The position numbers were made by a program, and so were the translations under genes. DNA of 64,000 nucleotides, taken from Nostoc sp. S4 (lineage in GTDB: Bacteria > Cyanobacteriota > Cyanobacteriia > Cyanobacteriales > Nostocaceae). The stretch covers positions 1 through 64,000 of the forward strand of contig JAQYWR010000042.1 of assembly GCA_029379225.1 (NCBI GenBank), in the 5' to 3' direction. This document shows, piece after piece, positions 1 to 64,000 of the stretch. Position 1 is the first letter of the stretch. Every line of letters starts with the position of its first letter. A model generated the notes under the pieces. The model had not been told where the DNA came from and made no database searches. It worked only from the letters and a program-made list of their open reading frames with translations.

Positions 1-150
1 CCATTGAGTTTTACCCACTTGACAAGTTTCTATTTTTCTTAACTTGACACCAATGGCGAGACGCCCACCCCACAATAGTAGTAATTTATTTCTTGGTAAT
101 CCCTTAAAGCATCTGGCGTGGGACTACACGGGGTCGAATTAAGTGCATCT

Positions 151-852
151 TTACATAGTAATTACTTTGCGATCGCGCAAAAACTTACCGCTGATATTGC
201 GTGGAGCATCAGTTGCTAACCAGATTGCAGTATCGGCTCCTTGCTCTGGCGTTCGCGGTGCTGATGACCCACCCATATCTGTTTTAACCCACCCCGGACA
301 AATGGAATTAACAACAATTCCTTTGGAGTGCAAAGCTTGTGCCAGCATAATCGTGGCGCCATTTAATGCCAGCTTCGAGAGGCAATAACTTGGAACATCG
401 TCAGACAAGTCTGCTAATGCTCCATATCCGCTTGAAACGTTAACAACTCTAGCATCTGAGGATTTTTCCAATAGAGGTAAAAATGCCTGCACCATCCGAA
501 TTGGGCCAAACGTGTTGGCATTGATTGCAAAATCAAGTAACTCCCGGTCAATGGTGAGAATATTTACATCTTTGTCTGGATATACGCCAGCATTATTGAT
601 TAAAATATCTAACCGATCGATTTTCTCGTGCAGGGTTTTTACTGCTTGATTGATAGAGCGATCGTCAGTTACATTTAATTCGATGGTAATTACCTTTCCT
701 TGAAGTTTCTCAGCTGCAAGTTTTGCGTTCTCAAGCGAGCGCGAAGTGATAATCACTTCATAGTCTTTCGCCAGTAGACCTTGGGCAATAGCAAACCCAA
801 TCCCTCGATTCCCACCTGTGACTAATGCCCGTTTATCTTGTATAGATTTCAT
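151..852 (-). CDS. SDR-family NAD(P)-dependent oxidoreductase
   Basis: Classical short-chain dehydrogenase/reductase, cytosolic, with unknown substrate. The Rossmann glycine motif TGGNRGIG is near the N-terminus, followed by the NNAG motif and the catalytic Ser (VNVSSGYG) and YxxxK (YCLSK). A C-terminal PGWVKTDMGG segment is typical of carbonyl-reductase-like SDRs. An in-frame start 60 bases upstream (912) is possible, but the ATG at 852 puts the protein directly before the beta-strand of the Rossmann fold, so I prefer it. Family assignment is firm. The substrate is not predictable, and no operon partner is visible. Confidence 0.9.
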   Translation of the reverse strand: MKSIQDKRALVTGGNRGIGFAIAQGLLAKDYEVIITSRSLENAKLAAEKLQGKVITIELNVTDDRSINQAVKTLHEKIDRLDILINNAGVYPDKDVNILTIDRELLDFAINANTFGPIRMVQAFLPLLEKSSDARVVNVSSGYGALADLSDDVPSYCLSKLALNGATIMLAQALHSKGIVVNSICPGWVKTDMGGSSAPRTPEQGADTAIWLATDAPRNISGKFLRDRKVITM

Positions 853-945
853 TTCAGTATTTGACCTGTGGTATTTTTCGACTATTTTGTTACTTATTTG
901 AACTTTAGACAAAAATAGAGTTGTTCGCCTTTCGCCAACAAAGTC

Positions 946-1082
946 ATATCATGTCCGGTTGAAGACTTATCATTTAGAGGGCAAGGGGGCAGGCGGCAGT
1001 TCTTGCTCTTAGCAGGGGGAAAAAGACTTTTGGGATTTTTGCACAGATACGGTAATCATAAGTGATTAGGCGGACATGATAT
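946..1082. repeat. MITE-like element with 12-bp terminal inverted repeats
   Basis: The 12-mer ATATCATGTCCG at 946-957 is repeated perfectly inverted at 1071-1082, and weaker complementarity continues inward (ACTTATCATT against ACTTATGATT). The interior is G-rich and contains no gene. A 28-base stretch of the right arm recurs with three mismatches at 47422-47449, which supports a dispersed family rather than a local hairpin. Confidence 0.6.
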
Positions 1083-1160
1083 CAAACCATACGCGAACAA
1101 ACGAATGATTCACGAATGCCTGAAGCGAACAAAATATGTGTGTTTTAATTGTGTGGAGAG

Positions 1161-1427
1161 TTATTTTGATTTCCGTGCTGACTTGGGCGGTGTTCGGTGT
1201 GCGCCAAAGTACTTTTCACTACGATAACGCAACCATACCCGTAACACCTGCGGAATCTGCTGTTTTTGTTCCTTACTTAAAGTGTTGTAAAGAGCTAAGG
1301 CTCGGTCGCGTTCGCCCCGACAGGCAGCGTTGTTGTGAGCATCCCAATAGCTACGGGCTACCCGAATTCGCCGACAGACTTCTTTTATGAGCGCTTCTGG
1401 TGTGGTTGGAGCGTCCTGCTTTGTCAT
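1161..1427 (-). CDS. small conserved cyanobacterial hypothetical protein, 88 aa
   Basis: I cannot assign a function. The protein is basic and soluble, with no membrane segment or signal peptide. The core (CRRIRVARSYWDAHN, then RALALYNTLSKEQKQ and VLRVWLRYRSEKYFG) looks helical and protein-like, and I recall similar small proteins in Nostoc-type genomes. The ATG at 1427 is the only reasonable start. The opposite-strand reading frame over the same bases gives low-complexity, unconvincing protein. It lies between a repeat element and an O-methyltransferase, transcribed in the same direction as the latter with about 110 bases between them. Confidence 0.6.
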   Translation of the reverse strand: MTKQDAPTTPEALIKEVCRRIRVARSYWDAHNNAACRGERDRALALYNTLSKEQKQQIPQVLRVWLRYRSEKYFGAHRTPPKSARKSK

Positions 1428-1539
1428 AGTCAGATGCTATAGGTTTCTAATGCGATCGTAGCAAGCCAAAACTTATTCTCGCAATTGCAACGCCATGCTT
1501 TTAAATAGGCATTTTTAACATCATCTCGTCATCAATTCA

Positions 1540-2541
1540 TTAGTATGCAACTATTACTTGCTGTTCAGTAGGTGGCAGTGAATGAAGTTGGCAATGGGAA
1601 AAACCAGCATTGCTAAACATACTTTCGTACTCTGCAAATGTATAAGCATCGCCACTAGGGGTTGTTGCTAACATGACTAAGCCAAAAGCAGCAGCAGCAG
1701 GTGGCGTAATCCGGTCAGAGTTAGGAATAAAATCAAAAACGATAACTCTTCCATCAACAATCAGCGCAGTCTTGATTTTTCTCAGTAGTTGTTCGCACGT
1801 TGCTACATTAAAATGATGTAAGAAGTTGGGGAGTAAAACCAGATCGTAGTCATTGCCGTAATTTACTTCAAAAGCGCTACCAGCAATTGTATGGTAGCGC
1901 GAACCTACTCCTTGTATCCTAGCGTTTTCTTTAGCAACCTCTAAAACAGATGCCCAATCAACACCAAAAATTTCCGCATTGGGGTGATGTTGGGCAATTG
2001 CAATACCAAACAAGCCATGAGAGGCTGAAATATCTAAAACTTTCACTGGCTCTATTTTATTCTCATTCACCAACTGAGCGATTAATTGTGCGGGGTTTGC
2101 CATCATCGGTGACATCGCTTTTGCAAATTGCACCCATACTGGATTTTCTGGCGATAACGTTCCTTGAGACGATACGGCAGTTCCTCCCTTGACGACAGCA
2201 GCAGTCAGATCCTTAAAGCCATTAGTTATCATTGGAGATAGTAGAAACTCAACTGTATCTCCTATGTAAAATTTGCTTTGCCGATCCAAAAACATCGCCG
2301 AATCTGGCGTCAGCCTATAGCCTTCTGCTTCCTTTGCGATAAAGCCCATAATCACCAAGTAATCGCACAACATTCGCATACCTCGCTCAGAGGTTTGACA
2401 CTTTTGTGCTAGAGATTGACTAGACTCAATTCCTTGACTAATGGCAGTAAAAACATTCAATTCAACTGCGGCTTTAATTGCCGCGCTACGTTGGTAAGCG
2501 TTAACTGTATTCAAAAACAGTGCAGGTGAGGGTGTTGACAT
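1540..2541 (-). CDS. SAM-dependent O-methyltransferase (acetylserotonin/hydroxyneurosporene type)
   Basis: Two-domain small-molecule O-methyltransferase. The N-terminal winged-helix dimerisation domain (about residues 1-90, AIKAAVELNVFTAIS) is followed by a class-I methyltransferase domain. SAM motif I reads VLDISASHGLFGIAIA and the acidic loop FGVDW. LLPNFLHHF carries the catalytic-region His pair seen in the Methyltransf_2 family. The chosen start is the ATG at 2541, because a TTG further upstream (2556) has no clear ribosome site. The substrate is probably a phenolic or polyketide secondary metabolite, but no biosynthetic cluster is present to confirm this. Confidence 0.85.
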   Translation of the reverse strand: MSTPSPALFLNTVNAYQRSAAIKAAVELNVFTAISQGIESSQSLAQKCQTSERGMRMLCDYLVIMGFIAKEAEGYRLTPDSAMFLDRQSKFYIGDTVEFLLSPMITNGFKDLTAAVVKGGTAVSSQGTLSPENPVWVQFAKAMSPMMANPAQLIAQLVNENKIEPVKVLDISASHGLFGIAIAQHHPNAEIFGVDWASVLEVAKENARIQGVGSRYHTIAGSAFEVNYGNDYDLVLLPNFLHHFNVATCEQLLRKIKTALIVDGRVIVFDFIPNSDRITPPAAAAFGLVMLATTPSGDAYTFAEYESMFSNAGFSHCQLHSLPPTEQQVIVAY

Positions 2542-2825
2542 ATAAAGCTTTTTCAATGACCAAATCTAATCAGCGATCGCCTCTCAAACAAGTGGATATC
2601 GTTCTCAGGCGATCGTGATGATACTTTTGAGGTTTCTAATACCACAATTATAGGTTGCACCTTCCTGACAGTGACAATTTTGTACCAAGGTCAGCAAAAA
2701 AAACGGATTGGCACTCGATTATTTATTCAACTACTTAATCGAAAATTAAACAAAATCAAACTATTTTGTAGAAGTTAATTGAAAGAGCTTTCAAAAGCTA
2801 AGTCAAATACTAGTTGGTTTTACAA

Positions 2826-3119
2826 ATGCAGAATCCAAAAACAGCAATTTCCTGCGAACTATGTGAAAGAGAAATGGCCTCTTTAACTGTCCACCACTTA
2901 GTTCCACGACAAAATACTAAACGCAAGAAACAAGACCCAGGTCTGACTATAAATATTTGTTCTGCCTGCCATCGACAAATTCATGCTCTATTTGATAACA
3001 AGTTATTGGCAAAGGAACTTAACACTTTAGACAAACTCCGCAATCAGCCACAAATGCAGAAATTCTTGACTTGGGTAAGAAAGCAAGACCCCAACAAGCG
3101 AATAGCGGTCGATCGCTGA
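2826..3119 (+). CDS. HNH endonuclease, small single-domain
   Basis: A 97-residue HNH protein. The zinc-binding CELC pair near the N-terminus, HHLVPRQ (first catalytic His pair), the Asn in TINIC, and CSACHRQIH complete the HNH pattern with two CxxC knuckles. It probably binds DNA and nicks or cleaves it. Single-domain HNH proteins like this are common in cyanobacteria, often without a known role. The ATG at 2826 is preferred over an upstream TTG. Its last bases overlap the broken end of the opposing NmrA-like gene, so the two genes appear to have been brought together by a rearrangement. Confidence 0.8.
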
Positions 3120-3297
3120 AATCTCCTTGTGCAAGTTCTGCACCAGCTTGTTTGAGTGCTTGGGCGGCAGGCTTGTTTTGGTCGCGCACAAAGGCACGAA
3201 CCGTAAATTTTCCCCGTTGTAATAAATGACGCGCTACCGCGCCGCCTTGGTTGCCGGTTGCGCCAGTGACGAGAATTGTTTGATTTGAATTTTCCAT
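3112..3297 (-). pseudogene. NmrA/SDR-type NAD(P)-binding protein, N-terminal fragment
   Basis: Starts well ([19 protein letters not shown], the NmrA-type dinucleotide motif, then [16 protein letters not shown]) but homology ends after [10 protein letters not shown], about 62 residues in. After that the frame runs antisense through the HNH gene and stops at 3019. NmrA-like proteins are normally about 290 residues, so some 80 percent is missing. The break lies at about 3105-3115, where the 3' end of the HNH gene begins. An operator-like palindrome remains upstream. Confidence 0.75.
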
Positions 3298-3372
3298 TTT
3301 TATCTATCTGGTAGGCTGGTTATGTGATAAGGATGAACTAGGCATTTTAGAACAAGGCTGATTGTTGAGCCA

Positions 3373-3394
3373 AATAGTTAACATGCTAACTATT
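3373..3394. promoter_or_regulatory. operator-like palindrome upstream of the broken NmrA gene
   Basis: AATAGTTA and TAACTATT are perfect inverted 8-mers separated by six bases, 76-97 bases upstream of the NmrA fragment's ATG. NmrA-type reductases are often next to, and controlled by, HxlR or MarR regulators that bind such AT-rich dyads. No such regulator gene is present here. Confidence 0.45.
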
Positions 3395-3492
3395 TTATGC
3401 TATGTTCAACTATTGACTGTCAACCGTCAACGGTCAACAGCCAACACAAAAATATATGCTTTCTTAAATGTGGAACAGCTTACTAATTACTT

Positions 3493-6093
3493 CTAAATTG
3501 ATAATGATGCTTCTTTTACTTTCACGCCTGCATCTTGTTCTTGACTATCATTTAGATTAATCGTCACTGGCTGAAGATGCCAGATATCTTGGGCATATTC
3601 ACCAATGGTACGGTCTGAGGAAAAATAACCCGTGCGAGCAGCATTAAATATTGACATCTTTATCCAATTTTCCTGCTCTTGATAAGCTTGACTAACTTTT
3701 TGTTGGCACTCGATATAAGATTGATAATCTGCAAATAACATATATTCATCCCGATTTCTCAATGTATCTATTAATGGCTGAAATAAGTCTGTATTTCCAT
3801 CAGAAAAATAGCCATCAGCAATTTGGTCAATTGCTTGTTTTAATTCGGGATTATTGTTGTAATAGTTCCACGGATAATATCCTTGTGCTTTCAATTGAGC
3901 AACTTCAGGAGCAGTTAATCCAAACTGAAAAAAGTTTTCTGCACCGACGCGATCGCGAATTTCAATATTGGCTCCGTCTTGTGTACCAATTGTCAGCGCT
4001 CCGTTAATTGCAAACTTCATGTTACTAGTACCAGAAGCTTCCTTCCCAGCAGTAGAAATCTGCTCGGAAAGGTCAGCAGCCGGATAAATTCGCTGTGCTA
4101 ATGAAACATTGTAGTTGGGTAAAAAGACTACTTTCAGCTTGTCACCTACATCAGCGTCATTATTAATAACATGAGCAATAGAATTAATTAGTTTAATAAT
4201 TAACTTCGCCATTGCGTAACCTGGTGCCGACTTTCCACCAAAAATTACAGTTCGCGGTACTATATCAAGGTTGGGATTTTTCTTGATCCGATTATAGAGA
4301 GTAATAATGTACAGTATATTTAAATGCTGACGTTTATACTCATGGAAGCGTTTAACCTGAATATCAAACAAAGAATTGGTATTTATCTCAATACCAGTTG
4401 TTTGCAAAATATATTCTGCTAAATCCTGCTTGTTTTCATGTTTAATCTGCCACCAAGATTGTCGAAAATCCGCATTGTCTACAAAAGCTTCTAATTGCTT
4501 GATTTCATCTAAATTTTTAATCCAGTCTTTGCCAATCTTGTTAGTAATTAATAGTGCTAATTTGGGGTTGGCAAGTAATATCCAACGTCGAGGAGTAACA
4601 CCATTAGTTTTATTGCTAAATTTTTGGGGAAACAATTCATAAAAATCTAGAAACAAGTTGTTTTTTAACAGTTCTGTATGCAATTCAGCAACACCATTAA
4701 TAGCGTGACTACCTACACAAGCGAGGTGTGCCATCCGCACTTTCTTCTCTGCACCTTCCTCAATCAGTGAAAGTCGAGCTATTTTCTCATTATCTCCAGC
4801 ATACTTGAGACGAACCTGTGTTAAGAACCTGCTGTTTATTTCAAAAATAATTTCTAAATGTCTGGGTAACAAATGACCAAACAAATCAATGCTCCAACGT
4901 TCCAATGCTTCTGATAGCAGAGTATGATTAGTAAATCCAAAACTATTCTGGGTAATATCCCACGCTTTATCCCAATCTAATTGATAAACATCCACTAACA
5001 ACCGCATCATTTCTGCAATGCCTATAGATGGGTGAGTGTCGTTGATTTGAATCGCAACCTTTGTAGGAAATTGGTCGAAGTTTTCGTGTGTCAGTAGATA
5101 ATTGCGAATCATGTCTTGCAGCGAGCAAGAAACAAAAAAGTATTGCTGCTCTAAACGCAGTTCTCTACCTTGATAGTTTTGGTCATTTGGATAAAGCACC
5201 TTGGTAATATTTTCGGAAAAAACTTTTTCTGCGACAGCGTCGGTAAAGTCCCCAGAGTTAAAAATCTGCAAGTTGAAATCTTCGCTGGCTTTCGCACTCC
5301 ACAAGCGGAGCGTATTCACTGTATTGCTGTTATAACCAGAAATTGGCGTATCGTAGGGTGTGCCTAACACGGTTCGCTCTGGTATCCAGCGTACTTGATA
5401 GCGTCCGTGTTCGTCAGTGTAAGCCTCAGTGTGTCCGCCGAACTTGACTTCTACAATATAATCGAGACGGGGAATTTCCCAAGGATTACCAAATCGCAGC
5501 CAGCGGTCTGGGCGTTCTACCTGCCAGCCGTCTTGAATTACTTGTTGAAAAATCCCGAATTCGTAGCGAATACCGTAACCAATCGCAGGCATTTCTAGGC
5601 TAGAAAGAGAATCTAAAAAGCAAGCGGCCAGTCGTCCTAAACCACCATTGCCCAAAGCTGGTTCGTCTTCTTGTTCCAACACATCATCAAGATTAAAGCC
5701 TAATTCTTGCAGAATATTACGAGCTTCTTGATAGAGTCCGACATTCATCAAATTTTTCCCCAACTGCGGCCCAATTAGGTACTCAGCAGATAGGTAACAA
5801 AGGATTTTGACATCTTTGTGGAAATACGTTTGTTCTACAGTTTTCAGCCAACGTTGCAGTAAGCGATCGCGTACAGTATACGCCAACGCCATGTAATAAT
5901 CATGTGCATTCGCCCAGTTTCGATCCTTCGCTTGGATGTAGTAGAGATTATCTAAAAGAGCGCGTTTGAGTGTTACTGCATCCATGCCCGTGCGGTCATC
6001 TTGCACCTGGATTTCAACTTGTTCTGTCCGCCGATGGCATTTTTTGAAACGCGGAGTACAATTGCCATTATGCTTTGAGTGGTTATAATTCAT
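3493..6093 (-). CDS. glgP: glycogen phosphorylase
   Basis: GT35 phosphorylase, 866 residues, the usual bacterial length. It releases glucose 1-phosphate from glycogen using inorganic phosphate and PLP. The PLP-lysine region is recognisable near the C-terminal third (ISTAGKEASGTSNMKF). Substrate and phosphate-site segments are also intact (ALGNGGLGRLAACFLDS, NDTHPSIGIAEMMR, QVKRFHEYKRQHLN). A basic N-terminal extension of about 30 residues precedes the conserved domain. It lies 47 bases downstream of pstB on the same strand, so it may be cotranscribed with the phosphate transporter. Confidence 0.95.
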   Translation of the reverse strand: MNYNHSKHNGNCTPRFKKCHRRTEQVEIQVQDDRTGMDAVTLKRALLDNLYYIQAKDRNWANAHDYYMALAYTVRDRLLQRWLKTVEQTYFHKDVKILCYLSAEYLIGPQLGKNLMNVGLYQEARNILQELGFNLDDVLEQEDEPALGNGGLGRLAACFLDSLSSLEMPAIGYGIRYEFGIFQQVIQDGWQVERPDRWLRFGNPWEIPRLDYIVEVKFGGHTEAYTDEHGRYQVRWIPERTVLGTPYDTPISGYNSNTVNTLRLWSAKASEDFNLQIFNSGDFTDAVAEKVFSENITKVLYPNDQNYQGRELRLEQQYFFVSCSLQDMIRNYLLTHENFDQFPTKVAIQINDTHPSIGIAEMMRLLVDVYQLDWDKAWDITQNSFGFTNHTLLSEALERWSIDLFGHLLPRHLEIIFEINSRFLTQVRLKYAGDNEKIARLSLIEEGAEKKVRMAHLACVGSHAINGVAELHTELLKNNLFLDFYELFPQKFSNKTNGVTPRRWILLANPKLALLITNKIGKDWIKNLDEIKQLEAFVDNADFRQSWWQIKHENKQDLAEYILQTTGIEINTNSLFDIQVKRFHEYKRQHLNILYIITLYNRIKKNPNLDIVPRTVIFGGKSAPGYAMAKLIIKLINSIAHVINNDADVGDKLKVVFLPNYNVSLAQRIYPAADLSEQISTAGKEASGTSNMKFAINGALTIGTQDGANIEIRDRVGAENFFQFGLTAPEVAQLKAQGYYPWNYYNNNPELKQAIDQIADGYFSDGNTDLFQPLIDTLRNRDEYMLFADYQSYIECQQKVSQAYQEQENWIKMSIFNAARTGYFSSDRTIGEYAQDIWHLQPVTINLNDSQEQDAGVKVKEASLSI

Positions 6094-6140
6094 CGGTTTA
6101 TATTTTTTGTAAAAATAGGTAGCGATTACTGATTGCTAAA

Positions 6141-7001
6141 TTATCCAAAGTGACCACTTACATAATCTTTGGTTGCTTGCTCTTGAGGATTGTTAAAGAT
6201 AGCCTCTGTTTTTTCGTATTCTACTAAGTAACCAAAGCGATGTCCTTTTTCGGCTGCCTCGGCATTAAAGAAAGCTGTTAAATCTGCTACTCGCTGTGCT
6301 TGTTGCATACTATGAGTAACAATTACAATTGTATATTTCTCCTTTAATTGTTTTAGCATCTCTTCAATTTTCTGACTGGAAATTGGGTCAAGAGATGATG
6401 TCGGTTCATCCATTAAAATTACTTCCGGTTCAAGTGCAATAGCACGAGCAATACATAAACGCTGTTGCTGACCTCCAGAAAGCGATAAACCATTTTCTTT
6501 GAGATTATCTTTGACTTCATCCCAGAGTGCCACTTGCTGTAATGAGTGTTCCACCAATTCATCTAATTTATCTTTACGTTTATTAATCCGAGCGCCGTAA
6601 GCAATATTTTCATAAATCGATTTAGGAAAAGGATTTGGTTTTTGGAATACCATACCAATTCGCCGTCGCACTTGTACCGGATCGACTTTAGATGAATACA
6701 AATCTTTATTCAGGTATGATGCCTTACCTTCAACTCGACAACCTTCAATCAAATCATTCAGACGGTTAAAGCACCGCAGTAAAGTACTTTTGCCACAACC
6801 AGAAGGCCCAATAAAGGCAGTAATTTGATGTTTTGGAATCTCGATTGAAACATCTCGCAAGGCTAAGTTTTTGCCATAGAATACTTTCAGATTTTCAGTT
6901 CTAAAAATGACTTCATTTTGCTCTCTGTATTGATTTTTATTTCGTTGTTTGTTTTCTTTATTTTGAGACTTTCGCTGGTCAGAATCATTTGTGGAACGCA
7001 T
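6141..7001 (-). CDS. pstB: phosphate ABC transporter, ATP-binding protein
   Basis: Cytoplasmic ATPase of the high-affinity PstSCAB phosphate importer. It shows Walker A (GPSGCGKST), Q-loop ([10 protein letters not shown], the characteristic Pst/phosphate motif), signature LSGGQQQR, Walker B ([13 protein letters not shown]) and the switch His (VTHSMQQ). An Asn/Lys/Gln-rich N-terminal extension of about 30 residues is longer than usual. The C-terminal [15 protein letters not shown] segment is typical of PstB. It is separated from pstA by 18 bases and ends 47 bases before glgP. Confidence 0.96.
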
Positions 7002-7019
7002 ACTAAATACCGTAAATTT

Positions 7020-7913
7020 TCAATAAAGACTTTTACGCGCAATCCAATGGGAAAGAATGCTAGTTAGCAAAACAAACAGAACCAGAACTAAGGAAGCAGC
7101 CCAAGCAATATCTTGCTGATTTTCAAATGGAACAGTAGCAAAGTTATAGATTAAGACAGATAAAGTAGCGATTGGCTCCAATAAACCTCCGGGCCAAAAT
7201 TGAGAAAACAACGTGGTAAAAATTAGCGGTGCAGTTTCTCCAGCAGCACGAGCTACTGCTAGGGTTATTCCTGTAAGAATTGTTGGCAAGGCGGCTGGTA
7301 AAACAATCTGTAGTACGCCTTGAAATTTAGTAGATCCCACCCCTGCTGATGCCCAGCGTACTTCTTGTGGTACAAGCTGCAAGGCTTCATCAGCGCTTCT
7401 GACTATAATTGGTAGCATCAAAATAGCAAGGGCAAATCCGCCAGCAAATGCCGAAAATTTACCTGTTGTAACTACGAGAACGCCATAAGCGAAAATTCCG
7501 ATAATAATTGAGGGAACACCACTCAATACATTAGTGGCAAAACGAATCCCATCAGCAACTTTTTCAGAACTGAATTCTGATAAATAAACTGCTCCTAAGA
7601 TACCAAAAGGAATGCTAATAATAGAGGCGATCGCTACTGTAATTAATGTGCCAATAATCGCACTACCAATACCGCCTCCTTTTTCTAAAGCTGCTGGAAT
7701 TTGCCCAATAAATAATTCGAGGTTAAATCGGCTGGCTCCTTTAAAAGCAACATAACAAAGAACGAGTAACAAAGGTAAAAGCGCAATTCCGAGTAATATA
7801 AATGTTAATCCTGTCAGCACAAAATCCATTACTGTTTCTGGATGGGAGTAGGAATGCTCAAAATTCTCGTCAACAGATTTATCGAATTGCTGATTTTGGG
7901 AAGTAGAAGTCAT
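7020..7913 (-). CDS. pstA: phosphate ABC transporter, permease
   Basis: Inner-membrane permease subunit, 297 residues with six predicted helices. The ABC permease EAA-type loop contains ADEALQLVPQEVRWASAGVG, and ARAAGETAPLIFT follows, both typical of PstA. A hydrophilic N-terminal tail of about 30 residues comes first. The gene is tightly packed between pstC (24 bases) and pstB (18 bases), consistent with one transcript. Confidence 0.95.
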   Translation of the reverse strand: MTSTSQNQQFDKSVDENFEHSYSHPETVMDFVLTGLTFILLGIALLPLLLVLCYVAFKGASRFNLELFIGQIPAALEKGGGIGSAIIGTLITVAIASIISIPFGILGAVYLSEFSSEKVADGIRFATNVLSGVPSIIIGIFAYGVLVVTTGKFSAFAGGFALAILMLPIIVRSADEALQLVPQEVRWASAGVGSTKFQGVLQIVLPAALPTILTGITLAVARAAGETAPLIFTTLFSQFWPGGLLEPIATLSVLIYNFATVPFENQQDIAWAASLVLVLFVLLTSILSHWIARKSLY

Positions 7914-7937
7914 TGTGAAAATTTTTAATTTTTAGTA

Positions 7938-8888
7938 TTAATATTTTTTAACTTTGCGAACAATCAATTCAGCTAAGATGTTCACTGCCAGAGTGATGGC
8001 AAATAAAACTAATCCGGCATACATGAGAGCGGACTTTTGTATACCTGTTGATTCCGAAAATTGATTTACAATTAAAGAAGCAATTGTATTTGCAGGTGCG
8101 ATTAAAGAGAAATTAAGGTCATTACTGTTACCAATTACTAACGTTACTGCCATTGTTTCTCCCAAGGCTCTACCTAGTGCCAGCATAATTCCACCGACAA
8201 TACCGGAAAATGCTGCGGGAATCAGAATGTTGAGAATGGTTTGCCAGCGAGTCGAACCAACTCCATAAGCCGCTGCTCGTAACTCAGTAGGTAAAACTGC
8301 TAAAGAATCGCGCGATAGAGCAGTAATAATTGGTAGAATCATAATCGCTAAAATTATCCCAGCCGGGAGCATTCCTGGCCCGATAGGTAAGGAGTTAAAT
8401 AAGGGTATCCAGCCAAAGTATTGGTGAAGCCATTGTTCTATTACCCTTAAAAAAGGAATTAATACATAAATTCCCCAGAAGCCGTAAACGACACTCGGAA
8501 TCGCTGCTAGCAGTTCGACTAGAAAAACTAATATAGTTCGGATGGAGGGTGGTAAAAAATTCTCGCTCAAAGCGATCGCACAAGCCAAACCTGTAGGTAC
8601 AGCCAGCAAAAGAGCAATTATCGAACTAACCAGTGTCCCATAAATCATTGGCAGTGCGCCAAAGTTCTCTTTAACAGGATTCCAAGTTGTAGTTGTTAAA
8701 AACTTTGCGCCAAACTTCTCTATAGCAGGCATAGCTTGCAAACCAACAACGATCGCGATCCACAGTAAGACTGCTGCAACACCAATTCCACACACTAAAG
8801 TTATCCAAAAAAAGCTCTGATTAAGAAATTTTTCTGCGTTTGATTGCTGTTCAATATCTGTCTGGGAATTGCTGGTTACAGAAGTCAT
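7938..8888 (-). CDS. pstC: phosphate ABC transporter, permease
   Basis: Partner permease of PstA. The EAA loop reads RDSLAVLPTELRAAAYGVGSTRW and the following helix carries GRALGETMAVTLVIGN, both PstC hallmarks. About 316 residues with six main helices. The ATG at 8888 is used, because the upstream TTG at 8900 merely extends the frame by four residues. It lies 58 bases after pstS and forms the membrane channel with PstA. Confidence 0.95.
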   Translation of the reverse strand: MTSVTSNSQTDIEQQSNAEKFLNQSFFWITLVCGIGVAAVLLWIAIVVGLQAMPAIEKFGAKFLTTTTWNPVKENFGALPMIYGTLVSSIIALLLAVPTGLACAIALSENFLPPSIRTILVFLVELLAAIPSVVYGFWGIYVLIPFLRVIEQWLHQYFGWIPLFNSLPIGPGMLPAGIILAIMILPIITALSRDSLAVLPTELRAAAYGVGSTRWQTILNILIPAAFSGIVGGIMLALGRALGETMAVTLVIGNSNDLNFSLIAPANTIASLIVNQFSESTGIQKSALMYAGLVLFAITLAVNILAELIVRKVKKY

Positions 8889-8946
8889 AACAGTCCTCAA
8901 TCACGATAATTTAGCAAGTGAAGCAATTAGTAAAACACTAAAAGCG

Positions 8947-10005
8947 TTAAGTTTGAATTTGATTTACAGCTGTTTTTACTTTTTGTAAAACTTTTTCAGG
9001 CAGAGGAACATAGCCTAGTTCTTCACTATTTTTCTGTCCTTGAGTTAATGCCCAACTCAAAACTTCTTTTAAGGTTTTGGCTTTGTTTTCATGTTCGTAC
9101 TTTTTGTAAACTAAAAGCCAAGTGTAAGTTACCAAAGGGTAAGCCTCTTCTCCAGTTGGATCGTCGATAAAAGCGCGTAAATTTTCTGGCAATTCTACCG
9201 TATCTAATGCTTTAGTTACTGATTTGGTTGTGACAGTAATATACTTTCCAGCTTTGTTTTCTAAATCGGCAAACTTCAACTTAGTTTGTTTGGCATAGCC
9301 GTACTCTACATAACCAATTGCTCCATCAAGTTGTTGAATCTGGGCAGCAACACCTTCATTACCTTTGCCACCAACCCCTACAGGCCAATCTACAGCTTTA
9401 CCATCTCCAACTTTGTCTTTCCATTCTGGACTGATTTTACTGAGAAATTTTGTAAATATACCTGTAGTTCCGCTCCCTTCAGAACGATGGATAACAGTAA
9501 TAGGTGAATCTGGTAAATTTACCCCCGGATTAGTTTTAGCGATCGCCGGATCGTTCCATTTTTGGATTTTGCCTAAAAAGATATTGGCAATTACTGAACG
9601 TGATAATTTCAGAGGATTTTTAATATTGGGTAATTTATAACCTATAACAATACTTCCAGCAGTCATAGGCAAAAGAATTACACCCTGTTTCACCTTTTTA
9701 ATTTCATCATCCTTCATTGCTACATCACTGCCTCCAAAATCTATAGTACCTTCGGTAAACTGTTCTACCCCAGCGCCACTACCAATTGGTTGATATATCA
9801 CTCTAATATTTGGTTTTTGCTTGTTATACTCTGAAAACCAACGCTGGTATAAAGGAGCAGGAAATGTACCACCAGCACCGATGATAGTAGCACTAGTATT
9901 ACTTTTACCTAAGCCATTCGTGCAAGAAGTAATAATTATAGATAGAGTAAATAAAACAACAAATAAGGTGTGTTTTAATTGGTAAGTTTTTCTACTCATT
10001 TTCAT
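8947..10005 (-). CDS. pstS: phosphate ABC transporter, phosphate-binding protein
   Basis: Periplasmic phosphate receptor, 352 residues. A Lys/Arg-rich start and hydrophobic segment run into IITSCTNG, a lipobox-like cleavage site, so it is probably a lipoprotein. Phosphate-binding motifs are present: GAGGTFPAPLYQRW, then IDFGGSDVAM, and the RSEGSGTTGIFT loop. It is the first gene of the pst operon. A Pho-box-like repeat lies about 190 bases upstream, so PhoB-type (SphR) induction under phosphate starvation is expected. Confidence 0.96.
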   Translation of the reverse strand: MKMSRKTYQLKHTLFVVLFTLSIIITSCTNGLGKSNTSATIIGAGGTFPAPLYQRWFSEYNKQKPNIRVIYQPIGSGAGVEQFTEGTIDFGGSDVAMKDDEIKKVKQGVILLPMTAGSIVIGYKLPNIKNPLKLSRSVIANIFLGKIQKWNDPAIAKTNPGVNLPDSPITVIHRSEGSGTTGIFTKFLSKISPEWKDKVGDGKAVDWPVGVGGKGNEGVAAQIQQLDGAIGYVEYGYAKQTKLKFADLENKAGKYITVTTKSVTKALDTVELPENLRAFIDDPTGEEAYPLVTYTWLLVYKKYEHENKAKTLKEVLSWALTQGQKNSEELGYVPLPEKVLQKVKTAVNQIQT

Positions 10006-10514
10006 TACGAGAATTTCTCTCTTATTTCCAAACGGAATATTGTTTATCTAATAAAAAAATATTAAAATTTATTTTTGGCAACTTGCTATAATCATAAATT
10101 AATACCCTGTAACTACTTGCTATATTTTTCTATAAAATTAAAAACCTATTCTTAAATAAGATAAACTTCAGGATAGAAAACTAATTTTATTTTTAGGTTA
10201 AGCATTGGTTAAAAAAAGAGAAATATATCTTTAGTATTAAGATGAGCCATCCTAATTTTTTAGCTTCCATCCTAAGTATTAAACAGTTGTTGCTTAGACA
10301 GCTAATTTTAATATTAGAACAAATAGAGAGTGAGGGAAACTACTACTCTTTTATTGAGTAACATCCGCTCATTGATAGTTAGAAATTCTTAACTGTGATT
10401 TTAAAATAGAGTTGTGGCAATCCTATATATCAGAAAATAGTCTGTATAAATCAGTAGAGAAATAATTGCAGATATCAGCCATAAAGATAACGCACAGCAA
10501 TTTTGCTCAGTAAT
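10006..10514. other. intergenic region between divergent pstS and SPL-like gene
   Basis: About 500 bases, AT-rich, between two divergently read genes. It holds the Pho-box-like repeat described separately. I see no further gene, RNA or strong hairpin. Confidence 0.6.
10195..10213 (-). promoter_or_regulatory. Pho box (two 8-bp direct repeats)
   Basis: On the minus strand the sequence reads TTTAACCA, three bases, CTTAACCT. Both octamers fit the published cyanobacterial Pho-box pattern PyTTAAPyPy(T/A), and the 11-base spacing is the expected helical repeat. Position and orientation suit pstS control by the PhoB/SphR response regulator. Confidence 0.7.
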
Positions 10515-11591
10515 ATGAAAGACCCGATCTCAAAAACAGACCTATTAACACAACCAACAAGGTTGTGGATGCCTCAAGAGGTCATGTTTACTCCTGCTGC
10601 TTTGGATGAGCCTTGGGGACAAAAGATTTTGGAGCGCGTGCAGTCACTTAACTTACCAATAAAAGAGTTACCGCGTAACCGTCTGACTGGCTTGCGTGGT
10701 GAAAATGAACGCGAGACTTACAATCTTGCCAAGCGTACTCTCGCGGTTGTCACTGCACCACCTAGCCAGTTTAAGCTTAGTCCGATCCCACCTTCGGCTG
10801 ACTGGCAATTTCACATTGCTGAGGGTTGTCCAGGACATTGCCAATACTGTTATTTGGCTGGTAGTTTATCAGGCCCGCCAGTTATTCGCACTTTTGCTAA
10901 CTTACCGCAAATTTTAGAAAACTTAACTGCTTACGAACGACCAGAACAAATAACAACTTATGAGGTTAGTTGCTACACTGACCCAATAAGTATTGAGCAT
11001 TTAACAGGTAGCCTTGCTGAGTGTATCCGTTATTTTGGTACTCGGAAAAACGCAAATTTACGCTGGGTATCAAAGTTTGATGCGGTAGATTGCTTACTCG
11101 ATTTACCTCACAATGGTCATACTCAATGCCGGATGAGCGTCAATGCTGCACCTATTTCCGGAAGGTTTGAAGGCGGTACTGCATCTGTAGGAGCGCGGCT
11201 GAAGGCGTTGCGTAAGTTAGCTTTACCATCAGACAAAGGTGGTGGCAACTATCCTATAGGATTAGTGATTGCACCGATTATGCCTATAGATGATTGGCAG
11301 CTACACTACAGTCGATTGTTTGACTCGATTAGCGAAGCACTTGATTTCAATTGTGACTTGACTTTTGAGCTAATTTCACATCGTTTTACACCTGGCTCAA
11401 AAGAAGTTTTACAGACTTGGTATCCACAATCTAAACTAGACATGGATGAGGAAAAACGCCGTATCAAGCGCAATAAGTTTGGCGGGATTAAGTATGTTTA
11501 TGATGCTGATATAACGAAGACAATGAAACGCTTTTTCGAGGCTGAAATTTTAAATCGCTTCCCAAATGCGAATATTTTATATTGGACTTAA
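10515..11591 (+). CDS. SPL-like radical SAM protein
   Basis: Member of the spore photoproduct lyase-like radical SAM family, about 358 residues. The cluster motif CPGHCQYCY (Cys-x3-Cys-x2-Cys) lies near residue 105 and binds a 4Fe-4S cluster and SAM. Conserved segments on either side (RLWMPQEVMFTPAALDEPWG, the later ISHRFTPGSKEVL, and NRFPNANILYWT at the C-terminus) match this family. True SPL repairs spore DNA photoproducts. In non-sporulating cyanobacteria the substrate is unknown, with UV-lesion repair a guess. The ATG at 10515 is preferred to a TTG at 10503. Confidence 0.8.
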   Translation: MKDPISKTDLLTQPTRLWMPQEVMFTPAALDEPWGQKILERVQSLNLPIKELPRNRLTGLRGENERETYNLAKRTLAVVTAPPSQFKLSPIPPSADWQFHIAEGCPGHCQYCYLAGSLSGPPVIRTFANLPQILENLTAYERPEQITTYEVSCYTDPISIEHLTGSLAECIRYFGTRKNANLRWVSKFDAVDCLLDLPHNGHTQCRMSVNAAPISGRFEGGTASVGARLKALRKLALPSDKGGGNYPIGLVIAPIMPIDDWQLHYSRLFDSISEALDFNCDLTFELISHRFTPGSKEVLQTWYPQSKLDMDEEKRRIKRNKFGGIKYVYDADITKTMKRFFEAEILNRFPNANILYWT

Positions 11592-11636
11592 CTGTTAGTG
11601 TGTTGAAAATCTACAATTATAGCGGTTATCTAGTTC

Positions 11637-11758
11637 CTGACTTTTCACGGGATCTGCAAAACCTCTCTCTAAATCTCTCTCCTGCGAGGAGAGAGACTTT
11701 GAATTTCTGGTTTGGAAGTGAGAGTCCGTAGACTTTTCTACATGACGTGAAAAGTCAG
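11637..11758. repeat. inverted-repeat element with inner hairpin
   Basis: A perfect 13-bp inverted repeat (CTGACTTTTCACG at 11637-11649, its complement at 11746-11758) encloses a second perfect hairpin with 10-bp arms and a three-base loop at 11674-11696 (TCTCTCTCCT/GCG/AGGAGAGAGA). Short CTAG-containing sequence flanks both ends. It could be a small non-autonomous element or a large stem-loop at the end of the SPL-like transcript. The 71-codon frame crossing it is not convincing protein. Confidence 0.6.
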
Positions 11759-11855
11759 ATCTAGTTCGTTGCGATACAGTCGTCACCCGACCACACATTT
11801 GCTTACGCAATACGCTCCCCTCTTTGCTTGTGGCTATGGTCTACACACAACTCTG

Positions 11856-12010
11856 TTGACCTGCACTGCTAATGCATCGCCCTGCACTGTTAATACATCG
11901 GCTTGCACTGTTAATACATCGGCTTGCACTGTTAATGCATCGACCTGCACTGTTAATGCGTTGACCTGCGCTATTAATGCATCGGCTTGCACTGCTAATG
12001 CATCGGCTTA
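11856..12010. repeat. 21-bp minisatellite, seven copies
   Basis: Seven consecutive 21-base units run from 11856 to 12002 with a partial eighth to 12010. They vary at a few positions around the core TGCACTGTTAATGCATCG. The period is a multiple of three. Read leftward the units give a heptad (A-D-A-L-T-V-Q) pattern of coiled-coil type, and read rightward a Cys-Thr-Val-Asn pattern. The leftward frame has a stop just before the array and no ATG, so I do not call a gene. Confidence 0.85.
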
Positions 12011-12225
12011 CAAAAATTCACTCACGTTACGTTACGCACCAACTTTATAAAACTTGTGTGTACACAGTAGCCGCTTATGGGGAGGGGTTGAAGCGTATTT
12101 CATCTAAATAAAAACTGCTATACACAAAAGCGATCGCTCATCATCCTAGCTTGATATTGATATAATTCACAAAGAAAAAACGAACATAAGCGATAACTCA
12201 AGGATCTCGAGTTACGCGGCGCTAA

Positions 12226-12456
12226 TTATGCTGATTCTACATGAGTGACCGGAATTTGTTCGGTTCTTTCAGGGGGTTTGGCTCCAGTTGCAACAGCATG
12301 AACCACATGCAGAATATCGGCACTGTAGTAGCGATTACCACAGGTATCACAAACACCAATCGTTACATCTTCGAGAATTACAAATCCATCTCTATGTTTA
12401 AATGCCTCGCGCTTGACACTTCGGGGTTGAACGGTTCCTTCACAATTAACATTCTG
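12226..12456 (-). pseudogene. YgiT/MqsA-type zinc-finger antitoxin remnant
   Basis: A leftward frame without any ATG encodes about 76 residues: NCEGTVQPRSVKREAF, then GFVILEDVTIGVCDTCGNRYYS and a C-terminal helix. This is the YgiT-type zinc-finger arrangement (second half Cys-x2-Cys-Gly, middle VILEDVTIGVC). The frame is closed by a TAG at its 5' side, the first CxxC is reduced to a single Cys, and no start codon exists, so it is a decayed copy. It ends the toxin-antitoxin cluster that includes brnT/brnA. No MqsR-like partner is seen. Confidence 0.6.
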
Positions 12457-12477
12457 CTAATGAGATCAGTTTTAAGA

Positions 12478-12744
12478 TTACACCTTGTTAGCCTCTGCAT
12501 AAATCCGTAGTGCCGCAGCCATTTTCTTTTCATAATCCTCACCTTGAGATTGGAACCAGGCCAGCGTGTCGGGATCTACTTGGACAAGAACATTCATTGG
12601 TGCTACAGGTTTCCACCACCGTGACTTATTGAAAAACTCCTCGGTTAACGGAGGAATATCAGATGTATCGATTTCATCCTCTGTGAGGGAGTCAACTTTG
12701 TCCCAGTTCGTCTTTGAGGAATTGTTCATAGCGTTTTCGTTCAT
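12478..12744 (-). CDS. brnA: BrnA-family antitoxin
   Basis: An 88-residue protein with an acidic N-terminal half (DSLTEDEIDTSDIPPLTEEFF) and a C-terminal ribbon-helix-helix-like segment (NVLVQVDPDTLAWFQSQGEDYEKKMAAALRIY), as in BrnA antitoxins, which neutralise BrnT and repress their own operon. It overlaps the 3' end of brnT by about 50 bases. An alternative ATG at 12729 would shorten that overlap. The overlap is normal for this module. Confidence 0.85.
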   Translation of the reverse strand: MNENAMNNSSKTNWDKVDSLTEDEIDTSDIPPLTEEFFNKSRWWKPVAPMNVLVQVDPDTLAWFQSQGEDYEKKMAAALRIYAEANKV

Positions 12745-12985
12745 AAGGCAGAGCTTTGCGAAGTGAAATAATTCGGATTGTTTGCTCGTCTGGTTCTGTA
12801 AAAACTACAACTACAACACGTCCATCAAGTATTCCCAGTCCAATCAATCGATCCTCGCCATAGTCTTGACGTTCATCTAGAGAAATACGGAGTGGTAGAT
12901 TGAACATTCTGGGCGTGTCTGCAAAATCAAGTCCATGCTTTGCAATATTTGCTTGATTCTTTTGCTCATCCCACTCGAATTTCAT
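12692..12985 (-). CDS. brnT: BrnT-family ribonuclease toxin
   Basis: A 97-residue BrnT toxin, an RNase of RelE-like fold that halts growth when unopposed. The diagnostic start FEWDEQKNQANIAKHGLDF is present, followed by the DYGEDRLIGLGILDGRVVVVVFTE core and the C-terminal IRIISLRKA with its conserved Arg. It is complete and followed by overlapping brnA. Its start is only 31 bases downstream of the OLD-type gene's stop, on the same strand, so the three may be cotranscribed. Confidence 0.9.
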   Translation of the reverse strand: MKFEWDEQKNQANIAKHGLDFADTPRMFNLPLRISLDERQDYGEDRLIGLGILDGRVVVVVFTEPDEQTIRIISLRKALPYERKRYEQFLKDELGQS

Positions 12986-13016
12986 TCCTTGATTTTACCG
13001 GATTTTCATCATATTA

Positions 13017-15698
13017 CTAGCGGGGATTGGACTTCCTTCTTTTACTGGAACTTTTGGAATTACCAGAAACTTGAGCAGTTTCTACGTCAGAGGCGGTAGG
13101 TACTTGCTCATTAACTAATTGTGCTTCTTCATCCACAATGAGCTTATCCGTTTGTACCTCTTCAAGAACTTCTTCAGAAATAGCTGACTTCTCTGCTTGA
13201 GCCTCATCGGGAGTTTTTTCTTGACTATCTAAAAGCCCTGCATACTTAATGCTTTCTAAGCCCGCTTGAAATACAGTATAGTCGTAAATTGTTTGATTCA
13301 TATCAATATCAAGCTTGTAATCACGACGTAAATTTTGGATTGCGTTCTTAACTGCTTCAATTTCCTTAATTGATTCATTCTCTATATTGCTCTCTAAAAT
13401 TCCCTCAATCTCATCAAGCAAAATAACACCATGCTCACGTCTTGCAGAAATAGGATGACGTGCAATAAAGTCCTTTTTTAGACGTTCTATCTTTTGAGAC
13501 AATCTTTCTCTAGTGAATTTCTGCTGGGCACTGCGCTGCATGATGTTCAACTTCTTAAACAAAATTTTGAAGTTCTGCTCAAAAATTCCTAGTGCATGAT
13601 TTTCACTTTCAGTCAATAAATTTTGTTTTTTTGACCACTCATTTACTACTCGAATAACGTTCCGAGCAAAGCCAGACTTACTAATTTCTAACTCTTTCTC
13701 AGGAAAGTCTTTTAGAGTTTGTTCTATAACATTAAGAATAGTTTGACCAGTAATCTTGCTTGATATTAATTCCTCAGTAAGGAATATAAGCTCTGTTTCT
13801 TCTAATTGAAGAAACTCTTGTAAATAAAGCTTTGTTGCTTGTATGCAAATTGGTAAGGGAATAATATCTTCTATTTCAAGTTGTGCTGTTACCTTGTCAT
13901 CTAAGCAGAATTCTTCTTTAAGATCGGCAAGTTGAAGAATAAACTTCTCTTTAAGTAAAGGTCTTCTATGTTGACCCCCTTTACCTAATAAATGCTTCTT
14001 AGCATCATTACCACTCTGATCGCTATCCAATAAAACTATGGCTGCGATTTCATCAGCGTGCCTTCCACAAGCTAGATAGACCATGTAGGGAATTTGTGAG
14101 GCTCCGCCAGAATCAACAATTGTAATTTGGTTTAAATCTAAAGTTTCTAAATTAGATACTCCATTGGCGCGAAGATATATTGCGGCTCCTGCAAGAAGAA
14201 TTTGATCGCCAATACCTTCGACCATTAAATTACAATTACCAATAAAAACCGTTTCGCCTATATCAGGCCCAATCGAGGATCTCAGAGGCTCATAACGGTG
14301 GATGGCAAAATCTTTGACTACGCGTGTTCCTTCATCCTCATTTCCCTTCTGTAAAACTCGAATACGCTCAGAATGGTTCTTATCAATTAAAAAAGGAGAG
14401 TGAGTTACGTAGACTACCTGAATTGGACGAGTTAAATGCGAACCAGGTTCGGGATTTGCGAACAAATCAAATACTCTAAGTAAGTCTTGTTGGGCTTGAC
14501 TAGATAGGTAAGCATCCGGTTCGTCCATCAACAGTATCTCAGTTTTCATTGGATCAGGATCATGAGAACGGTACTCAATAAAGTAGCTGAGAAAGTATTG
14601 TAACCCTTGACTTCTCTCATCAAATGAATATTCAGTTGCTGTCCTATCTGTTATAGTGAAAACTAAGTCATAGTCTCTTGCCATAACTTTTAAACAGAAA
14701 TTGCGATCTTGAACCCAATAGTTGGGAAAATTTAAATTAATGGCCAATCGATGATTTATATCCTTGATGATTGCGTTTGCATAACCTTGCATTCCATTTT
14801 TAATTGCTTTACTTAAATCCAGTAAAGAATTAATGTCAACTTTGGCAATTTTGCAGATTAATTTATAAGCTAAATAGAATTGTTTTTCTCTTCTTTCCTT
14901 CTCTGGGTCACTAAAACTGACTTCATCAAGTGCTAACATAATTGACTTTATTGCCTTAACTGCTTCATGGTCAATTTCTTCCCTATTCTCACCCCAGAGA
15001 ACGCGAACTTTAGTAATCAATTCTGGATTATCACTAAAAACGTCTAGTTCATCAACTATTTTGTTTCTTTGTTCTCGATCCAAGAGTTCAAATTTTCTAC
15101 CACCTAAATAATTCTCTTGACCCAACTGAACTAATTTTTTAATAGGAACACTTGAAGGAAGCGCAATACTTGACTCAATTCTAAACGTTCTTGGAAGAAG
15201 TTTATATAACTCAATAACCTGTTTTTCTTTAATTGGGTATGATATATATTCTCCTTGTTCAAATAAATAAATTGTTAAAGTATCAACATTATTACGAAAT
15301 ATAAATAATCTATCAAGATTAGGATTACGATAAATTTCTGGAATAATTTCTCTTAAGCTGTCCTGTTCAGGCTTAGACAGTTCCCATTCAGTACCAAAAT
15401 CAGGATATTTTAATTCATTCTGCTTAACTGTAAAAAAAGGAGAATAGCGGCAGAAATCGCTCCGCTCAATATCTTTGCCAGATATAGCCTTTTCAATAGC
15501 ACTTAACAAGTGAGACTTTCCAGATTCATTGGCACCAACAATTGTTGTAATTTTAGACTCTATGGAAACTTCAATATATGGGTAGAAAACATTGTCTATC
15601 AGTTCCCAAGGTTTACGCTTTACTTTGTTATTATGCTTTCTCAGGAAGTCGTCATTAAAGGATTTATAGAAACGGATGAAGACTGTCTTGAGATGCAT
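13017..15698 (-). CDS. OLD-family-like ATP-dependent nuclease (AAA ATPase plus TOPRIM-like domain)
   Basis: 893 residues. The ABC/SMC-like ATPase shows Walker A GANESGKS (residues 55-62), signature SFDERSQG (358-365), Walker B ILLMDEPDAYLS (388-399) and H-loop VVYVTHSP (428-435). A TOPRIM-like domain follows: the Glu in LMVEGIGDQ (about 494), IVDSGGASQ (527-535), and the acidic DSD at about 558-560. The long C-terminal part is helical with a charged tail. OLD proteins cut nucleic acid, and several act in phage defence. There is no UvrD-like helicase next to it, so a standalone (class 1-like) form is likely. It shares strand with brnT/brnA immediately downstream. Confidence 0.8.
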   Translation of the reverse strand: MHLKTVFIRFYKSFNDDFLRKHNNKVKRKPWELIDNVFYPYIEVSIESKITTIVGANESGKSHLLSAIEKAISGKDIERSDFCRYSPFFTVKQNELKYPDFGTEWELSKPEQDSLREIIPEIYRNPNLDRLFIFRNNVDTLTIYLFEQGEYISYPIKEKQVIELYKLLPRTFRIESSIALPSSVPIKKLVQLGQENYLGGRKFELLDREQRNKIVDELDVFSDNPELITKVRVLWGENREEIDHEAVKAIKSIMLALDEVSFSDPEKERREKQFYLAYKLICKIAKVDINSLLDLSKAIKNGMQGYANAIIKDINHRLAINLNFPNYWVQDRNFCLKVMARDYDLVFTITDRTATEYSFDERSQGLQYFLSYFIEYRSHDPDPMKTEILLMDEPDAYLSSQAQQDLLRVFDLFANPEPGSHLTRPIQVVYVTHSPFLIDKNHSERIRVLQKGNEDEGTRVVKDFAIHRYEPLRSSIGPDIGETVFIGNCNLMVEGIGDQILLAGAAIYLRANGVSNLETLDLNQITIVDSGGASQIPYMVYLACGRHADEIAAIVLLDSDQSGNDAKKHLLGKGGQHRRPLLKEKFILQLADLKEEFCLDDKVTAQLEIEDIIPLPICIQATKLYLQEFLQLEETELIFLTEELISSKITGQTILNVIEQTLKDFPEKELEISKSGFARNVIRVVNEWSKKQNLLTESENHALGIFEQNFKILFKKLNIMQRSAQQKFTRERLSQKIERLKKDFIARHPISARREHGVILLDEIEGILESNIENESIKEIEAVKNAIQNLRRDYKLDIDMNQTIYDYTVFQAGLESIKYAGLLDSQEKTPDEAQAEKSAISEEVLEEVQTDKLIVDEEAQLVNEQVPTASDVETAQVSGNSKSSSKRRKSNPR

Positions 15699-15827
15699 AG
15701 GGTAAAATTTGATAGTACTATTGTATTATTTATGTAGCTTCTTCAGTTATAACAGTAGTTTGCAAGACATGTCATTACGCAATCAAGAAGAATTCAATTG
15801 CGTCTGATGCAATTTAAATAACAAACC

Positions 15828-15853
15828 AAAAAGCCCGCTAATGCGGGCTTTTT
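15828..15853. terminator. Rho-independent terminator after typA
   Basis: Perfect stem GCCCGC/GCGGGC with a TAAT loop, flanked by A5 on one side and T5 on the other, so it can act on both strands. It lies 22 bases past the typA stop codon. Confidence 0.9.
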
Positions 15854-15874
15854 GAATCAATTAATTAAATTTAC

Positions 15875-17665
15875 TTACCGTTTCGCTAACTTCTTCGCCA
15901 TCTTCCGCAGACGAATCGATTGCGGTGTAACTTCCACTAATTCATCAGGGCCAATGTATTCCAAAGCACGTTCTAGGCTCATGTCTATCGGTGCTTGCAG
16001 TTGCACTAATTCATCGCCACCAGCGGCGCGGTGGTTGGTTAACTGCTTGGTTTTACAAACATTCAGTTCCAAATCTTGGGGACGATTGTGTTCGCCGACA
16101 ATCATACCTCTATAAACTTTAGTACCAGGAGTGATAAAGAACGATCCTCTATCCTCGGCATTTTTCATGGCGTAGAAGGTCGCAGTACCTTCTTCAAAGG
16201 AGATTAAAACGCCTTTGTTACGGGCTTCAATGTCACCACTGAGTTGACGGTAGTCTAGGAAACTGTGGTTCATGATACCTTCACCACGAGTCATCCGCAT
16301 GAATTCACCCCGGAAACCAATCAAACCACGGGCGGGGATGACAAACTCTAACTGAGTGCGATCGCCACTACCTGGTTGCATATCTTGCATTTCACCTTTG
16401 CGTTGTCCCAGGCGTTCGATACAGCTACCGACAGCATCAGCAGGTACGTCTAACACCAATAGTTCATAAGGTTCGCAAGGTTGTCCGTTAACTTCGCGGT
16501 AAATTACTTGTGGCTGAGATACTTGAAACTCGAAGCCTTCGCGGCGCATGGTTTCAATTAAGATACCCAAGTGCAATTCGCCACGACCGGAAACGAGAAA
16601 TTTATCAGGAGAATCAGTTTCTTCAACCCGTAAAGCAACGTTGGTTTCTAATTCGCGGAACAAGCGATCGCGCACTTGTCTTGATGTCACCAACTTGCCT
16701 TCTTGACCTGCAAAAGGTGAATCGTTCACCGAGAAGGTCATTTGCAAGGTTGGCTCATCTACTTTAATTAATGGCAGAGCTTGCGGTTCATTGGGGTCTG
16801 TAATTGTTTCGCCAATGTTGGCATCTGCAAAACCAGCAACAGCGACAATGTAACCTGCGGATGCTTCTTCCATCTCCACCCGCTTCAGCCCTTCAAAACC
16901 TAACAATTTGCTGATTTTCGACTTAACAATCTTGCCACTTTCTGTAACTAGTGCTGCTTGTTGTCCGGCGCGAATTACACCGTTGTGAATTCTGCCAATC
17001 ACAATTCGTCCGAGATATTCAGAATAATCTAGGGTTGTGACTTGTAATTGCAGAGGCTTATTGATGTCGCCTACAGGTGGTGGAACATGCTGGAGAATCG
17101 CTTCAAATAAAGGCTGCATGTCTACTGCTTCTGTATCCAAGTCTTTTTTGGCATAACCTGCCAGACCGGAGGCAAACAGATAGGTAAAATCACATTGGTC
17201 TTCATCTGCACCTAATTCCAAGAACAGATCCAATACTTTATCAATTGCACCGTAAGGATCGGCTTGGGGACGGTCGATTTTGTTGACGACAACAATGGGG
17301 CGCAGTCCTTTTTCTAAAGCTTTTTTGAGTACAAAGCGGGTTTGAGGCATAGGGCCTTCGTTAGCATCGACAATCAGAAGACATCCGTCAACCATGCCGA
17401 GTACTCGTTCTACTTCACCACCGAAGTCAGCGTGTCCGGGTGTATCAACAATATTAATTAGCGTTTCTTTGTAACGAACCGCTGTGTTTTTAGACAAGAT
17501 TGTAATTCCTCGCTCCCGTTCTAGGGCGTTGGAGTCCATGACGCAATCCGGAACGTCTTCACCTTCACGGAAAATGCCGGACTGTTTGAGGAGCGCATCA
17601 ACCAGGGTAGTTTTGCCGTGGTCAACGTGGGCGATAATGGCGACGTTGCGAATTGGGAGCGTCAT
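15875..17665 (-). CDS. typA: translational GTPase TypA/BipA
   Basis: 596 residues, the full length expected. The G domain motifs are HVDHGKTTL (G1), GITI (G2), DTPGHADFG (G3), NKID (G4). An EF-G-like beta-barrel follows, and the C-terminal BipA-specific domain ends in the usual basic tail. It acts at the ribosome, in assembly and stress or cold adaptation. It is monocistronic, with its own terminator. Confidence 0.97.
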
Positions 17666-17977
17666 AGAAGCTTTTGGTGAACTTTACAGGGAGTTTTTAG
17701 ATTTACATTTGAATGCTAGGCTTTTGTAACAGAATTAAGGGCGATCGGCAAATTCTGTAAAGAACCTTTAATAATTCTAGCGTAATTGTCACAATTGCGG
17801 AGAGTTGGATCGAGGTGAGAATGGCGGATGTACGGTAATTACGGCGTGAATGGGATGAGAAAAAAGCTTCTATTAGCAGCAAGTTAGTTTATCAGGCTAT
17901 TTGTTAACAGTAGACATTAATCTTGGTATCGATTATAGGCAATCTGTTTGAGCAGGTGGTTGTGCTTGTCTGGGTTG

Positions 17978-18023
17978 ATGAATAACAAGCAAGAGTGCGA
18001 TCGCACCCTTGCTTGTTATTCAT
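17978..18023. repeat. 46-bp near-perfect palindrome centred on a HIP1-like core
   Basis: TGAATAACAAGCAAG is perfectly inverted as CTTGCTTGTTATTCA on either side of the self-complementary core GTGCGATCGCAC, with one mismatched pair. It lies about 100 bases before the kinase gene, between divergent genes, so it is not placed where a terminator would normally sit. Confidence 0.8.
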
Positions 18024-18120
18024 ATAGAAACGTTGCAGCACAAAGTTTATACTGAATTTCCGGTATAAATTTAAGATATATTTTCAAAATTAATCAAATG
18101 ACAGCGATAAAATAATTATT

Positions 18121-19485
18121 ATGATCTGCTGCCTAAATCCTAATTGCGAGAATCCCCAAAATCCTGACGGAGCAAATTTTTGTCTCAGTTGCGGGACAAA
18201 GTTGATACCCCTGCTGAGAAATCGTTACCGGATTAGCGCATTGTTAGGAAGAGGAGGGTTTGCACGCACATATATCGCAGAAGATATAGACAAGCTCAAC
18301 GAACAATGTGTTGTTAAGCAATTAGTTTTAAGTCAATTTTATAGCTCTCAAGGTACTGACACCCATAAAAAAGCAACTGAGTTGTTTGAGCGAGAGGCTA
18401 AACGTCTTAAAGAACTAGGACAACATCCACAAATTCCCAATTTATATGCATATTTTAAGGAAGGTGAATATCTATATTTAGTGCAGCAATTTATTGAAGG
18501 GGAAAATTTGTTGCAGGAGTTAAAACAGCAGGGAGTTTTTGATGAAGCTAAAATTCGATATTTTTTAAATGATTTATTATCTATACTGGTAGCGATACAC
18601 GAACAGGAGATAATTCACCGAGATATTAAGCCAGAAAATATTATTCGTCGTCGCAGCGATAATAAATTTGTACTAATTGATTTTGGAGTGTCAAAGCAAA
18701 AAAGGGATTCAAACACTGCACTGGGGACAATTATTGGTTCATTAGGTTATGCACCCATTGAGCAAATGCAATTGGGTAGAGTTTTTCCGTCTAGCGATAT
18801 CTACAGTTTAGGAATAACTTGCTTTCATCTGTTAACTAATATTTCTCCATCGAGTTTGTGGATCAAACAAGGCTATAGTTGGACTTCTAATTGGCAACAG
18901 CATTTAAAGCAACAAATAAGTCATGAATTAGAGTTAATTCTTGATAAGTTACTTCAAGAAAATAACGAACAGCGTTATCAGTCTGCACAGGCTATATTGC
19001 AAGACTTGAGTAATTTACCAACCTTAAGACATATATTACCTCCTACAGTCCTTTCGCCTTCCCGATTATTAGAAGTACAACCACAAGTTCAACACCAAAC
19101 AACTGGATTACCACTATTATCTAATAATAGATTATTGTTGGCAGCAATAATTGCTGGAACTGGTAGTTCATTCTTAGCGATCGCTCTGATTAGTTTCATC
19201 GGAACTACTTGGATTAGCTCAGGATTGTGGTTACTAATTTTAGGAGTGTTAGTATTTATTCAATCTCGCTCGTTGGTAGAAAAAACTTATTTAATTATTA
19301 TTGCTATCATAGCCAACTTACTTGTTGTCTTAAGTTTCAAAAATTTGCTAACTCAAAATCTTCTTCAATTTGGGATTAATGGACTATTGCTTGTAGTCTT
19401 GCTGATTCTTCTTGCTGGTTTTTTGACAGTTATTATTATGGGTATATCTGAACTTATTAACAAAATTATTTCTCAATATTTTTAA
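18121..19485 (+). CDS. Ser/Thr protein kinase with zinc ribbon and membrane domain
   Basis: 454 residues. An N-terminal zinc ribbon (Cys4, Cys9, Cys21, Cys24) precedes a Hanks-type kinase domain. The glycine loop is GRGGFA, with ATP Lys66, HRDIKPEN at 166-173 and DFG at 187-189, so it should be active. After a linker at about residue 315, four or five hydrophobic helices fill the last 115 residues. The zinc-ribbon plus kinase arrangement is typical of cyanobacterial kinases of the 4-Cys type. It lacks its own extracellular sensor. The membrane-anchored ligand-binding protein that follows on the same strand is a plausible partner. A short hairpin (19505-19521) follows the stop. Confidence 0.9.
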   Translation: MICCLNPNCENPQNPDGANFCLSCGTKLIPLLRNRYRISALLGRGGFARTYIAEDIDKLNEQCVVKQLVLSQFYSSQGTDTHKKATELFEREAKRLKELGQHPQIPNLYAYFKEGEYLYLVQQFIEGENLLQELKQQGVFDEAKIRYFLNDLLSILVAIHEQEIIHRDIKPENIIRRRSDNKFVLIDFGVSKQKRDSNTALGTIIGSLGYAPIEQMQLGRVFPSSDIYSLGITCFHLLTNISPSSLWIKQGYSWTSNWQQHLKQQISHELELILDKLLQENNEQRYQSAQAILQDLSNLPTLRHILPPTVLSPSRLLEVQPQVQHQTTGLPLLSNNRLLLAAIIAGTGSSFLAIALISFIGTTWISSGLWLLILGVLVFIQSRSLVEKTYLIIIAIIANLLVVLSFKNLLTQNLLQFGINGLLLVVLLILLAGFLTVIIMGISELINKIISQYF

Positions 19486-19772
19486 AAAATTAGAAATTAA
19501 AACTCATAGCAATTCGCTATGAAGATACATCTAATTATTTTAGAACATAGCAAATTTTCTCATAAAACCTCTGTGTACCTTGGCGCTAACCTCCGCGTAC
19601 TTTGGCGTTAAAAAAAGCTATAATCTGACGCAGTTATACAAAGAAATCGTATTATTAATATTATAATTATAATATATTTATCAACTTTTCTCCTGTTATT
19701 TAACTATTCTGATTAAGAATTCTTACTGTACCTTTATTTTTTAACAACTTTGTCTAAATAGGTGAATTATTC
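19486..19772. other. intergenic repeats between kinase and ligand-binding gene
   Basis: Contains a small hairpin (CATAGC/GCTATG at 19505-19521) and two imperfect copies of a CTCTGTGTACCTTGGCGCTAA-like unit at about 19570-19612, a common kind of Nostoc-type intergenic repeat. No gene is seen. Confidence 0.55.
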
Positions 19773-21230
19773 ATGACAAATAAAAAAGAAAACTTGAGAC
19801 TGCTTATTTCTCTGGGAATAGCTGGAGTAATGGTAGCAGTTATTTTTTGGTTAATTAGTAAACTTTCTTCTACTATCATACCATCATCAAACCCCATATC
19901 AACTTCATCTTCATTACCAAATAAACCTTCATTAATAAATTTGGGTACAAGGATTTTGGTAAAAGTACAAACTTCTCCAGAAAAAAGTGATGGAGTTAAA
20001 GCTTTTGGAGAAAAAGATTTCTCTACTGCTGTGGAAAAATTTACTACATCTTTGAAGAATAATCCCAACGATCCAGAAACTTTAATTTATTTAAACAATG
20101 CAAAAATTGCACGAGATAATTCAGAAACATTAAAAGTTGCTGTGATTGCACCACTTAACTTTGATGCTAATTTAGCAGAAGAAATTTTGCGTGGCGTAGC
20201 TCAAGCTCAAAATGAAGTTAATCAGCAAGGCGGAATTAATGGAAAGAAATTGCAAGTTGTAATTGCAAGTGTTGAGAATCAAGAAGATTTTCCAAAACTA
20301 GATAATGAATTAGTTGAAGACAAGAGCCTTGTAGCCACAGTAGGTGTGAGACAAAATGCCCCAGTTTATAATCAGAAAGGTTTGGTATTAGTCTTCCCGG
20401 TTGAGCGCCCCACTCAAGCTGAAAATCCAAAAAACTTAGAGCGAAATTCAGTAAATAGTCAGCAGAATACAGAAAATAATTACTTTTTTCATGTAAATCC
20501 GCTATATGAGAATTTAGTAGATACCCATGCTCGTTATATTGCTCGACAAGCAAGAAATATTGCTATTTGTGGTGATTATCTTAGCTCAGTAAATAATTCA
20601 ACTTCTTCATCTAATCCAGTACTTGTAGAACAGTACAGTCAAGCGCTGGAAAAATATGGCAGTAAAGTTATTAGTACGCCTTGCAATTTGGCAGATAAAA
20701 ATTTTGACCCTAAAGCTTTTGTGGATAAAGCTATAGAAACAGAAAACGTTAGTGGCTTTTTACTAATACCTTCAATCAGAAATATATATTTTGCCACTAA
20801 AGTTGCACAAGAGATTAAAGGCAGAAAACCACTGTTTGCTTCTGAAATTATGTACAGTCCAACAACTTTACAAAACGGCAAAGATGTCGAAGGAATGGTA
20901 CTACCCGTATATTGGCATCGTGATGCAAATAAAAATAACCCATTTGCAGAAAATGCTTTTCGGCTTTGGAATGCACGGGTAAATCAGAGAACAGCGGGAG
21001 CTTATGATGCGATGCAAGTAATTATCACTGGTTTGAAACGAGATAACACCCGCGAAGGTTTGCAAAAAGCACTGTCTAATCCTGATTTTTCAACTTCTGG
21101 AGCCACAGGAATGATTATGTTTTCACCTTCAGGCGAGCGTCAAGGAGAAGCTTTGCTAGTCAAAGTTGAGCGTTGCGAGCGTTGTTCTTCTGGGATTGGT
21201 TACGATTTTGCCCTCTTGAATAAGAAGTAA
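19773..21230 (+). CDS. membrane-anchored periplasmic ligand-binding protein (branched-chain amino acid receptor type)
   Basis: 485 residues. A single uncleaved-looking hydrophobic helix (about 11-32) anchors the protein. A Ser/Pro-rich linker and a TPR-like pair of helices (FGEKDFSTAVEKF, PNDPETLIYLNNAK) follow. From about residue 119 a periplasmic-binding domain of the LivJ/peripla_BP_6 class begins (VAVIAPLNFD, QGGINGKKLQVVIA). No transporter permease or ATPase genes are nearby. Its extracytoplasmic part matches that of the 987-residue fusion at 24646 in order and sequence. AGGTGA precedes the ATG. I infer a sensor, not a nutrient transporter subunit. Confidence 0.8.
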   Translation: MTNKKENLRLLISLGIAGVMVAVIFWLISKLSSTIIPSSNPISTSSSLPNKPSLINLGTRILVKVQTSPEKSDGVKAFGEKDFSTAVEKFTTSLKNNPNDPETLIYLNNAKIARDNSETLKVAVIAPLNFDANLAEEILRGVAQAQNEVNQQGGINGKKLQVVIASVENQEDFPKLDNELVEDKSLVATVGVRQNAPVYNQKGLVLVFPVERPTQAENPKNLERNSVNSQQNTENNYFFHVNPLYENLVDTHARYIARQARNIAICGDYLSSVNNSTSSSNPVLVEQYSQALEKYGSKVISTPCNLADKNFDPKAFVDKAIETENVSGFLLIPSIRNIYFATKVAQEIKGRKPLFASEIMYSPTTLQNGKDVEGMVLPVYWHRDANKNNPFAENAFRLWNARVNQRTAGAYDAMQVIITGLKRDNTREGLQKALSNPDFSTSGATGMIMFSPSGERQGEALLVKVERCERCSSGIGYDFALLNKK

Positions 21231-21305
21231 TTCCTAGCATTGATTGCTTAAAAAAGTTTGTACATATAGAAAATATGGATGATTTAAAAAATAGCCTCTT
21301 TTAGA

Positions 21306-22094
21306 CTAGATTTGCTCAATTTGGATATCACAATCTTTTCCGACACTAATAATACTATTTTCTGGACAAGCAATCCAATTACCTATAAATAGAGGTTCAG
21401 ATGCAATAATCACAGATTTTGGGAAAGTCGGATCGTCTCGTATCCAGTAAAGAGATGGCATCGGTGAACTGGTAGCAACACGAGAGGCTATAAGGCGATG
21501 TCCATCACTAAAGATTACATTGAGCGAGGCTTGTAGTTGATAGCGTTTTGCCATCTCTAAGAGCGTTAATAATGTGGTACGTAAAACATATTCTAGAGGT
21601 CGATGCTTGTTAATTTGATTGTGTGAAAGTAACAATGCAAAAATGTGTTCTGAGTCAGTAGTACCATTAATTATTTCATAAAAATCGGGAGTTAAAGTAC
21701 TGCGAATTTTTCTGTGTAATGTTTTGCGGAAATTATCAATTTGGCCATTGTGAATGAATAGTAATTGTTGATAGTTAAATGGCTGACAATTAGCAAAATC
21801 TACAGCTTGGCCTGGTGTGGCGCTACGGATATAAGCAAGTATACACTTTGATTCAATGTAACGGCTGAGACTGGGTAGGTTGATGTCATTCCAAATAGGT
21901 AGAGTATTTTTGTAGGTAAAAGGTTCGATATCTTTTTGATTATGATACCAACCCACACCAAAGCCATCTGCATTTACTATCCCAGAAGTCATTTCGCAGG
22001 GTTGATAACTCTGGGCTATCAATGAATGTTCTGGTTTATACAGAAGATATTCCAGAGAAATAGACGAACCGAGGTAGGCAAGTAAACGGGACAT
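21306..22094 (-). CDS. class-II glutamine amidotransferase-like protein, Cys2 replaced by Ser
   Basis: 262 residues of the EgtC/YafJ-like Ntn-hydrolase family. The conserved DGFGVGWYH, RSATPG and IHNGQIDNFR segments are present. The family nucleophile is Cys2 in the start MCR. Here the start reads MSRLLAY with codon TCC, so the position is Ser. No other Cys is near the N-terminus. Glutaminase activity is therefore doubtful, although Ser serves as nucleophile in other Ntn hydrolases. It lies convergent with the ligand-binding gene, and no ergothioneine genes (egtB/egtD) are nearby. Confidence 0.8.
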   Translation of the reverse strand: MSRLLAYLGSSISLEYLLYKPEHSLIAQSYQPCEMTSGIVNADGFGVGWYHNQKDIEPFTYKNTLPIWNDINLPSLSRYIESKCILAYIRSATPGQAVDFANCQPFNYQQLLFIHNGQIDNFRKTLHRKIRSTLTPDFYEIINGTTDSEHIFALLLSHNQINKHRPLEYVLRTTLLTLLEMAKRYQLQASLNVIFSDGHRLIASRVATSSPMPSLYWIRDDPTFPKSVIIASEPLFIGNWIACPENSIISVGKDCDIQIEQI

Positions 22095-22490
22095 GATTCA
22101 AGTATTTGCTCCCAATAGCTTTATAGAATAAGCTTTTTTACGGAGAATTAGCTGAATTTTTGATAAATTTGCGCTATTCTCGTTAGCAACTGCTGCCTCA
22201 TGTTACCTTATTGACCTACTGACCATCCAAAATATTTAGCTTACCAATGTTATTATCTAAACTTGTATTACACCAGTTTTCATGTATTTGAACCCCATCA
22301 GTTGTAGGGAAGAATGTTTGCTACTGAAAAATAGCAGTCATATTTGAGTTGTAAAATTACTCGTGGAGGCAGGTAATTGGTTTTTTAACGAATGATTTAG
22401 GATTGGTATATGTTTTGATGTAATTTTCAACTTCAGTGGTGAAATTGAATAAATATAAATAAATAAGTGAATGTTTGTCTAAGATTTTAT
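22095..22490. other. intergenic region, no feature recognised
   Basis: About 400 AT-rich bases between the divergent amidotransferase-like and nucleotidyltransferase genes, which must hold both promoters. I see no strong dyad, RNA or small gene. Confidence 0.5.
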
Positions 22491-23246
22491 ATGGATATTT
22501 CACCTTCTATCAGAACAATAGTTGAGCAACAGCCTTATCCGCTTTTATTTGCGACGATTAGCGGTTCTCACTTATATGGTTTTCCGTCACCCGATTCTGA
22601 TTATGACTTACGTGGCGTGCATATTTTATCAGTACCAGAAGTGGTGGGATTAAATACTGGGGCTGAAACTATTGAAATATCAGAGATTCGTGAATCTTTA
22701 GAAATTGATTTAGTAACTCACGACATCAAAAAATTCTTTTTGCTGCTCCTGAAAAAGAATGGTTATGTGTTGGAGCAACTGTATTCGCCTTTGATATTAA
22801 AAACTACACCAGAACATGAAGAATTAAAAATTATTGCCAAAAACTGTATTACTCGTCACCACAGTCATCATTACTTTGGATTTGCTGCAACTCAATGGAA
22901 ACTTTTTGCGAAAGAACAACCACATCGAGTCAAGCCGCTACTTTATATTTATCGAGTAATGTTGACTGGTATCTACCTGATGCAAACAGGAGTGGTTGAA
23001 GCCAATTTAGTTAAGCTCAATGAAGTTTTTAATTTACCATACATTCCTGATTTAATTGCCCAAAAGTTGGCAGAGGCAGAAAAGTCTAGTTTGTCAAATG
23101 TTGATGTAGCATTTCATCAACAAGAGTATGAACGATTGCGCGATCGCTTGCAAGAAGCGTATGAAGCAAGTACGCTACCCGAAGCACCTGCGGCGAAGGT
23201 AGCTTTACATAATTTACTCCTAAGATTAAGAGTTAAAAGTTATTAG
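22491..23246 (+). CDS. RlaP-like nucleotidyltransferase
   Basis: About 251 residues of the DNA-polymerase-beta-like nucleotidyltransferase superfamily. GSHLYGFPSPDSDYDLRG carries the GS motif and the first two catalytic Asp residues, and LEIDLVTHDIKKFF supplies the third. These and the following HHYFGFAATQWKLF helix fit the predicted RlaP (PF10127) family, linked in other bacteria to RNA-repair genes. No RNA ligase is nearby. The ATG at 22491 is chosen because the upstream start adds only a short unconserved stretch. Confidence 0.75.
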   Translation: MDISPSIRTIVEQQPYPLLFATISGSHLYGFPSPDSDYDLRGVHILSVPEVVGLNTGAETIEISEIRESLEIDLVTHDIKKFFLLLLKKNGYVLEQLYSPLILKTTPEHEELKIIAKNCITRHHSHHYFGFAATQWKLFAKEQPHRVKPLLYIYRVMLTGIYLMQTGVVEANLVKLNEVFNLPYIPDLIAQKLAEAEKSSLSNVDVAFHQQEYERLRDRLQEAYEASTLPEAPAAKVALHNLLLRLRVKSY

Positions 23247-23283
23247 TTAGGAGTTGTTAATTCATTCACTTGCAACTCCTAAC
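23246..23283. terminator. bidirectional terminator-like hairpin between convergent genes
   Basis: GTTAGGAGTTG and CAACTCCTAAC are perfect 11-bp arms with a 16-base loop, followed by CTAACTTTTTT. It begins at the nucleotidyltransferase stop codon and lies just past the DUF423 stop on the other strand. Confidence 0.7.
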
Positions 23284-23294
23284 TCCTAACTTTT

Positions 23295-23675
23295 TTACAA
23301 CTTTAAATTCCAAGCAGTAAAAGCTAAAGCACCCCAGCCAGCAAGAAAAGCTACACCACCTAGTGGTGTAATTGCTCCTAAGGATTTTATACCAGTTAAG
23401 CTCAGCGCATATAAACTTCCTGAGAAAATAGCAATACCAATGATAAATAACCATCCACTGGCTACAAGAGTGGGTTGAGGAAATTCGCTGCGACTAATTA
23501 GTAATGCTACTAAAAAAAGTGCCAGAGCATGATACATTTGATAACGAGCGCCAGTTTCAAAAATTTCTAGCGATCGCTCACTAATTTTTTCCCGCAAAGC
23601 ATGGGAAGCAAAAGCACCAGCAGCAACTGACAAACCACCTAAAACAGCGGCTACGCTCAAGAAAATTTGCGTCAT
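23295..23675 (-). CDS. DUF423 family membrane protein
   Basis: About 126 residues with four hydrophobic helices. The opening VLGGLSVAAGAFASHAL and GARYQMYHALALFLVAL motifs are diagnostic of DUF423 (YwdK-like) inner-membrane proteins, whose role is unknown. A start 13 codons upstream (23714) falls inside short direct repeats (TTAGTCAT units), so I favour the ATG at 23675. Confidence 0.85.
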   Translation of the reverse strand: MTQIFLSVAAVLGGLSVAAGAFASHALREKISERSLEIFETGARYQMYHALALFLVALLISRSEFPQPTLVASGWLFIIGIAIFSGSLYALSLTGIKSLGAITPLGGVAFLAGWGALAFTAWNLKL

Positions 23676-23769
23676 TAGACTTAGCCGTAAGTTAGTAAGA
23701 TAGTCATTAGTCATTGGTTATTGGTCATTAGTGAATAACAAATAACAAAAGACAAATGACAAATAACAG

Positions 23770-24249
23770 TTAGACATCAAAATGATATGATACAGCCCCT
23801 TCTTCATTCACTTTGAAGTTTGCATTGAATTCTTTAGCTTTTTCATCTAAATATTGCCTAGCGTCGGCTGGAGGTAGTTGTGATTGCATGGCAAAGCCTA
23901 AAACAGTCACGCGTCCATGATTTTGTTGTAGCATCTCATAAAAAAGAGATTGCAGGCGATCGCTACGTTGTCGATCGAGTGCCTTTTTCTCTTGCCGACT
24001 TTGACGATACAATCCCAATGCTAACCATGCACCCAGTGTAAGGCTAGGGACACCAAAAATTAGACCACTAACAGCAGTATTATCATCTTGATAAGTCGCA
24101 TTTGGTGCAGAAAAATCATACGCATCTTTTACTGGTATATACACCTTACGCGTAGCAAATTTGTCAATTGCTGCTGATGCTGATAGCGTTAAAAACATGA
24201 ATCCGAGTGTCAGTAGCCAACCAGCAGCCAATTTTTCAGCAGTTTTCAT
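23770..24249 (-). CDS. conserved cyanobacterial membrane protein, unknown function
   Basis: 159 residues. The first hydrophobic helix (about 8-27) ends in SASAAIDKF, which could be a signal peptidase site or a membrane anchor. A second helix lies at about 60-82 (SGLIFGVPSLTLGAWLALGLY). The remainder is cytosolic: a basic helical stretch, then a small domain (GRVTVLGFAMQSQLPPADARQYLDEKAKEF) resembling the helical regulatory units often seen in cyanobacterial proteins. I do not recognise a named family. It reads in the same direction as the DUF423 gene, with short repeats between. Confidence 0.65.
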   Translation of the reverse strand: MKTAEKLAAGWLLTLGFMFLTLSASAAIDKFATRKVYIPVKDAYDFSAPNATYQDDNTAVSGLIFGVPSLTLGAWLALGLYRQSRQEKKALDRQRSDRLQSLFYEMLQQNHGRVTVLGFAMQSQLPPADARQYLDEKAKEFNANFKVNEEGAVSYHFDV

Positions 24250-24645
24250 AGTTCCACTTCAGATTTGAACTTTGCTAGAAATTCTAACCTGACTTTCTCA
24301 GAGGTTCCAGTATATCAATCTACTCCCAAGGAAAGTTTTTTAGCGATAGCTACGCTAACGCTTTCATGCAAACACACCTGACTTTTTGGCGTATCTTACT
24401 TAAAAAAACAAGGTTATTAGGCGCGTACAAGATACTCTAGTAATCATGTAATATTTTAATATACTTAATTCCCTATAAAAATTCGGCGTTACACAATTTC
24501 AGGATGATTGTGGGACAGGCATTTTGCCTGGTTCAACAATTTCAGGGCGGGTTAGATTTTCATACTACAAAATCATAAACATCATCTCGTAGAGATATAA
24601 AACTAAAAATTAAACGTCAAATACTGTAGAACCAGCAAAATCCGA
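24250..24645. other. intergenic region before the ATPase-sensor fusion gene
   Basis: About 400 bases between divergent genes. It contains a short hairpin (CAGGCA/TGCCTG, 24516-24530) of a kind repeated in Nostoc-like intergenic DNA, and otherwise AT-rich sequence. No gene is seen. Confidence 0.5.
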
Positions 24646-27609
24646 ATGTCTCCAAACTCACAAAATCCTTACGGCATAAACCCTTATATTATTGGTACTC
24701 CTATTGGCAAGAAACACCAACTTTTCGGGCGAGAAACTCTGTTAAAAACTATAGAAGATAGTTTGCAACAGAATGCAAAATTTATTCTATTATACGGTCA
24801 GAGACGTATAGGTAAATCTTCTCTACTCAAAAATATTCCCCTTTTTATATCTCAAGATCAATATCTCTTTGTACCTTGCGATTTTCAAGAACACCATCAT
24901 TCAAGTCTAGGTGAAATTATATATGCGATCGCTAGGGAGATTTTTCAGCCTCTTGACTTAGACACGAGTATACTACAACCCTTATTAAATGCAGATTTAA
25001 TAACCATTCGCCGAATTTTAAACAATAGAGTCTTACCACAAGTTTACGATAAACTAGATAATAAAAAGCTGGTGTTATTGTTAGATGAGTTTGATGTCGT
25101 CACTCAAAATGATACAGAACAAGCTGTTGAATTATTGCATCTTTTAGAAAATTTAGTTAGAAGACAAGAAGAATTATTTGTAATTGCAGTAGTTGGGCGA
25201 TACCTAGATTCCATGCCAAATCTGGTTCAATCATTTAGAGGTGGAATATATCAAGAAATAGGTTTGCTTGATTCCGAAAGTACCAAACAACAGATTACTC
25301 AACCAGCTAATAATATTTTACAATATCAAGAAAAGACGATAGAAGAAATTATAAAATTTTCTGCAGGACATCCATATTATACCCAAGTTTTATGCCATGC
25401 AATTTTCAATCAAGCAAGGGATGAAAGTTCTTCGATAGTTATACCAGCCTCTGTAAATGATGCTGTAAACCAAGCAATTGAAAATGCTGAAGGCGGATTA
25501 GCTAGTATTTGGGATGGGCTAAGTGTCTGCGAGCAAGTAGTATTTTCAGCAGTTGCTGATGCTCAAAAACGAAATACCTCTGAAAACCCTTTAAAGCTAC
25601 TTGAAGAATATGGGCTAGTGCTAACAAATTCTTTAGAAGAAGCTATACAGCTATTAATTAATAAGGGTTTTTTAGATAGAAAACCAGTTAAGGTAAAAGT
25701 AGAATTTGTCTGTCTGTGGTTACTACAATGTCATCAATTGAGGGCTGAAATCAGGAGTTTGGAGACGCTAGAAGAACAAAATGTCAACCAACTATTATTT
25801 GTAGCTCGTAATTGTTGGATAGGAGATAAGCAGCAGGATGGATTGGATATTTATGAACAGGTTCTCAAACTAAATCCTAATCACTTCAGCACTATAGTAG
25901 AGCTAGCAGAAAAATACTTGCAGAAGGAAAATTTTGACAAAGCTTTAAAACTTTATGGACGAGCTTATAAACTAGATCAAATACGCTATCAAGAAGAATT
26001 GATAAAGGCATTAGATTTCTATGGATACTACTTGATAAATCAAAAAAAATATATATCAGCAAAGCAGCAGTATCAAAAGATTTTACAGATTCAACCTGAA
26101 AATAGTTTAGCTAAACAAAAACTAGCGGAAATAAGAGATTTTAAAAATAATAGAAATCATCATAACAGCAACTTTATACAGCAAGTTTTTAGGTCACGTT
26201 TATCAAAGATAATTATAGTATTTATTAGTGCTATTAGTATAATATTTTTTAGTTTTCTCTTTAATAATTGTTTGCTTAAAGAAAAACTTTTTTTGATTAA
26301 TTGTACTGAAAATGTTAAAATTAGTAAAGGCGAGCGTACTTTATTTCCAGATCTAAATAACCGCGATCTTGACAATGTTAAAAATGGTATTGATAAGTTT
26401 TATGCTAAAGATTACATAAGTGCTGAAGAACACTTTAAAGCAGCTATCAATAATAATCATGATGACCCAGAGATACTAATTTACCAAAATAATGCTCGTG
26501 CGATTCAACAAAGTAAGCCTTTAACCTTAGCAGCGGTAATACCAGCAACAAACAGAACCGATGTTGCTTTAGAAATGTTACGTGGTATGGCACAGGCGCA
26601 AAATCAATTTAACCAACAAGGCGGATTCAAAAATCGATTACTAGAAATTATAATTGCTGACGATGAGAACCAAGGAGATAAAGCAAAACTAGTAGCTAAG
26701 AAACTAGTAAATGATAAATTACTAGGAGTCATAGGACATAATTCTAGCGATACTACTAAGGAAGCTTTACCAACATATGAAGAAGCTAATTTAGCAGTCA
26801 TCTCACCGACTAGCAGCAGTACAGAGTTTCAAAGCCGAGTCTTTTATCGAACCATAAATTCAAATAAGGTAACTGGTACAACTTTAGCTAAATATGCTTG
26901 GAAAGTAAAATTAAAAAAAGTAGTAATTTTCTGTAATCCTAAAGATACATATAGTAACACGATGAGAGAAGAGTTTAGGGTTAAATTTATGGCAAATTAC
27001 GGTGCTGAAATAGTGGGTGTGGACGAAAAGTGCATTAATTTAGCCGATCCAAACTTTAATATAGACGAAGAGGTGAAAAAGATTGTTTTAAAAAATCAGG
27101 CTCAGGCAATTGTATTATTTCCGGACACACAGAATCTTAAAAATGCTGGTAGAATTGCCAAAGCTCAGAAAGTGTTGATAGACGAGCAGCAACAAAAAGG
27201 AAATAATATTCAAAAACTTAAGTTATTAGGAGGTGATGTTCTCTATAATTACGGCTTTTTAAAAGAATATAATGATGCTTTAGAAGGTTTAGTTTTATCT
27301 CCACCTTGGTTTCGGGAAGCTAAACAAGCAAAAAACTTTGCTCAAACAGCAAAAGACCTATGGGGAGGAAAAGAAGTAAGTTGGCGCACTGCAACTAGCT
27401 TTGACGCTACCCAGGCTTTTATTGGAGCTTTCAAATTATCCTCGAATCCATCTCAGAAAACAGTTTTGGACAATTTACTAAAAGTCAAAATTTCATCAAA
27501 TAATACTTCTGGAGACGAACTTGTATTTGATAAAAATACTAGAGAAATGAAAAGAGAAGAAATACTTATTACGGTTCAAAACGGTAGATTTGTTCTCATA
27601 CCGAAATAG
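24646..27609 (+). CDS. STAND-like ATPase-TPR-transmembrane-periplasmic ligand-binding fusion
   Basis: 987 residues in one chain. An archaeal-type AAA/STAND ATPase comes first, with Walker A GQRRIGKSS at 51-59 and Walker B LVLLLDEFD at about 142-150, and a sensor-region GHPYYTQVLCHAIF. A winged-helix-like segment (about 290-375) and TPR-like helices (about 390-490) follow. One transmembrane helix spans about 521-543. The outer part repeats the layout of the 19773 protein: short TPR pair, then a peripla_BP_6-type domain from about residue 624 (AAVIPATNRTDVAL, FNQQGGFKNRLLEIIIADD). I read it as a transmembrane receptor that couples ligand binding outside to ATPase switching inside. Each domain assignment is firm, but the function is inference. 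Confidence 0.8.
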   Translation: MSPNSQNPYGINPYIIGTPIGKKHQLFGRETLLKTIEDSLQQNAKFILLYGQRRIGKSSLLKNIPLFISQDQYLFVPCDFQEHHHSSLGEIIYAIAREIFQPLDLDTSILQPLLNADLITIRRILNNRVLPQVYDKLDNKKLVLLLDEFDVVTQNDTEQAVELLHLLENLVRRQEELFVIAVVGRYLDSMPNLVQSFRGGIYQEIGLLDSESTKQQITQPANNILQYQEKTIEEIIKFSAGHPYYTQVLCHAIFNQARDESSSIVIPASVNDAVNQAIENAEGGLASIWDGLSVCEQVVFSAVADAQKRNTSENPLKLLEEYGLVLTNSLEEAIQLLINKGFLDRKPVKVKVEFVCLWLLQCHQLRAEIRSLETLEEQNVNQLLFVARNCWIGDKQQDGLDIYEQVLKLNPNHFSTIVELAEKYLQKENFDKALKLYGRAYKLDQIRYQEELIKALDFYGYYLINQKKYISAKQQYQKILQIQPENSLAKQKLAEIRDFKNNRNHHNSNFIQQVFRSRLSKIIIVFISAISIIFFSFLFNNCLLKEKLFLINCTENVKISKGERTLFPDLNNRDLDNVKNGIDKFYAKDYISAEEHFKAAINNNHDDPEILIYQNNARAIQQSKPLTLAAVIPATNRTDVALEMLRGMAQAQNQFNQQGGFKNRLLEIIIADDENQGDKAKLVAKKLVNDKLLGVIGHNSSDTTKEALPTYEEANLAVISPTSSSTEFQSRVFYRTINSNKVTGTTLAKYAWKVKLKKVVIFCNPKDTYSNTMREEFRVKFMANYGAEIVGVDEKCINLADPNFNIDEEVKKIVLKNQAQAIVLFPDTQNLKNAGRIAKAQKVLIDEQQQKGNNIQKLKLLGGDVLYNYGFLKEYNDALEGLVLSPPWFREAKQAKNFAQTAKDLWGGKEVSWRTATSFDATQAFIGAFKLSSNPSQKTVLDNLLKVKISSNNTSGDELVFDKNTREMKREEILITVQNGRFVLIPK

Positions 27610-27803
27610 AGTTTTGAAAAACTTAACAATAACAATGTAAATTAGTCAATCAATATGAGTATAATGAAAGTCGTGCCTAACAACGATAAATAACAAGAAA
27701 TAAAAGTTTTTCTTATTTCTGATTATGCTTTGTGCTGATATAGCTTATGGGTATCTAACTAAAAAATTACAAGCTGCTTATTTGACATATCGCAGATATT
27801 ATC

Positions 27804-29261
27804 ATGATGCAACTACAATCTCAGAGAAACCCTTATGTTATCGGGCGTCCGATTAGCGAACCGGAAATATTTTTTGGGCGACAGAAGCAATTAGGGTTTA
27901 TTGAAGAAAATCTGAGACAAGGTGAAAAAGTTATATTACTGCATGGTCAACGACGCATAGGCAAGTCATCTCTACTTCAAAATATCCCTAAACTTGTCAA
28001 ACTAGATAACTCTGCTTTTGTTAGCTTTGATTTAGAATATCATAGCCAAGAAAAACTAGAAAACCTTTTAGAGAATTTAGCAGAAACTCTTGTTGAACAA
28101 TTAGAAATACCTCCAGAAAAAATATCAATACCAAACGCTCAACAGATACAAGAAGAAAAAGAAATTTTTTGTAATAGTTTTTTACCTCAAATTTACGAAC
28201 ATCTTCCCGAGAAGAATTTAGTATTACTTTTAGACGAATTTGATGCTTTAGACAATAAACATATCGGTGTAGAACTTGAATCATTATTCAAGCAATTAAA
28301 AAACATTGTCCATAAAAATCCCAAATTATTTGTGATAATCTTTGCTGGGAGAAAACCAGCAGATATCTCAAATTTGCTCGAAATATTTCCCAAAGTACCG
28401 ATCGCTGAAGTTGGATTACTAGATAATGAAAGTATTAAACAGCTGATTATCGAACCTGTTGGAGGTTCTTTGAGTTACGAACCAAAAGCGATACAAGCAA
28501 TTGCAGATTTATCGGCAGGACATCCTTATTTCATTCAAATTTTATGTTTTGCGGTTTTCAGTAGAGCTAGAGAACTGCAAAAATCGGAAGTTGTTGAAGA
28601 AGATGTAAAAAATATTATCGATAAGGCAGTTGAACTGGCAGAAGCGGGTTTTGCATGGTACTGGGAGGCTTTATCTATACTAGAAAAGGTAGTTTTTTCG
28701 GCGGTAGCTGAGGCGCAAAAAATAGCTAGTGAAAAAAATGACCAAGTGCTAGAAAAAGACCCATTGATGGTACTTAAAAGTTATCATAATGTGTTGTCAA
28801 GAGATTTGCTAGAAAAATTAATCAAAGAACTAGCATTAAAGGGTTTTTTAAACGAGCAAGGCAATAAAGTCAAAATAGAATTAGTCCAGCGTTGGTTAAT
28901 ACAACGTCACCCCTTATGGCACGAAATTAGGGAATTAGAGAAATTAGATAAACAAGAAGTGAGTTATACCTCCGAAACCTTTAATGAAATACCTTTAATC
29001 AGCCAGAATCAAAACCAAAATACTATTATTCAAAGCACTGGTTGGAATCAAGATTTCCAGAAGTTGGAACAAAATATATCTTCTGTCAAATCTTCTAAAA
29101 CTAAAATTCATTTAAAAACAGAGGAAATCTGGTTAGTTTTGGGAATTCTTTTTTTAGGAGTAGCTGCGATCGCTTCCTTCATCATATTTATTTATACTCC
29201 CAATCACAGCAATAATCAAAAACAAAACTCAGTACCAAATGCGACATCTCCCAGCCAATAG
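27804..29261 (+). CDS. STAND-like ATPase with C-terminal membrane anchor
   Basis: 485 residues, a clear paralogue of the ATPase half of the preceding gene: NPYVIGRPISEPEIFFGR, Walker A GQRRIGKSSLL, Walker B LVLLLDEFDAL, GHPYFIQILCFAVF. The winged-helix-like region is retained (DLLEKLIKELALKGFL). After a polar linker there is one transmembrane helix (about 440-464) and a short polar tail, so it lacks the TPRs and the outer ligand-binding domain. It lies about 195 bases downstream of the fusion gene on the same strand. Tail-anchored ATPases of this type have no known role here. Mixed assembly with the fusion protein is an inference from shared sequence and position. Confidence 0.75.
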   Translation: MMQLQSQRNPYVIGRPISEPEIFFGRQKQLGFIEENLRQGEKVILLHGQRRIGKSSLLQNIPKLVKLDNSAFVSFDLEYHSQEKLENLLENLAETLVEQLEIPPEKISIPNAQQIQEEKEIFCNSFLPQIYEHLPEKNLVLLLDEFDALDNKHIGVELESLFKQLKNIVHKNPKLFVIIFAGRKPADISNLLEIFPKVPIAEVGLLDNESIKQLIIEPVGGSLSYEPKAIQAIADLSAGHPYFIQILCFAVFSRARELQKSEVVEEDVKNIIDKAVELAEAGFAWYWEALSILEKVVFSAVAEAQKIASEKNDQVLEKDPLMVLKSYHNVLSRDLLEKLIKELALKGFLNEQGNKVKIELVQRWLIQRHPLWHEIRELEKLDKQEVSYTSETFNEIPLISQNQNQNTIIQSTGWNQDFQKLEQNISSVKSSKTKIHLKTEEIWLVLGILFLGVAAIASFIIFIYTPNHSNNQKQNSVPNATSPSQ

Positions 29262-29272
29262 TTAGTATTAGC

Positions 29273-29301
29273 GGTGCGTTAGACGCAAGCCGTAACGCAC
29301 C
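29273..29301. terminator. palindrome between convergent ATPase and chlM genes
   Basis: GGTGCGTTA and TAACGCACC form a perfect 9-bp stem around an 11-base spacer. It sits between two convergent stop codons. There is no T-run, so termination is only inferred. The GGTGCGTTA unit is also a common cyanobacterial intergenic repeat. Confidence 0.5.
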
Positions 29302-29325
29302 TTACTTACCGAACGCAACTCGGTA

Positions 29326-30012
29326 TCACTCACGTGTAGCTTCCAGTAAGCGGGAAAAATAAAAGCGAGTTTTAGTCATTGCTTGACGTTGCACACAAAA
29401 GCCGTTATTTTCTAAGATTCTCACTACATCGGCCTCACGATGCAAATATGCGCGAGTAGCTTTACTCGGTCCAGGAAAGAAACTGCCAATTTTCTTGAGT
29501 ATAGTCAAAGCGCAGGTCTTCGGCGCAAAACTAAGAATTATCCGCGACTGTGCTAGAGAACAGAGGTGAGAAATCATTTCATCGGCTTTTTCTTGGGGGT
29601 AGTGGATGAGAACATCCAAGCAAATAACAGTATGATAACTACCACTCAATGATTCTAAATCTTGGACAGCAAAGGTAGGATTTTCACCATTTCCTAAGGT
29701 TTGCTTGGCTCTATCTTTGCCTTCTTCCACCATTTTTTCGGAAATATCACTTGCATAGACCTTGGCACCATCGACTGCTAGCGGGATGCTGAGACTACCC
29801 ACACCACAGCCAGCATCGCAAATTGATAGTTCTGGTAAATTGTTATCAGCTTTTAGCCAGTCGAGAACTGTATCCACCGTTTGCTGGTGTCCATTGCGGA
29901 TGTCCAGCTGAACTTTGTTAACTTCGCCATCGCCGTAAATCCGCCTCCAACGGTCAAACCCTGTGGAATTGAAATACTCGCGAACAATCGTTTTATCGTC
30001 GGCTGCGTTCAT
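29326..30012 (-). CDS. chlM: magnesium protoporphyrin IX methyltransferase
   Basis: 228 residues. It methylates the 13-propionate of Mg-protoporphyrin IX using SAM, a step of chlorophyll synthesis at the thylakoid or plasma membrane. The N-terminal REYFNSTGFDRWRRIYG signature is specific for ChlM/BchM. SAM motif I is CDAGCGVGSLSIPLA, and ICLDVLIHYP with the C-terminal TRFYFSRLLEATR tail also match. It appears to be monocistronic. Confidence 0.95.
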   Translation of the reverse strand: MNAADDKTIVREYFNSTGFDRWRRIYGDGEVNKVQLDIRNGHQQTVDTVLDWLKADNNLPELSICDAGCGVGSLSIPLAVDGAKVYASDISEKMVEEGKDRAKQTLGNGENPTFAVQDLESLSGSYHTVICLDVLIHYPQEKADEMISHLCSLAQSRIILSFAPKTCALTILKKIGSFFPGPSKATRAYLHREADVVRILENNGFCVQRQAMTKTRFYFSRLLEATRE

Positions 30013-30160
30013 AAACTCTGATTTTTAGGGGTTCCCAATGCTTAAAATTATCATTGATATGAACCCACAGGAACGCTCTTCCAGATTTTTGCAAATATAG
30101 TTAATGTATAAGCAAATATACTCAATAGTGTTTGGAGATGCGGGGAGTTTTGAATTATGC

Positions 30161-31807
30161 TTAATGACTAATAATTGTTGATACTGGCTGCAATTTTGTT
30201 TGATAAACTTTGACTAATCTATCAATACCTTTGAAGCGATAATCTCCCATTTCTTGGAAGTCCGATGGTTGTGAAAGCATTGCATAAGTGGCTTCACTAA
30301 TCACGCATTCACTCGGAGGACAAACTCCTTCCATGCGAGCTGCCAGATTAATTGTTGCGCCTAATGCTGTATAGTCTACCCTTTGCGAACTACCAACATC
30401 TCCAACGACCGCCTTACCACTATTAATTGCAATGCGTAATTGCAGCGGTTCTTGCCAAAAATTATTGGCATTGAGATGTTTCAGACGAGCCAGCATTCCC
30501 TTAGCAGCAGTTACGGCGCGATCGGCGTGATCTATTTGCGGTTCTGGAGCGCCAAAAAATGTCATGATACAATCGCCAATATATTTATCTAAAGTGCCGC
30601 CGCAAGTAAACACTTCTTTGAGCATTTCTTCAAATAAATTATTTAATAGTTGGGCAATCGCAGTTGGTGTTAATCGTTCAGAAATTGCTGTAAACCCGAC
30701 TAAATCCGCAAACAAAATACTGATTTCACTTTCTGCTGGCGCTAAACGACCATCTGGCAACGCGCCTACAGATATCAACTGCTGTACAACTGCTGGGGAA
30801 TGATAGCGTTCTAGTCGATGACGAATCATTTCTTCAGTTTTAAGTTTCTCTACCAGTAGCCAACGCTGGACGCTGGAAGCCACAAGGTTTGCTAAAGCTG
30901 AAAAAAAGCTCAGTTCTTCCTCGCCTTCATTTGCCCAATGGTAAGAAGAAAGATTGGCATCGGCATAAAGAACGCCGACAACTTTATTTTCATCCCATAA
31001 AGGCACTGCCATTGCACTGCGAATGCCTTTGACTAAAATACTTTGTTCGCTAGCAAACCGTTCATCCTGATGAGTATCACCAGTTTGAATAACGACTTTT
31101 TCGGCAAATACTTTTTGACAGATACTACGACTAATCCAACTACCATCGGCAGAGAGATGTTGCTGTTGGGAAACATTTCTAGTAGCAGCATTCACTAACT
31201 CTAAGTGCCCACGACCATTGACATCAATTAATAATGCCAAGCGATCGATACTATCAAGGTAACGAAATACAACTTGTTGCACCTGGGAAAAAATCTCTTC
31301 TATAGACGCTGCCGCACAGAGATTTTTCGCGATATCAACTAAGTCTTTAAGACGGGCAATAGTTTTATCTTTATTGGTGATGTTGCCATCTTTACTATCT
31401 GCTGCAATCCATTGCTGTTGTAATTGTTCAACATTGTGAAGGATTGTTCTTTGCTCATTAGTATCCGAAGTTGACGCATACTCTGGTGTTGATGTCGATT
31501 GTGAAGCAGGATTTGTCAGCAGCACTACTAGGTTAACATTACCCAACCAAACGACATCGCCGTGATGCAACTCTTGGGGAGAGTTTACCAGATATTTATT
31601 GACTTGCGTGCCGTTTTTGCTGCCCAAATCTTCAATAGTCCACATCCCCTCGGTCGTTTTTAAAATCCGGGCATGGTTGCGGGATACTCCAGCAAAAGGT
31701 AAGTACAAATTACATTCTGGCAAACGACCAATCGTAAATACATCTTGGTCAACTGCGATCGCTGTCTCGGTATCTCCCTCTTGTAGGCGTAGGGTGAGTT
31801 CAGTCAT
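30161..31807 (-). CDS. FHA-GAF-class III adenylate cyclase
   Basis: 548 residues. An N-terminal FHA domain (IGRLPECNLYLPFAGVSRNHARI, about 25-50) binds phosphothreonine. A linker, then a GAF domain (about 165-320, with AVPLWDENKVVGVLYADANLS) follows. The C-terminal cyclase holds both metal Asp (FADLVGFT and YIGDCIMTFFG), the purine-contact Lys (TLDKYIGD) and Thr in DYTALG, and the transition-state Asn/Arg in INLAARM. The Lys/Thr pair is the arrangement seen in cyanobacterial CyaC-type adenylate cyclases, so cAMP is the likely product. FHA suggests control by a Ser/Thr kinase. Confidence 0.9.
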   Translation of the reverse strand: MTELTLRLQEGDTETAIAVDQDVFTIGRLPECNLYLPFAGVSRNHARILKTTEGMWTIEDLGSKNGTQVNKYLVNSPQELHHGDVVWLGNVNLVVLLTNPASQSTSTPEYASTSDTNEQRTILHNVEQLQQQWIAADSKDGNITNKDKTIARLKDLVDIAKNLCAAASIEEIFSQVQQVVFRYLDSIDRLALLIDVNGRGHLELVNAATRNVSQQQHLSADGSWISRSICQKVFAEKVVIQTGDTHQDERFASEQSILVKGIRSAMAVPLWDENKVVGVLYADANLSSYHWANEGEEELSFFSALANLVASSVQRWLLVEKLKTEEMIRHRLERYHSPAVVQQLISVGALPDGRLAPAESEISILFADLVGFTAISERLTPTAIAQLLNNLFEEMLKEVFTCGGTLDKYIGDCIMTFFGAPEPQIDHADRAVTAAKGMLARLKHLNANNFWQEPLQLRIAINSGKAVVGDVGSSQRVDYTALGATINLAARMEGVCPPSECVISEATYAMLSQPSDFQEMGDYRFKGIDRLVKVYQTKLQPVSTIISH

Positions 31808-32433
31808 GAGTGTGATAGATCCATTGAAGCTACGGGTGCGAGCAACTCTTGGGTAAGTTATACCTTAAAGGTTAACTCTTCACCTTTTCTTTATGACACT
31901 GTTAACTGCATTCCGACAACTGCGTGTATTTAATATAACAACAAATTTGAGGTAGGAGCGGTTAATTTATCTGGGATTTTCCAGCTTATGTATTCATGCT
32001 GCTACTAAACTACTACTCAAGTTAAGTACTATTATTGAGATGTTTGACAAGATTTAAAGGAACTCCAATAAATAAATTATTCTGTTTGAAGTTGCTGACT
32101 GATAACTGATGACTGTTGAGTGATGAGTGTGAAGAGTGGGATATTTTTTATTTGTCAGTCCCTAATGGCAATTGTACCGATTAAAATATCTTACTTGTTG
32201 TTTCTATTGCCATCTAACACGGCTTTACCGCTATCTGTCAATCTGCTATCAGTCAATACCCAATCTGGGAATTACTAGAGCATTGACGCTAAAAATTTCC
32301 TCTGCCTGTGTAAATTTTGACCATTCTCCATTCCTGGCCTTCAAAAAAAAATCCGAGAGTCAAATGATAATGTCCGCCAGCGATCTAAAATGACACTGTT
32401 AATCGGTAAACAAAAAGTCAATAAGTTCAGCGT
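31808..32433. other. intergenic region with dispersed repeat
   Basis: About 625 bases between the divergent cyclase and psbQ genes. It contains the MITE-like copy at 32054-32165. The rest is AT-rich with no recognisable gene, though it must carry the psbQ promoter. Confidence 0.5.
32054..32165. repeat. dispersed MITE-like repeat, copy A
   Basis: Begins TTAAAGGAACTCCAATAAA and ends TTTGTCAGTCCCTAA, so the two ends are imperfect inverted copies. About 80 bases of it recur at 51589-51681, and both ends recur at 60871-61001. The interior is AT-rich and non-coding. Confidence 0.65.
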
Positions 32434-32889
32434 ATGGTGCGTCAACGCTCAATTTTCTCATTTGTTTTGGTATTATTGGCCACATTTCTCATTAGTTGTG
32501 GCGGGCCTGGTGTCGCAGTGGCACCTCCAACGTACACAGAAACGCAAATTGCGAAAATTCAGGAATACGTTCCGGAAATTCAAGCTGTGCGCGATCGCTC
32601 ACAAGAGTTGCAGACCTTGATCCAAAGAAAAGATTGGATCAACGTGAGTAACTTTATACATGGGCCGATAACAGAAGCAAGGTTGAACCTGACTTATGTC
32701 ACTCCCCACCTTCTACCTAAAGACCAAACCGCAGCACGTCAAATAACGCGAGATTTGTTTAACCACCTGGTTAAAGTCAATCAAGGCGCGTCCTCTGGCA
32801 ATGGTGAACTTGCTTCGAGTAACTCCCAGGCTGCTTTCAAAGACATTGACAAATTCCTCCAGTTGCTTCCTGAGACAAGCACTCAATAG
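32434..32889 (+). CDS. psbQ: photosystem II protein PsbQ (CyanoQ)
   Basis: 151 residues. The lipoprotein signal peptide ends in LISCGG (Cys22 as lipid anchor), which places it on the lumenal side of the thylakoid membrane, where CyanoQ stabilises the oxygen-evolving complex. The remainder is the expected four-helix bundle: IQEYVPEIQAVRDRSQELQ, IQRKDWINVSNFIHGP, PKDQTAARQITRDLF, and AFKDIDKFLQLLP. Length and composition fit. Confidence 0.93.
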   Translation: MVRQRSIFSFVLVLLATFLISCGGPGVAVAPPTYTETQIAKIQEYVPEIQAVRDRSQELQTLIQRKDWINVSNFIHGPITEARLNLTYVTPHLLPKDQTAARQITRDLFNHLVKVNQGASSGNGELASSNSQAAFKDIDKFLQLLPETSTQ

Positions 32890-32928
32890 AAGCAAGTTAA
32901 GATGAGCAAAGGGGCACAGAGGGATGAG

Positions 32929-33055
32929 GGAGATGGGGAGATAGGGAAGTGTGGGGAGTGTGGGGAGAGAGGGGGGAAAGATTTCTTCCCCATCCTCCCA
33001 CACCTCCCACTCCCCCCACCTCCCCACTTCCCCACCTCCCTACTTCCCACTCCCC
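32929..33055. repeat. polypurine/polypyrimidine imperfect inverted repeat
   Basis: About 50 bases of almost pure purine (GGGAAGTGTGGGGAGTG type units) are followed after AAAGATTTCTT by about 70 bases of almost pure pyrimidine, together able to fold into a long hairpin. It lies between psbQ and the oxidase gene. The oxidase frame stays open through it, but the resulting peptide is low-complexity. Confidence 0.8.
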
Positions 33056-33075
33056 CGTTCCATCTCAAACAAGCA

Positions 33076-34197
33076 ATGAGTCATGTAATCATTATCGGTT
33101 GTGGTGTGGTTGGGGCTGCGATCGCTTATGAACTCAGTCAAGTAAAAGGGCTGAAAATCACAGTTTTTGACCGACAACCACCAGCACAAGCTTCTACGGG
33201 TGCTGCACTTGGTGTTTTGATGGGCGTAATCAGCCAAAAAATCAAGAGCAAGGCTTGGCAAATGCGGCAAACTAGCATCCAACGCTATGAAACCTTGATT
33301 CCAGAATTAGAAGCTATTACAGGTAGCAAAATTCCTTTTAACCGCCAGGGAATTGTCATGCTGTTGTTTGATCCCGCCAAGGAAATCTCAGCATGGGAAA
33401 AGTTAGTAGAGACTCGCCACTCTCAAGGCTGGCAGTTAGAAATTTGGAATACTGCTCAACTCCAGAATATCTGTCCTCAGGTTGATTGCCAAAAAATTCT
33501 TGGCGCCGTCTATTCTCCCCAAGACCGTCAACTCGATCCAACTGCCCTGACATTAGCTTTAGTTAAAGCTGCCCAGCAGAATGGTGTAACTTTCAAATTT
33601 GGTGTAGCTGTTTCGGATAGCCAAACCTCGACACCTGAATCTTCGCCTAAATTTTGCAATTCCCTTGAAACTACAGAAGGAAAAATAGCTGCTGATTGGT
33701 TTGTAGTCGCCGCAGGGCTAGGTTCAACACCACTGACAGCAAAATTAAATCAGGCGATTGATATCCGCCCCGTGTTAGGGCAAGCGTTACAAGTACGTGT
33801 AAGGCGTCCATTAGGCAATCGGGACTTCCAACCGATAATCACTGGTAATGATGTCCATATTGTTCCTGTAGGCGGTAGAGATTATTGGCTGGGTGCAACA
33901 GTGGAATTTCCCACCAACGGTGATGAAATACCGCCAAATCAACAACTGTTGGAATCTGTTAGAGAACAAGCGATCGCATTTTGTCCAGAATTAGCCACAG
34001 CAACTATTCTCCGCACTTGGTCGGGGTTACGCCCTCGTCCTGAAGGACGCCCAGCCCCAATTATTGATAAGTTGCCAGGATTTAGCAACGTTCTCTTGGC
34101 TACCGGACACTATCGCAACGGCGTTTTACTAGCACCCGCCACAGCTTATGCAATTCGTGAGATGATTATTCCTCAGGGAGTGGGGACTGGGGACTAG
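33076..34197 (+). CDS. FAD-dependent oxidoreductase of the glycine/D-amino acid oxidase family
   Basis: About 373 residues. FAD-binding GxGxxG near the start (HVIIIGCGVVGAAIAYEL), DAO-family motifs in the middle (GAVYSPQDRQLDPTALTLALVKAA) and at the end (RTWSGLRPRPEGRPAPIID, LLATGHYRNGVLLAPATA). The last segment resembles ThiO, which makes iminoglycine for thiamine synthesis, but no thi genes are near, so glycine oxidase is only likely. I choose the ATG at 33076, directly before the Rossmann strand. The longer frame starting at 32902 passes through the purine/pyrimidine repeat. Confidence 0.85.
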   Translation: MSHVIIIGCGVVGAAIAYELSQVKGLKITVFDRQPPAQASTGAALGVLMGVISQKIKSKAWQMRQTSIQRYETLIPELEAITGSKIPFNRQGIVMLLFDPAKEISAWEKLVETRHSQGWQLEIWNTAQLQNICPQVDCQKILGAVYSPQDRQLDPTALTLALVKAAQQNGVTFKFGVAVSDSQTSTPESSPKFCNSLETTEGKIAADWFVVAAGLGSTPLTAKLNQAIDIRPVLGQALQVRVRRPLGNRDFQPIITGNDVHIVPVGGRDYWLGATVEFPTNGDEIPPNQQLLESVREQAIAFCPELATATILRTWSGLRPRPEGRPAPIIDKLPGFSNVLLATGHYRNGVLLAPATAYAIREMIIPQGVGTGD

Positions 34198-34349
34198 AAA
34201 AAAGTTTTTCTATCCCAATCCCTAATTCCCAATCCCTAGTCCTTTTTATAAAAAACCTTTTCATCTTTGCGCCTCTGTGCCTACCCTTTGGGAAGCCACT
34301 TCGTGTCTGTGCGTGAGGCTTTTAAATTCTAAATTCATAGGAAAATAGC

Positions 34350-35201
34350 GTGTCAATAACAGAACATAAAATAAACGTAGATTCACTAGAATGGTTTTAT
34401 CGGGAATCTTCACCAATCGGCAGAACTGACTTAACGCCTGTATTATTGCTACACGGCTTAGTTTCACAAAGTTATAGTTGGCGTAATATTATACCTGCTT
34501 TAGCGAATCAAGGTACAAGAGCGATCGCCCCAGATTGGATTGGTCACGGCTTTTCTGCAAAACCAGAAAAACGAGATTTTGCTTACACTCCTGAAGCTTT
34601 TATCACAGCTTTATCAGGATTTATCAAAGCGTTAGAACTCGAATATTTTTCCTTAGTTGTCCAAGGCTTTTTAGGTTCTGTCGGACTACAATATGCTTTG
34701 CGTTACCCAGAACAAATTGCCAATATAGCTATCTTAAATACACCAATTTCAACTGCTGCCAAATTACCTTGGAAAATTAAACAAATGGGTTTACCTTTGG
34801 CTGGTGAAGTCATGACCCAAGACCCACTGTTAGTTGACCGGACGCTAGAAGGTGGTAGCCGTTATCGCATAGAAGATAAGGATTTAGATATTTATCGAAA
34901 ACCATTTTTGACCGCTTCTGCATCTGGTCGAGGTTTGTTAGCAAGTATTCGCAATTTGCAACTTGATTCAACAATGACAGAAATTGAATCTGGCTTTAAA
35001 CAATGGCAACAGCCAATTCTGATTCAATGGGGTATGATTGACCCTTGGTTACCCATAGATGTTGCAGAAAAATTTACAAATTCGGTATCCAATGCTGAAT
35101 TAATAAAACTTAATAACGTCGGACATTATCCTCAAGAACACTACCATGAGACTATTTTAGAAGACCTTTTACCCTTTGTGCGTCGCAAAGATACTCATTG
35201 A
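34350..35201 (+). CDS. alpha/beta hydrolase-fold protein without the usual nucleophile
   Basis: 283 residues, GTG start preceded by AGGAAA. The fold is clear: VLLLHGLVSQSYSWRNIIPAL (oxyanion loop), DWIGHGFSAKP, lid region, WGMIDPWLP (acid), and NVGHYPQEH (catalytic His). At the nucleophile elbow it reads VVQGFLGSVGL, where haloalkane-dehalogenase relatives have VVQDWGG. The nucleophile Asp or Ser position is therefore Gly. It is likely non-hydrolytic, or uses another residue. It lies upstream of hemJ on the same strand with about 130 bases between. Confidence 0.8.
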   Translation: MSITEHKINVDSLEWFYRESSPIGRTDLTPVLLLHGLVSQSYSWRNIIPALANQGTRAIAPDWIGHGFSAKPEKRDFAYTPEAFITALSGFIKALELEYFSLVVQGFLGSVGLQYALRYPEQIANIAILNTPISTAAKLPWKIKQMGLPLAGEVMTQDPLLVDRTLEGGSRYRIEDKDLDIYRKPFLTASASGRGLLASIRNLQLDSTMTEIESGFKQWQQPILIQWGMIDPWLPIDVAEKFTNSVSNAELIKLNNVGHYPQEHYHETILEDLLPFVRRKDTH

Positions 35202-35332
35202 TAATATACCTTTGGCAAAAATCGATATTATAAAAATGAATCTCAGAATTTATAAGTTATAAGTTAAAATTCTGACTCATTTTTATTACCATTAAAAATG
35301 CATCAAAACCACACTGATGGAGATTATAATTC

Positions 35333-35917
35333 ATGGCTTATTCATGGTTTAAAGCATTTCATATTGTCGGATTTGTAGTTTGGTTTGCCGGTTTGTTCTA
35401 CCTGGTACGTCTTTTTATTTATCACGTTGAAGCCAATGAAGAACCTGAACCAGCGCGAACGATACTAAAAAATCAGTATCAAATTATGGAAAAGCGCCTC
35501 TACCATATCATTACTAACCCAGGAATGTTTCTGACCATCGCTATGGCCATCGGCTTAGTCAGCACTGAACCAGAAGTGTTAAAAGAGGGTTGGTTGCATA
35601 TCAAACTGCTATTTGTAGCGATTTTAATTGGCTATCATCATTACTGCGCTCGTTTGATGAAGAAGTTAGCAGTAGATGAATGTTCCTGGAATAGTCAGCA
35701 ATTGCGTGCTTTAAATGAAGCACCGACAGTCATGTTGGTGGCGATTGTCTTACTGGCTGTATTTAAAAATAATCTTCCAACAGATATCACTGCTTGGGGC
35801 ATTTTTGGCATGATTATTTTAATGGCAGTTACTATTCAACTTTATGCCAAAAAACGTAGGCAGGATAAAGAGAAGTTGATGGCGCAGATAGGGCAAATTC
35901 CCCAAGAGCAAAGTTAG
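35333..35917 (+). CDS. hemJ: protoporphyrinogen IX oxidase, HemJ type
   Basis: 194 residues with four to five membrane helices. HemJ is the cyanobacterial protoporphyrinogen oxidase that supplies both haem and chlorophyll. The N-terminal WFKAFHIVGFVVWFAGLFYL with its conserved His, the loop RLYHIITNPGMFLT, and GWLHIKLLFV with another His all match the family. The C-terminal basic tail is longer than in proteobacteria. Together with chlM it gives two tetrapyrrole genes within 6 kb. Confidence 0.93.
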   Translation: MAYSWFKAFHIVGFVVWFAGLFYLVRLFIYHVEANEEPEPARTILKNQYQIMEKRLYHIITNPGMFLTIAMAIGLVSTEPEVLKEGWLHIKLLFVAILIGYHHYCARLMKKLAVDECSWNSQQLRALNEAPTVMLVAIVLLAVFKNNLPTDITAWGIFGMIILMAVTIQLYAKKRRQDKEKLMAQIGQIPQEQS

Positions 35918-36065
35918 ATAACGTTGCCTGGGAAATTTCAGATAAAGTCCGGGCAAAACATTATTCATTTATTTAAACTACATATCTTGTATGGGCACGC
36001 CAATGCTGTGCCCCTACCCGGTGGTCTATGTTGTGCCCGTACTTTATGTTGCCTCATTCGGAAAA

Positions 36066-36959
36066 CTATTTCAATAAATCATCTCCAGGAATGACAGTAC
36101 TGTAAAAGACATAATTTTTATTAGCTAGATAGCGACGATCTTGTTTAATTATTGCCATAAACTCTCGATGTCCTTCCCGCCTACGTCCTACTAAACAACC
36201 TGCACTGGCATTCTTGATATCATTTACAGGAGCATCATAACCGTAGTGTTGATTTACTGCAAAAATACCTGTATCAAGTTTGTCACCAGTCCGTTGAAAA
36301 TCTTTATTAAAATCTCGGTGAACAGTAATAGGCGCAACTTGGACTAATGCTTCGTGAGGTTCTGAATTGCCGTGTATGCCAACCGCCCAAGCTTTGTATT
36401 GTCCAAATTTAATTCTGGCAGCTCCTCCGGGATTCATCGGGTTATAAGTATACCACCGACCTGGTTCTGTAGTAGCTTGCCAGTGATTTACAATTTTAGG
36501 AACACCGTCTACTACTTCAATTACAATGCGGCGATCGTTGAATTGATTGGGTGTATCTTTGTTCAGAGTCCAGTCTTCATTTACTCCTTCTAAATAAACA
36601 ATATTATATTCTTTGCGATTAGTGAATATCTGATAGTTTTTTGCCTGCATGTATTTGACAATCTTACTAGGAACGTCATTACCAAGTTTTAAGGGGGGTT
36701 TAGGAAGATCGTCTGGTTTAGTTTCAATTAATTCTTTGGCTGTGACTGCTGCTAAAAAGTCAGTTTCTCCAGTTTTCATTAATTGTTGAAATTCTTTAAG
36801 GGCTGCGGTAGAAACAGGCCCAAATTTGTCATCAGCCGGAGGGTCGAGCAAACCCAAGCCAATTAACAGTATTTGAATCTGATGACTCAATTCTGGGTCT
36901 TTGGCGATCGCCTCGAATCCCCATTTCTCATTTTTTCCTAAGAAATCTTGTAGTTTCAT
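36066..36959 (-). CDS. peptidoglycan-binding protein with L,D-transpeptidase-like catalytic domain
   Basis: About 297 residues. A peptidoglycan-binding-like helix domain is at the N-terminus (LSHQIQILLIGLGLLDPPADDKFGPVSTAALKEFQ). The C-terminal part has VGIHGNSEP and NASAGCLVGRR, which fits the HG...SxGC catalytic pattern of YkuD-type L,D-transpeptidases. No signal peptide or membrane helix is visible. The ATG at 36959 is preferred because the upstream start adds only seven residues. One of five cell-wall-directed proteins between 36 and 46.5 kb. Confidence 0.7.
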   Translation of the reverse strand: MKLQDFLGKNEKWGFEAIAKDPELSHQIQILLIGLGLLDPPADDKFGPVSTAALKEFQQLMKTGETDFLAAVTAKELIETKPDDLPKPPLKLGNDVPSKIVKYMQAKNYQIFTNRKEYNIVYLEGVNEDWTLNKDTPNQFNDRRIVIEVVDGVPKIVNHWQATTEPGRWYTYNPMNPGGAARIKFGQYKAWAVGIHGNSEPHEALVQVAPITVHRDFNKDFQRTGDKLDTGIFAVNQHYGYDAPVNDIKNASAGCLVGRRREGHREFMAIIKQDRRYLANKNYVFYSTVIPGDDLLK

Positions 36960-37335
36960 TATGCACTTGCCTTCATTCACTTACTTCTAAGTATAAACAT
37001 CATTTTGAGGATGGATGTTGTTTGAAACAATACTCTCACTATTAAGATAATGTCAAAATTTTTACTATTCCTTTATGATTGATTACACAAAAATTTATAT
37101 AGATAATTTATTTAAATCAAAGCTACTTAATTATCAATTCAATATTTATACGTAATTAATTTTAAGTTCACAAAAACACAGAAATCAGCTTCAGACTAGT
37201 TTATAAAGCATAAAATATTAAAAAGTTTTGTATAAAAAAATAATTTTTTTGGATAAAAAGTTTAAAAATCTCGTAGAACTAAAGTAGTTTTGTCATAACT
37301 AGAAAATCAAAGTTATTCTTGGGTATTTAACAAAA
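36960..37335. other. intergenic region, AT-rich
   Basis: About 375 bases between divergent cell-wall-directed genes, strongly AT-rich from 37075 on. Promoters are expected. No repeat or small gene is seen. Confidence 0.5.
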
Positions 37336-37962
37336 ATGGCAAATAAAATACTACTTAGCCTGCAAGATTTAAAACCAGAATATCAGAGGCTTTGGGATAG
37401 CTGCGAAATTAAGCCAGATAAACTTAAAAGTACTCAAAACGTAGTTGCGAAAATCAGTGCAAATCGTCCTCGTTATGAAGCATTAGAGCAAAAAATTAAT
37501 GTGCCTTGGTACTTTGTTGCAGTCATCCATGATATGGAATCTTCTCTGAACTTTACCACACATCTGCACAACGGCGACTCGTTAAAAAAACGTACTATCC
37601 ACGAACCAAGTGGCAGACCACTAACCGACCCCAGCAACGGCTGGCAAGTGGGATATACATGGGAAGAAAGTGCGATTGATGCTTTGACAATCAAAGAATT
37701 TAATCAAGTCAAAGATTGGAGTTTGCCAGCACAGCTTTGGCAGCTAGAGAGATACAACGGTGTTGGTTATAGAAAGTATCATCCAGAAGTTCTCACACCT
37801 TATTTATGGTCAGGGACTAACCACTACAACAAAGGCAAGTATGTAGCTGATGCCAAATGGGATGCTAATGCAATTTCTGACCAAATTGGCATAGCAGCTT
37901 TACTAAAAGTTTTGATAAAAGAAGCAAATCTTAACATTCAAGAAGACGTAGCGATCGGGTGA
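37336..37962 (+). CDS. lysozyme-like (COG5526-type) cell-wall hydrolase
   Basis: 208 residues without signal peptide. The segment VPWYFVAVIHDMESSLNFTTHLHNGDSL, then RPLTDPSNGW and LWQLERYNGVGYRKYHP, resembles the lysozyme-family proteins (COG5526) found in phages and bacteria, with a Glu in HDMESS as likely catalytic acid. It probably cleaves peptidoglycan. It is divergent from the L,D-transpeptidase-like gene. Confidence 0.65.
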   Translation: MANKILLSLQDLKPEYQRLWDSCEIKPDKLKSTQNVVAKISANRPRYEALEQKINVPWYFVAVIHDMESSLNFTTHLHNGDSLKKRTIHEPSGRPLTDPSNGWQVGYTWEESAIDALTIKEFNQVKDWSLPAQLWQLERYNGVGYRKYHPEVLTPYLWSGTNHYNKGKYVADAKWDANAISDQIGIAALLKVLIKEANLNIQEDVAIG

Positions 37963-38061
37963 GAGGGAGAAGACGCAAAGAGGGAAGAGGAGGTAAAGGT
38001 AGGAGACACTGCAACGTACACAGGAAAGTGTCCCCGCGTCCCCCTGTCTTTACATTCTCAT

Positions 38062-39810
38062 TCACTTAATTCGCCGCTGGGCGTCTTGTCCATCCTGATA
38101 GACTAAAGTAGGCGTGGGTGTGGTTTGAGTCTGATAGGCATTTTTGATACCAACCCAATTACTGGCAATTGGCATTCGCCAACCAGTTCCAAAGGCGCGA
38201 TCGGTAATTTTTAAGCCGGGGGGTGCTTGTCGGCGTTTAAATTCAGCCCGCGCCACCATCTGAATTACTCGGTTTACAATGACACAATCGTGACCTGCTG
38301 CGACAATTTGGGCTGCTGATTGGTAATTGTGAATCAGGCGTTGTAAGATATCGTCTAAAATTTCGTAGGGCGGTAGAGAGTCTCGATCTAGTTGACCTGG
38401 TTTGAGTTCGGCGCTAGGTGCTTTAGTCAAGACGTTGTTAGGGATGATTTCGTTATTTTGATTTAACCAGTGGCAAAGTGAATAAACGCGGGTTTTAGGA
38501 ACATCTGCAATTACTGCTAAGCCGCCATTCATATCGCCGTAGAGAGTACAGTAACCGACCGCCATTTCTGACTTGTTACCGGTAGATAAAAGAAGATAGC
38601 CAAATTTGTTAGCGATCGCCATTAATAAATTACCCCGAATCCGGGATTGGATATTTTCCTCTGCCAGTCCAAATTCTGTATCTGCAAACAAATTGGCTAA
38701 GGTTTTATCAAAGCCTTGCATTAATTCGCCAATTGGTAAAATATCAGTTTTAATTCCCAAATTTTCAGCCAATGCCAAAGCATCGCTAATAGAATGTTCG
38801 GAACTATAAGGCGAAGGCATGAGAACACCCAAGACATTTTCTTTACCGAGTGCAGCAGTGGCGATCGCTGCTACTAGTGCCGAATCAATCCCGCCACTCA
38901 GACCCAAAACTACTTTAGAAAAGCGACACTTGCGGGCATAATCTCGTACTCCCAAAACCAAAGCTTGCCAGATTTCTTCATCTTCTGACTCATATACAGG
39001 TGCTAGAGAACTCAGTTGCAAATCTCGCACCGCCTCGTCAAATTCAATCGCTAATAAATCAGCTTCAAAACCACGGGCGCGACAAATAATTTCACCTTGG
39101 CGATTTAAGGCAAAACTACGACCATCAAAAATTAAATCATCATTTCCCCCAACCTGGTTAGCATAAATAATCGGTTGTTGGAAACGCACTGCGCTATACT
39201 TGAGCATTGTTTCACGAAACTGTTGCTTGCCCGCAGTATAAGGAGAAGCAGACAAATTCACAATTAAATCTACACCCAGAATTGCTAAATCAGCAATCGG
39301 ATTTACTGCATAAGTACGTTTGCCCCAGAATTCCTCATCATTCCATAAATCTTCGCAAATAGTGACGCCAATATTGATATTATCTAAGGTGAAATAATTT
39401 GCTTGCAAGCCTGGATCGAAATAACGGCGTTCATCAAATACATCGTAAGTAGGCAAAAGTCGCTTGTGAAAAACTTGTTTGACTTCACTATTTTCTAGCA
39501 AAGCTATGCTGTTAAATAAACTTTTACCACCATTGATATGTGCATTAACATTTTGTTCAACAGTTCCTACCAACACCGCTAAATTTGCTGGTAAATCCTG
39601 AGCTAAGTTTTGTAAAGTTATATTCATAGCTTCTACAAAACTAGGATTGAGTAATAAATCTCGTGGTGGATACCCACACAAAGAAAGTTCTGGTGTCAGC
39701 AACAAACGCGCACCGCCAGATGCAGCACGTTGTGCCGCTTCTAGGATTTTTTGGGCATTTCCTAGTAAATCACCAATTGTCGGATTAATTTGAGCGATCG
39801 CAATTTTCAT
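38062..39810 (-). CDS. nadE: NAD+ synthase, glutamine-dependent
   Basis: 582 residues. The N-terminal nitrilase-type glutaminase domain carries Glu (LTPELSLCGYPPRDLL), Lys (HKRLLPTYDVFDERRYF) and Cys (VTICEDLWND). The C-terminal synthetase domain carries the ATP pyrophosphatase loop VLGLSGGIDSALVAA. It amidates nicotinate adenine dinucleotide to NAD+, the last step of the pathway. It is last in the pncB-nadD-nrtR-nadE run. Confidence 0.96.
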   Translation of the reverse strand: MKIAIAQINPTIGDLLGNAQKILEAAQRAASGGARLLLTPELSLCGYPPRDLLLNPSFVEAMNITLQNLAQDLPANLAVLVGTVEQNVNAHINGGKSLFNSIALLENSEVKQVFHKRLLPTYDVFDERRYFDPGLQANYFTLDNINIGVTICEDLWNDEEFWGKRTYAVNPIADLAILGVDLIVNLSASPYTAGKQQFRETMLKYSAVRFQQPIIYANQVGGNDDLIFDGRSFALNRQGEIICRARGFEADLLAIEFDEAVRDLQLSSLAPVYESEDEEIWQALVLGVRDYARKCRFSKVVLGLSGGIDSALVAAIATAALGKENVLGVLMPSPYSSEHSISDALALAENLGIKTDILPIGELMQGFDKTLANLFADTEFGLAEENIQSRIRGNLLMAIANKFGYLLLSTGNKSEMAVGYCTLYGDMNGGLAVIADVPKTRVYSLCHWLNQNNEIIPNNVLTKAPSAELKPGQLDRDSLPPYEILDDILQRLIHNYQSAAQIVAAGHDCVIVNRVIQMVARAEFKRRQAPPGLKITDRAFGTGWRMPIASNWVGIKNAYQTQTTPTPTLVYQDGQDAQRRIK

Positions 39811-39827
39811 ATTAGTTATTAGTTATT

Positions 39828-39879
39828 GGGGATGGGGGATGGGGGGATGAGGGGATGGGGAGATGGGGAGATGGGGAGA
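39828..39879. repeat. G-rich heptamer repeat, GATGGGG type
   Basis: About seven imperfect tandem units of GATGGGG-like sequence on the plus strand, with many G4-G6 runs, lying between nrtR and nadE. Similar heptamers are widespread in heterocystous cyanobacteria. A G-quadruplex could form in the DNA strand that is not transcribed into this mRNA as G. Confidence 0.75.
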
Positions 39880-39953
39880 ATAATTCCTAACTCCTCACTC
39901 AATACTCTTAATTCCTAACTTGTCAGTCAACAGTCAACTGTTAACAGTCATCA

Positions 39954-40700
39954 TTAAATAAACACCAAAGGTTTATCCTTCAAGGGCGCAAAAGCTTCGG
40001 CATCAAACTTATATAAACTAGCCGGACGACCAGCACCCCGCGAGACTTTAATTCCGGTATCGGATAAAAAACCTAACTTGAGTAAACGCGCCCGAAAATT
40101 AGAATAATCAGAAAAATTGTCACCTAAAACTGTGGTGTATAACTGATATAAATCATTTAAGGTGAACATTTCTGGCAACACTTCAAAAGCTACCGGACTA
40201 TACTCCAATTTATTCCGCAAACGCCTATGTCCATAGGTCAAAATTTCATTATGATCGAAAGCTAATTGGGGAACTTGTTTAACCGGATACCAGGCTATAC
40301 CCGTGACGCGATCGGCAATCAATTCGGCTTCTTCAAATCGCACAAGGGCAAAATAACTAACCGATAGATAACGCACACCATAGCTATCGGTTGCTTCCCG
40401 CGGGTCGCGATTCGGCCCTCCAAAGGTATAAAGTTGTTCCAAATACAGGTTATTGACCTTAATTTTCTCTGCCATAATGCGATATGCGGCATCTTCTAAA
40501 GACTCTCCTCGACGCACCAAAGTACCCGGAAGACTCCAATGATTTAAAAATGGTTCTTGCTGTCGCATTACTAACAGAACTAACAGCCGATTTTGTGCAG
40601 TATCTACAGAAAAAATTACATTATCAACACCAACCTTGAAATCGGCCAAAGGTTGTTGGTTTAGCGGAGTTGAAATCTTTTTTTGCTGGCGTCCTGGCAT
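39954..40700 (-). CDS. nrtR: NrtR-type transcriptional regulator of NAD metabolism (Nudix plus winged helix)
   Basis: 248 residues. The Nudix-like domain (FKVGVDNVIFSVD..., SLPGTLVRRGESLEDAAYRIMAEK) has an altered Nudix box lacking the usual double Glu, as expected of NrtR, where it acts as an ADP-ribose sensor rather than hydrolase. A C-terminal winged helix (FTLNDLYQLYTTVLGDNFSDYSNFRARLLKLGFL) binds DNA. Its gene overlaps nadD by 40 bases and is flanked by pncB, nadD and nadE. The palindrome at 42744 is its probable site. Confidence 0.85.
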   Translation of the reverse strand: MPGRQQKKISTPLNQQPLADFKVGVDNVIFSVDTAQNRLLVLLVMRQQEPFLNHWSLPGTLVRRGESLEDAAYRIMAEKIKVNNLYLEQLYTFGGPNRDPREATDSYGVRYLSVSYFALVRFEEAELIADRVTGIAWYPVKQVPQLAFDHNEILTYGHRRLRNKLEYSPVAFEVLPEMFTLNDLYQLYTTVLGDNFSDYSNFRARLLKLGFLSDTGIKVSRGAGRPASLYKFDAEAFAPLKDKPLVFI

Positions 40701-41257
40701 TTGTATAAATGCTCTCGATTAATATAAGCAACTACAGGGGGAGTCAGGGCTTGGGAATCTCCATGTTCGCGGTAGGCTGTTGAGGAAATATCTAAACCAG
40801 TTAGACTGGCGATCGCCATCTTGCCTCCCAATTGCACTACCTCCAAACTAGACTCATCTATTGCATATCCCGGTCGCGGTACAATCAATAGTTGCACTTC
40901 CTGTAACAAATCTTCAATGCGATACCAATTTGGTAGCTGAGTCAGTAAATCTGAACCAATTACTAAAGTTAATTCAACGTTCTCACCCCAATGTAATTTG
41001 GCTTTCTCCACTGTTTCCAGCGTTCTCAAGCTACTCAATTCTTGCTCCAAAGCAATATTGTGCCGTGGTGCGTCTATATCCGCAATTAACAATTGCAGCA
41101 TTGCCGCCCGATGCTCTAAAGGTGTTTGATGGGACTTAAATGGATTATCCGCTGCCCAAACCGCTACTCGGTCGTAACGCTCAGACAACCAACCCAGAAT
41201 TTCCTGATGTCCAGTAGTTGGCGGATCGGCACTAGTTCCAAATAAAGCAATTCTCAT
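40661..41257 (-). CDS. nadD: nicotinate-nucleotide adenylyltransferase
   Basis: 198 residues. It adenylates nicotinate mononucleotide. The nucleotidyltransferase start IALFGTSADPPTTGHQEIL has TTGH where HxGH is usual, a change I recall in other cyanobacterial copies. AADNPFKSHQTPLEHRAAML and the C-terminal ISSTAYRE (ISSTxxR) are intact. It begins 47 bases after pncB and overlaps nrtR. Confidence 0.88.
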   Translation of the reverse strand: MRIALFGTSADPPTTGHQEILGWLSERYDRVAVWAADNPFKSHQTPLEHRAAMLQLLIADIDAPRHNIALEQELSSLRTLETVEKAKLHWGENVELTLVIGSDLLTQLPNWYRIEDLLQEVQLLIVPRPGYAIDESSLEVVQLGGKMAIASLTGLDISSTAYREHGDSQALTPPVVAYINREHLYKCQDASKKRFQLR

Positions 41258-41304
41258 AGTAATTCGTAATTTGTAATTAAGACATACTCAAAGAGTATTT
41301 TTAT

Positions 41305-42714
41305 TTAGTGTGTTTTCTGTGCCTGTGCGATTCGTTTTTTAGTTTCCTCTGTCAACTCTTGCAGTGCGGCAGAAATTTCTACTTCTATAGCCACAGGACG
41401 ATCTAAGCGCCGTGTCTGTTGTGGCAAACTGGCAACTGAGGCAGCAGTACGCTGACGAATTGTTTCTAAAGTCTCGGACGGTTGCAACTGTTTACCTTGC
41501 TGGACTACCAACTGTAATAATGGTTGTTCCAAAGAACTTTCACCTAAAAGTCCCAACCTGTCTGCTTTTACCTTACCTCCCATCAACGAGCGAAAAATCT
41601 GCTTGCGTCCTGGATAAGTTATCTTGCCACTCGACTGCTTCATTACTGGGATGCCGTCAATGTCTACAAGTTTATAAACTCCATTTATGGGAGAACCTGT
41701 AACTAATCGCGTTCCCAGTCCGTAACCATCAATTTCAGCCCCAGCAGCTTTAAGTCTGGCAATTTCCCACTCATCCAAATCACCACTAGCAAAAATTGTC
41801 ACACCAGGAAGTAGCGATCGCACTTGTTTTGATAAGGTAATTAAGTCTCCTGAGTCCAATCTCACTCCTGTTAATTGCATTTCCCCAGAATTTACTTTTG
41901 CGGCTAAGCGTTGGGCAGCAGCAATGGTATCGTAGGTATCAATCAACAATGGCGCACCCGGAAAATATCGATGAAATGCACTAAAGGCTTGTTCTTCAGT
42001 ACCTTCTGTTGCTGACAGCGCCATCACTAAGGCGTGTGCCATCGTACCACTTGGCTTTTGTCCCAGTTGTAGCGCTGCTAACACATTGGAAGTAGAATCC
42101 AATCCACCAGCCAACGCCGCCCGCGCCGCCCACAAAGATGCTTGGGGACTAAATGCCCGTCTTGTACCAAATTCTAAAAGTGTTGCTGACTCTCCAGCGA
42201 CATCCCGCAAGCGTGCTGCTTTTGTGGCAATTAAAGTTTGGTAATTAATAGTATTTAGCAGATAAGTTTCGACTAGTTGTGCTTGCCAAAGCGGTGCTTC
42301 AACGCGTAATAGTGGTTGATTGGCAAATACAGCTGTCCCTTCTGGGACTGCCCAAACATCGCCAGTAAACTTGCCTTCGGCTAACAACGACCAAAAGCGA
42401 TCGCTTGCCCCAGCAAAAATTCCTGTCGCTTGTAAGGCAACAATTTGCGATGAATTAAAGCGAAATTTTTCTAAATATGCCAACGCCTGCGCCAAACCCA
42501 TTGCAATTAAATAACCAAAATTAGGAGGCAAGCGTCTGACAGACAACTCAAAGCTTGCCCGTCGTTGTTCTATACCTTCGCCTATGTAACAAGCCGCCAT
42601 CGTCAGCTGGTAAAGGTCAGTCAGCAAACTGTAGTCATCCGCACATAGGTTTAGTTCCTGATTCTGCTGGGTCTGCTGCTTATTTATATAGTCTAAATCT
42701 GAGAAAGTTGTCAT
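41305..42714 (-). CDS. pncB: nicotinate phosphoribosyltransferase
   Basis: 469 residues. It converts nicotinate and PRPP to nicotinate mononucleotide, the salvage entry to NAD. The N-terminal DDYSLLTDLYQLTMAACYI, FGTRRAFSPQASL, the GTMAHALV His region and FASGDLDEWEI are typical of the family. It heads the NAD operon behind the 29-bp palindrome. Confidence 0.94.
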   Translation of the reverse strand: MTTFSDLDYINKQQTQQNQELNLCADDYSLLTDLYQLTMAACYIGEGIEQRRASFELSVRRLPPNFGYLIAMGLAQALAYLEKFRFNSSQIVALQATGIFAGASDRFWSLLAEGKFTGDVWAVPEGTAVFANQPLLRVEAPLWQAQLVETYLLNTINYQTLIATKAARLRDVAGESATLLEFGTRRAFSPQASLWAARAALAGGLDSTSNVLAALQLGQKPSGTMAHALVMALSATEGTEEQAFSAFHRYFPGAPLLIDTYDTIAAAQRLAAKVNSGEMQLTGVRLDSGDLITLSKQVRSLLPGVTIFASGDLDEWEIARLKAAGAEIDGYGLGTRLVTGSPINGVYKLVDIDGIPVMKQSSGKITYPGRKQIFRSLMGGKVKADRLGLLGESSLEQPLLQLVVQQGKQLQPSETLETIRQRTAASVASLPQQTRRLDRPVAIEVEISAALQELTEETKKRIAQAQKTH

Positions 42715-42743
42715 GCTAGAGCTTCCTTATAAGAACGCTTCTT

Positions 42744-42772
42744 TTATTTATGGTAATATTTACCATAAATAA
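42744..42772. promoter_or_regulatory. NrtR operator-like perfect palindrome
   Basis: The arms TTATTTATGGTAA and TTACCATAAATAA are perfect inverted 13-mers around a TAT centre, 30 bases upstream of the pncB start codon. Position, symmetry and the presence of nrtR in the operon make a NrtR operator the best reading. Confidence 0.75.
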
Positions 42773-43055
42773 TGTCAACTCCCAGCGAATATACTTCAGC
42801 GATTACTCTATAAGCATGAATCTACAGGCAGATTTATATTAACTTTATTAATTATTTAATATTTTTTAATAGTGATAGCTCTAAATAATTAAGTAGATAT
42901 AATTAAACATGAAGATAGTAATTCCTAGTTAAATTAGCTGGGGTCTAAATCCCCAACTAATTTAAGACCATCAATTTAAAAATTTTGTAGGCAACTTAAA
43001 CCCTAAAATTGCGAATTAGTTAAATAAAATGGTGCAAGATATCAGCAAAGAAAAC
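42773..43055. other. intergenic region between cell-wall gene and NAD operon
   Basis: AT-rich, with one imperfect hairpin (TAGCTGGGG/CCCCAACTA, about 42935-42960) downstream of the leftward beta-lactamase-like gene. It could serve as that gene's terminator. No coding sequence is seen. Confidence 0.5.
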
Positions 43056-44522
43056 TTATACGAGTTCTTCTGTGACTACTCGGCGAAGAATTTCAGTGAC
43101 TTCCGCAGCCATCAGGGCATCAAGTTCAACAGTTTTACCTATAGCTTTTGCTCCACGTAAAGTCATGCATAAAGTTCTAAGTTTGCTGGGTTTGTTACTT
43201 GACTTTTGAAGTTCATCAATAAACTGCATAAAGGCAACATAGACTATTTCAGTTTTATTCCTGGTATTGCTATCTCCATTGCCCAATTTAGAGATAATTA
43301 CTGGAGATTTGATTACACTTTGCAAGCCCAACCTTTTGATGGCAGCATCAGCATAACGAGCCTTATCTGTACCCATAGCTTTGACAACAGTTTTCAGACT
43401 GTGCCACTGTGCGCCAGGTAGCCGTGCCTCCTGGGAAATATGATGGTGCCATCCCAAAAGCGAAATAAATCTAGTCAGATCGTATGCTGAGACATGATTC
43501 TCGCCATTGTGATCTACTGATGTACCTGTAAGCAGAATTTCTTCTGTTATTTGTTTAAGTAACTTTGGTTCCTCAATCAAAGGAGGGTCATGGTATTTCC
43601 CACGAAAAATCAAATCCTGATTTCCTGTTATATTCTTTACCCAGGTTTCTAAATCTTTAGGGGTTTGAAATTGCTTAAACATAGCAGCTACAGCATTAGA
43701 AGTTCCTATCTTTTCTTGATAGCTAATAACGTCTGTTACTAAATCATAAAAAGGATGAGTAGCAATCATAGTTTTCTCGATTTCAATATGAGAAAACTTT
43801 TGATTTGCTAGCGATACTGTATTCAGAATAGGAATGATTTTAGTAGCACTCCAGAACTGAGTTTTTTCCTGGGCATGTTTGCCTAACCAATGTACTTTTA
43901 TTTCTTCATCCACAAAGCTGCCGATGCAGATACAAGCTTGTGTGATGTCGTCGTTAAGAAAATTAAGACTTTGCTCATCAATTTCAGAGTCAGGATATAT
44001 ACCAATCTTTGGATAAGATTTAAATGTTATTGTTGTACCAGTGTTTGAAAGTACGGTTTTATTCCCTAAAGAAACTAGGTTTTGACCATCAGGTTTTACT
44101 TGCAAACGTTCTGCATATTGTCCGATTTCTGCTTCGTATGGTGAGTTATTAATACCCCGGTCTAAAAATGCAACTTTGTCATTTTTCTTGAACGCTTTGC
44201 CTTCGGCGAGGAAATGACTTAAGACTTGACCTCTGTTTTTAGCATTTTCTAAGGTAAAGGGTAGCACCGGAAAATTGAGCAGTTTCTGGGCAAAGATGCC
44301 ATCGAACTGACCAGTATTCATGTTGTTAATGTTCAGAAAATTACAAAATTCAACGAGTCCAGCCTCAGTGCGTTGCCCATAATCACCATCTATGAGAAGT
44401 CCACCTGGGTATAAACCTAGTAAGTTGAGCTTTGTTTGTATCTGCTTGAGTAATTCTTGGTCATTCTTAAGTTGATTCAAATTGATGACTTTTTGATTAT
44501 TGATAATTTCTTCAAGCTTCAT
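43056..44522 (-). CDS. peptidoglycan-binding protein with serine-hydrolase (beta-lactamase/PBP-like) domain
   Basis: About 488 residues. The N-terminal peptidoglycan-binding-like repeat reads LLKQIQTKLNLLGLYPGGLLIDGDYGQRTEAGLVEF. The C-terminal region contains FWSATKIIPILNTVSLA, a good SxxK motif with catalytic Ser. HVSAYDLTRFISLL resembles SxY/SxN, and SKLGNGDS is a candidate for KTG. This suggests a penicillin-recognising enzyme such as a carboxypeptidase. No signal peptide is visible. It is followed in the same direction by two more cell-wall enzymes upstream. Confidence 0.65.
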   Translation of the reverse strand: MKLEEIINNQKVINLNQLKNDQELLKQIQTKLNLLGLYPGGLLIDGDYGQRTEAGLVEFCNFLNINNMNTGQFDGIFAQKLLNFPVLPFTLENAKNRGQVLSHFLAEGKAFKKNDKVAFLDRGINNSPYEAEIGQYAERLQVKPDGQNLVSLGNKTVLSNTGTTITFKSYPKIGIYPDSEIDEQSLNFLNDDITQACICIGSFVDEEIKVHWLGKHAQEKTQFWSATKIIPILNTVSLANQKFSHIEIEKTMIATHPFYDLVTDVISYQEKIGTSNAVAAMFKQFQTPKDLETWVKNITGNQDLIFRGKYHDPPLIEEPKLLKQITEEILLTGTSVDHNGENHVSAYDLTRFISLLGWHHHISQEARLPGAQWHSLKTVVKAMGTDKARYADAAIKRLGLQSVIKSPVIISKLGNGDSNTRNKTEIVYVAFMQFIDELQKSSNKPSKLRTLCMTLRGAKAIGKTVELDALMAAEVTEILRRVVTEELV

Positions 44523-44627
44523 CAGACTACCTTTTAAATTCAAAAAAGTTATATGGATTGCCACAAAGTAAAAGAACTATGTTTGAAAGCTTCATTGATA
44601 TCTGCCACAAACAATAGTACCTTTTTG

Positions 44628-45230
44628 TTAGATGTAATATTCACCTTTTTCAAAACGCTCTTTCACTTGTTGAATAGCTAAATTTGTCACCATTTGATAG
44701 TGGGGTTTATCCTGAAAACTTTGCCAATTTCCTCCCCATTCTAGACCTGCAAATAATCCCACTTCTGCTGCTTTATCGTACTGAGGAGACTCCCCTTGAT
44801 AATTTCCTTGAGAATCAAAAATGCCAATATCCCATGCAATGCCAAAATTATGATTACTCTGACCCCCCTTGGCATTAGTTACCTTAGACCCTGGCTGAGT
44901 TCTTCCCTTAGCATATAGAGCGTCTTGTTCAGCATAAGTTCGCGTACCAGAAATAATCCGAGCATTAATTCCTGCATCTTGTAAACGTTTGAGAAATTGT
45001 CTTGCAGCTTCTTGTGCCTTGGGATGCAGTGTAATAATATTACGTTCTGAGCGTTGATAGAATTTTCCATAGGATGCAGCAATTTGCTCAGATTTTTTAA
45101 GAAACTCGTCTTCTGCTGCGTCTGTTTTTGAACCCCAAATTCCATCAATTTTACCAGGGTTAAAACCCGCTGATTTCAAAAATCGCTGTAAAAACTTGAC
45201 ATCATCTTCAAATAGTTGTTGACTCATGAT
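44628..45230 (-). CDS. peptidoglycan-binding M15-type L-Ala-D-Glu/D-Ala carboxypeptidase
   Basis: About 200 residues. The N-terminal peptidoglycan-binding helix motif is FLQRFLKSAGFNPGKIDGIWGSKTDAAEDEFL. The peptidase M15 (VanY/endolysin-like) domain has the zinc ligands in SNHNFGIAWDIG and GGNWQSFQDKPHYQ. I choose the ATG at 45230 because it has a good ribosome site (GAGGAGAAAA) and the longer frame lies over the upstream gene. No signal peptide is seen, as in phage endolysins. Confidence 0.8.
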   Translation of the reverse strand: MMSQQLFEDDVKFLQRFLKSAGFNPGKIDGIWGSKTDAAEDEFLKKSEQIAASYGKFYQRSERNIITLHPKAQEAARQFLKRLQDAGINARIISGTRTYAEQDALYAKGRTQPGSKVTNAKGGQSNHNFGIAWDIGIFDSQGNYQGESPQYDKAAEVGLFAGLEWGGNWQSFQDKPHYQMVTNLAIQQVKERFEKGEYYI

Positions 45231-45259
45231 TTTCTCCTCAAAACAAATTGCTAAATTAG

Positions 45260-46465
45260 TTAAATATGTGAAAATTTGCTGTTTAATTTCGCTTGTTTTA
45301 GAGATGAATACATTGTTGAGGACATAGCAGCTTGATTCTCGCCACCGAGATGCCACCAATTCAAACCTTGAAGTTTTGTCCAGTCGCTAAAGTTATTCAC
45401 AAAGGATTTCAGTTTTTGCTCTGCCTTATCGCGTGCAATACCTTCTTCCCAATAAGCCTGACCTGCAACAATCAAAGGTTTCTGAGTAATATCGCGCCAA
45501 ACTTTCAGACAAAGACGCATATAAGAAGCAGGATTGTTTAAGGGATAATCTTGGGAGCTTGCTGAAGCAGCCTTGAGAAGTTGATCGGAAGGAAATGAAA
45601 ACCAGTAAACTTGAGGAGCAAAGTAATCTACATATTGCTCTGCCGTTTTCATCAGGTCAGGCTTATGCCAGATGATAAAACCATGAGTGCTCAGAGCAAC
45701 CTTAGCTGTATTTGATAGACCACTCCTTAATTTAGTGAAGAATTTTTTAATCTCCTCATTTGTCCAATTGGCTCCCCTAACTTCGTGTTCAATATCTGCA
45801 ATATAATGCTCAAGGTCAAAACGAGCCAAGGCATCAAGAGCTAACTTAGCTTCTTTGTCCACATCTGCTCCTTGACACCACCCCCATCCTGCTACATAAA
45901 TTCCAGCAGATTTTAATGCTTGAATTAAGGAACGAGTTGGTTCTAAATCATATATCTCACTTTTGTCATGAATACGAATCCAGGCGTGTTGCATATCAAG
46001 TTCCTGCATAGCTGCTGCAACTTTTCCCGGAGAGCCGTATCGCTGAATCACTTCCTCAGGCTCATAGATAAATGTTCCATGTCCTGACATTGCTTTGGGA
46101 GGTTGATTGCTTGATACAGCCTGATACTGTGAATCCAACCAAAGTTTGATCTCTTGGCGTGTGTTGAGATCGCATTCTCCGTTAATCTGTCCTGGATACG
46201 TTATTTGAACTGTGATAATTGTTCCATTTTGAAGTCGTTGATTATTGCTTGCTGTTTGTTGAAAATCTTTGAGTGCCTTAGCAGTTTTATCACCAAAATT
46301 TCCATCTATTGAACCTGGCGAAAATCCCAAATTCTGCAAATCTTTTTGCAGGTCAACCACATAATTATCGGGAACATTAGCCTTTTTGTTATATCTTTGT
46401 TCCCCAGTTTGATCGATACAGCCTTTTTTCAGTAGGATTGCATTATCTTCTAAATATGACATCAT
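45260..46465 (-). CDS. peptidoglycan-binding protein with TIM-barrel glycosidase-like domain
   Basis: 401 residues. A peptidoglycan-binding-like domain (VVDLQKDLQNLGFSPGSIDGNFGDKTAKALKDFQ) is at about 35-70. From about residue 150 a TIM-barrel-like region follows: MQHAWIRIHDKSEIYDLEPTRS, KSAGIYVAGWGWCQGADVDKEA, HYIADIEHEV with acidic pair, YFAPQVYWFSFP, and GLNWWHLGG. The acidic strand ends suggest a glycoside hydrolase acting on glycan strands, but I cannot name the family. No signal peptide is visible. Confidence 0.65.
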   Translation of the reverse strand: MMSYLEDNAILLKKGCIDQTGEQRYNKKANVPDNYVVDLQKDLQNLGFSPGSIDGNFGDKTAKALKDFQQTASNNQRLQNGTIITVQITYPGQINGECDLNTRQEIKLWLDSQYQAVSSNQPPKAMSGHGTFIYEPEEVIQRYGSPGKVAAAMQELDMQHAWIRIHDKSEIYDLEPTRSLIQALKSAGIYVAGWGWCQGADVDKEAKLALDALARFDLEHYIADIEHEVRGANWTNEEIKKFFTKLRSGLSNTAKVALSTHGFIIWHKPDLMKTAEQYVDYFAPQVYWFSFPSDQLLKAASASSQDYPLNNPASYMRLCLKVWRDITQKPLIVAGQAYWEEGIARDKAEQKLKSFVNNFSDWTKLQGLNWWHLGGENQAAMSSTMYSSLKQAKLNSKFSHI

Positions 46466-47210
46466 TTTTATCCTCTGATTTTGAGTAAATTCAGACGGTC
46501 TCTAAGGATTATTACATACCTTAGTTGGTGACAATTATTTTCAATCCAATAGTAAGAAGTCTATTTTTTTGAGACATTTATAAACCTCTATGTTTTATTG
46601 CTGGAATTCACCAATGAATACATAGACAGGTATCTTTTTAATCATTGTCTTTTATGCTGTTTGTAACATTTGTTAATTAATTTTTTCTAAATTTCTCTGT
46701 GTTAAACTGATAACTGAGTGTTGTACGTCATTAAGTTGAAGTAGATAACGCGGTAGACCGAATAGCAAAGTGGCTTTCCTGTTAACGCAAGCGGTACGCT
46801 ACCACGCCTTCAATCCATTTATTCATCCGTTAGTCGAACTCTAATTCATACTCAATTCTGACGACTGACCAAAGTGCAGCATCTCTGGCTTGGCGCCAAT
46901 ATTACGTTTTGATAAATTCTGACTTCTGAATGGCAGTTGCTTTCATCGCGGGAAGTTAAGAGCGAACAAGTCAGCAAACCTGTCCAGCGCACTGCCTCCT
47001 CCTGAGTGCTGAGTTCTTAGGAAATAGTTATGTTACAATTAGAATTAAAGAAAAAATTTTGGCTTTTTGAAAAGCTAAAGTATTGCAAACTTATCTGAAT
47101 AAATATTGCATAGATTCTCAATATATTGAGAGTTGCAGCTAGTTAAGAAAATCAGGATTAGAGTATAAGTATCACGATTAAAGTGGCTCGAAAATTAGGA
47201 GTCAAATAAT
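46466..47210. other. long intergenic region, no gene recognised
   Basis: About 745 bases. AT-rich at both ends, with a GC-richer middle (46735-47005) that reads like degenerate intergenic repeats. I find no convincing reading frame, tRNA or hairpin. The promoter of the small gene at 47211 should lie at its right end. Confidence 0.5.
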
Positions 47211-47372
47211 ATGACTATTTTCAATATTTCCCAAATGCTTGCTAATGTAACCCAGTATATTTCGGAAGCTGCAATGCGGATTTTTGGTCCCACTGATGAT
47301 GCCTATCCTATTATTGGCGTACAACCTTTTACTGGTGAGCCTTATAAGAAAGGTACAGCTGATATTTGGTAG
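47211..47372 (+). CDS. 53-residue conserved-looking small protein
   Basis: A 53-codon gene with a strong ribosome site (AGGAG, nine bases before the ATG). The protein starts MTIFNISQMLANVTQYISEA, has an amphipathic helix, then MRIFGPTDDAYPIIGVQPF and ends TGEPYKKGTADIW. It is compositionally normal and lacks a membrane helix or signal. I do not recognise a named family. The PTDDAYP and GVQPFTGEPYK segments look conserved in style, so I treat it as real. Confidence 0.6.
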   Translation: MTIFNISQMLANVTQYISEAAMRIFGPTDDAYPIIGVQPFTGEPYKKGTADIW

Positions 47373-47421
47373 ATGGTGAAACAGCGATAATCTCAAGCGT
47401 GGAAGAGAACTCCAAAAAATA

Positions 47422-47449
47422 ATATCATGTTCGGCTAATCACTTGTGAT
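47422..47449. repeat. solo terminal arm of the 946-1082 repeat family
   Basis: 28 bases match the right arm of the element at 946-1082 in 25 positions (ATATCATGTTCGGCTAATC start). No second arm is seen nearby. Confidence 0.55.
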
Positions 47450-47522
47450 ATGTCCGAAGCGAGTGTAACGAAGTGGAGTGACCCAGATTAAGCTGAATGT
47501 TTTGTGATTATTTTAATATCAT

Positions 47523-47662
47523 ATATAAGAATATGATTTGATTATTGAAATATACGTAGGGTGCGTTATGCCTCTGGCTAACTCACCATCCAAAGGTGCC
47601 GTACTCTCGCCGATAACACACCCTACTTAGATTTTTTCATAAATCAAATTGTATTCTTATAT
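47523..47662. repeat. MITE with about 21-bp terminal inverted repeats
   Basis: ATATAAGAATATGATTTGAT at the left end and its imperfect complement at 47642-47662 enclose about 98 bases. Inside is a second dyad built on GTAGGGTGCGTTA and TAACACACCCTAC. The length (140 bp) and nested symmetry fit a non-autonomous element. Confidence 0.7.
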
Positions 47663-47668
47663 AAAACG

Positions 47669-47697
47669 AAAGACGCAAAATACTCTTTTGCGTCTTT
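47669..47697. terminator. terminator hairpin after the porin gene
   Basis: AAAGACGCAAAA and TTTTGCGTCTTT are perfect 12-bp arms with a five-base loop, about 20 bases past the porin stop codon. The A/T-rich arm bases give a U-rich end on the leftward transcript. Confidence 0.8.
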
Positions 47698-47715
47698 ATT
47701 TTGAGATTTTGAAAA

Positions 47716-49338
47716 TTAGAAACTGAATGTGGTTCTCAGGGCACCAATAACAACATCATCATTGTCATTGTTATGATCTGGGGATGTTAGCCAAATGACT
47801 CCTGGAGTAATGGTGATATTGTCACTGATCTTATATTGGTAGAATGCTTCCAGATGATAAGATGTATCCTCATCTTCAGCTAGTCCTGCTAGGCTAGAAT
47901 TTGTTACTTTAGGCTCCATACCTGCAATAATACCAGCTAAGCTACCTTTTGTACCCAGGTCAGGAAAGCCAAGGGTAACGGCATAGTTCCAAATGTCAAC
48001 ATCTCCACGGTTTCCTCTCAAGCTTCGGCTATTGGTGTATCCAGCCCAACCACCTAAAACTATCTTGTCAGTAATGCCAATGGATGCTTGGACACCGTAA
48101 GAATTACTGGAAAATCCTACTTCTTCTTCCGGTAAACCCTGGATGGCTGCTATATCCTGAAAGGTAGCTGCGTTGCTACCTGTGAGTAGTGGTTGGTTAT
48201 AAGAATTGATGTAAGTTAAACCAATAGAAATGCGATCGCTTGGTTGAACTGTCAACTGTGCCAACGCACCGTAAGAACCATTGAACAAACCATTATTAGG
48301 TGTAGGGTTATTAGCTGTACCACTTAAGTACCCTAGACTTAGCCCTAATTGTTGGCTGAGGTTATATGTTATTCCCAACCCCGCACCATTTATCTGGTTA
48401 TAAATTGGGTTGCGTGTACCAAAGGTGGACAAAGCCCCAAAAGAACCATCACCATCAAAGAGATTAATCGTATTAGTCAGGTCATCTGCTGCACCTGCAT
48501 TGGCAAGAGCAATTACCTCTGTGTTTTTGCCCAAGGGAAATTTGTAATATAGTGCGTCGATGGTGGTATTAGTAGTACCATCCTCACCAGCAAAAAATAA
48601 ATTGCCCTCTGGTGTACCAATATTAGGGCTGAAAATATTATCAGCCTGAATTCTAGTGAACAGCGCATCTTGCCCTGTAAAGCTGGTAACTAATTCTATC
48701 CGCGCCCTTAGCCCCAAAGTTGTATTCTTTTCTGTAATTTCTGCACCGTTAACCGTATTTCCTGACAAAACATCGCTGACGACTGTAACAACTTCCCCTT
48801 GCAGTTTGGTTGTGGTGGAAAACCGATTGGCTTCCACCTCAGCAGTGTGTGCTTCTAGTGTATCGACACGACCCCGCAGTGTTGCCAGTTCTGCTGAAAA
48901 ATCTTGTTGTAGCTTTTGTAATGTGGCTAAATCTTGTTTGTTAACCAAATCGCCGGTGGCTGTCGCAATTAATTCGTTAACGCGATCGAGACAAGCATTT
49001 AAACCAGCAGCAAACTCATACCGCGTCAGTGCCCGATTACCACGATAAGTGCTATTTGGGTACCCTGCAATACAACCGTAGCGTTCTACTAATGATTGCA
49101 ACGCTTGGAATGCCCAATCTGTAGTTTGCACATCTGACAACTGAGACACTGAGGTAACTTGCGCCGTTGTCTTATTTTCAGCTATATTCTGAACTTCTGT
49201 GTTTGGACTAGTTATAATTTGCGCTTGATTGATTTGGGAAGTGTTCGATGTTTCACCTGCAAATACAGCAGTATTCATCAATAACACTACACTGCATAAT
49301 GCTGGACTAATTAGCAGATATTGACAAAATTTTGGCAT
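47716..49338 (-). CDS. SLH-domain OprB-type porin (iron/zinc-uptake-type)
   Basis: About 540 residues. The signal peptide ends near AVFAGE. An SLH-like segment (TTDWAFQALQSLVERYGCIAGYPNSTYRGNRALTRYEFAAGL) binds cell-wall polymer. A coiled coil (QQDFSAELATLRGRVDTLEAHTAEVEANRF) and an OprB-like beta-barrel ending in an aromatic residue (IGALRTTFSF) follow. It forms outer-membrane channels. The ATG at 49338 is preceded by GAGGAG. It is divergent from znuA, whose upstream Zur-like box it shares, so a role in metal uptake is plausible. Confidence 0.9.
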   Translation of the reverse strand: MPKFCQYLLISPALCSVVLLMNTAVFAGETSNTSQINQAQIITSPNTEVQNIAENKTTAQVTSVSQLSDVQTTDWAFQALQSLVERYGCIAGYPNSTYRGNRALTRYEFAAGLNACLDRVNELIATATGDLVNKQDLATLQKLQQDFSAELATLRGRVDTLEAHTAEVEANRFSTTTKLQGEVVTVVSDVLSGNTVNGAEITEKNTTLGLRARIELVTSFTGQDALFTRIQADNIFSPNIGTPEGNLFFAGEDGTTNTTIDALYYKFPLGKNTEVIALANAGAADDLTNTINLFDGDGSFGALSTFGTRNPIYNQINGAGLGITYNLSQQLGLSLGYLSGTANNPTPNNGLFNGSYGALAQLTVQPSDRISIGLTYINSYNQPLLTGSNAATFQDIAAIQGLPEEEVGFSSNSYGVQASIGITDKIVLGGWAGYTNSRSLRGNRGDVDIWNYAVTLGFPDLGTKGSLAGIIAGMEPKVTNSSLAGLAEDEDTSYHLEAFYQYKISDNITITPGVIWLTSPDHNNDNDDVVIGALRTTFSF

Positions 49339-49663
49339 TTTTCTCCTCACACTTATTTATAGTTCGCACTCACACCGCACTTTTTTTCAAGCACATTTTA
49401 TTAAAAACTAGTCAGTAATCTTATCAGAAGTATGCAAGATTGTTAACAAAATATTTCAAGAAATCTTAATTATTTTGGCAAAATTTAAATGCCAAAGCAG
49501 TCCTGCTGAACAACTTATGTCGTCATTATTTACACAGTAAATACTTAAATAATATGTGTATTTTCATTGAGAATGAGAATTATTATAGTAGAATAAGTAT
49601 CATTGTCAACAAAAATTGTGGCAAAGGTACAGCAAACATCGGTTTTGGGGAGAAAACACCGTG
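49339..49663. other. shared porin/znuA promoter region
   Basis: About 325 AT-rich bases between divergent genes. The Zur-like box sits 76-90 bases before the znuA start. I see no other clear element. Confidence 0.55.
49574..49588 (+). promoter_or_regulatory. Zur/Fur-like box
   Basis: TGAGAATTATTATAG matches the Anabaena Zur box TGATAATnATTATCA in 11 of 14 defined positions. It lies between a porin gene and znuA, where zinc-responsive control is expected. Confidence 0.55.
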
Positions 49664-50680
49664 ATGGGGAATTGCAAAATATCTAGAACCTGCAGACAGC
49701 GAAGCGGCATCGTGTCATTAGTTGCTGTGTTAATGTTGTCAATGGCTGGCGGCTGTAGCGAATCGAATCAAAATCAAGGAACAACTGCTCAACAGTCGCC
49801 GCAAGCACAGGAGGCTGCATCTACACCTACAGCGCAGCAGGGAAAAACTAAAATAGTGACGACATTTTTGCCGATATATTTGTTTACTAAAGCAGTAGCT
49901 GGAAACGTTGCAGATGTAGAAATTTTAGTGCCACCTGGTACGGAGGTACACGAATATCAAGCGACACCAGAAAATGTCAAAGCGATCGCTACTGCCAATG
50001 TATTAGTAAAAAATGGTTTAGGGTTAGAGGAATTTTTAGAAGATACTGTCAAGAATGCCCAAAATTCTAAATTAGTAGAAATTGATGCCAGTAAAGGTAT
50101 TAAACCCTTAAATCAAATTTCACCTGTTGAGAAAACTGGGAAAAACCAGGAAGATAGCGACCACGAACACGCCGAAGGGAATCCTCACGTTTGGTTAGAT
50201 CCAGTTTTGGCAAAACAGCAAGTAACTAATATTCGGGATGGTTTAATTGCTGCTGACCCTGTAAATAAAGCTACTTATCAGACTAATGCTGCGGCTTATA
50301 TAAAAGAATTAGAAAATTTAAACAGGGAATTTCAGCAAACATTACAAAAAACTCCGAGTTGCACCTTTGTGACCTTTCATGACGCATTTCCATACTTAGC
50401 CAAACGCTATAACCTCAAACAAGTTGCAGTGGTAGAAATTCCCGAAGACCAACTTTCACCAACTGACGTACAAAATGCAGTCAATGCTGTGAAAAAGTAC
50501 AAAGTTAAAGCCTTATTTAGTGAACCAGGAGTAGATAATAAATTACTCATAAGTCTTTCAAAAGACTTAAAGTTAAGTTTGCGTACTTTGGATTCTCTAG
50601 AAACAGGTCAAACAGATCCACAGCATTATTTCCAAGCGATGAAAGCTAACTTACAAACTCTAGAAACGGCATGTAAATAA
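49664..50680 (+). CDS. znuA: zinc ABC transporter substrate-binding lipoprotein
   Basis: About 338 residues of the cluster A-I metal-binding family. A basic start and hydrophobic stretch end in MAGGCSES, a lipobox. Metal ligands are the His in PPGTEVHEYQATPENVKAI, the His in GNPHVWLDP, the His in VTFHDAFPYLAKRY and an acidic residue in LFSEPGVD. A short His/Asp loop (DSDHEHAEGNPH) fits ZnuA rather than MntC. The ATG at 49664 is chosen over an in-frame TTG at 49616. First gene of the znuA-znuC-znuB run. Confidence 0.9.
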   Translation: MGNCKISRTCRQRSGIVSLVAVLMLSMAGGCSESNQNQGTTAQQSPQAQEAASTPTAQQGKTKIVTTFLPIYLFTKAVAGNVADVEILVPPGTEVHEYQATPENVKAIATANVLVKNGLGLEEFLEDTVKNAQNSKLVEIDASKGIKPLNQISPVEKTGKNQEDSDHEHAEGNPHVWLDPVLAKQQVTNIRDGLIAADPVNKATYQTNAAAYIKELENLNREFQQTLQKTPSCTFVTFHDAFPYLAKRYNLKQVAVVEIPEDQLSPTDVQNAVNAVKKYKVKALFSEPGVDNKLLISLSKDLKLSLRTLDSLETGQTDPQHYFQAMKANLQTLETACK

Positions 50681-50772
50681 GTTTGTCCTTTGTCAATTGT
50701 CATTTGTCCTTTACAAATGACTAATGACCTATGCCCAATGACCAATGACCAATGACCAATGACCAACGCTCA

Positions 50773-51573
50773 ATGACTAATAATATTCCTATTTTGAAAG
50801 TAGAAGGATTAACTGTTTATCAAGGCAGTTATCTAGCTGTAGAAAATGTTTCCTTTGAATTGTTGTCAGGAACAGATACAGCTATAGTTGGCCCCAATGG
50901 CGCGGGTAAAAGTACTCTAATAAAAGCAGTCTTAGATTTGATACCTCGAAGTGCTGGTACGATTGAAATATTGGATCGTCCAATTGCAAAGCTAGGGCAT
51001 CTACGTCACTTGTTGGGCTATATGCCACAAAACTTCTTCTTTGACCGCAGCTTTCCAATTTCTGTTAGAGAATTGGTGGGACTAGGATGGACAAGTGAAG
51101 GCAAAAGGCCAAAGGCAAAAGGCAAAAGGGGAGATTCATTTTTTTTGAGATTGCGGACACAAGACCAAGAAAAATCCACAGCAATAACAGAAGCTTTACG
51201 GCGAACTGATGCTTATCATTTACAACATCAGGCTATTGGTACTCTTAGCGGTGGTCAGCTTAAACGCGTATTGTTGGCTTATTGTTTGGTGAGGCAACGG
51301 AAACTCTTGGTACTAGATGAAGCCTTTGCTGGAGTTGATGTACAAGGTGCGGCAGATTTCTATGCTTTGCTAAATGAATTAAAACGGGAAGAGGGTTGGA
51401 CAGTATTGCAAGTTTCCCATGATATTGATATGGTAAGTCGTCATTGCGATCGCGTGCTTTGCTTGAATCAAACCATTGTTTGCACTGGAAAGCCGGAAAT
51501 TGCCCTTTCTCCGCAAAACTTGTTAGCAACCTATGGGCCCGGGTTCAGTCGTTACCAGCACGATCATAATTAA
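50773..51573 (+). CDS. znuC: zinc ABC transporter ATP-binding protein
   Basis: ATPase of the Znu importer. Walker A GPNGAGKSTL, signature LSGGQLKRV and Walker B LLVLDEAFAGVD are intact. Between Walker A and the signature an extra segment (about residues 107-130, EGKRPKAKGKRGDSFF) is encoded by AAAGGC-type repeats, at a place where relatives have a short loop. The start codon is uncertain: ATG at 50752 is part of a CAATGAC repeat array, so I use the ATG at 50773. Confidence 0.85.
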   Translation: MTNNIPILKVEGLTVYQGSYLAVENVSFELLSGTDTAIVGPNGAGKSTLIKAVLDLIPRSAGTIEILDRPIAKLGHLRHLLGYMPQNFFFDRSFPISVRELVGLGWTSEGKRPKAKGKRGDSFFLRLRTQDQEKSTAITEALRRTDAYHLQHQAIGTLSGGQLKRVLLAYCLVRQRKLLVLDEAFAGVDVQGAADFYALLNELKREEGWTVLQVSHDIDMVSRHCDRVLCLNQTIVCTGKPEIALSPQNLLATYGPGFSRYQHDHN

Positions 51574-51886
51574 CTTGGGAGTTACAAGTTAAAGGGAAGT
51601 TGAAAAAATAAATTATTCAGTTTGAAGTTGCTAACTGATGACTAATGACCGTTGACTTTGAACAGTGGAATATTTTTTATAGCCGTAGTCACACCCCTTA
51701 GGACATAAAGATAAGCGTGAATGCTAGGAACAGTAATAGTTTTACCTCCTGCAAGAACTGCCTTCTCCCTCCTACCTCCTGCTATATTTATCAGTCCCAA
51801 AAGTTAGGAGTTTGAAATTTCAAACATAATATAAAATACATTACGACCTTGTTTGTAAGAACTTATCAAAGGTATTGCCCATAAGT
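51574..51886. other. intergenic region between znuC and znuB
   Basis: About 310 bases holding the partial MITE-like copy (51589-51681) and a C/T-rich stretch (about 51750-51785) similar to the filler seen inside other repeats. It would lie within the znu transcript if the three genes are cotranscribed. Confidence 0.55.
51589..51681. repeat. dispersed MITE-like repeat, copy B (right end lost)
   Basis: Matches copy A over TAAATTATTC-GTTTGAAGTTGCT and ATATTTTTTAT segments but lacks the GTCAGTCCCTAA end. Confidence 0.6.
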
Positions 51887-52756
51887 ATGGATTTGTTCAA
51901 TGATTGCCACATAGGTTGGCTAGCGATCGCCAATAGTAATAACTTGGTAAGCTTATTACAATACCCCTTTATGCAACGGGCGATCGCAGGTGCTTTGTTG
52001 ATGGGAATACTTGGTGGGATGCTGGGTAGTTTTGTCACTTTGCGCCAACTGTCTTTTTTTAGCCACGCGGTTGGTCATGCAGCATTGGTAGGTGTGGCGT
52101 TGGGTGTGCTGTTACAGATAAATCCTACTTGGATGCTGCTACCTTTTACCTTAGTTTTTGGTGTTATAGTTCTTTACTTCATCGACAAAACCGACTTAGC
52201 TAGCGATAGCGTACTTAGCATAGTGCTGTCTGGGGCATTAGCGATCGGGGTGATTCTCACTAGCTTAATTAAAGGATATCGTGGCAACTTGATGGCAGTG
52301 TTATTCGGCGATATTCTGGCTATTGATGCCACAGATTTGATTTTGACACTACTGGTACTTTTGGCAGGCTGCATATTTTTGCTATCAACTCTGCAACAGC
52401 AAATTTTATTGACACTTAACCCAGATGTAGCGCAGGTTCAGGGTATTCCCGTGCAATTGTACCGCTACTGTTTTGTAGTTTTGCTTTCACTCGCCGTTGC
52501 TGTAGCAATTAAAGCTGTCGGCGTTTTACTGGTAAATGCTTTTTTAGTCATTCCCGCCTCCACCGCCAAACTAATGAGTCACCACTTTAGCCGCTTTCTA
52601 ATTATTTCAGTAATAGTCGGTTCCATTAGCAGCATTATTGGCATCATTGTGTCAGGTCTTTTCAACTTTGCTTCTGGCCCGAGTATTGTGCTTGTCCAGT
52701 TTCTACTCTTCCTAGCTGTTTTCATCTGGTTAAAGTTGACCTTGAAAGTTGCATAA
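51887..52756 (+). CDS. znuB: zinc ABC transporter permease
   Basis: About 289 residues with eight or nine hydrophobic helices, of the ABC-3 (ZnuB/MntB) family. The signature loop GGMLGSFVTLRQLSFFSHAVGHAALVGVALG and the later VKAVGVLLVNAFLVIPASTAKL-type segment (here IKAVGVLLVNAFLVIPASTA) are clear. The ATG at 51887 is used; the upstream TTG at 51875 adds four residues. It is separated from znuC by repeat-rich DNA. Confidence 0.92.
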   Translation: MDLFNDCHIGWLAIANSNNLVSLLQYPFMQRAIAGALLMGILGGMLGSFVTLRQLSFFSHAVGHAALVGVALGVLLQINPTWMLLPFTLVFGVIVLYFIDKTDLASDSVLSIVLSGALAIGVILTSLIKGYRGNLMAVLFGDILAIDATDLILTLLVLLAGCIFLLSTLQQQILLTLNPDVAQVQGIPVQLYRYCFVVLLSLAVAVAIKAVGVLLVNAFLVIPASTAKLMSHHFSRFLIISVIVGSISSIIGIIVSGLFNFASGPSIVLVQFLLFLAVFIWLKLTLKVA

Positions 52757-52830
52757 ATAATTTTTGTGTAAACTCTTGCAAAATCCTTTTACCTTTGCTA
52801 TCTTAAGTAATCGTGGCTCAAAAAGCCTCC

Positions 52831-52903
<73 letters not shown>

Positions 52904-52969
52904 TTTAACGTCACGAAATATTAAGCAAGGTAGGCGAAAATTCATAAATCTTCTGTAGTCAAACTTTAG

Positions 52970-53677
52970 TCAGAAGATTTTAAAGTTTTTTTTGTATCCC
53001 AAAACCAAGGGCACTTGGGGGCGATCGCTTTTATTCGTCATCAACTCAAAAGCCCTTTGGTGGTATCGGTGGCTAATCCAATGGTGGTAAAGTTCCGAAT
53101 GCACCTTTGCCGAATGCCCCATCTGCTGGGCTGCTAAGGAAATATCTAAGCCAAATTCTAAAGTCCGGATTGCCCAGCAATGGCGTAAGTTATGGGGGGC
53201 AAAGGGAACGGCATGGCGATTGAACCAGACCGTGACTACGTGACCGATAGCGGCGTTGGATTGGTTTAAATCGACTTTAGGTAATATCACATTTTGCAAC
53301 TCGAATTGTGCAAACCATTCCAGAAAACAAGGCCAAACCGAGCGACTGCCTGTTTTGGAATTTTCGTTGACATTTACGATGTAGTTTCCTTCCGCGATCG
53401 CTCGAAAATCAAGACGAAATACCTCATGGTTGCGTAAGCCGTAGGTAGCCAGCATTCCGTAGACCCAGCGCCAATCTGGTGATTCAATTTCATAAAAATG
53501 TTTGGCAATGGTGGTATCCGTTGGCAAATCTCGCGGCTGCACCAGTCTGGGGCTATATCTGCCTTTGTAGGGTTTGAGGTTGATTTCAACTTGGGCAAAT
53601 CTGGCTAAAGCTGAAAGCGCCATACAAGTACGCTTGCGGGTTTTGGTGTCTGGCGCTGTTGCCATCCTTGAGATCAC
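52970..53677 (-). CDS. tyrosine recombinase/integrase, N-terminally truncated
   Basis: At most 235 residues from a GTG. The catalytic set is present: Arg in YGLRNHEVF, Lys in NENSKTGS, HNLRHCW (His-x2-Arg), the His in GHS, and Tyr in VHSELYHHW. The N-terminal arm- and core-binding domains (about 150 residues in relatives) are mostly missing. A stop lies six bases upstream of the GTG, and the IS701-like remnant begins 24 bases upstream. Located beside tRNA-Phe, the usual position for an integrase of a tRNA-inserted element. It may be inactive. Confidence 0.75.
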   Translation of the reverse strand: MISRMATAPDTKTRKRTCMALSALARFAQVEINLKPYKGRYSPRLVQPRDLPTDTTIAKHFYEIESPDWRWVYGMLATYGLRNHEVFRLDFRAIAEGNYIVNVNENSKTGSRSVWPCFLEWFAQFELQNVILPKVDLNQSNAAIGHVVTVWFNRHAVPFAPHNLRHCWAIRTLEFGLDISLAAQQMGHSAKVHSELYHHWISHRYHQRAFELMTNKSDRPQVPLVLGYKKNFKIF

Positions 53678-53700
53678 CCTTTAAAACCAAACATTTTCCT

Positions 53701-54614
53701 TTAACGGGACTTAAACAAAAATCAAGCCCAAATATAGCCCAAACTGGCTTTATAAGAAGCAAACAGGTCACGATTAAGAGTCAACCAATCAAAAATCGGA
53801 AAGACATAGCTGTTCTAAAGGCTAACAAAGCTTCAGTAAAAGTGTTTAAAGGTTTAGTAGCCCACCTTCGTCTTAACCCACCAGTCATTTGATGCCAAAG
53901 AATAAAAGTATAGGCGCAGAAAACCAAGATAAAATGCCTCAGTAGACTTCTTTTCTCTCGGACTTGATATTCTTTCAATCCTAACCAACACCAGAGCTTC
54001 TCGATAGAAAACTTCTACCCAATTTCGTTGAGAATAAATATCAACTATCCATTTTGGGGTAGCAATTGATGAAGAAAAATTGGTGATAAATGGTAAGCTT
54101 TTTCGTCCATCATATAGATGAGTTGTTACCACTACTATTCCATTATCTGTTTTGCCAATTTCTCCAATGTACTGCCTCCCTACTCCCGCTGTAAAATTAC
54201 CACTTTTTCGATGACCCGAATCATCAATTATCAAGCTAAATCCTCTACTAATTCTCGTCTGACTACATTTGTTCACGATCTCTAACCGACGTTCATCGAT
54301 CTTTGAATCAGACCAAGGCGCTTCGGTCAAAAAATGGTGTAATTGAGAGTAATTTACTCCTATAGCGTTCTCTGCAATCTGAAATAGGTTTTTTCTCTCG
54401 CTTTCGCCCAATAATCCCCCTAAGTAATGTCTAAACTCTCTTTTTTGAGCTTTATGGCTAAACAGTTCATCGAACCTTTTACACCACTTTTCAAAGCAGG
54501 GTGGCATGGCTGTGGGGATTGTCTGTCTCATTTGGGAATTACTTTGACGTGAAAGCTATGCTAATTAAGTATTATACCCTGTTTCTATCTTCTTTTTTGT
54601 CTAAGTCCCGTTAA
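53701..54614. mobile_element. IS701-family insertion sequence remnant, 914 bp
   Basis: Terminal inverted repeats TTAACGGGACTTAAACAAAA (53701-53720) and its near-complement ending at 54614 differ by one base. Full-length relatives are about 1.4 kb, so roughly 500 bp is deleted inside. No target-site duplication is visible (flanks TCCT and CAGA). Confidence 0.8.
53781..54531 (-). pseudogene. IS701-family transposase, frameshifted and internally deleted
   Basis: Starts at 54531 with MRQTIPTAMPPCFEKWCKRF, then the N-terminal domain and first catalytic Asp (FSLIIDDSGHRKSG). After SLPFITNFSSS the region with the second Asp is deleted, and the frame jumps to NWVEVFYREA with the catalytic Glu. A frameshift near 53990 then moves the remainder (KEYQVREKRSLLRHFILVF) into another frame that ends at 53781. 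It cannot make an active transposase. Confidence 0.85.
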
Positions 54615-54709
54615 CAGAAATTGATTCTGATTGCGCTTGCAACTGTGTGTCTTGAAAACCTACTACGAAAAACCGGTGATTTCCAAGTTAGTTTCTTGTT
54701 ATGGATTAA

Positions 54710-54877
54710 CGGTTAATATTATCCAGTGCTATACTTAAACCCGATAGGCAAGATGACGGCTGGTTTGACTTGGATTTATGGGGTAAAACAAAGCAACTCT
54801 ACTCTAGTCTGAATTATTTAGAAAAACTCGGACTACCAATTTGGTTGGATTTGTCTAGCATTTATGGCGATCGCTAA
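54710..54877 (+). pseudogene. unassigned gene remnant
   Basis: An open frame without ATG encodes KPDRQDDGWFDLDLWGKTKQ, then LYSSLNYLEKLGLPIWLDLS and a stop. The sequence looks like real protein (many Trp/Leu/Asp, no low complexity). Another frame just upstream (54615-54713, from QKLILIALATVCLENLLRKT) also reads like protein, so it may be one gene with a frameshift whose 5' part was lost to the IS. I do not recognise the family. Confidence 0.4.
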
Positions 54878-54912
54878 CTAAAGAATTCAGAACTCCCCTA
54901 TCTCCCCCAAAC

Positions 54913-55503
54913 TTAAATTTCGTAGTACCAAATATCTTCTTCTCGTAATACAATTCGATGCAAGGAGAGGCGATCGATTAAGCCCTCTTGCTCAAACTGG
55001 CCAAGAACACGAGTGATGGTTACACGAGTTGAACCCAGCATTTGTGCCAAGTCTTCATGAGTTAGACGCATATCTATTAAACGTCCCTTCTCAACTTCCG
55101 AACCAAACTTTTTAGATAACCATACCAATAACTTGATGAGCATAGTATCCACTTTTTTATAGCTACGAATCACCATCAATTCTTGAGCCTGTTGGATATG
55201 GCTAAGTAAAGTTTCAGTTAGTTGAGTCCACTCCTCTAAAGCTAAAACTGTCGCCCCTACTTTAGTTAAGCATTCCATCTGATAAGGTTCTAATTTTGAC
55301 AAAGCTTTGCCAACCACATCTCCAGGCCCCCACAATCCCAAAGCCACGGTTGTACCATCTTCCAAATAAGTATAAGTCCTGACAAAACCTGTTTCAATCT
55401 TCCATAGACCGTTTGGATATTCTGGCAGAAATGAGCGACGTGCAAAAATTTGTCTAGTATTATTAATTGGTAGATTAGTGAAATTTGTGTATAAAGAAAC
55501 CAT
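54913..55503 (-). CDS. Crp/Fnr-family transcriptional regulator (CysR-like by context)
   Basis: 196 residues. The cyclic-nucleotide-binding-fold domain (LWKIETGFVRTYTYLEDGTTVALGLWGPGDVVG) lacks the Arg needed for cAMP. The C-terminal HTH reads LTHEDLAQMLGSTRVTITRVLGQFEQEGLI, typical of the NtcA/CysR branch. Its neighbours cysE, an Rrf2 regulator and cysK suggest sulfur control, as for CysR of Synechococcus, but this is inference. A 13-mer 29-41 bases upstream is shared with the Rrf2 gene. Confidence 0.85.
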   Translation of the reverse strand: MVSLYTNFTNLPINNTRQIFARRSFLPEYPNGLWKIETGFVRTYTYLEDGTTVALGLWGPGDVVGKALSKLEPYQMECLTKVGATVLALEEWTQLTETLLSHIQQAQELMVIRSYKKVDTMLIKLLVWLSKKFGSEVEKGRLIDMRLTHEDLAQMLGSTRVTITRVLGQFEQEGLIDRLSLHRIVLREEDIWYYEI

Positions 55504-55531
55504 ATTTATAATACTGTTCTTGGATAAACTA

Positions 55532-55544
55532 ACCGTAGTATATA
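55532..55544 (+). promoter_or_regulatory. ACCGTAGTATATA motif upstream of the Crp-type gene
   Basis: Identical 13-mer to the one at 56656-56668 before the Rrf2 gene. A related inverted copy lies at 56537-56549 before cysE. Confidence 0.5.
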
Positions 55545-55715
55545 TATATCAGGTTATAAAAGCTTATGTATATTGAAATTATTAATGTTTTTACACAAGG
55601 AGTGGGTATGGGGGTGTTGACTATTGAGCGGAGCCGGAGACGCTCCGCGTCCGGTTAAGAATTCTCTCCATCTCCTCATCTCCCTCATCTTTTCCACTCC
55701 CCAATGCCCTATTCT

Positions 55716-56444
55716 CTAAATTCCCGCACCATCTAGAAAATCTTCAATCATTCCATCAGAATTATTGCTCTTAGGTTTGTTTGTTTGTTCGCAGTCAAAC
55801 TCGTTTTCAACTGAGCTTGATTGGTCTTCTAACTCTTGTAACTGTTTCTCTAGAGCTTTGACTCGTTCAAATAAAGCGCGGATGACTTCAGCTTCCACGT
55901 CCCGGACTTTATCATGATCTAGAACTTGGCCGGGTAAATTGTTCTGACGAGTCACGCGGCCTGGAATCCCGACAACAGTAGTGTTGCTGGGTACATCTCG
56001 CAGCACTACTGAACCTGCTCCAATACGGACGCGATCGCCAATTTGAATATTTCCTAATACCTTGGCACCTGCTCCTACAACTACATGAGAACCTATAGTT
56101 GGATGGCGCTTGCCAGTTTCTTTACCCGTACCACCAAGGGTAACACCTTGATAAATCAAGGCATAGTCGCCGACGATCGCTGTCTCGCCAATCACTACTC
56201 CCATACCGTGGTCAATAAACACTCCCTTGCCAATTAATGCCCCAGGATGGATTTCAATCCCAGTCAAAAACCGACTAAGATGAGAGATAAACCGAGGTAT
56301 AAAGGGAATTCCAAGTTTATACAGCCAGTGTGCCACTCGATGAAACAGTAACGCTTGAAATCCAGGGTAACAGAACAATACTTCTAGCCAGTTACGCGCT
56401 GCTGGGTCACGCTCAAAAATGGTTCGCAAATCTGTTAGTAGCAT
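55716..56444 (-). CDS. cysE: serine O-acetyltransferase
   Basis: 242 residues. It makes O-acetylserine from serine and acetyl-CoA, the carbon skeleton for cysteine. The N-terminal helical domain ([30 protein letters not shown]) and left-handed beta-helix hexapeptides ([22 protein letters not shown]) are typical, with catalytic His in DHGMG. A charged C-terminal tail of about 40 residues is longer than in E. coli. It works with cysK, 0.7 kb away on the other strand. Confidence 0.94.
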
Positions 56445-56536
56445 ACTCTTTTGAGATTTTAGTTTGATTTTTTGGAGTTCCCAAACTCAGATAATTCCCA
56501 CTCAAAAATCAAGTATTTATGGGAATTTTCTCAAAT

Positions 56537-56549
56537 AATAATCTACGGT
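56537..56549 (-). promoter_or_regulatory. ACCGTAG motif upstream of cysE
   Basis: On the minus strand it reads ACCGTAGATTATT, related to the identical 13-mers at 55532 and 56656, about 93 bases before the cysE start. Confidence 0.4.
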
Positions 56550-56655
56550 AAGTCGATAGATTATAGTGTTTTTGTGGGTCATAAGTGGGATGCTATCACA
56601 TCCGACACTTAGAAAAAATAAATTTCGCACAAACTGCGATAAATCCCTCAATTCA

Positions 56656-56668
56656 CCGTAGTATATAG
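56656..56668 (+). promoter_or_regulatory. ACCGTAGTATATA motif upstream of the Rrf2 gene
   Basis: Lies 10-22 bases before the TTG start, so it overlaps the promoter or leader. Same 13-mer as before the Crp-type gene. Confidence 0.5.
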
Positions 56669-56677
56669 AGTACAGTC

Positions 56678-57133
56678 TTGAATAGCCAAAACTACTCTCT
56701 GCTTGATTTGTCTTCCAAAGTGGAATACGCGCTGCTAGCACTTTTAGAACTAGCAAGCCACCACGGAAAAAAAGTTCCTTTAACCATGAGTGAAATCGCC
56801 GCTAAGCAACCCATACCTGAGCGCTATCTGGAACAAATTTTGACCAACCTCCGGCGTGCTGGTGTGGTGCAGAGTCAACGTGGCTCTAAAGGAGGTTTCG
56901 TTTTAGTTCGTGAACCTTGGCAGATCACCCTGCTGGAAATTGTGACTTTGGTTGAAGGCGAGCGAAAAGAGAAAGATCCCTCTGAATCTGCGACTCTGGA
57001 AAGGACTCTGGTTTATGAAGTTTGGGAGCAGGCTAACACTGCTTCAATTGAAGTTTTAGGTCGTTATACACTCCAAGATTTGTGCCAGGAAAGGGAGAGT
57101 CGCGCCCAGCAGAGTCCGATGTATTACATTTAG
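56678..57133 (+). CDS. Rrf2-family transcriptional regulator (CymR-like by context)
   Basis: 151 residues. The Rrf2 winged helix is clear: SSKVEYALLALLELASHHGKKVPLTMSEIAAKQPIPERYLEQILTNLRRAGVVQSQRGSKGG in structure, with no cluster-binding Cys, so CymR-type rather than IscR-type. No ATG is available before the conserved part. The TTG at 56678 is the best start. cysK follows after 18 bases, so the two are cotranscribed and control of cysteine synthesis is the likely role. Confidence 0.85.
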   Translation: MNSQNYSLLDLSSKVEYALLALLELASHHGKKVPLTMSEIAAKQPIPERYLEQILTNLRRAGVVQSQRGSKGGFVLVREPWQITLLEIVTLVEGERKEKDPSESATLERTLVYEVWEQANTASIEVLGRYTLQDLCQERESRAQQSPMYYI

Positions 57134-57151
57134 TCCCAAAGGAGTACTTAT

Positions 57152-58114
57152 ATGCGAATCGCTAAAGATATCACAGAATTAATTGGACGGACTCCTTTAG
57201 TTCAATTAAACAAGATTCCCCAAGCTTCGGGAGCGGTTGCTCGAATTGTGGTGAAACTAGAAAGCATGAATCCAGCGTCTTCTGTCAAAGACCGGATTGG
57301 CGCAAGTATGGTGGAAGCGGCAGAAGAAGCAGGCTTGATTCACCCCCAAAAAACGGTTTTAGTAGAGCCAACCTCTGGGAATACAGGAATTGCGTTAGCG
57401 ATGGTGGCAGCCGCTAAGGGTTACCATCTTATTCTAACGATGCCTGACACAATGAGCCAAGAAAGACGATCCATGCTCAAAGCTTATGGCGCTCAACTAG
57501 AGTTAACACCAGGGGTAGAAGGGATGCGAGGGGCGATCGCTCATGCAGAGGATATTGTAGCTAAAACCCCTAATGCTTATATGTTGCAGCAGTTTCGCAA
57601 CCCTGCTAACCCGAAAATTCATGCCCAAACCACCGCAGAAGAAATTTGGAATGATACCGATGGACAAGTGGATATTCTTGTGGCGGGAGTCGGTACTGGT
57701 GGGACGATTACAGGAGTTGCAGAAGTTATAAAGGGGCGCAAACCGAGTTTTCAAGCGATCGCAGTTGAACCAAGCAACAGTCCGGTATTAGCAGGTGGTA
57801 AATCAGGCCCTCACAAAATTCAAGGTATCGGTGCGGGATTTATCCCAGCAATTTACCGTTCAGAACTGATAGATGAAGTGATTCAGGTAGCAGACGAGCA
57901 AGCGATCGCCTACGGCCGTCGGCTAGCAAAAGAAGAAGGATTACTATCTGGTATTTCTACTGGTGCTGCTTTGTATGCCGCTATCCAAGTCGCACAACGA
58001 CCAGAAAATGCAGGTCGGCTCATCGTCACGATCCAGCCTAGCTTCGGCGAACGCTACCTTAGTACCTCACTGTTTAAAGACCCAGAGGAAAATGAGTGGT
58101 TGAGCAAAGTTTAA
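57152..58114 (+). CDS. cysK: cysteine synthase A
   Basis: 320 residues. PLP enzyme that joins sulfide with O-acetylserine to give cysteine. PLP-lysine in [11 protein letters not shown], the [11 protein letters not shown] loop, [11 protein letters not shown] and the phosphate loop [10 protein letters not shown] are all present. The ribosome site AAAGGAG precedes the ATG. It is cotranscribed with the Rrf2 regulator. Confidence 0.96.
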
Positions 58115-58384
58115 TTCCCTAAAGCAATTTTAGATTTTGGATTTTAGGTAAGAATTCAGAAGTCAGAAGACTTTAATACTTCAACTTAACAACTTTAAAA
58201 TAATCAAGAAGTTATATCACACTTGATTGATAAATCATTCTGGATTCTGACTCCTGAGTTATTACTTAAAATTGGCTTTGTTATACCAATTCAATTCATG
58301 ATTGCAACACATGCTTGGGTGAAGACGCGATGAATTGCCTCTCTACAGATGGCCTATTTGTCGCATTCTTTTTTGAAATTAGTA
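58115..58384. other. intergenic region, no feature recognised
   Basis: About 270 bases between convergent cysK and the CadD-like gene. No clear terminator, repeat or gene is seen. Confidence 0.45.
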
Positions 58385-59101
58385 TTACCTACTTGAATTT
58401 TCTTTGATTTCATCCTGACTTTCGTTATTTTTCACCAAAATCATCAAACACAAACAACTAGCAGCTAGCTTTATCAAGCTCAAAGCTCCACTTTTTAGTA
58501 TAATAAAAGCACCTAAACCTATGAGAATAAAAGGCACAAGATTACTGCCATAGCGAGTTAAGACGCTGGCTATTATTTTATAGTTAGTTAATCTGTATGC
58601 TATATAACACCAAATTCCTAATAATAGAAAAAATAATCCTATAGTTATTACAAAACTCTCTAAGTTACTGCTAGCAAATAATGGTACGTAGACACTAATA
58701 TTATCGCTGCCATTGGCAACTGTAACAGCTGCCACACTGTAAGTTTGAGGAGATAGTAAATTAGTAATTATTGTTCCTTGAGACTGTTGGGTTTCTGGTA
58801 AAACTTCCTCTAATGAATCTTCTTCCTGATTGACTAAACTGCTGATACCGATGGCAATTGGTAGCAAACCAAGTAATCCAATCCAGCTTTTTGATAAAAC
58901 TAATCCACCAAATAAACCAGAAAGACTCAGGATTAACAAAACTGTAAAACCTAAAAACTGACCAGTAACTATATGCCAGGAGCGAAAAGTAGAATTTATT
59001 TGAGAAAAAAACAATAACAGAATAACAATATCATCAATGTTAGTGGCAATAAACGTAATTGCCCCTGTACTAATTGCAGTAACATAGTTGTGCCAGGACA
59101 T
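58385..59101 (-). CDS. CadD-family membrane transporter, copy 1
   Basis: 238 residues, about six hydrophobic helices. The N-terminal AISTGAITFIATNIDDIVILLLFFSQ, with its paired Asp in the first helix, and LLSPQTYSVAAVTVANGSDNISVYVPLFA are the CadD (cadmium resistance transporter) motifs. The family exports cadmium or related cations in Gram-positive bacteria. The substrate here is unknown. It is divergent from a close paralogue with only 39 bases between the two starts. Confidence 0.85.
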   Translation of the reverse strand: MSWHNYVTAISTGAITFIATNIDDIVILLLFFSQINSTFRSWHIVTGQFLGFTVLLILSLSGLFGGLVLSKSWIGLLGLLPIAIGISSLVNQEEDSLEEVLPETQQSQGTIITNLLSPQTYSVAAVTVANGSDNISVYVPLFASSNLESFVITIGLFFLLLGIWCYIAYRLTNYKIIASVLTRYGSNLVPFILIGLGAFIILKSGALSLIKLAASCLCLMILVKNNESQDEIKENSSR

Positions 59102-59140
59102 TAACTTGGTATAGTGATATGTGTGTTATTTGCATCCAGC

Positions 59141-59803
59141 ATGAGTAAGCTTGCAACAGCTTTCACTGAAGGAATCATTGCCTTCAGTGCCACCAATATT
59201 GATGACATCATTATCTTATTAGTATTTTTCTCACAAGTAGATGTTAATTTTCGGCGGCGGCATATCTTACTCGGCCAATACTTAGGTTTTACAGCCATTA
59301 TCATCGCGAGCTTACCAGGATTTTTTGGTGGCTTAGCGATAGAGCGAGAATGGATAGGATTGCTAGGACTGCTACCAATAGCAATTGGTGTTCAACAATT
59401 AGTGTCTAAAAAAGAAGAAACTCCAACAGTTCAAACAGTAAGCACTGATTTTAGGCAGTCTACACCTACTAACCCCATATTGTCTTTTATTTTGAGTATT
59501 TTGCACCCCCAAACTTATAAAGTTGCAGCAGTAACGATCGCTAATGGTGGTGACAATATTAGTATATATATCCCCTTATTCGCTGGTCATGACCTTAAGA
59601 GCTTGGCAGTAATCCTGGGTATATTTTTTATCATGGTAGGAATTTGGTGTGCGATCGCTTATTTGTTAAGCCGTCAACCTACCATTGCAAATATTTTAAG
59701 TCGCTACGGGAAGGCTCTCGTACCTTTTGTATTAATTGGCTTGGGTGTATTTATTATTTATGAACGAGGTACATTCAGACTATTACCGTGGGTGAAAGGC
59801 TAA
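59141..59803 (+). CDS. CadD-family membrane transporter, copy 2
   Basis: About 220 residues, same motifs as copy 1: EGIIAFSATNIDDIIILLVFFSQVD and LHPQTYKVAAVTIANGGDNISIYIPLFAG, with the same tail KALVPFVLIGLGVFIIYERG. The ATG at 59141 is preferred to the GTG at 59114. The two copies could form a heteromer or reflect a tail-to-head duplication with inversion. Regulators are not visible. Confidence 0.85.
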   Translation: MSKLATAFTEGIIAFSATNIDDIIILLVFFSQVDVNFRRRHILLGQYLGFTAIIIASLPGFFGGLAIEREWIGLLGLLPIAIGVQQLVSKKEETPTVQTVSTDFRQSTPTNPILSFILSILHPQTYKVAAVTIANGGDNISIYIPLFAGHDLKSLAVILGIFFIMVGIWCAIAYLLSRQPTIANILSRYGKALVPFVLIGLGVFIIYERGTFRLLPWVKG

Positions 59804-60013
59804 TCAATTTTGAACGTTGCTGAATCAAAGTATAAATTGATATTTTTTAAAGTAATTTTTAAAACTTTTAATACGTAACTGATTCTTAGCGATCGCTTCT
59901 TCAGAAAAACTTTTTGATTTCCTGTTACCTAAGACTAATTTATACTTTCAATCAGTAACGTCAAATGATAAGCTTGCTAAAAGTATTCATCTTGTATTGT
60001 TTAAGATTTCATT

Positions 60014-60814
60014 ATGGAGCTAGTATTAATCAAACTCGGAGGTTCCTTAATTACTGATAAGGATAAACCTTATACTGCTCGACCAGAAATTATGGCACAA
60101 CTGGTCGAACAAGTAAGCCTAATTAGACATGAAAATCCTAATCTGAAATTGATTATTGGCAACGGTGCTGGTTCTTTTGCTCACCAATCAGCTCATAAAT
60201 ATAATACAATAAATGGTTTTTTCTCTGATGAACAAAAATCAGGGTTTTGCTTAGTTCACCAAGATGCTTTAGATTTAAATTTAATCCTAGCTAAATTTTT
60301 TTTACAAGCATGTTTACCAGTAGTCAGCTTATCACCTCTTACGATGGTAGTCACTGACAAAAAAAAACTATTGACGAGTAACTTTTGGGCGATAGAAAAT
60401 ACTCTACAAGCAGGTTTGATTCCTTTAGTTTTTGGTGATGTTGTTTTAGATAAAGCCATTGGTGGTACTATACTCTCCACAGATACAATGCTTGCAGAAC
60501 TAGCCAAATATTTCTATCTTCAACATAAGTTTCGAGTTCGACTAATCAATGCCGGGAATTATCCAGGTGTGCGCGACCAAAATGGACGAGTATTTTCTAA
60601 TATTACTCAAGCCAACTATTCTCAGATTCAACCTTTCTTGAGTAAAAGTGAATCAGTAGATGTGACTGGCGGAATGGCTAAGAAAGTTGAGGAGTTTTTA
60701 GCTATTTCTAGTTTAGGAATTGACTGTTGGATAATTGATGGGAATATTCCGGGCAATTTAGTCAAAGCAGTTTCAGGAGTGCTAACTCAAGGTACTTTGA
60801 TTAGCGCAGTTTAA
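60014..60814 (+). CDS. isopentenyl phosphate kinase-like amino-acid-kinase-family protein
   Basis: 266 residues. It aligns with archaeal isopentenyl phosphate kinase throughout: LIKLGGSLITDKDKPYTA, the glycine loop with conserved His (GNGAGSFAHQSAHKY), PLVFGDVVLDKAIGGTILSTD, and SVDVTGGMAKKVEEFL. The His marks IPK against other amino-acid kinases, such as acetylglutamate or aspartate kinase. IPK makes IPP from isopentenyl phosphate. Cyanobacteria make IPP through the MEP pathway, so its role here is unclear. It stands alone with no isoprenoid genes near. Confidence 0.75.
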   Translation: MELVLIKLGGSLITDKDKPYTARPEIMAQLVEQVSLIRHENPNLKLIIGNGAGSFAHQSAHKYNTINGFFSDEQKSGFCLVHQDALDLNLILAKFFLQACLPVVSLSPLTMVVTDKKKLLTSNFWAIENTLQAGLIPLVFGDVVLDKAIGGTILSTDTMLAELAKYFYLQHKFRVRLINAGNYPGVRDQNGRVFSNITQANYSQIQPFLSKSESVDVTGGMAKKVEEFLAISSLGIDCWIIDGNIPGNLVKAVSGVLTQGTLISAV

Positions 60815-60870
60815 TTAAATAGTTGTGTCAGTAGAATCAAAACTGGCGATCGCTCTATTTCAATCTTAAC

Positions 60871-61001
60871 TAAGGGAACTCCAGAAAATAAATTATCCAA
60901 TTTCGCTCTTTCAAAACGATTTGCTTTCCCCCCTGCTCCCTGCAAGAACTGCCCCCCTGCCTACACAGCGATTGATTATTTTTTTAATTGTCAGTCCCTA
61001 A
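60871..61001. repeat. dispersed MITE-like repeat, copy C
   Basis: Starts TAAGGGAACTCCAGAAAATA and ends TTAATTGTCAGTCCCTAA, as copy A does. The interior instead carries a CCCTGC...CAAGAACTGCCCCCCTGCC stretch that also occurs, reverse-complemented, inside the element at 946-1082. Confidence 0.65.
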
Positions 61002-61057
61002 CTATACGATCTGTAAGTCGATGAAAGTCCTTTTAGGTAAAGCGTTCTTTTTACTTT

Positions 61058-61855
61058 TTAAACTTGATGAACCAATTTCCAACTCACCATCATCAAGATT
61101 GCATAAATAATAAACCGTAGTGGGCGTTGCGGAGCTAATTGGCAGACTTTAGCACCTACTAATACTCCTGGAATAGAACCTAACCATATAGGCACTACCA
61201 CACTCCAATCAACTGTTCCCAAGCTGAGGTGTCCAAGAGAGGTAAACAATAATAAAATGGCTGCGTGGGAAATATCTGTACCCACTAATTTACGTGCATC
61301 AAGACGAAAAAATGCAATCATTAGTAGGGCAAACATTGAACCTGAGGAGACACTTGTTAAACCAACTAAGCAGCCCAAAATTGCTCCCAAAGTCATTGTT
61401 TTAAAACGACCAAAGTTAGTTTCTAAGTTTAATTTTGGTAGTTCGGGTAAATTAAACTTGGGGAAAAATGTCAACAGCAATAATTGTATTAATGCTAACA
61501 AGGTGACTAGTAGAATCATCACCCCAAGCAAACGAAGCAAAATGCTATCTAGGTTATACTCGCCGGTGCGTTTGATCGAGTGCAAAATTCCCACCCCGAA
61601 CAATGAGCCTGGAACACTTCCAAATGCGAGCCATTTGACAACTTCTGTGTCAAGGGTTTTCTGTTGACAATGCTTGACGCTACCGACAATCTTCATCAAT
61701 GTCGCAGCCACAACATCAGAACTCACAGCAATAGAAGGCGGAACCTGAAAGACAAAAATCAACATTGGCGTGATCAGAGAGGCTCCGCCAATTCCCGTTA
61801 AACCAACAATGATGCCAACGAAGAAGCTTAAGAATGGTAGTAATAGATAGTGCAT
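61058..61855 (-). CDS. TauE/SafE-family sulfite/anion exporter-like permease
   Basis: About 265 residues with eight predicted helices. The N-terminal FFVGIIVGLTGIGGASLITPML and internal GAILGCLVGLTSVSSGSMFALLMIAFFRLDARKLVGTDISHA repeats are typical of TauE/SafE. The ATG at 61855 is preferred over the TTG upstream. Substrate not predictable; sulfur-containing anions are common in the family. Confidence 0.88.
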   Translation of the reverse strand: MHYLLLPFLSFFVGIIVGLTGIGGASLITPMLIFVFQVPPSIAVSSDVVAATLMKIVGSVKHCQQKTLDTEVVKWLAFGSVPGSLFGVGILHSIKRTGEYNLDSILLRLLGVMILLVTLLALIQLLLLTFFPKFNLPELPKLNLETNFGRFKTMTLGAILGCLVGLTSVSSGSMFALLMIAFFRLDARKLVGTDISHAAILLLFTSLGHLSLGTVDWSVVVPIWLGSIPGVLVGAKVCQLAPQRPLRFIIYAILMMVSWKLVHQV

Positions 61856-62247
61856 ATTCTTCGGGAATTTCAACAATCAGCTATCAAGTATCTGTACGTT
61901 CAAAGTCGTGTTATCAGTCAGAAGACTAAGTTAGGGTTTAAATTCCCAAACAAAGCCTTGATAACTGTTCTTGTTCGCTGATTGCTGAATTACTACTCCT
62001 AACTAATTTTTTTGCAGTATTACACATAAAAGCCGGTAATCCGACTAGCTTACCGTATTTTAATCGTAATTACGCTCGAACGTCTACTGTATTCGCTTTG
62101 TATAGGCAGTGGGGATTGGGTATTGGAGACTAAAGAAGAGTTTTTTTAACTCAATCCTCAATCCTCAATACTTTAGATTGAGAAATACTTGATTTTTACA
62201 ATTTTTAATGCTATATTAATTCAGACCAAAAGGTCGGAAATAATTTC
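61856..62247. other. intergenic region before the TetR gene
   Basis: About 390 bases between divergent genes. It contains short direct repeats (CTCAATCCTCAAT units near 62150) and the operator-like dyad at 62224. No gene is seen. Confidence 0.5.
62224..62235. promoter_or_regulatory. operator-like dyad GACCAAAAGGTC before tetR
   Basis: GACC and GGTC around AAAA, 13 bases before the TetR ATG. It resembles NemR-type TetR operators (AGACC...GGTCT). A related AGAC...GTCT dyad lies before the thioesterase gene. Confidence 0.6.
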
Positions 62248-62835
62248 ATGTCCAAAGGTAAAGAAACAAAAAGCAGAATTCTCCAGCAAGCAGCCGAACT
62301 GTTTAACCAACAGGGGTATGCAGGCTCATCGATGTCAGACATCATGCGTGTCACTGGATTGCAAAAAGGAGGAATTTATAATCACTTCCAAAGCAAAGAT
62401 GATTTAGCGCTACAGGCTTTTGAGTTTGCGATCGCCTGCATCCAACAGCATACTAGATCTGCGTTGCGAAACAAACGCCATGCAGTGGAACGTCTGCAAG
62501 CAATCATTGAAGTCTTTAGCAGTTTTGCAGAAAATCCACCGATCAAGGGAGGATGTCCATTGCTGAATACTGCTGTTGAGAGTGATGATGCTCATCCAGC
62601 ACTGCGCGATCGCGCTCAACAAGCAATGAACTCTTGGCTGAATCTGATTGGTAGAATTATTCAAACAGGAATTGCAAAAGGTGAAATTCGTCCTGATGTG
62701 AACGCTGATGAAATCGCTACCATTATCATTGCAACCTTGGAAGGAGCCATTATGATGAGCAAGCTTTATGGTGATTCAATTCACATGCACAGGGTAATTA
62801 ATCACCTGAATCAATACTTAGAAACTCACCTTTAA
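62248..62835 (+). CDS. TetR-family transcriptional regulator
   Basis: 195 residues. N-terminal HTH: TKSRILQQAAELFNQQGYAGSSMSDIMRVTGLQKGGIYNHFQSKDDL. The C-terminal ligand domain includes IKGGCPLLNTAVESDD with a Cys shared by redox/electrophile-sensing relatives. It precedes a thioesterase and a GST on the same strand, so it probably represses them and itself through the dyads at 62224 and 62919. Confidence 0.9.
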   Translation: MSKGKETKSRILQQAAELFNQQGYAGSSMSDIMRVTGLQKGGIYNHFQSKDDLALQAFEFAIACIQQHTRSALRNKRHAVERLQAIIEVFSSFAENPPIKGGCPLLNTAVESDDAHPALRDRAQQAMNSWLNLIGRIIQTGIAKGEIRPDVNADEIATIIIATLEGAIMMSKLYGDSIHMHRVINHLNQYLETHL

Positions 62836-62918
62836 ATAAAAGTTTGAAATTCTTGTAATTATCCAGGATGAAAAGATGGGCAAAAATTATCCCAGAGTAA
62901 TTATTTTGAAGTTTTACA

Positions 62919-62932
62919 GACCGAGCAGTCTT
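62919..62932. promoter_or_regulatory. operator-like dyad before the thioesterase gene
   Basis: AGAC-CGAGCA-GTCT, 27-40 bases before the thioesterase ATG. Related to the dyad before tetR, so a likely second binding site of the same repressor. Confidence 0.5.
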
Positions 62933-62958
62933 AAAACTTATTTTACTTAGGATAAATT

Positions 62959-63393
62959 ATGGTAGTAAATGACATGCACAGACCATTAGAGGTAGTATTG
63001 GCAATTCCTGTAAGGACATACGACATCGACTTTGTAGGAATTGTTAGCAATATTGTTTATATCAGATGGTTAGAGGATTTACGTTTAAAATTTTTAGATG
63101 AACATTGGCAACTCAGTCAACAACTTGAGCAAGGATATGCACCTGTTTTAGCTGGAACTGAAATTGAATATAAACGTCCGATAAAAATTAGCGATCGTGT
63201 GATTGGGCATTTATGGTTGAGTAATTTAGGACGTTTGAAATGGATTGTGAAAGCAGAAATTTTGTCTAACAATGAGTTAGCAGCAGTAGCTATCCAAAAA
63301 GGTGCTTTTATTAGTTTACAAAATGGTCGTCCGCTTAAAATTCCAGAAGAATTGCAAAAGAAATATTTTCACTATCAGCAAATGACTCAGTAA
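62959..63393 (+). CDS. hotdog-fold thioesterase (4HBT family)
   Basis: 144 residues. VRTYDIDFVGIVSNIVYIRWLEDLRLKFLD carries the 4-hydroxybenzoyl-CoA-thioesterase-type catalytic Asp region, and GTEIEYKRPIKISDRVIGHLWL the rest of the hotdog fold. It cleaves an acyl-CoA or acyl-ACP thioester of unknown type. The GST gene follows after 40 bases. Confidence 0.88.
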   Translation: MVVNDMHRPLEVVLAIPVRTYDIDFVGIVSNIVYIRWLEDLRLKFLDEHWQLSQQLEQGYAPVLAGTEIEYKRPIKISDRVIGHLWLSNLGRLKWIVKAEILSNNELAAVAIQKGAFISLQNGRPLKIPEELQKKYFHYQQMTQ

Positions 63394-63433
63394 ATTGTAA
63401 TGTCAAAATTATTTCATTGATTAAGGATTCAAA

Positions 63434-64000
63434 ATGTTGAAATTTTACTACAATCCTCTTTCACCAAATGCTCGTCGTGTATGGCTCACTTTACTGGAAA
63501 AAGGAATTCCCTTTGAACCAGTTTTGATAAAGTTAGATGGCGATCAACTCCAAGGAGAGTTTGTAACAATTAACCCCTTTTATCATATTCCGGTTGTCGT
63601 GGATGATGGTTTTCGAGTTGTGGAATCCTTGGCAATTATGGACTATTTAGAAGCGAAATATCCTACACCTGCGATGCTACCTTCTGAACCTCAAGTATTA
63701 GCTACAGTGAGGATGGTGCAATTAGTTACTGATAATGAATTATTTCCACAAATCATTTCGCTAATTTATGAAACTGAAGATTCCCCACAAGCTGCACAAG
63801 CAAAGCAGCATATAAATAAGGTACTGCAATTTTTTACCCAAGTACTTGGCGATCGCTCTTTTTTTGGTAGCGAACAGTTAACTTTAGCAGATATCGTTGC
63901 CGGAATAGGTATACTTTCATTACCTAATTTAGGTATTAATCTTAGTGATTACCCCAAATTAGAGGAATGGTCTGAGCGCTTGATGCAACGTCCAGCATGG
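63434..64000 (+). CDS. glutathione S-transferase, cut by the window edge
   Basis: The first 189 codons are in the window. The thioredoxin-fold N-terminal domain (MLKFYYNPLSPNARRVWLTLLEKGIPFEPV, then NPFYHIPVVVDDGFRVVESLAIMDYL with the glutathione-binding cis-Pro and ES) is complete. The helical C-terminal domain (LTLADIVAGIGI) is nearly complete. With the TetR and thioesterase genes it may belong to an electrophile or toxicant response. Confidence 0.88.
   Translation, partial: MLKFYYNPLSPNARRVWLTLLEKGIPFEPVLIKLDGDQLQGEFVTINPFYHIPVVVDDGFRVVESLAIMDYLEAKYPTPAMLPSEPQVLATVRMVQLVTDNELFPQIISLIYETEDSPQAAQAKQHINKVLQFFTQVLGDRSFFGSEQLTLADIVAGIGILSLPNLGINLSDYPKLEEWSERLMQRPAW

Follow-up and report, generated by a model that had tools for sequence, protein, structure and literature searches.

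We consider it likely that the 64,000-nucleotide stretch of Nostoc sp. S4 DNA analysed here (the window) encodes two members of a cyanobacterial transmembrane receptor family, built on one flytrap module whose ligand would switch the attached output. By sequence comparison, this module forms one homologous group that follows a single predicted membrane helix and either is joined to varied outputs or occurs as a separate protein, whose gene often lies just downstream of one for a membrane kinase. At least six predicted outputs are carried on the one homologous sensor module.

Architecture of the two putative receptors in the window

Four open reading frames, at 18121-19485, 19773-21230, 24646-27609 and 27804-29261, are present on the forward strand. 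The first (454 aa) is a Ser/Thr protein kinase, the kinase half of a split pair, with a Pfam Pkinase match over residues 36 to 292 (1.5e-38). It starts with a zinc-ribbon-like 4-Cys prefix (18127-18204; NF045510, 40 bits against a cut-off of 24), followed by a Hanks kinase with its catalytic motifs, which places it among the cyanobacterial 4-Cys-prefix Ser/Thr kinases. The HRD, Lys, Asn and DFG positions are invariant in all 10 aligned kinases. The model PDLC04051, named PD-T4-6 in PADLOC, matched nearly the entire kinase with 454 bits, but the same name is borne by many models of diverse kinases. We did not adopt this defence-kinase label as a function. C-terminal to the catalytic domain, the hydropathy profile rises to four hydrophobic peaks at residues 339, 362, 391 and 422, and no sensor domain was found on the kinase. 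Four such peaks after residue 300 also occur in 26 of the 35 free-standing kinases of 430 to 540 aa in our first survey, and three occur in 4 of them.

The sensor half of the pair (19773-21230; 485 aa; Peripla_BP_6 in Pfam, 9e-18) is a membrane-anchored stand-alone protein. Its AlphaFold model (pLDDT 83.5, pTM 0.81) contains an N-terminal membrane helix at residues 4 to 31 (19782-19865) and a short TPR-like helical stalk at residues 69 to 114 (19977-20114), with confident helices at 69-79, 83-96 and 101-114. The LivJ-type binding domain follows at 20127-21215, and the best Foldseek match to Leu/Ile/Val-binding proteins has an E value of 9e-17 and a TMt of 0.76. The earlier note, made from the DNA letters, had described just this: a sensor alone in the membrane after a kinase that has membrane helices but no sensor. 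It also called the sensor split from the kinase; the two are indeed separate genes, but the direction is unsupported, because our trees do not tell splitting from fusion.

The 987-aa product of 24646-27609 combines a STAND-like ATPase, TPRs, one membrane helix, a TPR stalk and a LivJ-type binding domain, as judged from Pfam and the structure model. Pfam assigns it AAA_16 (3.2e-10, residues 25-175), nSTAND1 (6.4e-7, residues 24-243; 29.8 bits against a cut-off of 27.1), TPR and Peripla_BP_6 (6.9e-26). With nSTAND1 above its cut-off and the Walker A/B motifs readable as GQRRIGKSS and LVLLLDEFD, the core at 24718-25377 qualifies as a STAND-type ATPase. Next come a cytoplasmic TPR linker (25831-26154; TPR matches at 399-496, model helices at 396-503) and a single predicted membrane helix at residues 522 to 540 (26209-26265; hydropathy peak 2.6, model helix 520-556), which has three K/R before and two after it. 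The extracytoplasmic module (26320-27597) consists of ISKGE, a short TPR stalk and a LivJ-type binding domain with the S-x-T ... SPTS anchor. The earlier note had likewise described a sensor joined to an ATPase through one helix. The model's pTM of 0.52 makes the relative placement of the domains unreliable.

A sensorless STAND-like ATPase is encoded next to it at 27804-29261 (485 aa; AAA_22, 3.2e-9), with a C-terminal membrane helix at about 29136-29192 (hydropathy peak at residue 445). Its nSTAND1 score (25.0) is below the cut-off of 27.1, and its nSTAND6 score equals the cut-off of 27.7. Sequence identity between the two ATPases is 42% (E 3e-84), the tandem partner is conserved, and STAND receptors are usually encoded in such pairs. 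Within 24646-29261, the sensing ATPase would work with this membrane-anchored partner.

The two outer modules, for which a common order of short TPR pair and LivJ-type domain had been noticed, align with 113 identical residues in 377 (E 4e-32), and the alignment spans the TPR pair as well as the binding domain. Both binding domains are LivJ-type, with Peripla_BP_6 over its cut-off and Foldseek matches to LivJ-type proteins.

One sensor module, many outputs

The window's genome contains ten sensor modules of this flytrap family, one of them truncated; nine modules from this genome align end to end, with the TPR stalk preceding the binding domain, and kinase, STAND, CHAT and TIR versions are all present. 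The two forms described in the earlier note do exist, but they undercount both the modules and the outputs. Members at E<=1e-20 were found in 121 of 386 genomes of the phylum, with just 4 candidates scored per genome, and members at E<=1e-40 in 27 of 30 genomes of the window's family, where nearly all candidates were scored. For the locus survey, 100 loci were hand-picked among the matches listed in the phylum-wide search, 20 were picked from the window-family search, mostly for open-frame lengths new to the set, and 79 were the best 79 of at least 560 and lean towards relatives of the window sensor. Sensors below 150 bits were excluded from the counts, and the ORFs dropped in this way are binding proteins of the window's own genome. 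Two identical ORFs were removed for the helix and output counts over 240 sensors and retained in the kinase-neighbour count over 142.

Among the 240 distinct sensor ORFs, 93 carry a fused kinase, STAND, AAA_35, CHAT, caspase or TIR domain, and Pfam identified kinase, CHAT, TIR, STAND/AAA, caspase, AAA_35 and NB-ARC as outputs. Exactly one membrane helix is predicted in 91 of the 93 fused receptors, the arrangement of ATPase or kinase and binding domain across one helix for which a search of other cyanobacterial genomes had been proposed. Around the helix of these 91, K/R residues are more frequent before it in 63, equal in 15 and fewer before it in 13. The stand-alone sensors have a single N-terminal hydrophobic peak in 139 of 141 cases. 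On the sensor tree, the output changes 24 times for 9 labels, and the stalk signature [DNG]PE-[IV][YFW]-NN is found in 211 of the 240 sensors. These results support the idea of a modular system with interchangeable outputs, in which signalling itself is what we infer. An 'ISxGE' motif after the membrane helix, suggested as a family mark by the own-genome set, was rejected, as the pattern occurs in just 86 of 221 sensors.

CHAT domains keep the active-site His in 22 and the Cys in 23 of 23, caspases keep both in 9 of 9, and kinases have HxDxKxxN in 26 and DFG in 29 of 31. A simple Walker A pattern was matched by 18 of 22 STAND domains (of the other four, two are truncated at the N-terminus, and in L013 and L065 another residue replaces the Lys) and by none of the 8 AAA_35 domains, so that some outputs may be inactive. 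A full-length TIR fusion turned up in one genome when 145 family genomes were searched at E<=1e-60, with 7 candidates scored in each. In one 1895-aa caspase protein, the sole helix found precedes the WD40 repeats, which would place these repeats outside.

The split arrangement also recurs. In the clade of the window sensor, a kinase gene lies 10 to 288 bp upstream in 28 of 28 loci, at least 27 of them distinct (L145 and L174, whose contigs have the same length of 46718, are probably one contig), so the neighbourhood of kinase and sensor, which the earlier note had wanted checked elsewhere, is kept. It is possible to read the two genes as neighbours without a functional link, since for 79 of the 142 stand-alone sensors the 3 kb upstream on the same strand contain no kinase gene, but we give this a slim chance. 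The proximity is direction-specific: a kinase within 3 kb is upstream on the same strand in 63 of the 142, downstream in 1 and on the other strand in 3, in a sample chosen by score and rich in window relatives (28 of the 63 pairs). Moreover, the pair recurs in separate clades of the sensor tree, and kinase and sensor are directly fused in 31 proteins. The sensor-kinase distance correlation of 0.89 over the 63 pairs is uncorrected for shared ancestry, and we do not count it as interaction evidence. By analogy, the sensor of the 18121-21230 pair would touch the membrane part of the kinase and control it in the manner of GlnH-GlnX-PknG; GlnH is of another binding-protein class.

Receptors, transport subunits or ligand-free partners

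The outer domains could be ordinary substrate-binding proteins of an ABC importer with its permease elsewhere, the fusions merely tethering or regulating uptake. Fold and profile are indeed those of Leu/Ile/Val-binding proteins, and LIV-type permeases are encoded on other contigs of the genome, for instance alongside the binding proteins at L009 (contig C39) and L010 (C62). However, BPD_transp_2 (PF02653) occurs at 9 places in the genome and at none on the window's contig (C106), and eight neighbour proteins tested between 15.9 and 34.2 kb include no permease: seven match other families and 23770-24249 matches none. In a tree of 59 sensors and 29 cyanobacterial binding proteins, one branch with 100% SH-aLRT separates the two groups. 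Of 127 sensors, this tree includes 59, at most 9 per label in addition to the window's, with short rows omitted; its binding proteins are 26 of 48 collected and 3 of 4 own-genome ones, L009 being omitted for its very long branch in another tree. Its alignment had stalk columns that are absent from binding proteins; a sensor tree from binding-domain columns alone likewise puts all sensors on one side. With the sensor profile, the 48 binding proteins score at most 89 bits and the best own-genome one 91, and no other survey ORF falls between 91 and 150; a LIV-type permease was seen near 28 of the 48 within a short flanking stretch, and the transport role of the 48 is assumed. Neither permeases alongside nor a grouping with transport subunits, two marks of a LIV-type substrate-binding subunit (HAAT), was found for the window sensors. 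The two observations that the earlier note had named as refuting its reading, kinase and sensor genes apart elsewhere and outer domains that group with true transport subunits, were not made. Together with the TPR stalk ahead of the binding domain and the covalent link to an output through one predicted helix in nearly all fused proteins, this makes the importer quite improbable, and the lack of a permease on C106 and the tree led us to reject the import-subunit assignment, in line with the earlier note, which had seen no permease genes nearby and thought import unlikely. A common outer part on very different inner machines looks like a set of receptors rather than nutrient importers. It is hardly credible that the fused outputs captured unrelated binding proteins independently, leaving no receptor family: sensor identity is low (the eight other modules of this genome are 26 to 34% identical to the window sensor) and the comparison set holds cyanobacterial binding proteins alone, but all sensors are on one side of the tree and the stalk signature is common to most, and on these two grounds convergence was rejected.

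The window's split sensor raises a different question. The S-x-T ... SPTS anchor, which we take to be equivalent to LivJ Ser79/Thr102, is kept in the fused STAND receptor, as in nearly all other sensors, and gone from the split sensor and its relatives. Scored by alignment columns (a regular-expression count was set aside, as it called clear positives lost), all 19 window-clade rows lack S-x-T and 12 of the 19 lack the later SPTS-like Ser; both pocket serines are present in each of the 31 remaining rows of that alignment. The window sensor may thus bind something else or nothing, and could be a degenerate, ligand-free subunit that supports the kinase structurally or acts as its brake. The relatives L179-L188 fit this, their sensors being 46 to 50% and their kinases 58 to 68% identical to the window's. 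On the other hand, the sensor frame is open and beside the kinase in every window-clade locus, its fold is predicted at high confidence, and the pocket was judged from one part, so that another ligand is possible. It seems that the ligand-free state, although a real possibility, is rather doubtful.

For the receptor reading that we prefer, a small ligand, probably amino-acid-like where S-x-T ... SPTS is kept, would close the flytrap. This closure would move the TPR stalk and the helix and alter the pairing or clustering of the cytoplasmic outputs, which would switch on phosphorylation by the kinase, oligomerisation of STAND or the activity of CHAT, caspase or TIR.

Known systems and biological meaning

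The window pair resembles the actinobacterial GlnH-GlnX-PknG system (PMC6069109, PMC9769921), which is reported to have an outside binding protein, a four-helix membrane part and a Ser/Thr kinase from linked genes and to serve signalling, not import. Gene order and the four C-terminal hydropathy peaks of the kinase reproduce this layout; however, the four-helix part there is the separate GlnX, whereas in the window these helices are part of the kinase, and the binding protein is anchored by a membrane helix of its own. Single fusions, kinase-ANF and caspase-ANF/Peripla_BP_6, are already in print. Ser/Thr kinase fusions with ANF_receptor in Nostoc/Anabaena (alr0344, Ava_2791 and CwatDRAFT_0902 are listed; PMC1262709, PMC2176072) are, by description, the same kind of domain pair as our fused kinase receptors, but in the passages concerned they figure as single architectures, linked neither to a split pair nor to versions with STAND, CHAT, TIR or caspase. 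A caspase inside and a ligand-binding domain outside are likewise found in cyanobacterial (ortho)caspases that carry ANF_receptor or Peripla_BP_6 (PMC2853523, PMC3501461, PMC8283722, PMC7475262); 8 caspases with Peripla BP_6 are listed in PMC8283722 and ligand-triggered activation is proposed in PMC7475262, but in the relevant passages the binding domains appear as caspase accessories and not as one sensor module common to other outputs. The actinobacterial conflict 'System 4' (PMC7159879) shares a caspase effector, membrane helix and extracellular PBP, but the PBP, in the part describing it, is one of up to 50 C-termini on a fixed caspase, whereas here the sensor is fixed and the effector varies. 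Animal class C and natriuretic peptide receptors (ANF_receptor fold) also place a flytrap ectodomain on a membrane protein, and our sensors matched mGluR, GABA-B and GC-A by profile or structure; membrane part and outputs differ, and the fold alone is common. Full-text literature searches returned no prior description of one shared module swapped among outputs.

For the majority of Ser/Thr kinases, STAND ATPases and caspase-like proteases in cyanobacteria, we know of no activating signals. A common extracytoplasmic sensing domain makes the signal question directly testable for kinases, STAND ATPases and caspases, and the split kinase pair offers a clean two-gene test case. We tentatively suggest a dedicated cyanobacterial receptor superfamily, in which a constant flytrap, of the fold seen in animal glutamate and natriuretic-peptide receptors, may read small molecules in the periplasm or the shared filament space and trigger either kinase cascades or outputs of immune or death type (STAND pairs, CHAT, caspase, TIR). 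If true, cell-surface danger receptors would have a bacterial counterpart, for which amino-acid-like leakage from damaged neighbours is a plausible signal. The family suggests that ligand recognition at the cyanobacterial surface may feed immune/death-type effectors, a design that is usually thought of as typical of animals and plants.

Anatomy of the window genes and of the sensor module

Open reading frames are present for all four genes listed in the earlier note, and Pfam assigns them, in order, to a Ser/Thr kinase (18121-19485, +, 454 aa), a Peripla_BP_6 protein (19773-21230, +, 485 aa), an AAA/STAND-TPR-Peripla_BP_6 protein (24646-27609, +, 987 aa) and a second AAA/STAND-like protein (27804-29261, +, 485 aa). 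In line with the likeness claimed in the earlier note, the second and third proteins have homologous outer parts, and the homology takes in the TPR pair (113/377 identical, E 4e-32); the two ATPases share 42% identity. The kinase carries the cyanobacterial 4-Cys prefix and four hydropathy peaks C-terminal to its catalytic domain. In the AlphaFold model of the split sensor (pLDDT 83.5, pTM 0.81), residues 4-31 form a helix, from which a linker of low confidence leads to three stalk helices and then the binding domain; Foldseek groups this model with Leu/Ile/Val-binding proteins. The model of the 987-aa receptor (pLDDT 79.5, pTM 0.52), whose relative domain placement is untrustworthy, contains the ATPase, the TPRs, a long helix at 520-556 and the binding domain; its best solved-structure matches are amino-acid-binding proteins (TMt up to 0.86). 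The anatomy of the window genes and of the receptor family is firm.

Two other window genes deserve mention. The 893-aa AAA_15/AAA_21 protein at 13017-15698 (-) has a weak OLD-type TOPRIM match and is matched by the AriA, Old and GajA models of PADLOC, making it a possible OLD-family defence nuclease; a single gene, for a TypA/BipA GTPase, separates it from the kinase. Two genes downstream of the STAND pair, 30161-31807 (-) encodes an FHA-GAF-nucleotide cyclase protein.

Thirteen places in the window's genome encode Peripla_BP_6. Four are binding proteins of usual size (contigs C39, C62, C67 and C70), with LIV-type permeases adjoining those of C39 and C62. The remaining nine share the window's sensor module and can be aligned over its whole length, stalk to C-terminus. 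Two belong to split kinase/sensor pairs (window, C28), and the others are a kinase fusion (C78), three STAND fusions (window, C47, C71), a CHAT fusion (C98), a TIR fusion (C41) and a sensor interrupted by the contig end (C47). Searching with the nine-module alignment added a tenth, truncated sensor on another C71 STAND protein (L016:10377-12551). Its match is confined to positions 4-172 of the 421 in the profile, and this receptor is perhaps decaying towards a sensorless partner.

Distribution, topology and exchange of outputs

The nine-module profile matches 121/386 genomes of the phylum (E<=1e-20, four candidates scored per genome) and 27/30 genomes of the window's family (E<=1e-40, nearly all candidates scored). 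We surveyed 210 stretches, comprising the window, 10 own-genome regions, 100 regions, 79 named loci (the best of at least 560, all labelled cyanobacteria save one labelled Gracilibacteria) and 20 further regions, and 206 of them contain a sensor of >=150 bits. Among 240 distinct sensor ORFs, 141 stand alone, and the others are fused to kinase (31), CHAT (23), STAND (22), caspase (9), AAA_35 (7) or TIR (1) domains or belong to a mixed remainder of six; nSTAND1 domains additionally occur on two caspase members (1895 and 3057 aa). These six types comprise an NB-ARC fusion (L255), a double sensor directly behind a CHAT gene (L100) and four proteins of 611-623 aa (L244, L245, L246 and L247) with no clear membrane helix between the N-terminus and the sensor, which are possibly cytoplasmic relatives of the receptors. 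Their N-terminal domain of ~110 aa looks helix-turn-helix-like by eye, and no Pfam match to it was found in the three scanned (L244, L245, L247). The full-length TIR fusion occurs in the window's own genome alone among 145 family genomes (seven candidates scored per genome). The CHAT fusions of L237 and L239 are 1239 and 1234 aa long, and the latter has two Peripla_BP_6 stretches.

Exactly one hydrophobic peak separates output from sensor in 91/93 fused receptors. Of these 91, 63 have more K/R on the output side of the peak than on the sensor side, 15 have equal numbers and 13 have fewer. The single peak and the mostly higher K/R count make a cytoplasmic output and an external sensor the probable arrangement. 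Among the stand-alone sensors, 139/141 have a single N-terminal hydrophobic peak.

An alternative to the receptor reading is that the outer domains are transport subunits. In agreement with the earlier claim that no permease is close by, BPD_transp_2 is absent from the window's contig. Against the sensor profile, 48 cyanobacterial binding proteins score <=89 bits; the highest score of an own-genome binding protein is 91, and the range from 91 to 150 bits is otherwise empty of survey ORFs. A tree of 59 sensors and 29 binding proteins splits the two groups with 100% SH-aLRT support, and a tree on binding domains alone places 127 sensors on one side and four own-genome binding proteins on the other (96%). 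The binding proteins compared are cyanobacterial throughout, and a permease lies in the short flanking stretch of 28 of the 48 loci. Within this scope, the sensors are set apart from transport subunits, and the receptor reading is strong.

When each tip of the sensor tree is given one of nine labels (an output, or split, solo or transport protein), 24 changes are required, against a minimum of 8 and a shuffle mean of 81.7, which indicates that the output labels are clustered yet repeatedly exchanged, with detail limited by the quick method and long branches. Well-supported branches force at least three changes for CHAT and at least two each for caspase, kinase, STAND and AAA_35, and the TIR sensor groups with five CHAT sensors (100%). 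The active residues of CHAT (His 22/23, Cys 23/23) and caspase (His 9/9, Cys 9/9) are kept, as are the kinase motifs HxDxKxxN (26/31) and DFG (29/31). A simple pattern finds Walker A in 18/22 STAND domains (two misses are cut N-terminally, while L013, from the window's genome, and L065 have Lys replaced) and in 0/8 AAA_35 domains. The TIR domain matches a Thoeris ThsB1 model (160 bits).

Split kinase pairs and paired STAND genes

A free-standing kinase lies <=3 kb upstream on the same strand of 63/142 stand-alone sensors, 46 of them within 300 bp, whereas it is downstream of 1/142 and on the other strand at 3/142. The window clade, to which the sensor 19773-21230 belongs, accounts for 28 of the 63. 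The pair is conserved in 28/28 of its loci (window, L145-L147, L165-L188), from genera including Nostoc, Desmonostoc, Scytonema, Mojavia and Komarekiella; with this clade left out, a kinase precedes 35/114. Kinase and sensor lie 288 bp apart in the window (19486-19772), against 10-206 bp, most commonly 73, in the other 27 loci. In the first survey, 17/32 kinase-linked sensors have a PBP_like_2 ORF <=6 kb away (about 100 aa long in just two cases), suggesting that one kinase is served by several sensors; window-clade stretches showed no such ORF. Two PBP_like_2 proteins flank the C28 sensor. Those at L015:6948-8024 and L015:9800-10843 begin MSQKNE, as does the sensor between them, and one kinase precedes all. 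The kinase-less sensors L148, L159 and L161 adjoin a gene (on the other strand in L159) for a protein of ~240-255 aa whose common stretch ends WxWLWGI/V and which may be another split partner.

STAND receptors have a further gene of the set within about 250 bp at 13/15 loci. It encodes a second receptor of this type, a STAND protein without sensor or, at L013, a sensor interrupted by the contig end; L070, on a contig of 4.1 kb, and L091 lack such a neighbour. The window's own STAND clade has the sensorless partner in the window, L078, L081 and L146 (incomplete there), and one membrane helix ends it in the three complete cases. By analogy with paired plant NLRs, we infer that such a pair would combine a sensing and a helper ATPase.

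Earlier descriptions and the ligand pocket

Flytrap receptors and single fusions are already known. In the portions of the sources available, kinase-ANF fusions (PMC1262709, PMC2176072), caspases with ANF or Peripla_BP_6 (PMC2853523, PMC3501461, PMC8283722, PMC7475262), an actinobacterial caspase-TM-PBP architecture (PMC7159879) and the GlnH-GlnX-PknG system (PMC6069109, PMC9769921) are described, and the shared module is absent from those of PMC8195603, PMC10907252 and PMC7517822. In the main texts of the open-licence literature searched, we found no earlier description of one sensor common to all these outputs, held constant while immune- or death-type outputs are swapped, of the anchorless split kinase pair or of paired STAND genes.

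Across output classes, the Ser of an S-x-T/S pattern is kept in 120/127 aligned sensor rows and a later SPTS-like Ser in 117/127. In an alignment built on the window sensor, both are present in 31/31 rows outside the window clade; within the clade, the first is gone in 19/19 rows, next to a six-residue gap, and the later one in 12/19, including the window and its nearest relatives, with 7/19 keeping it. We take these two positions to correspond to the amino-acid anchor of LivJ and metabotropic glutamate receptors; on this likeness, most of the sensor family may bind amino-acid-like ligands, and the window's split sensor, having lost the motif, must either bind in another way or bind nothing.
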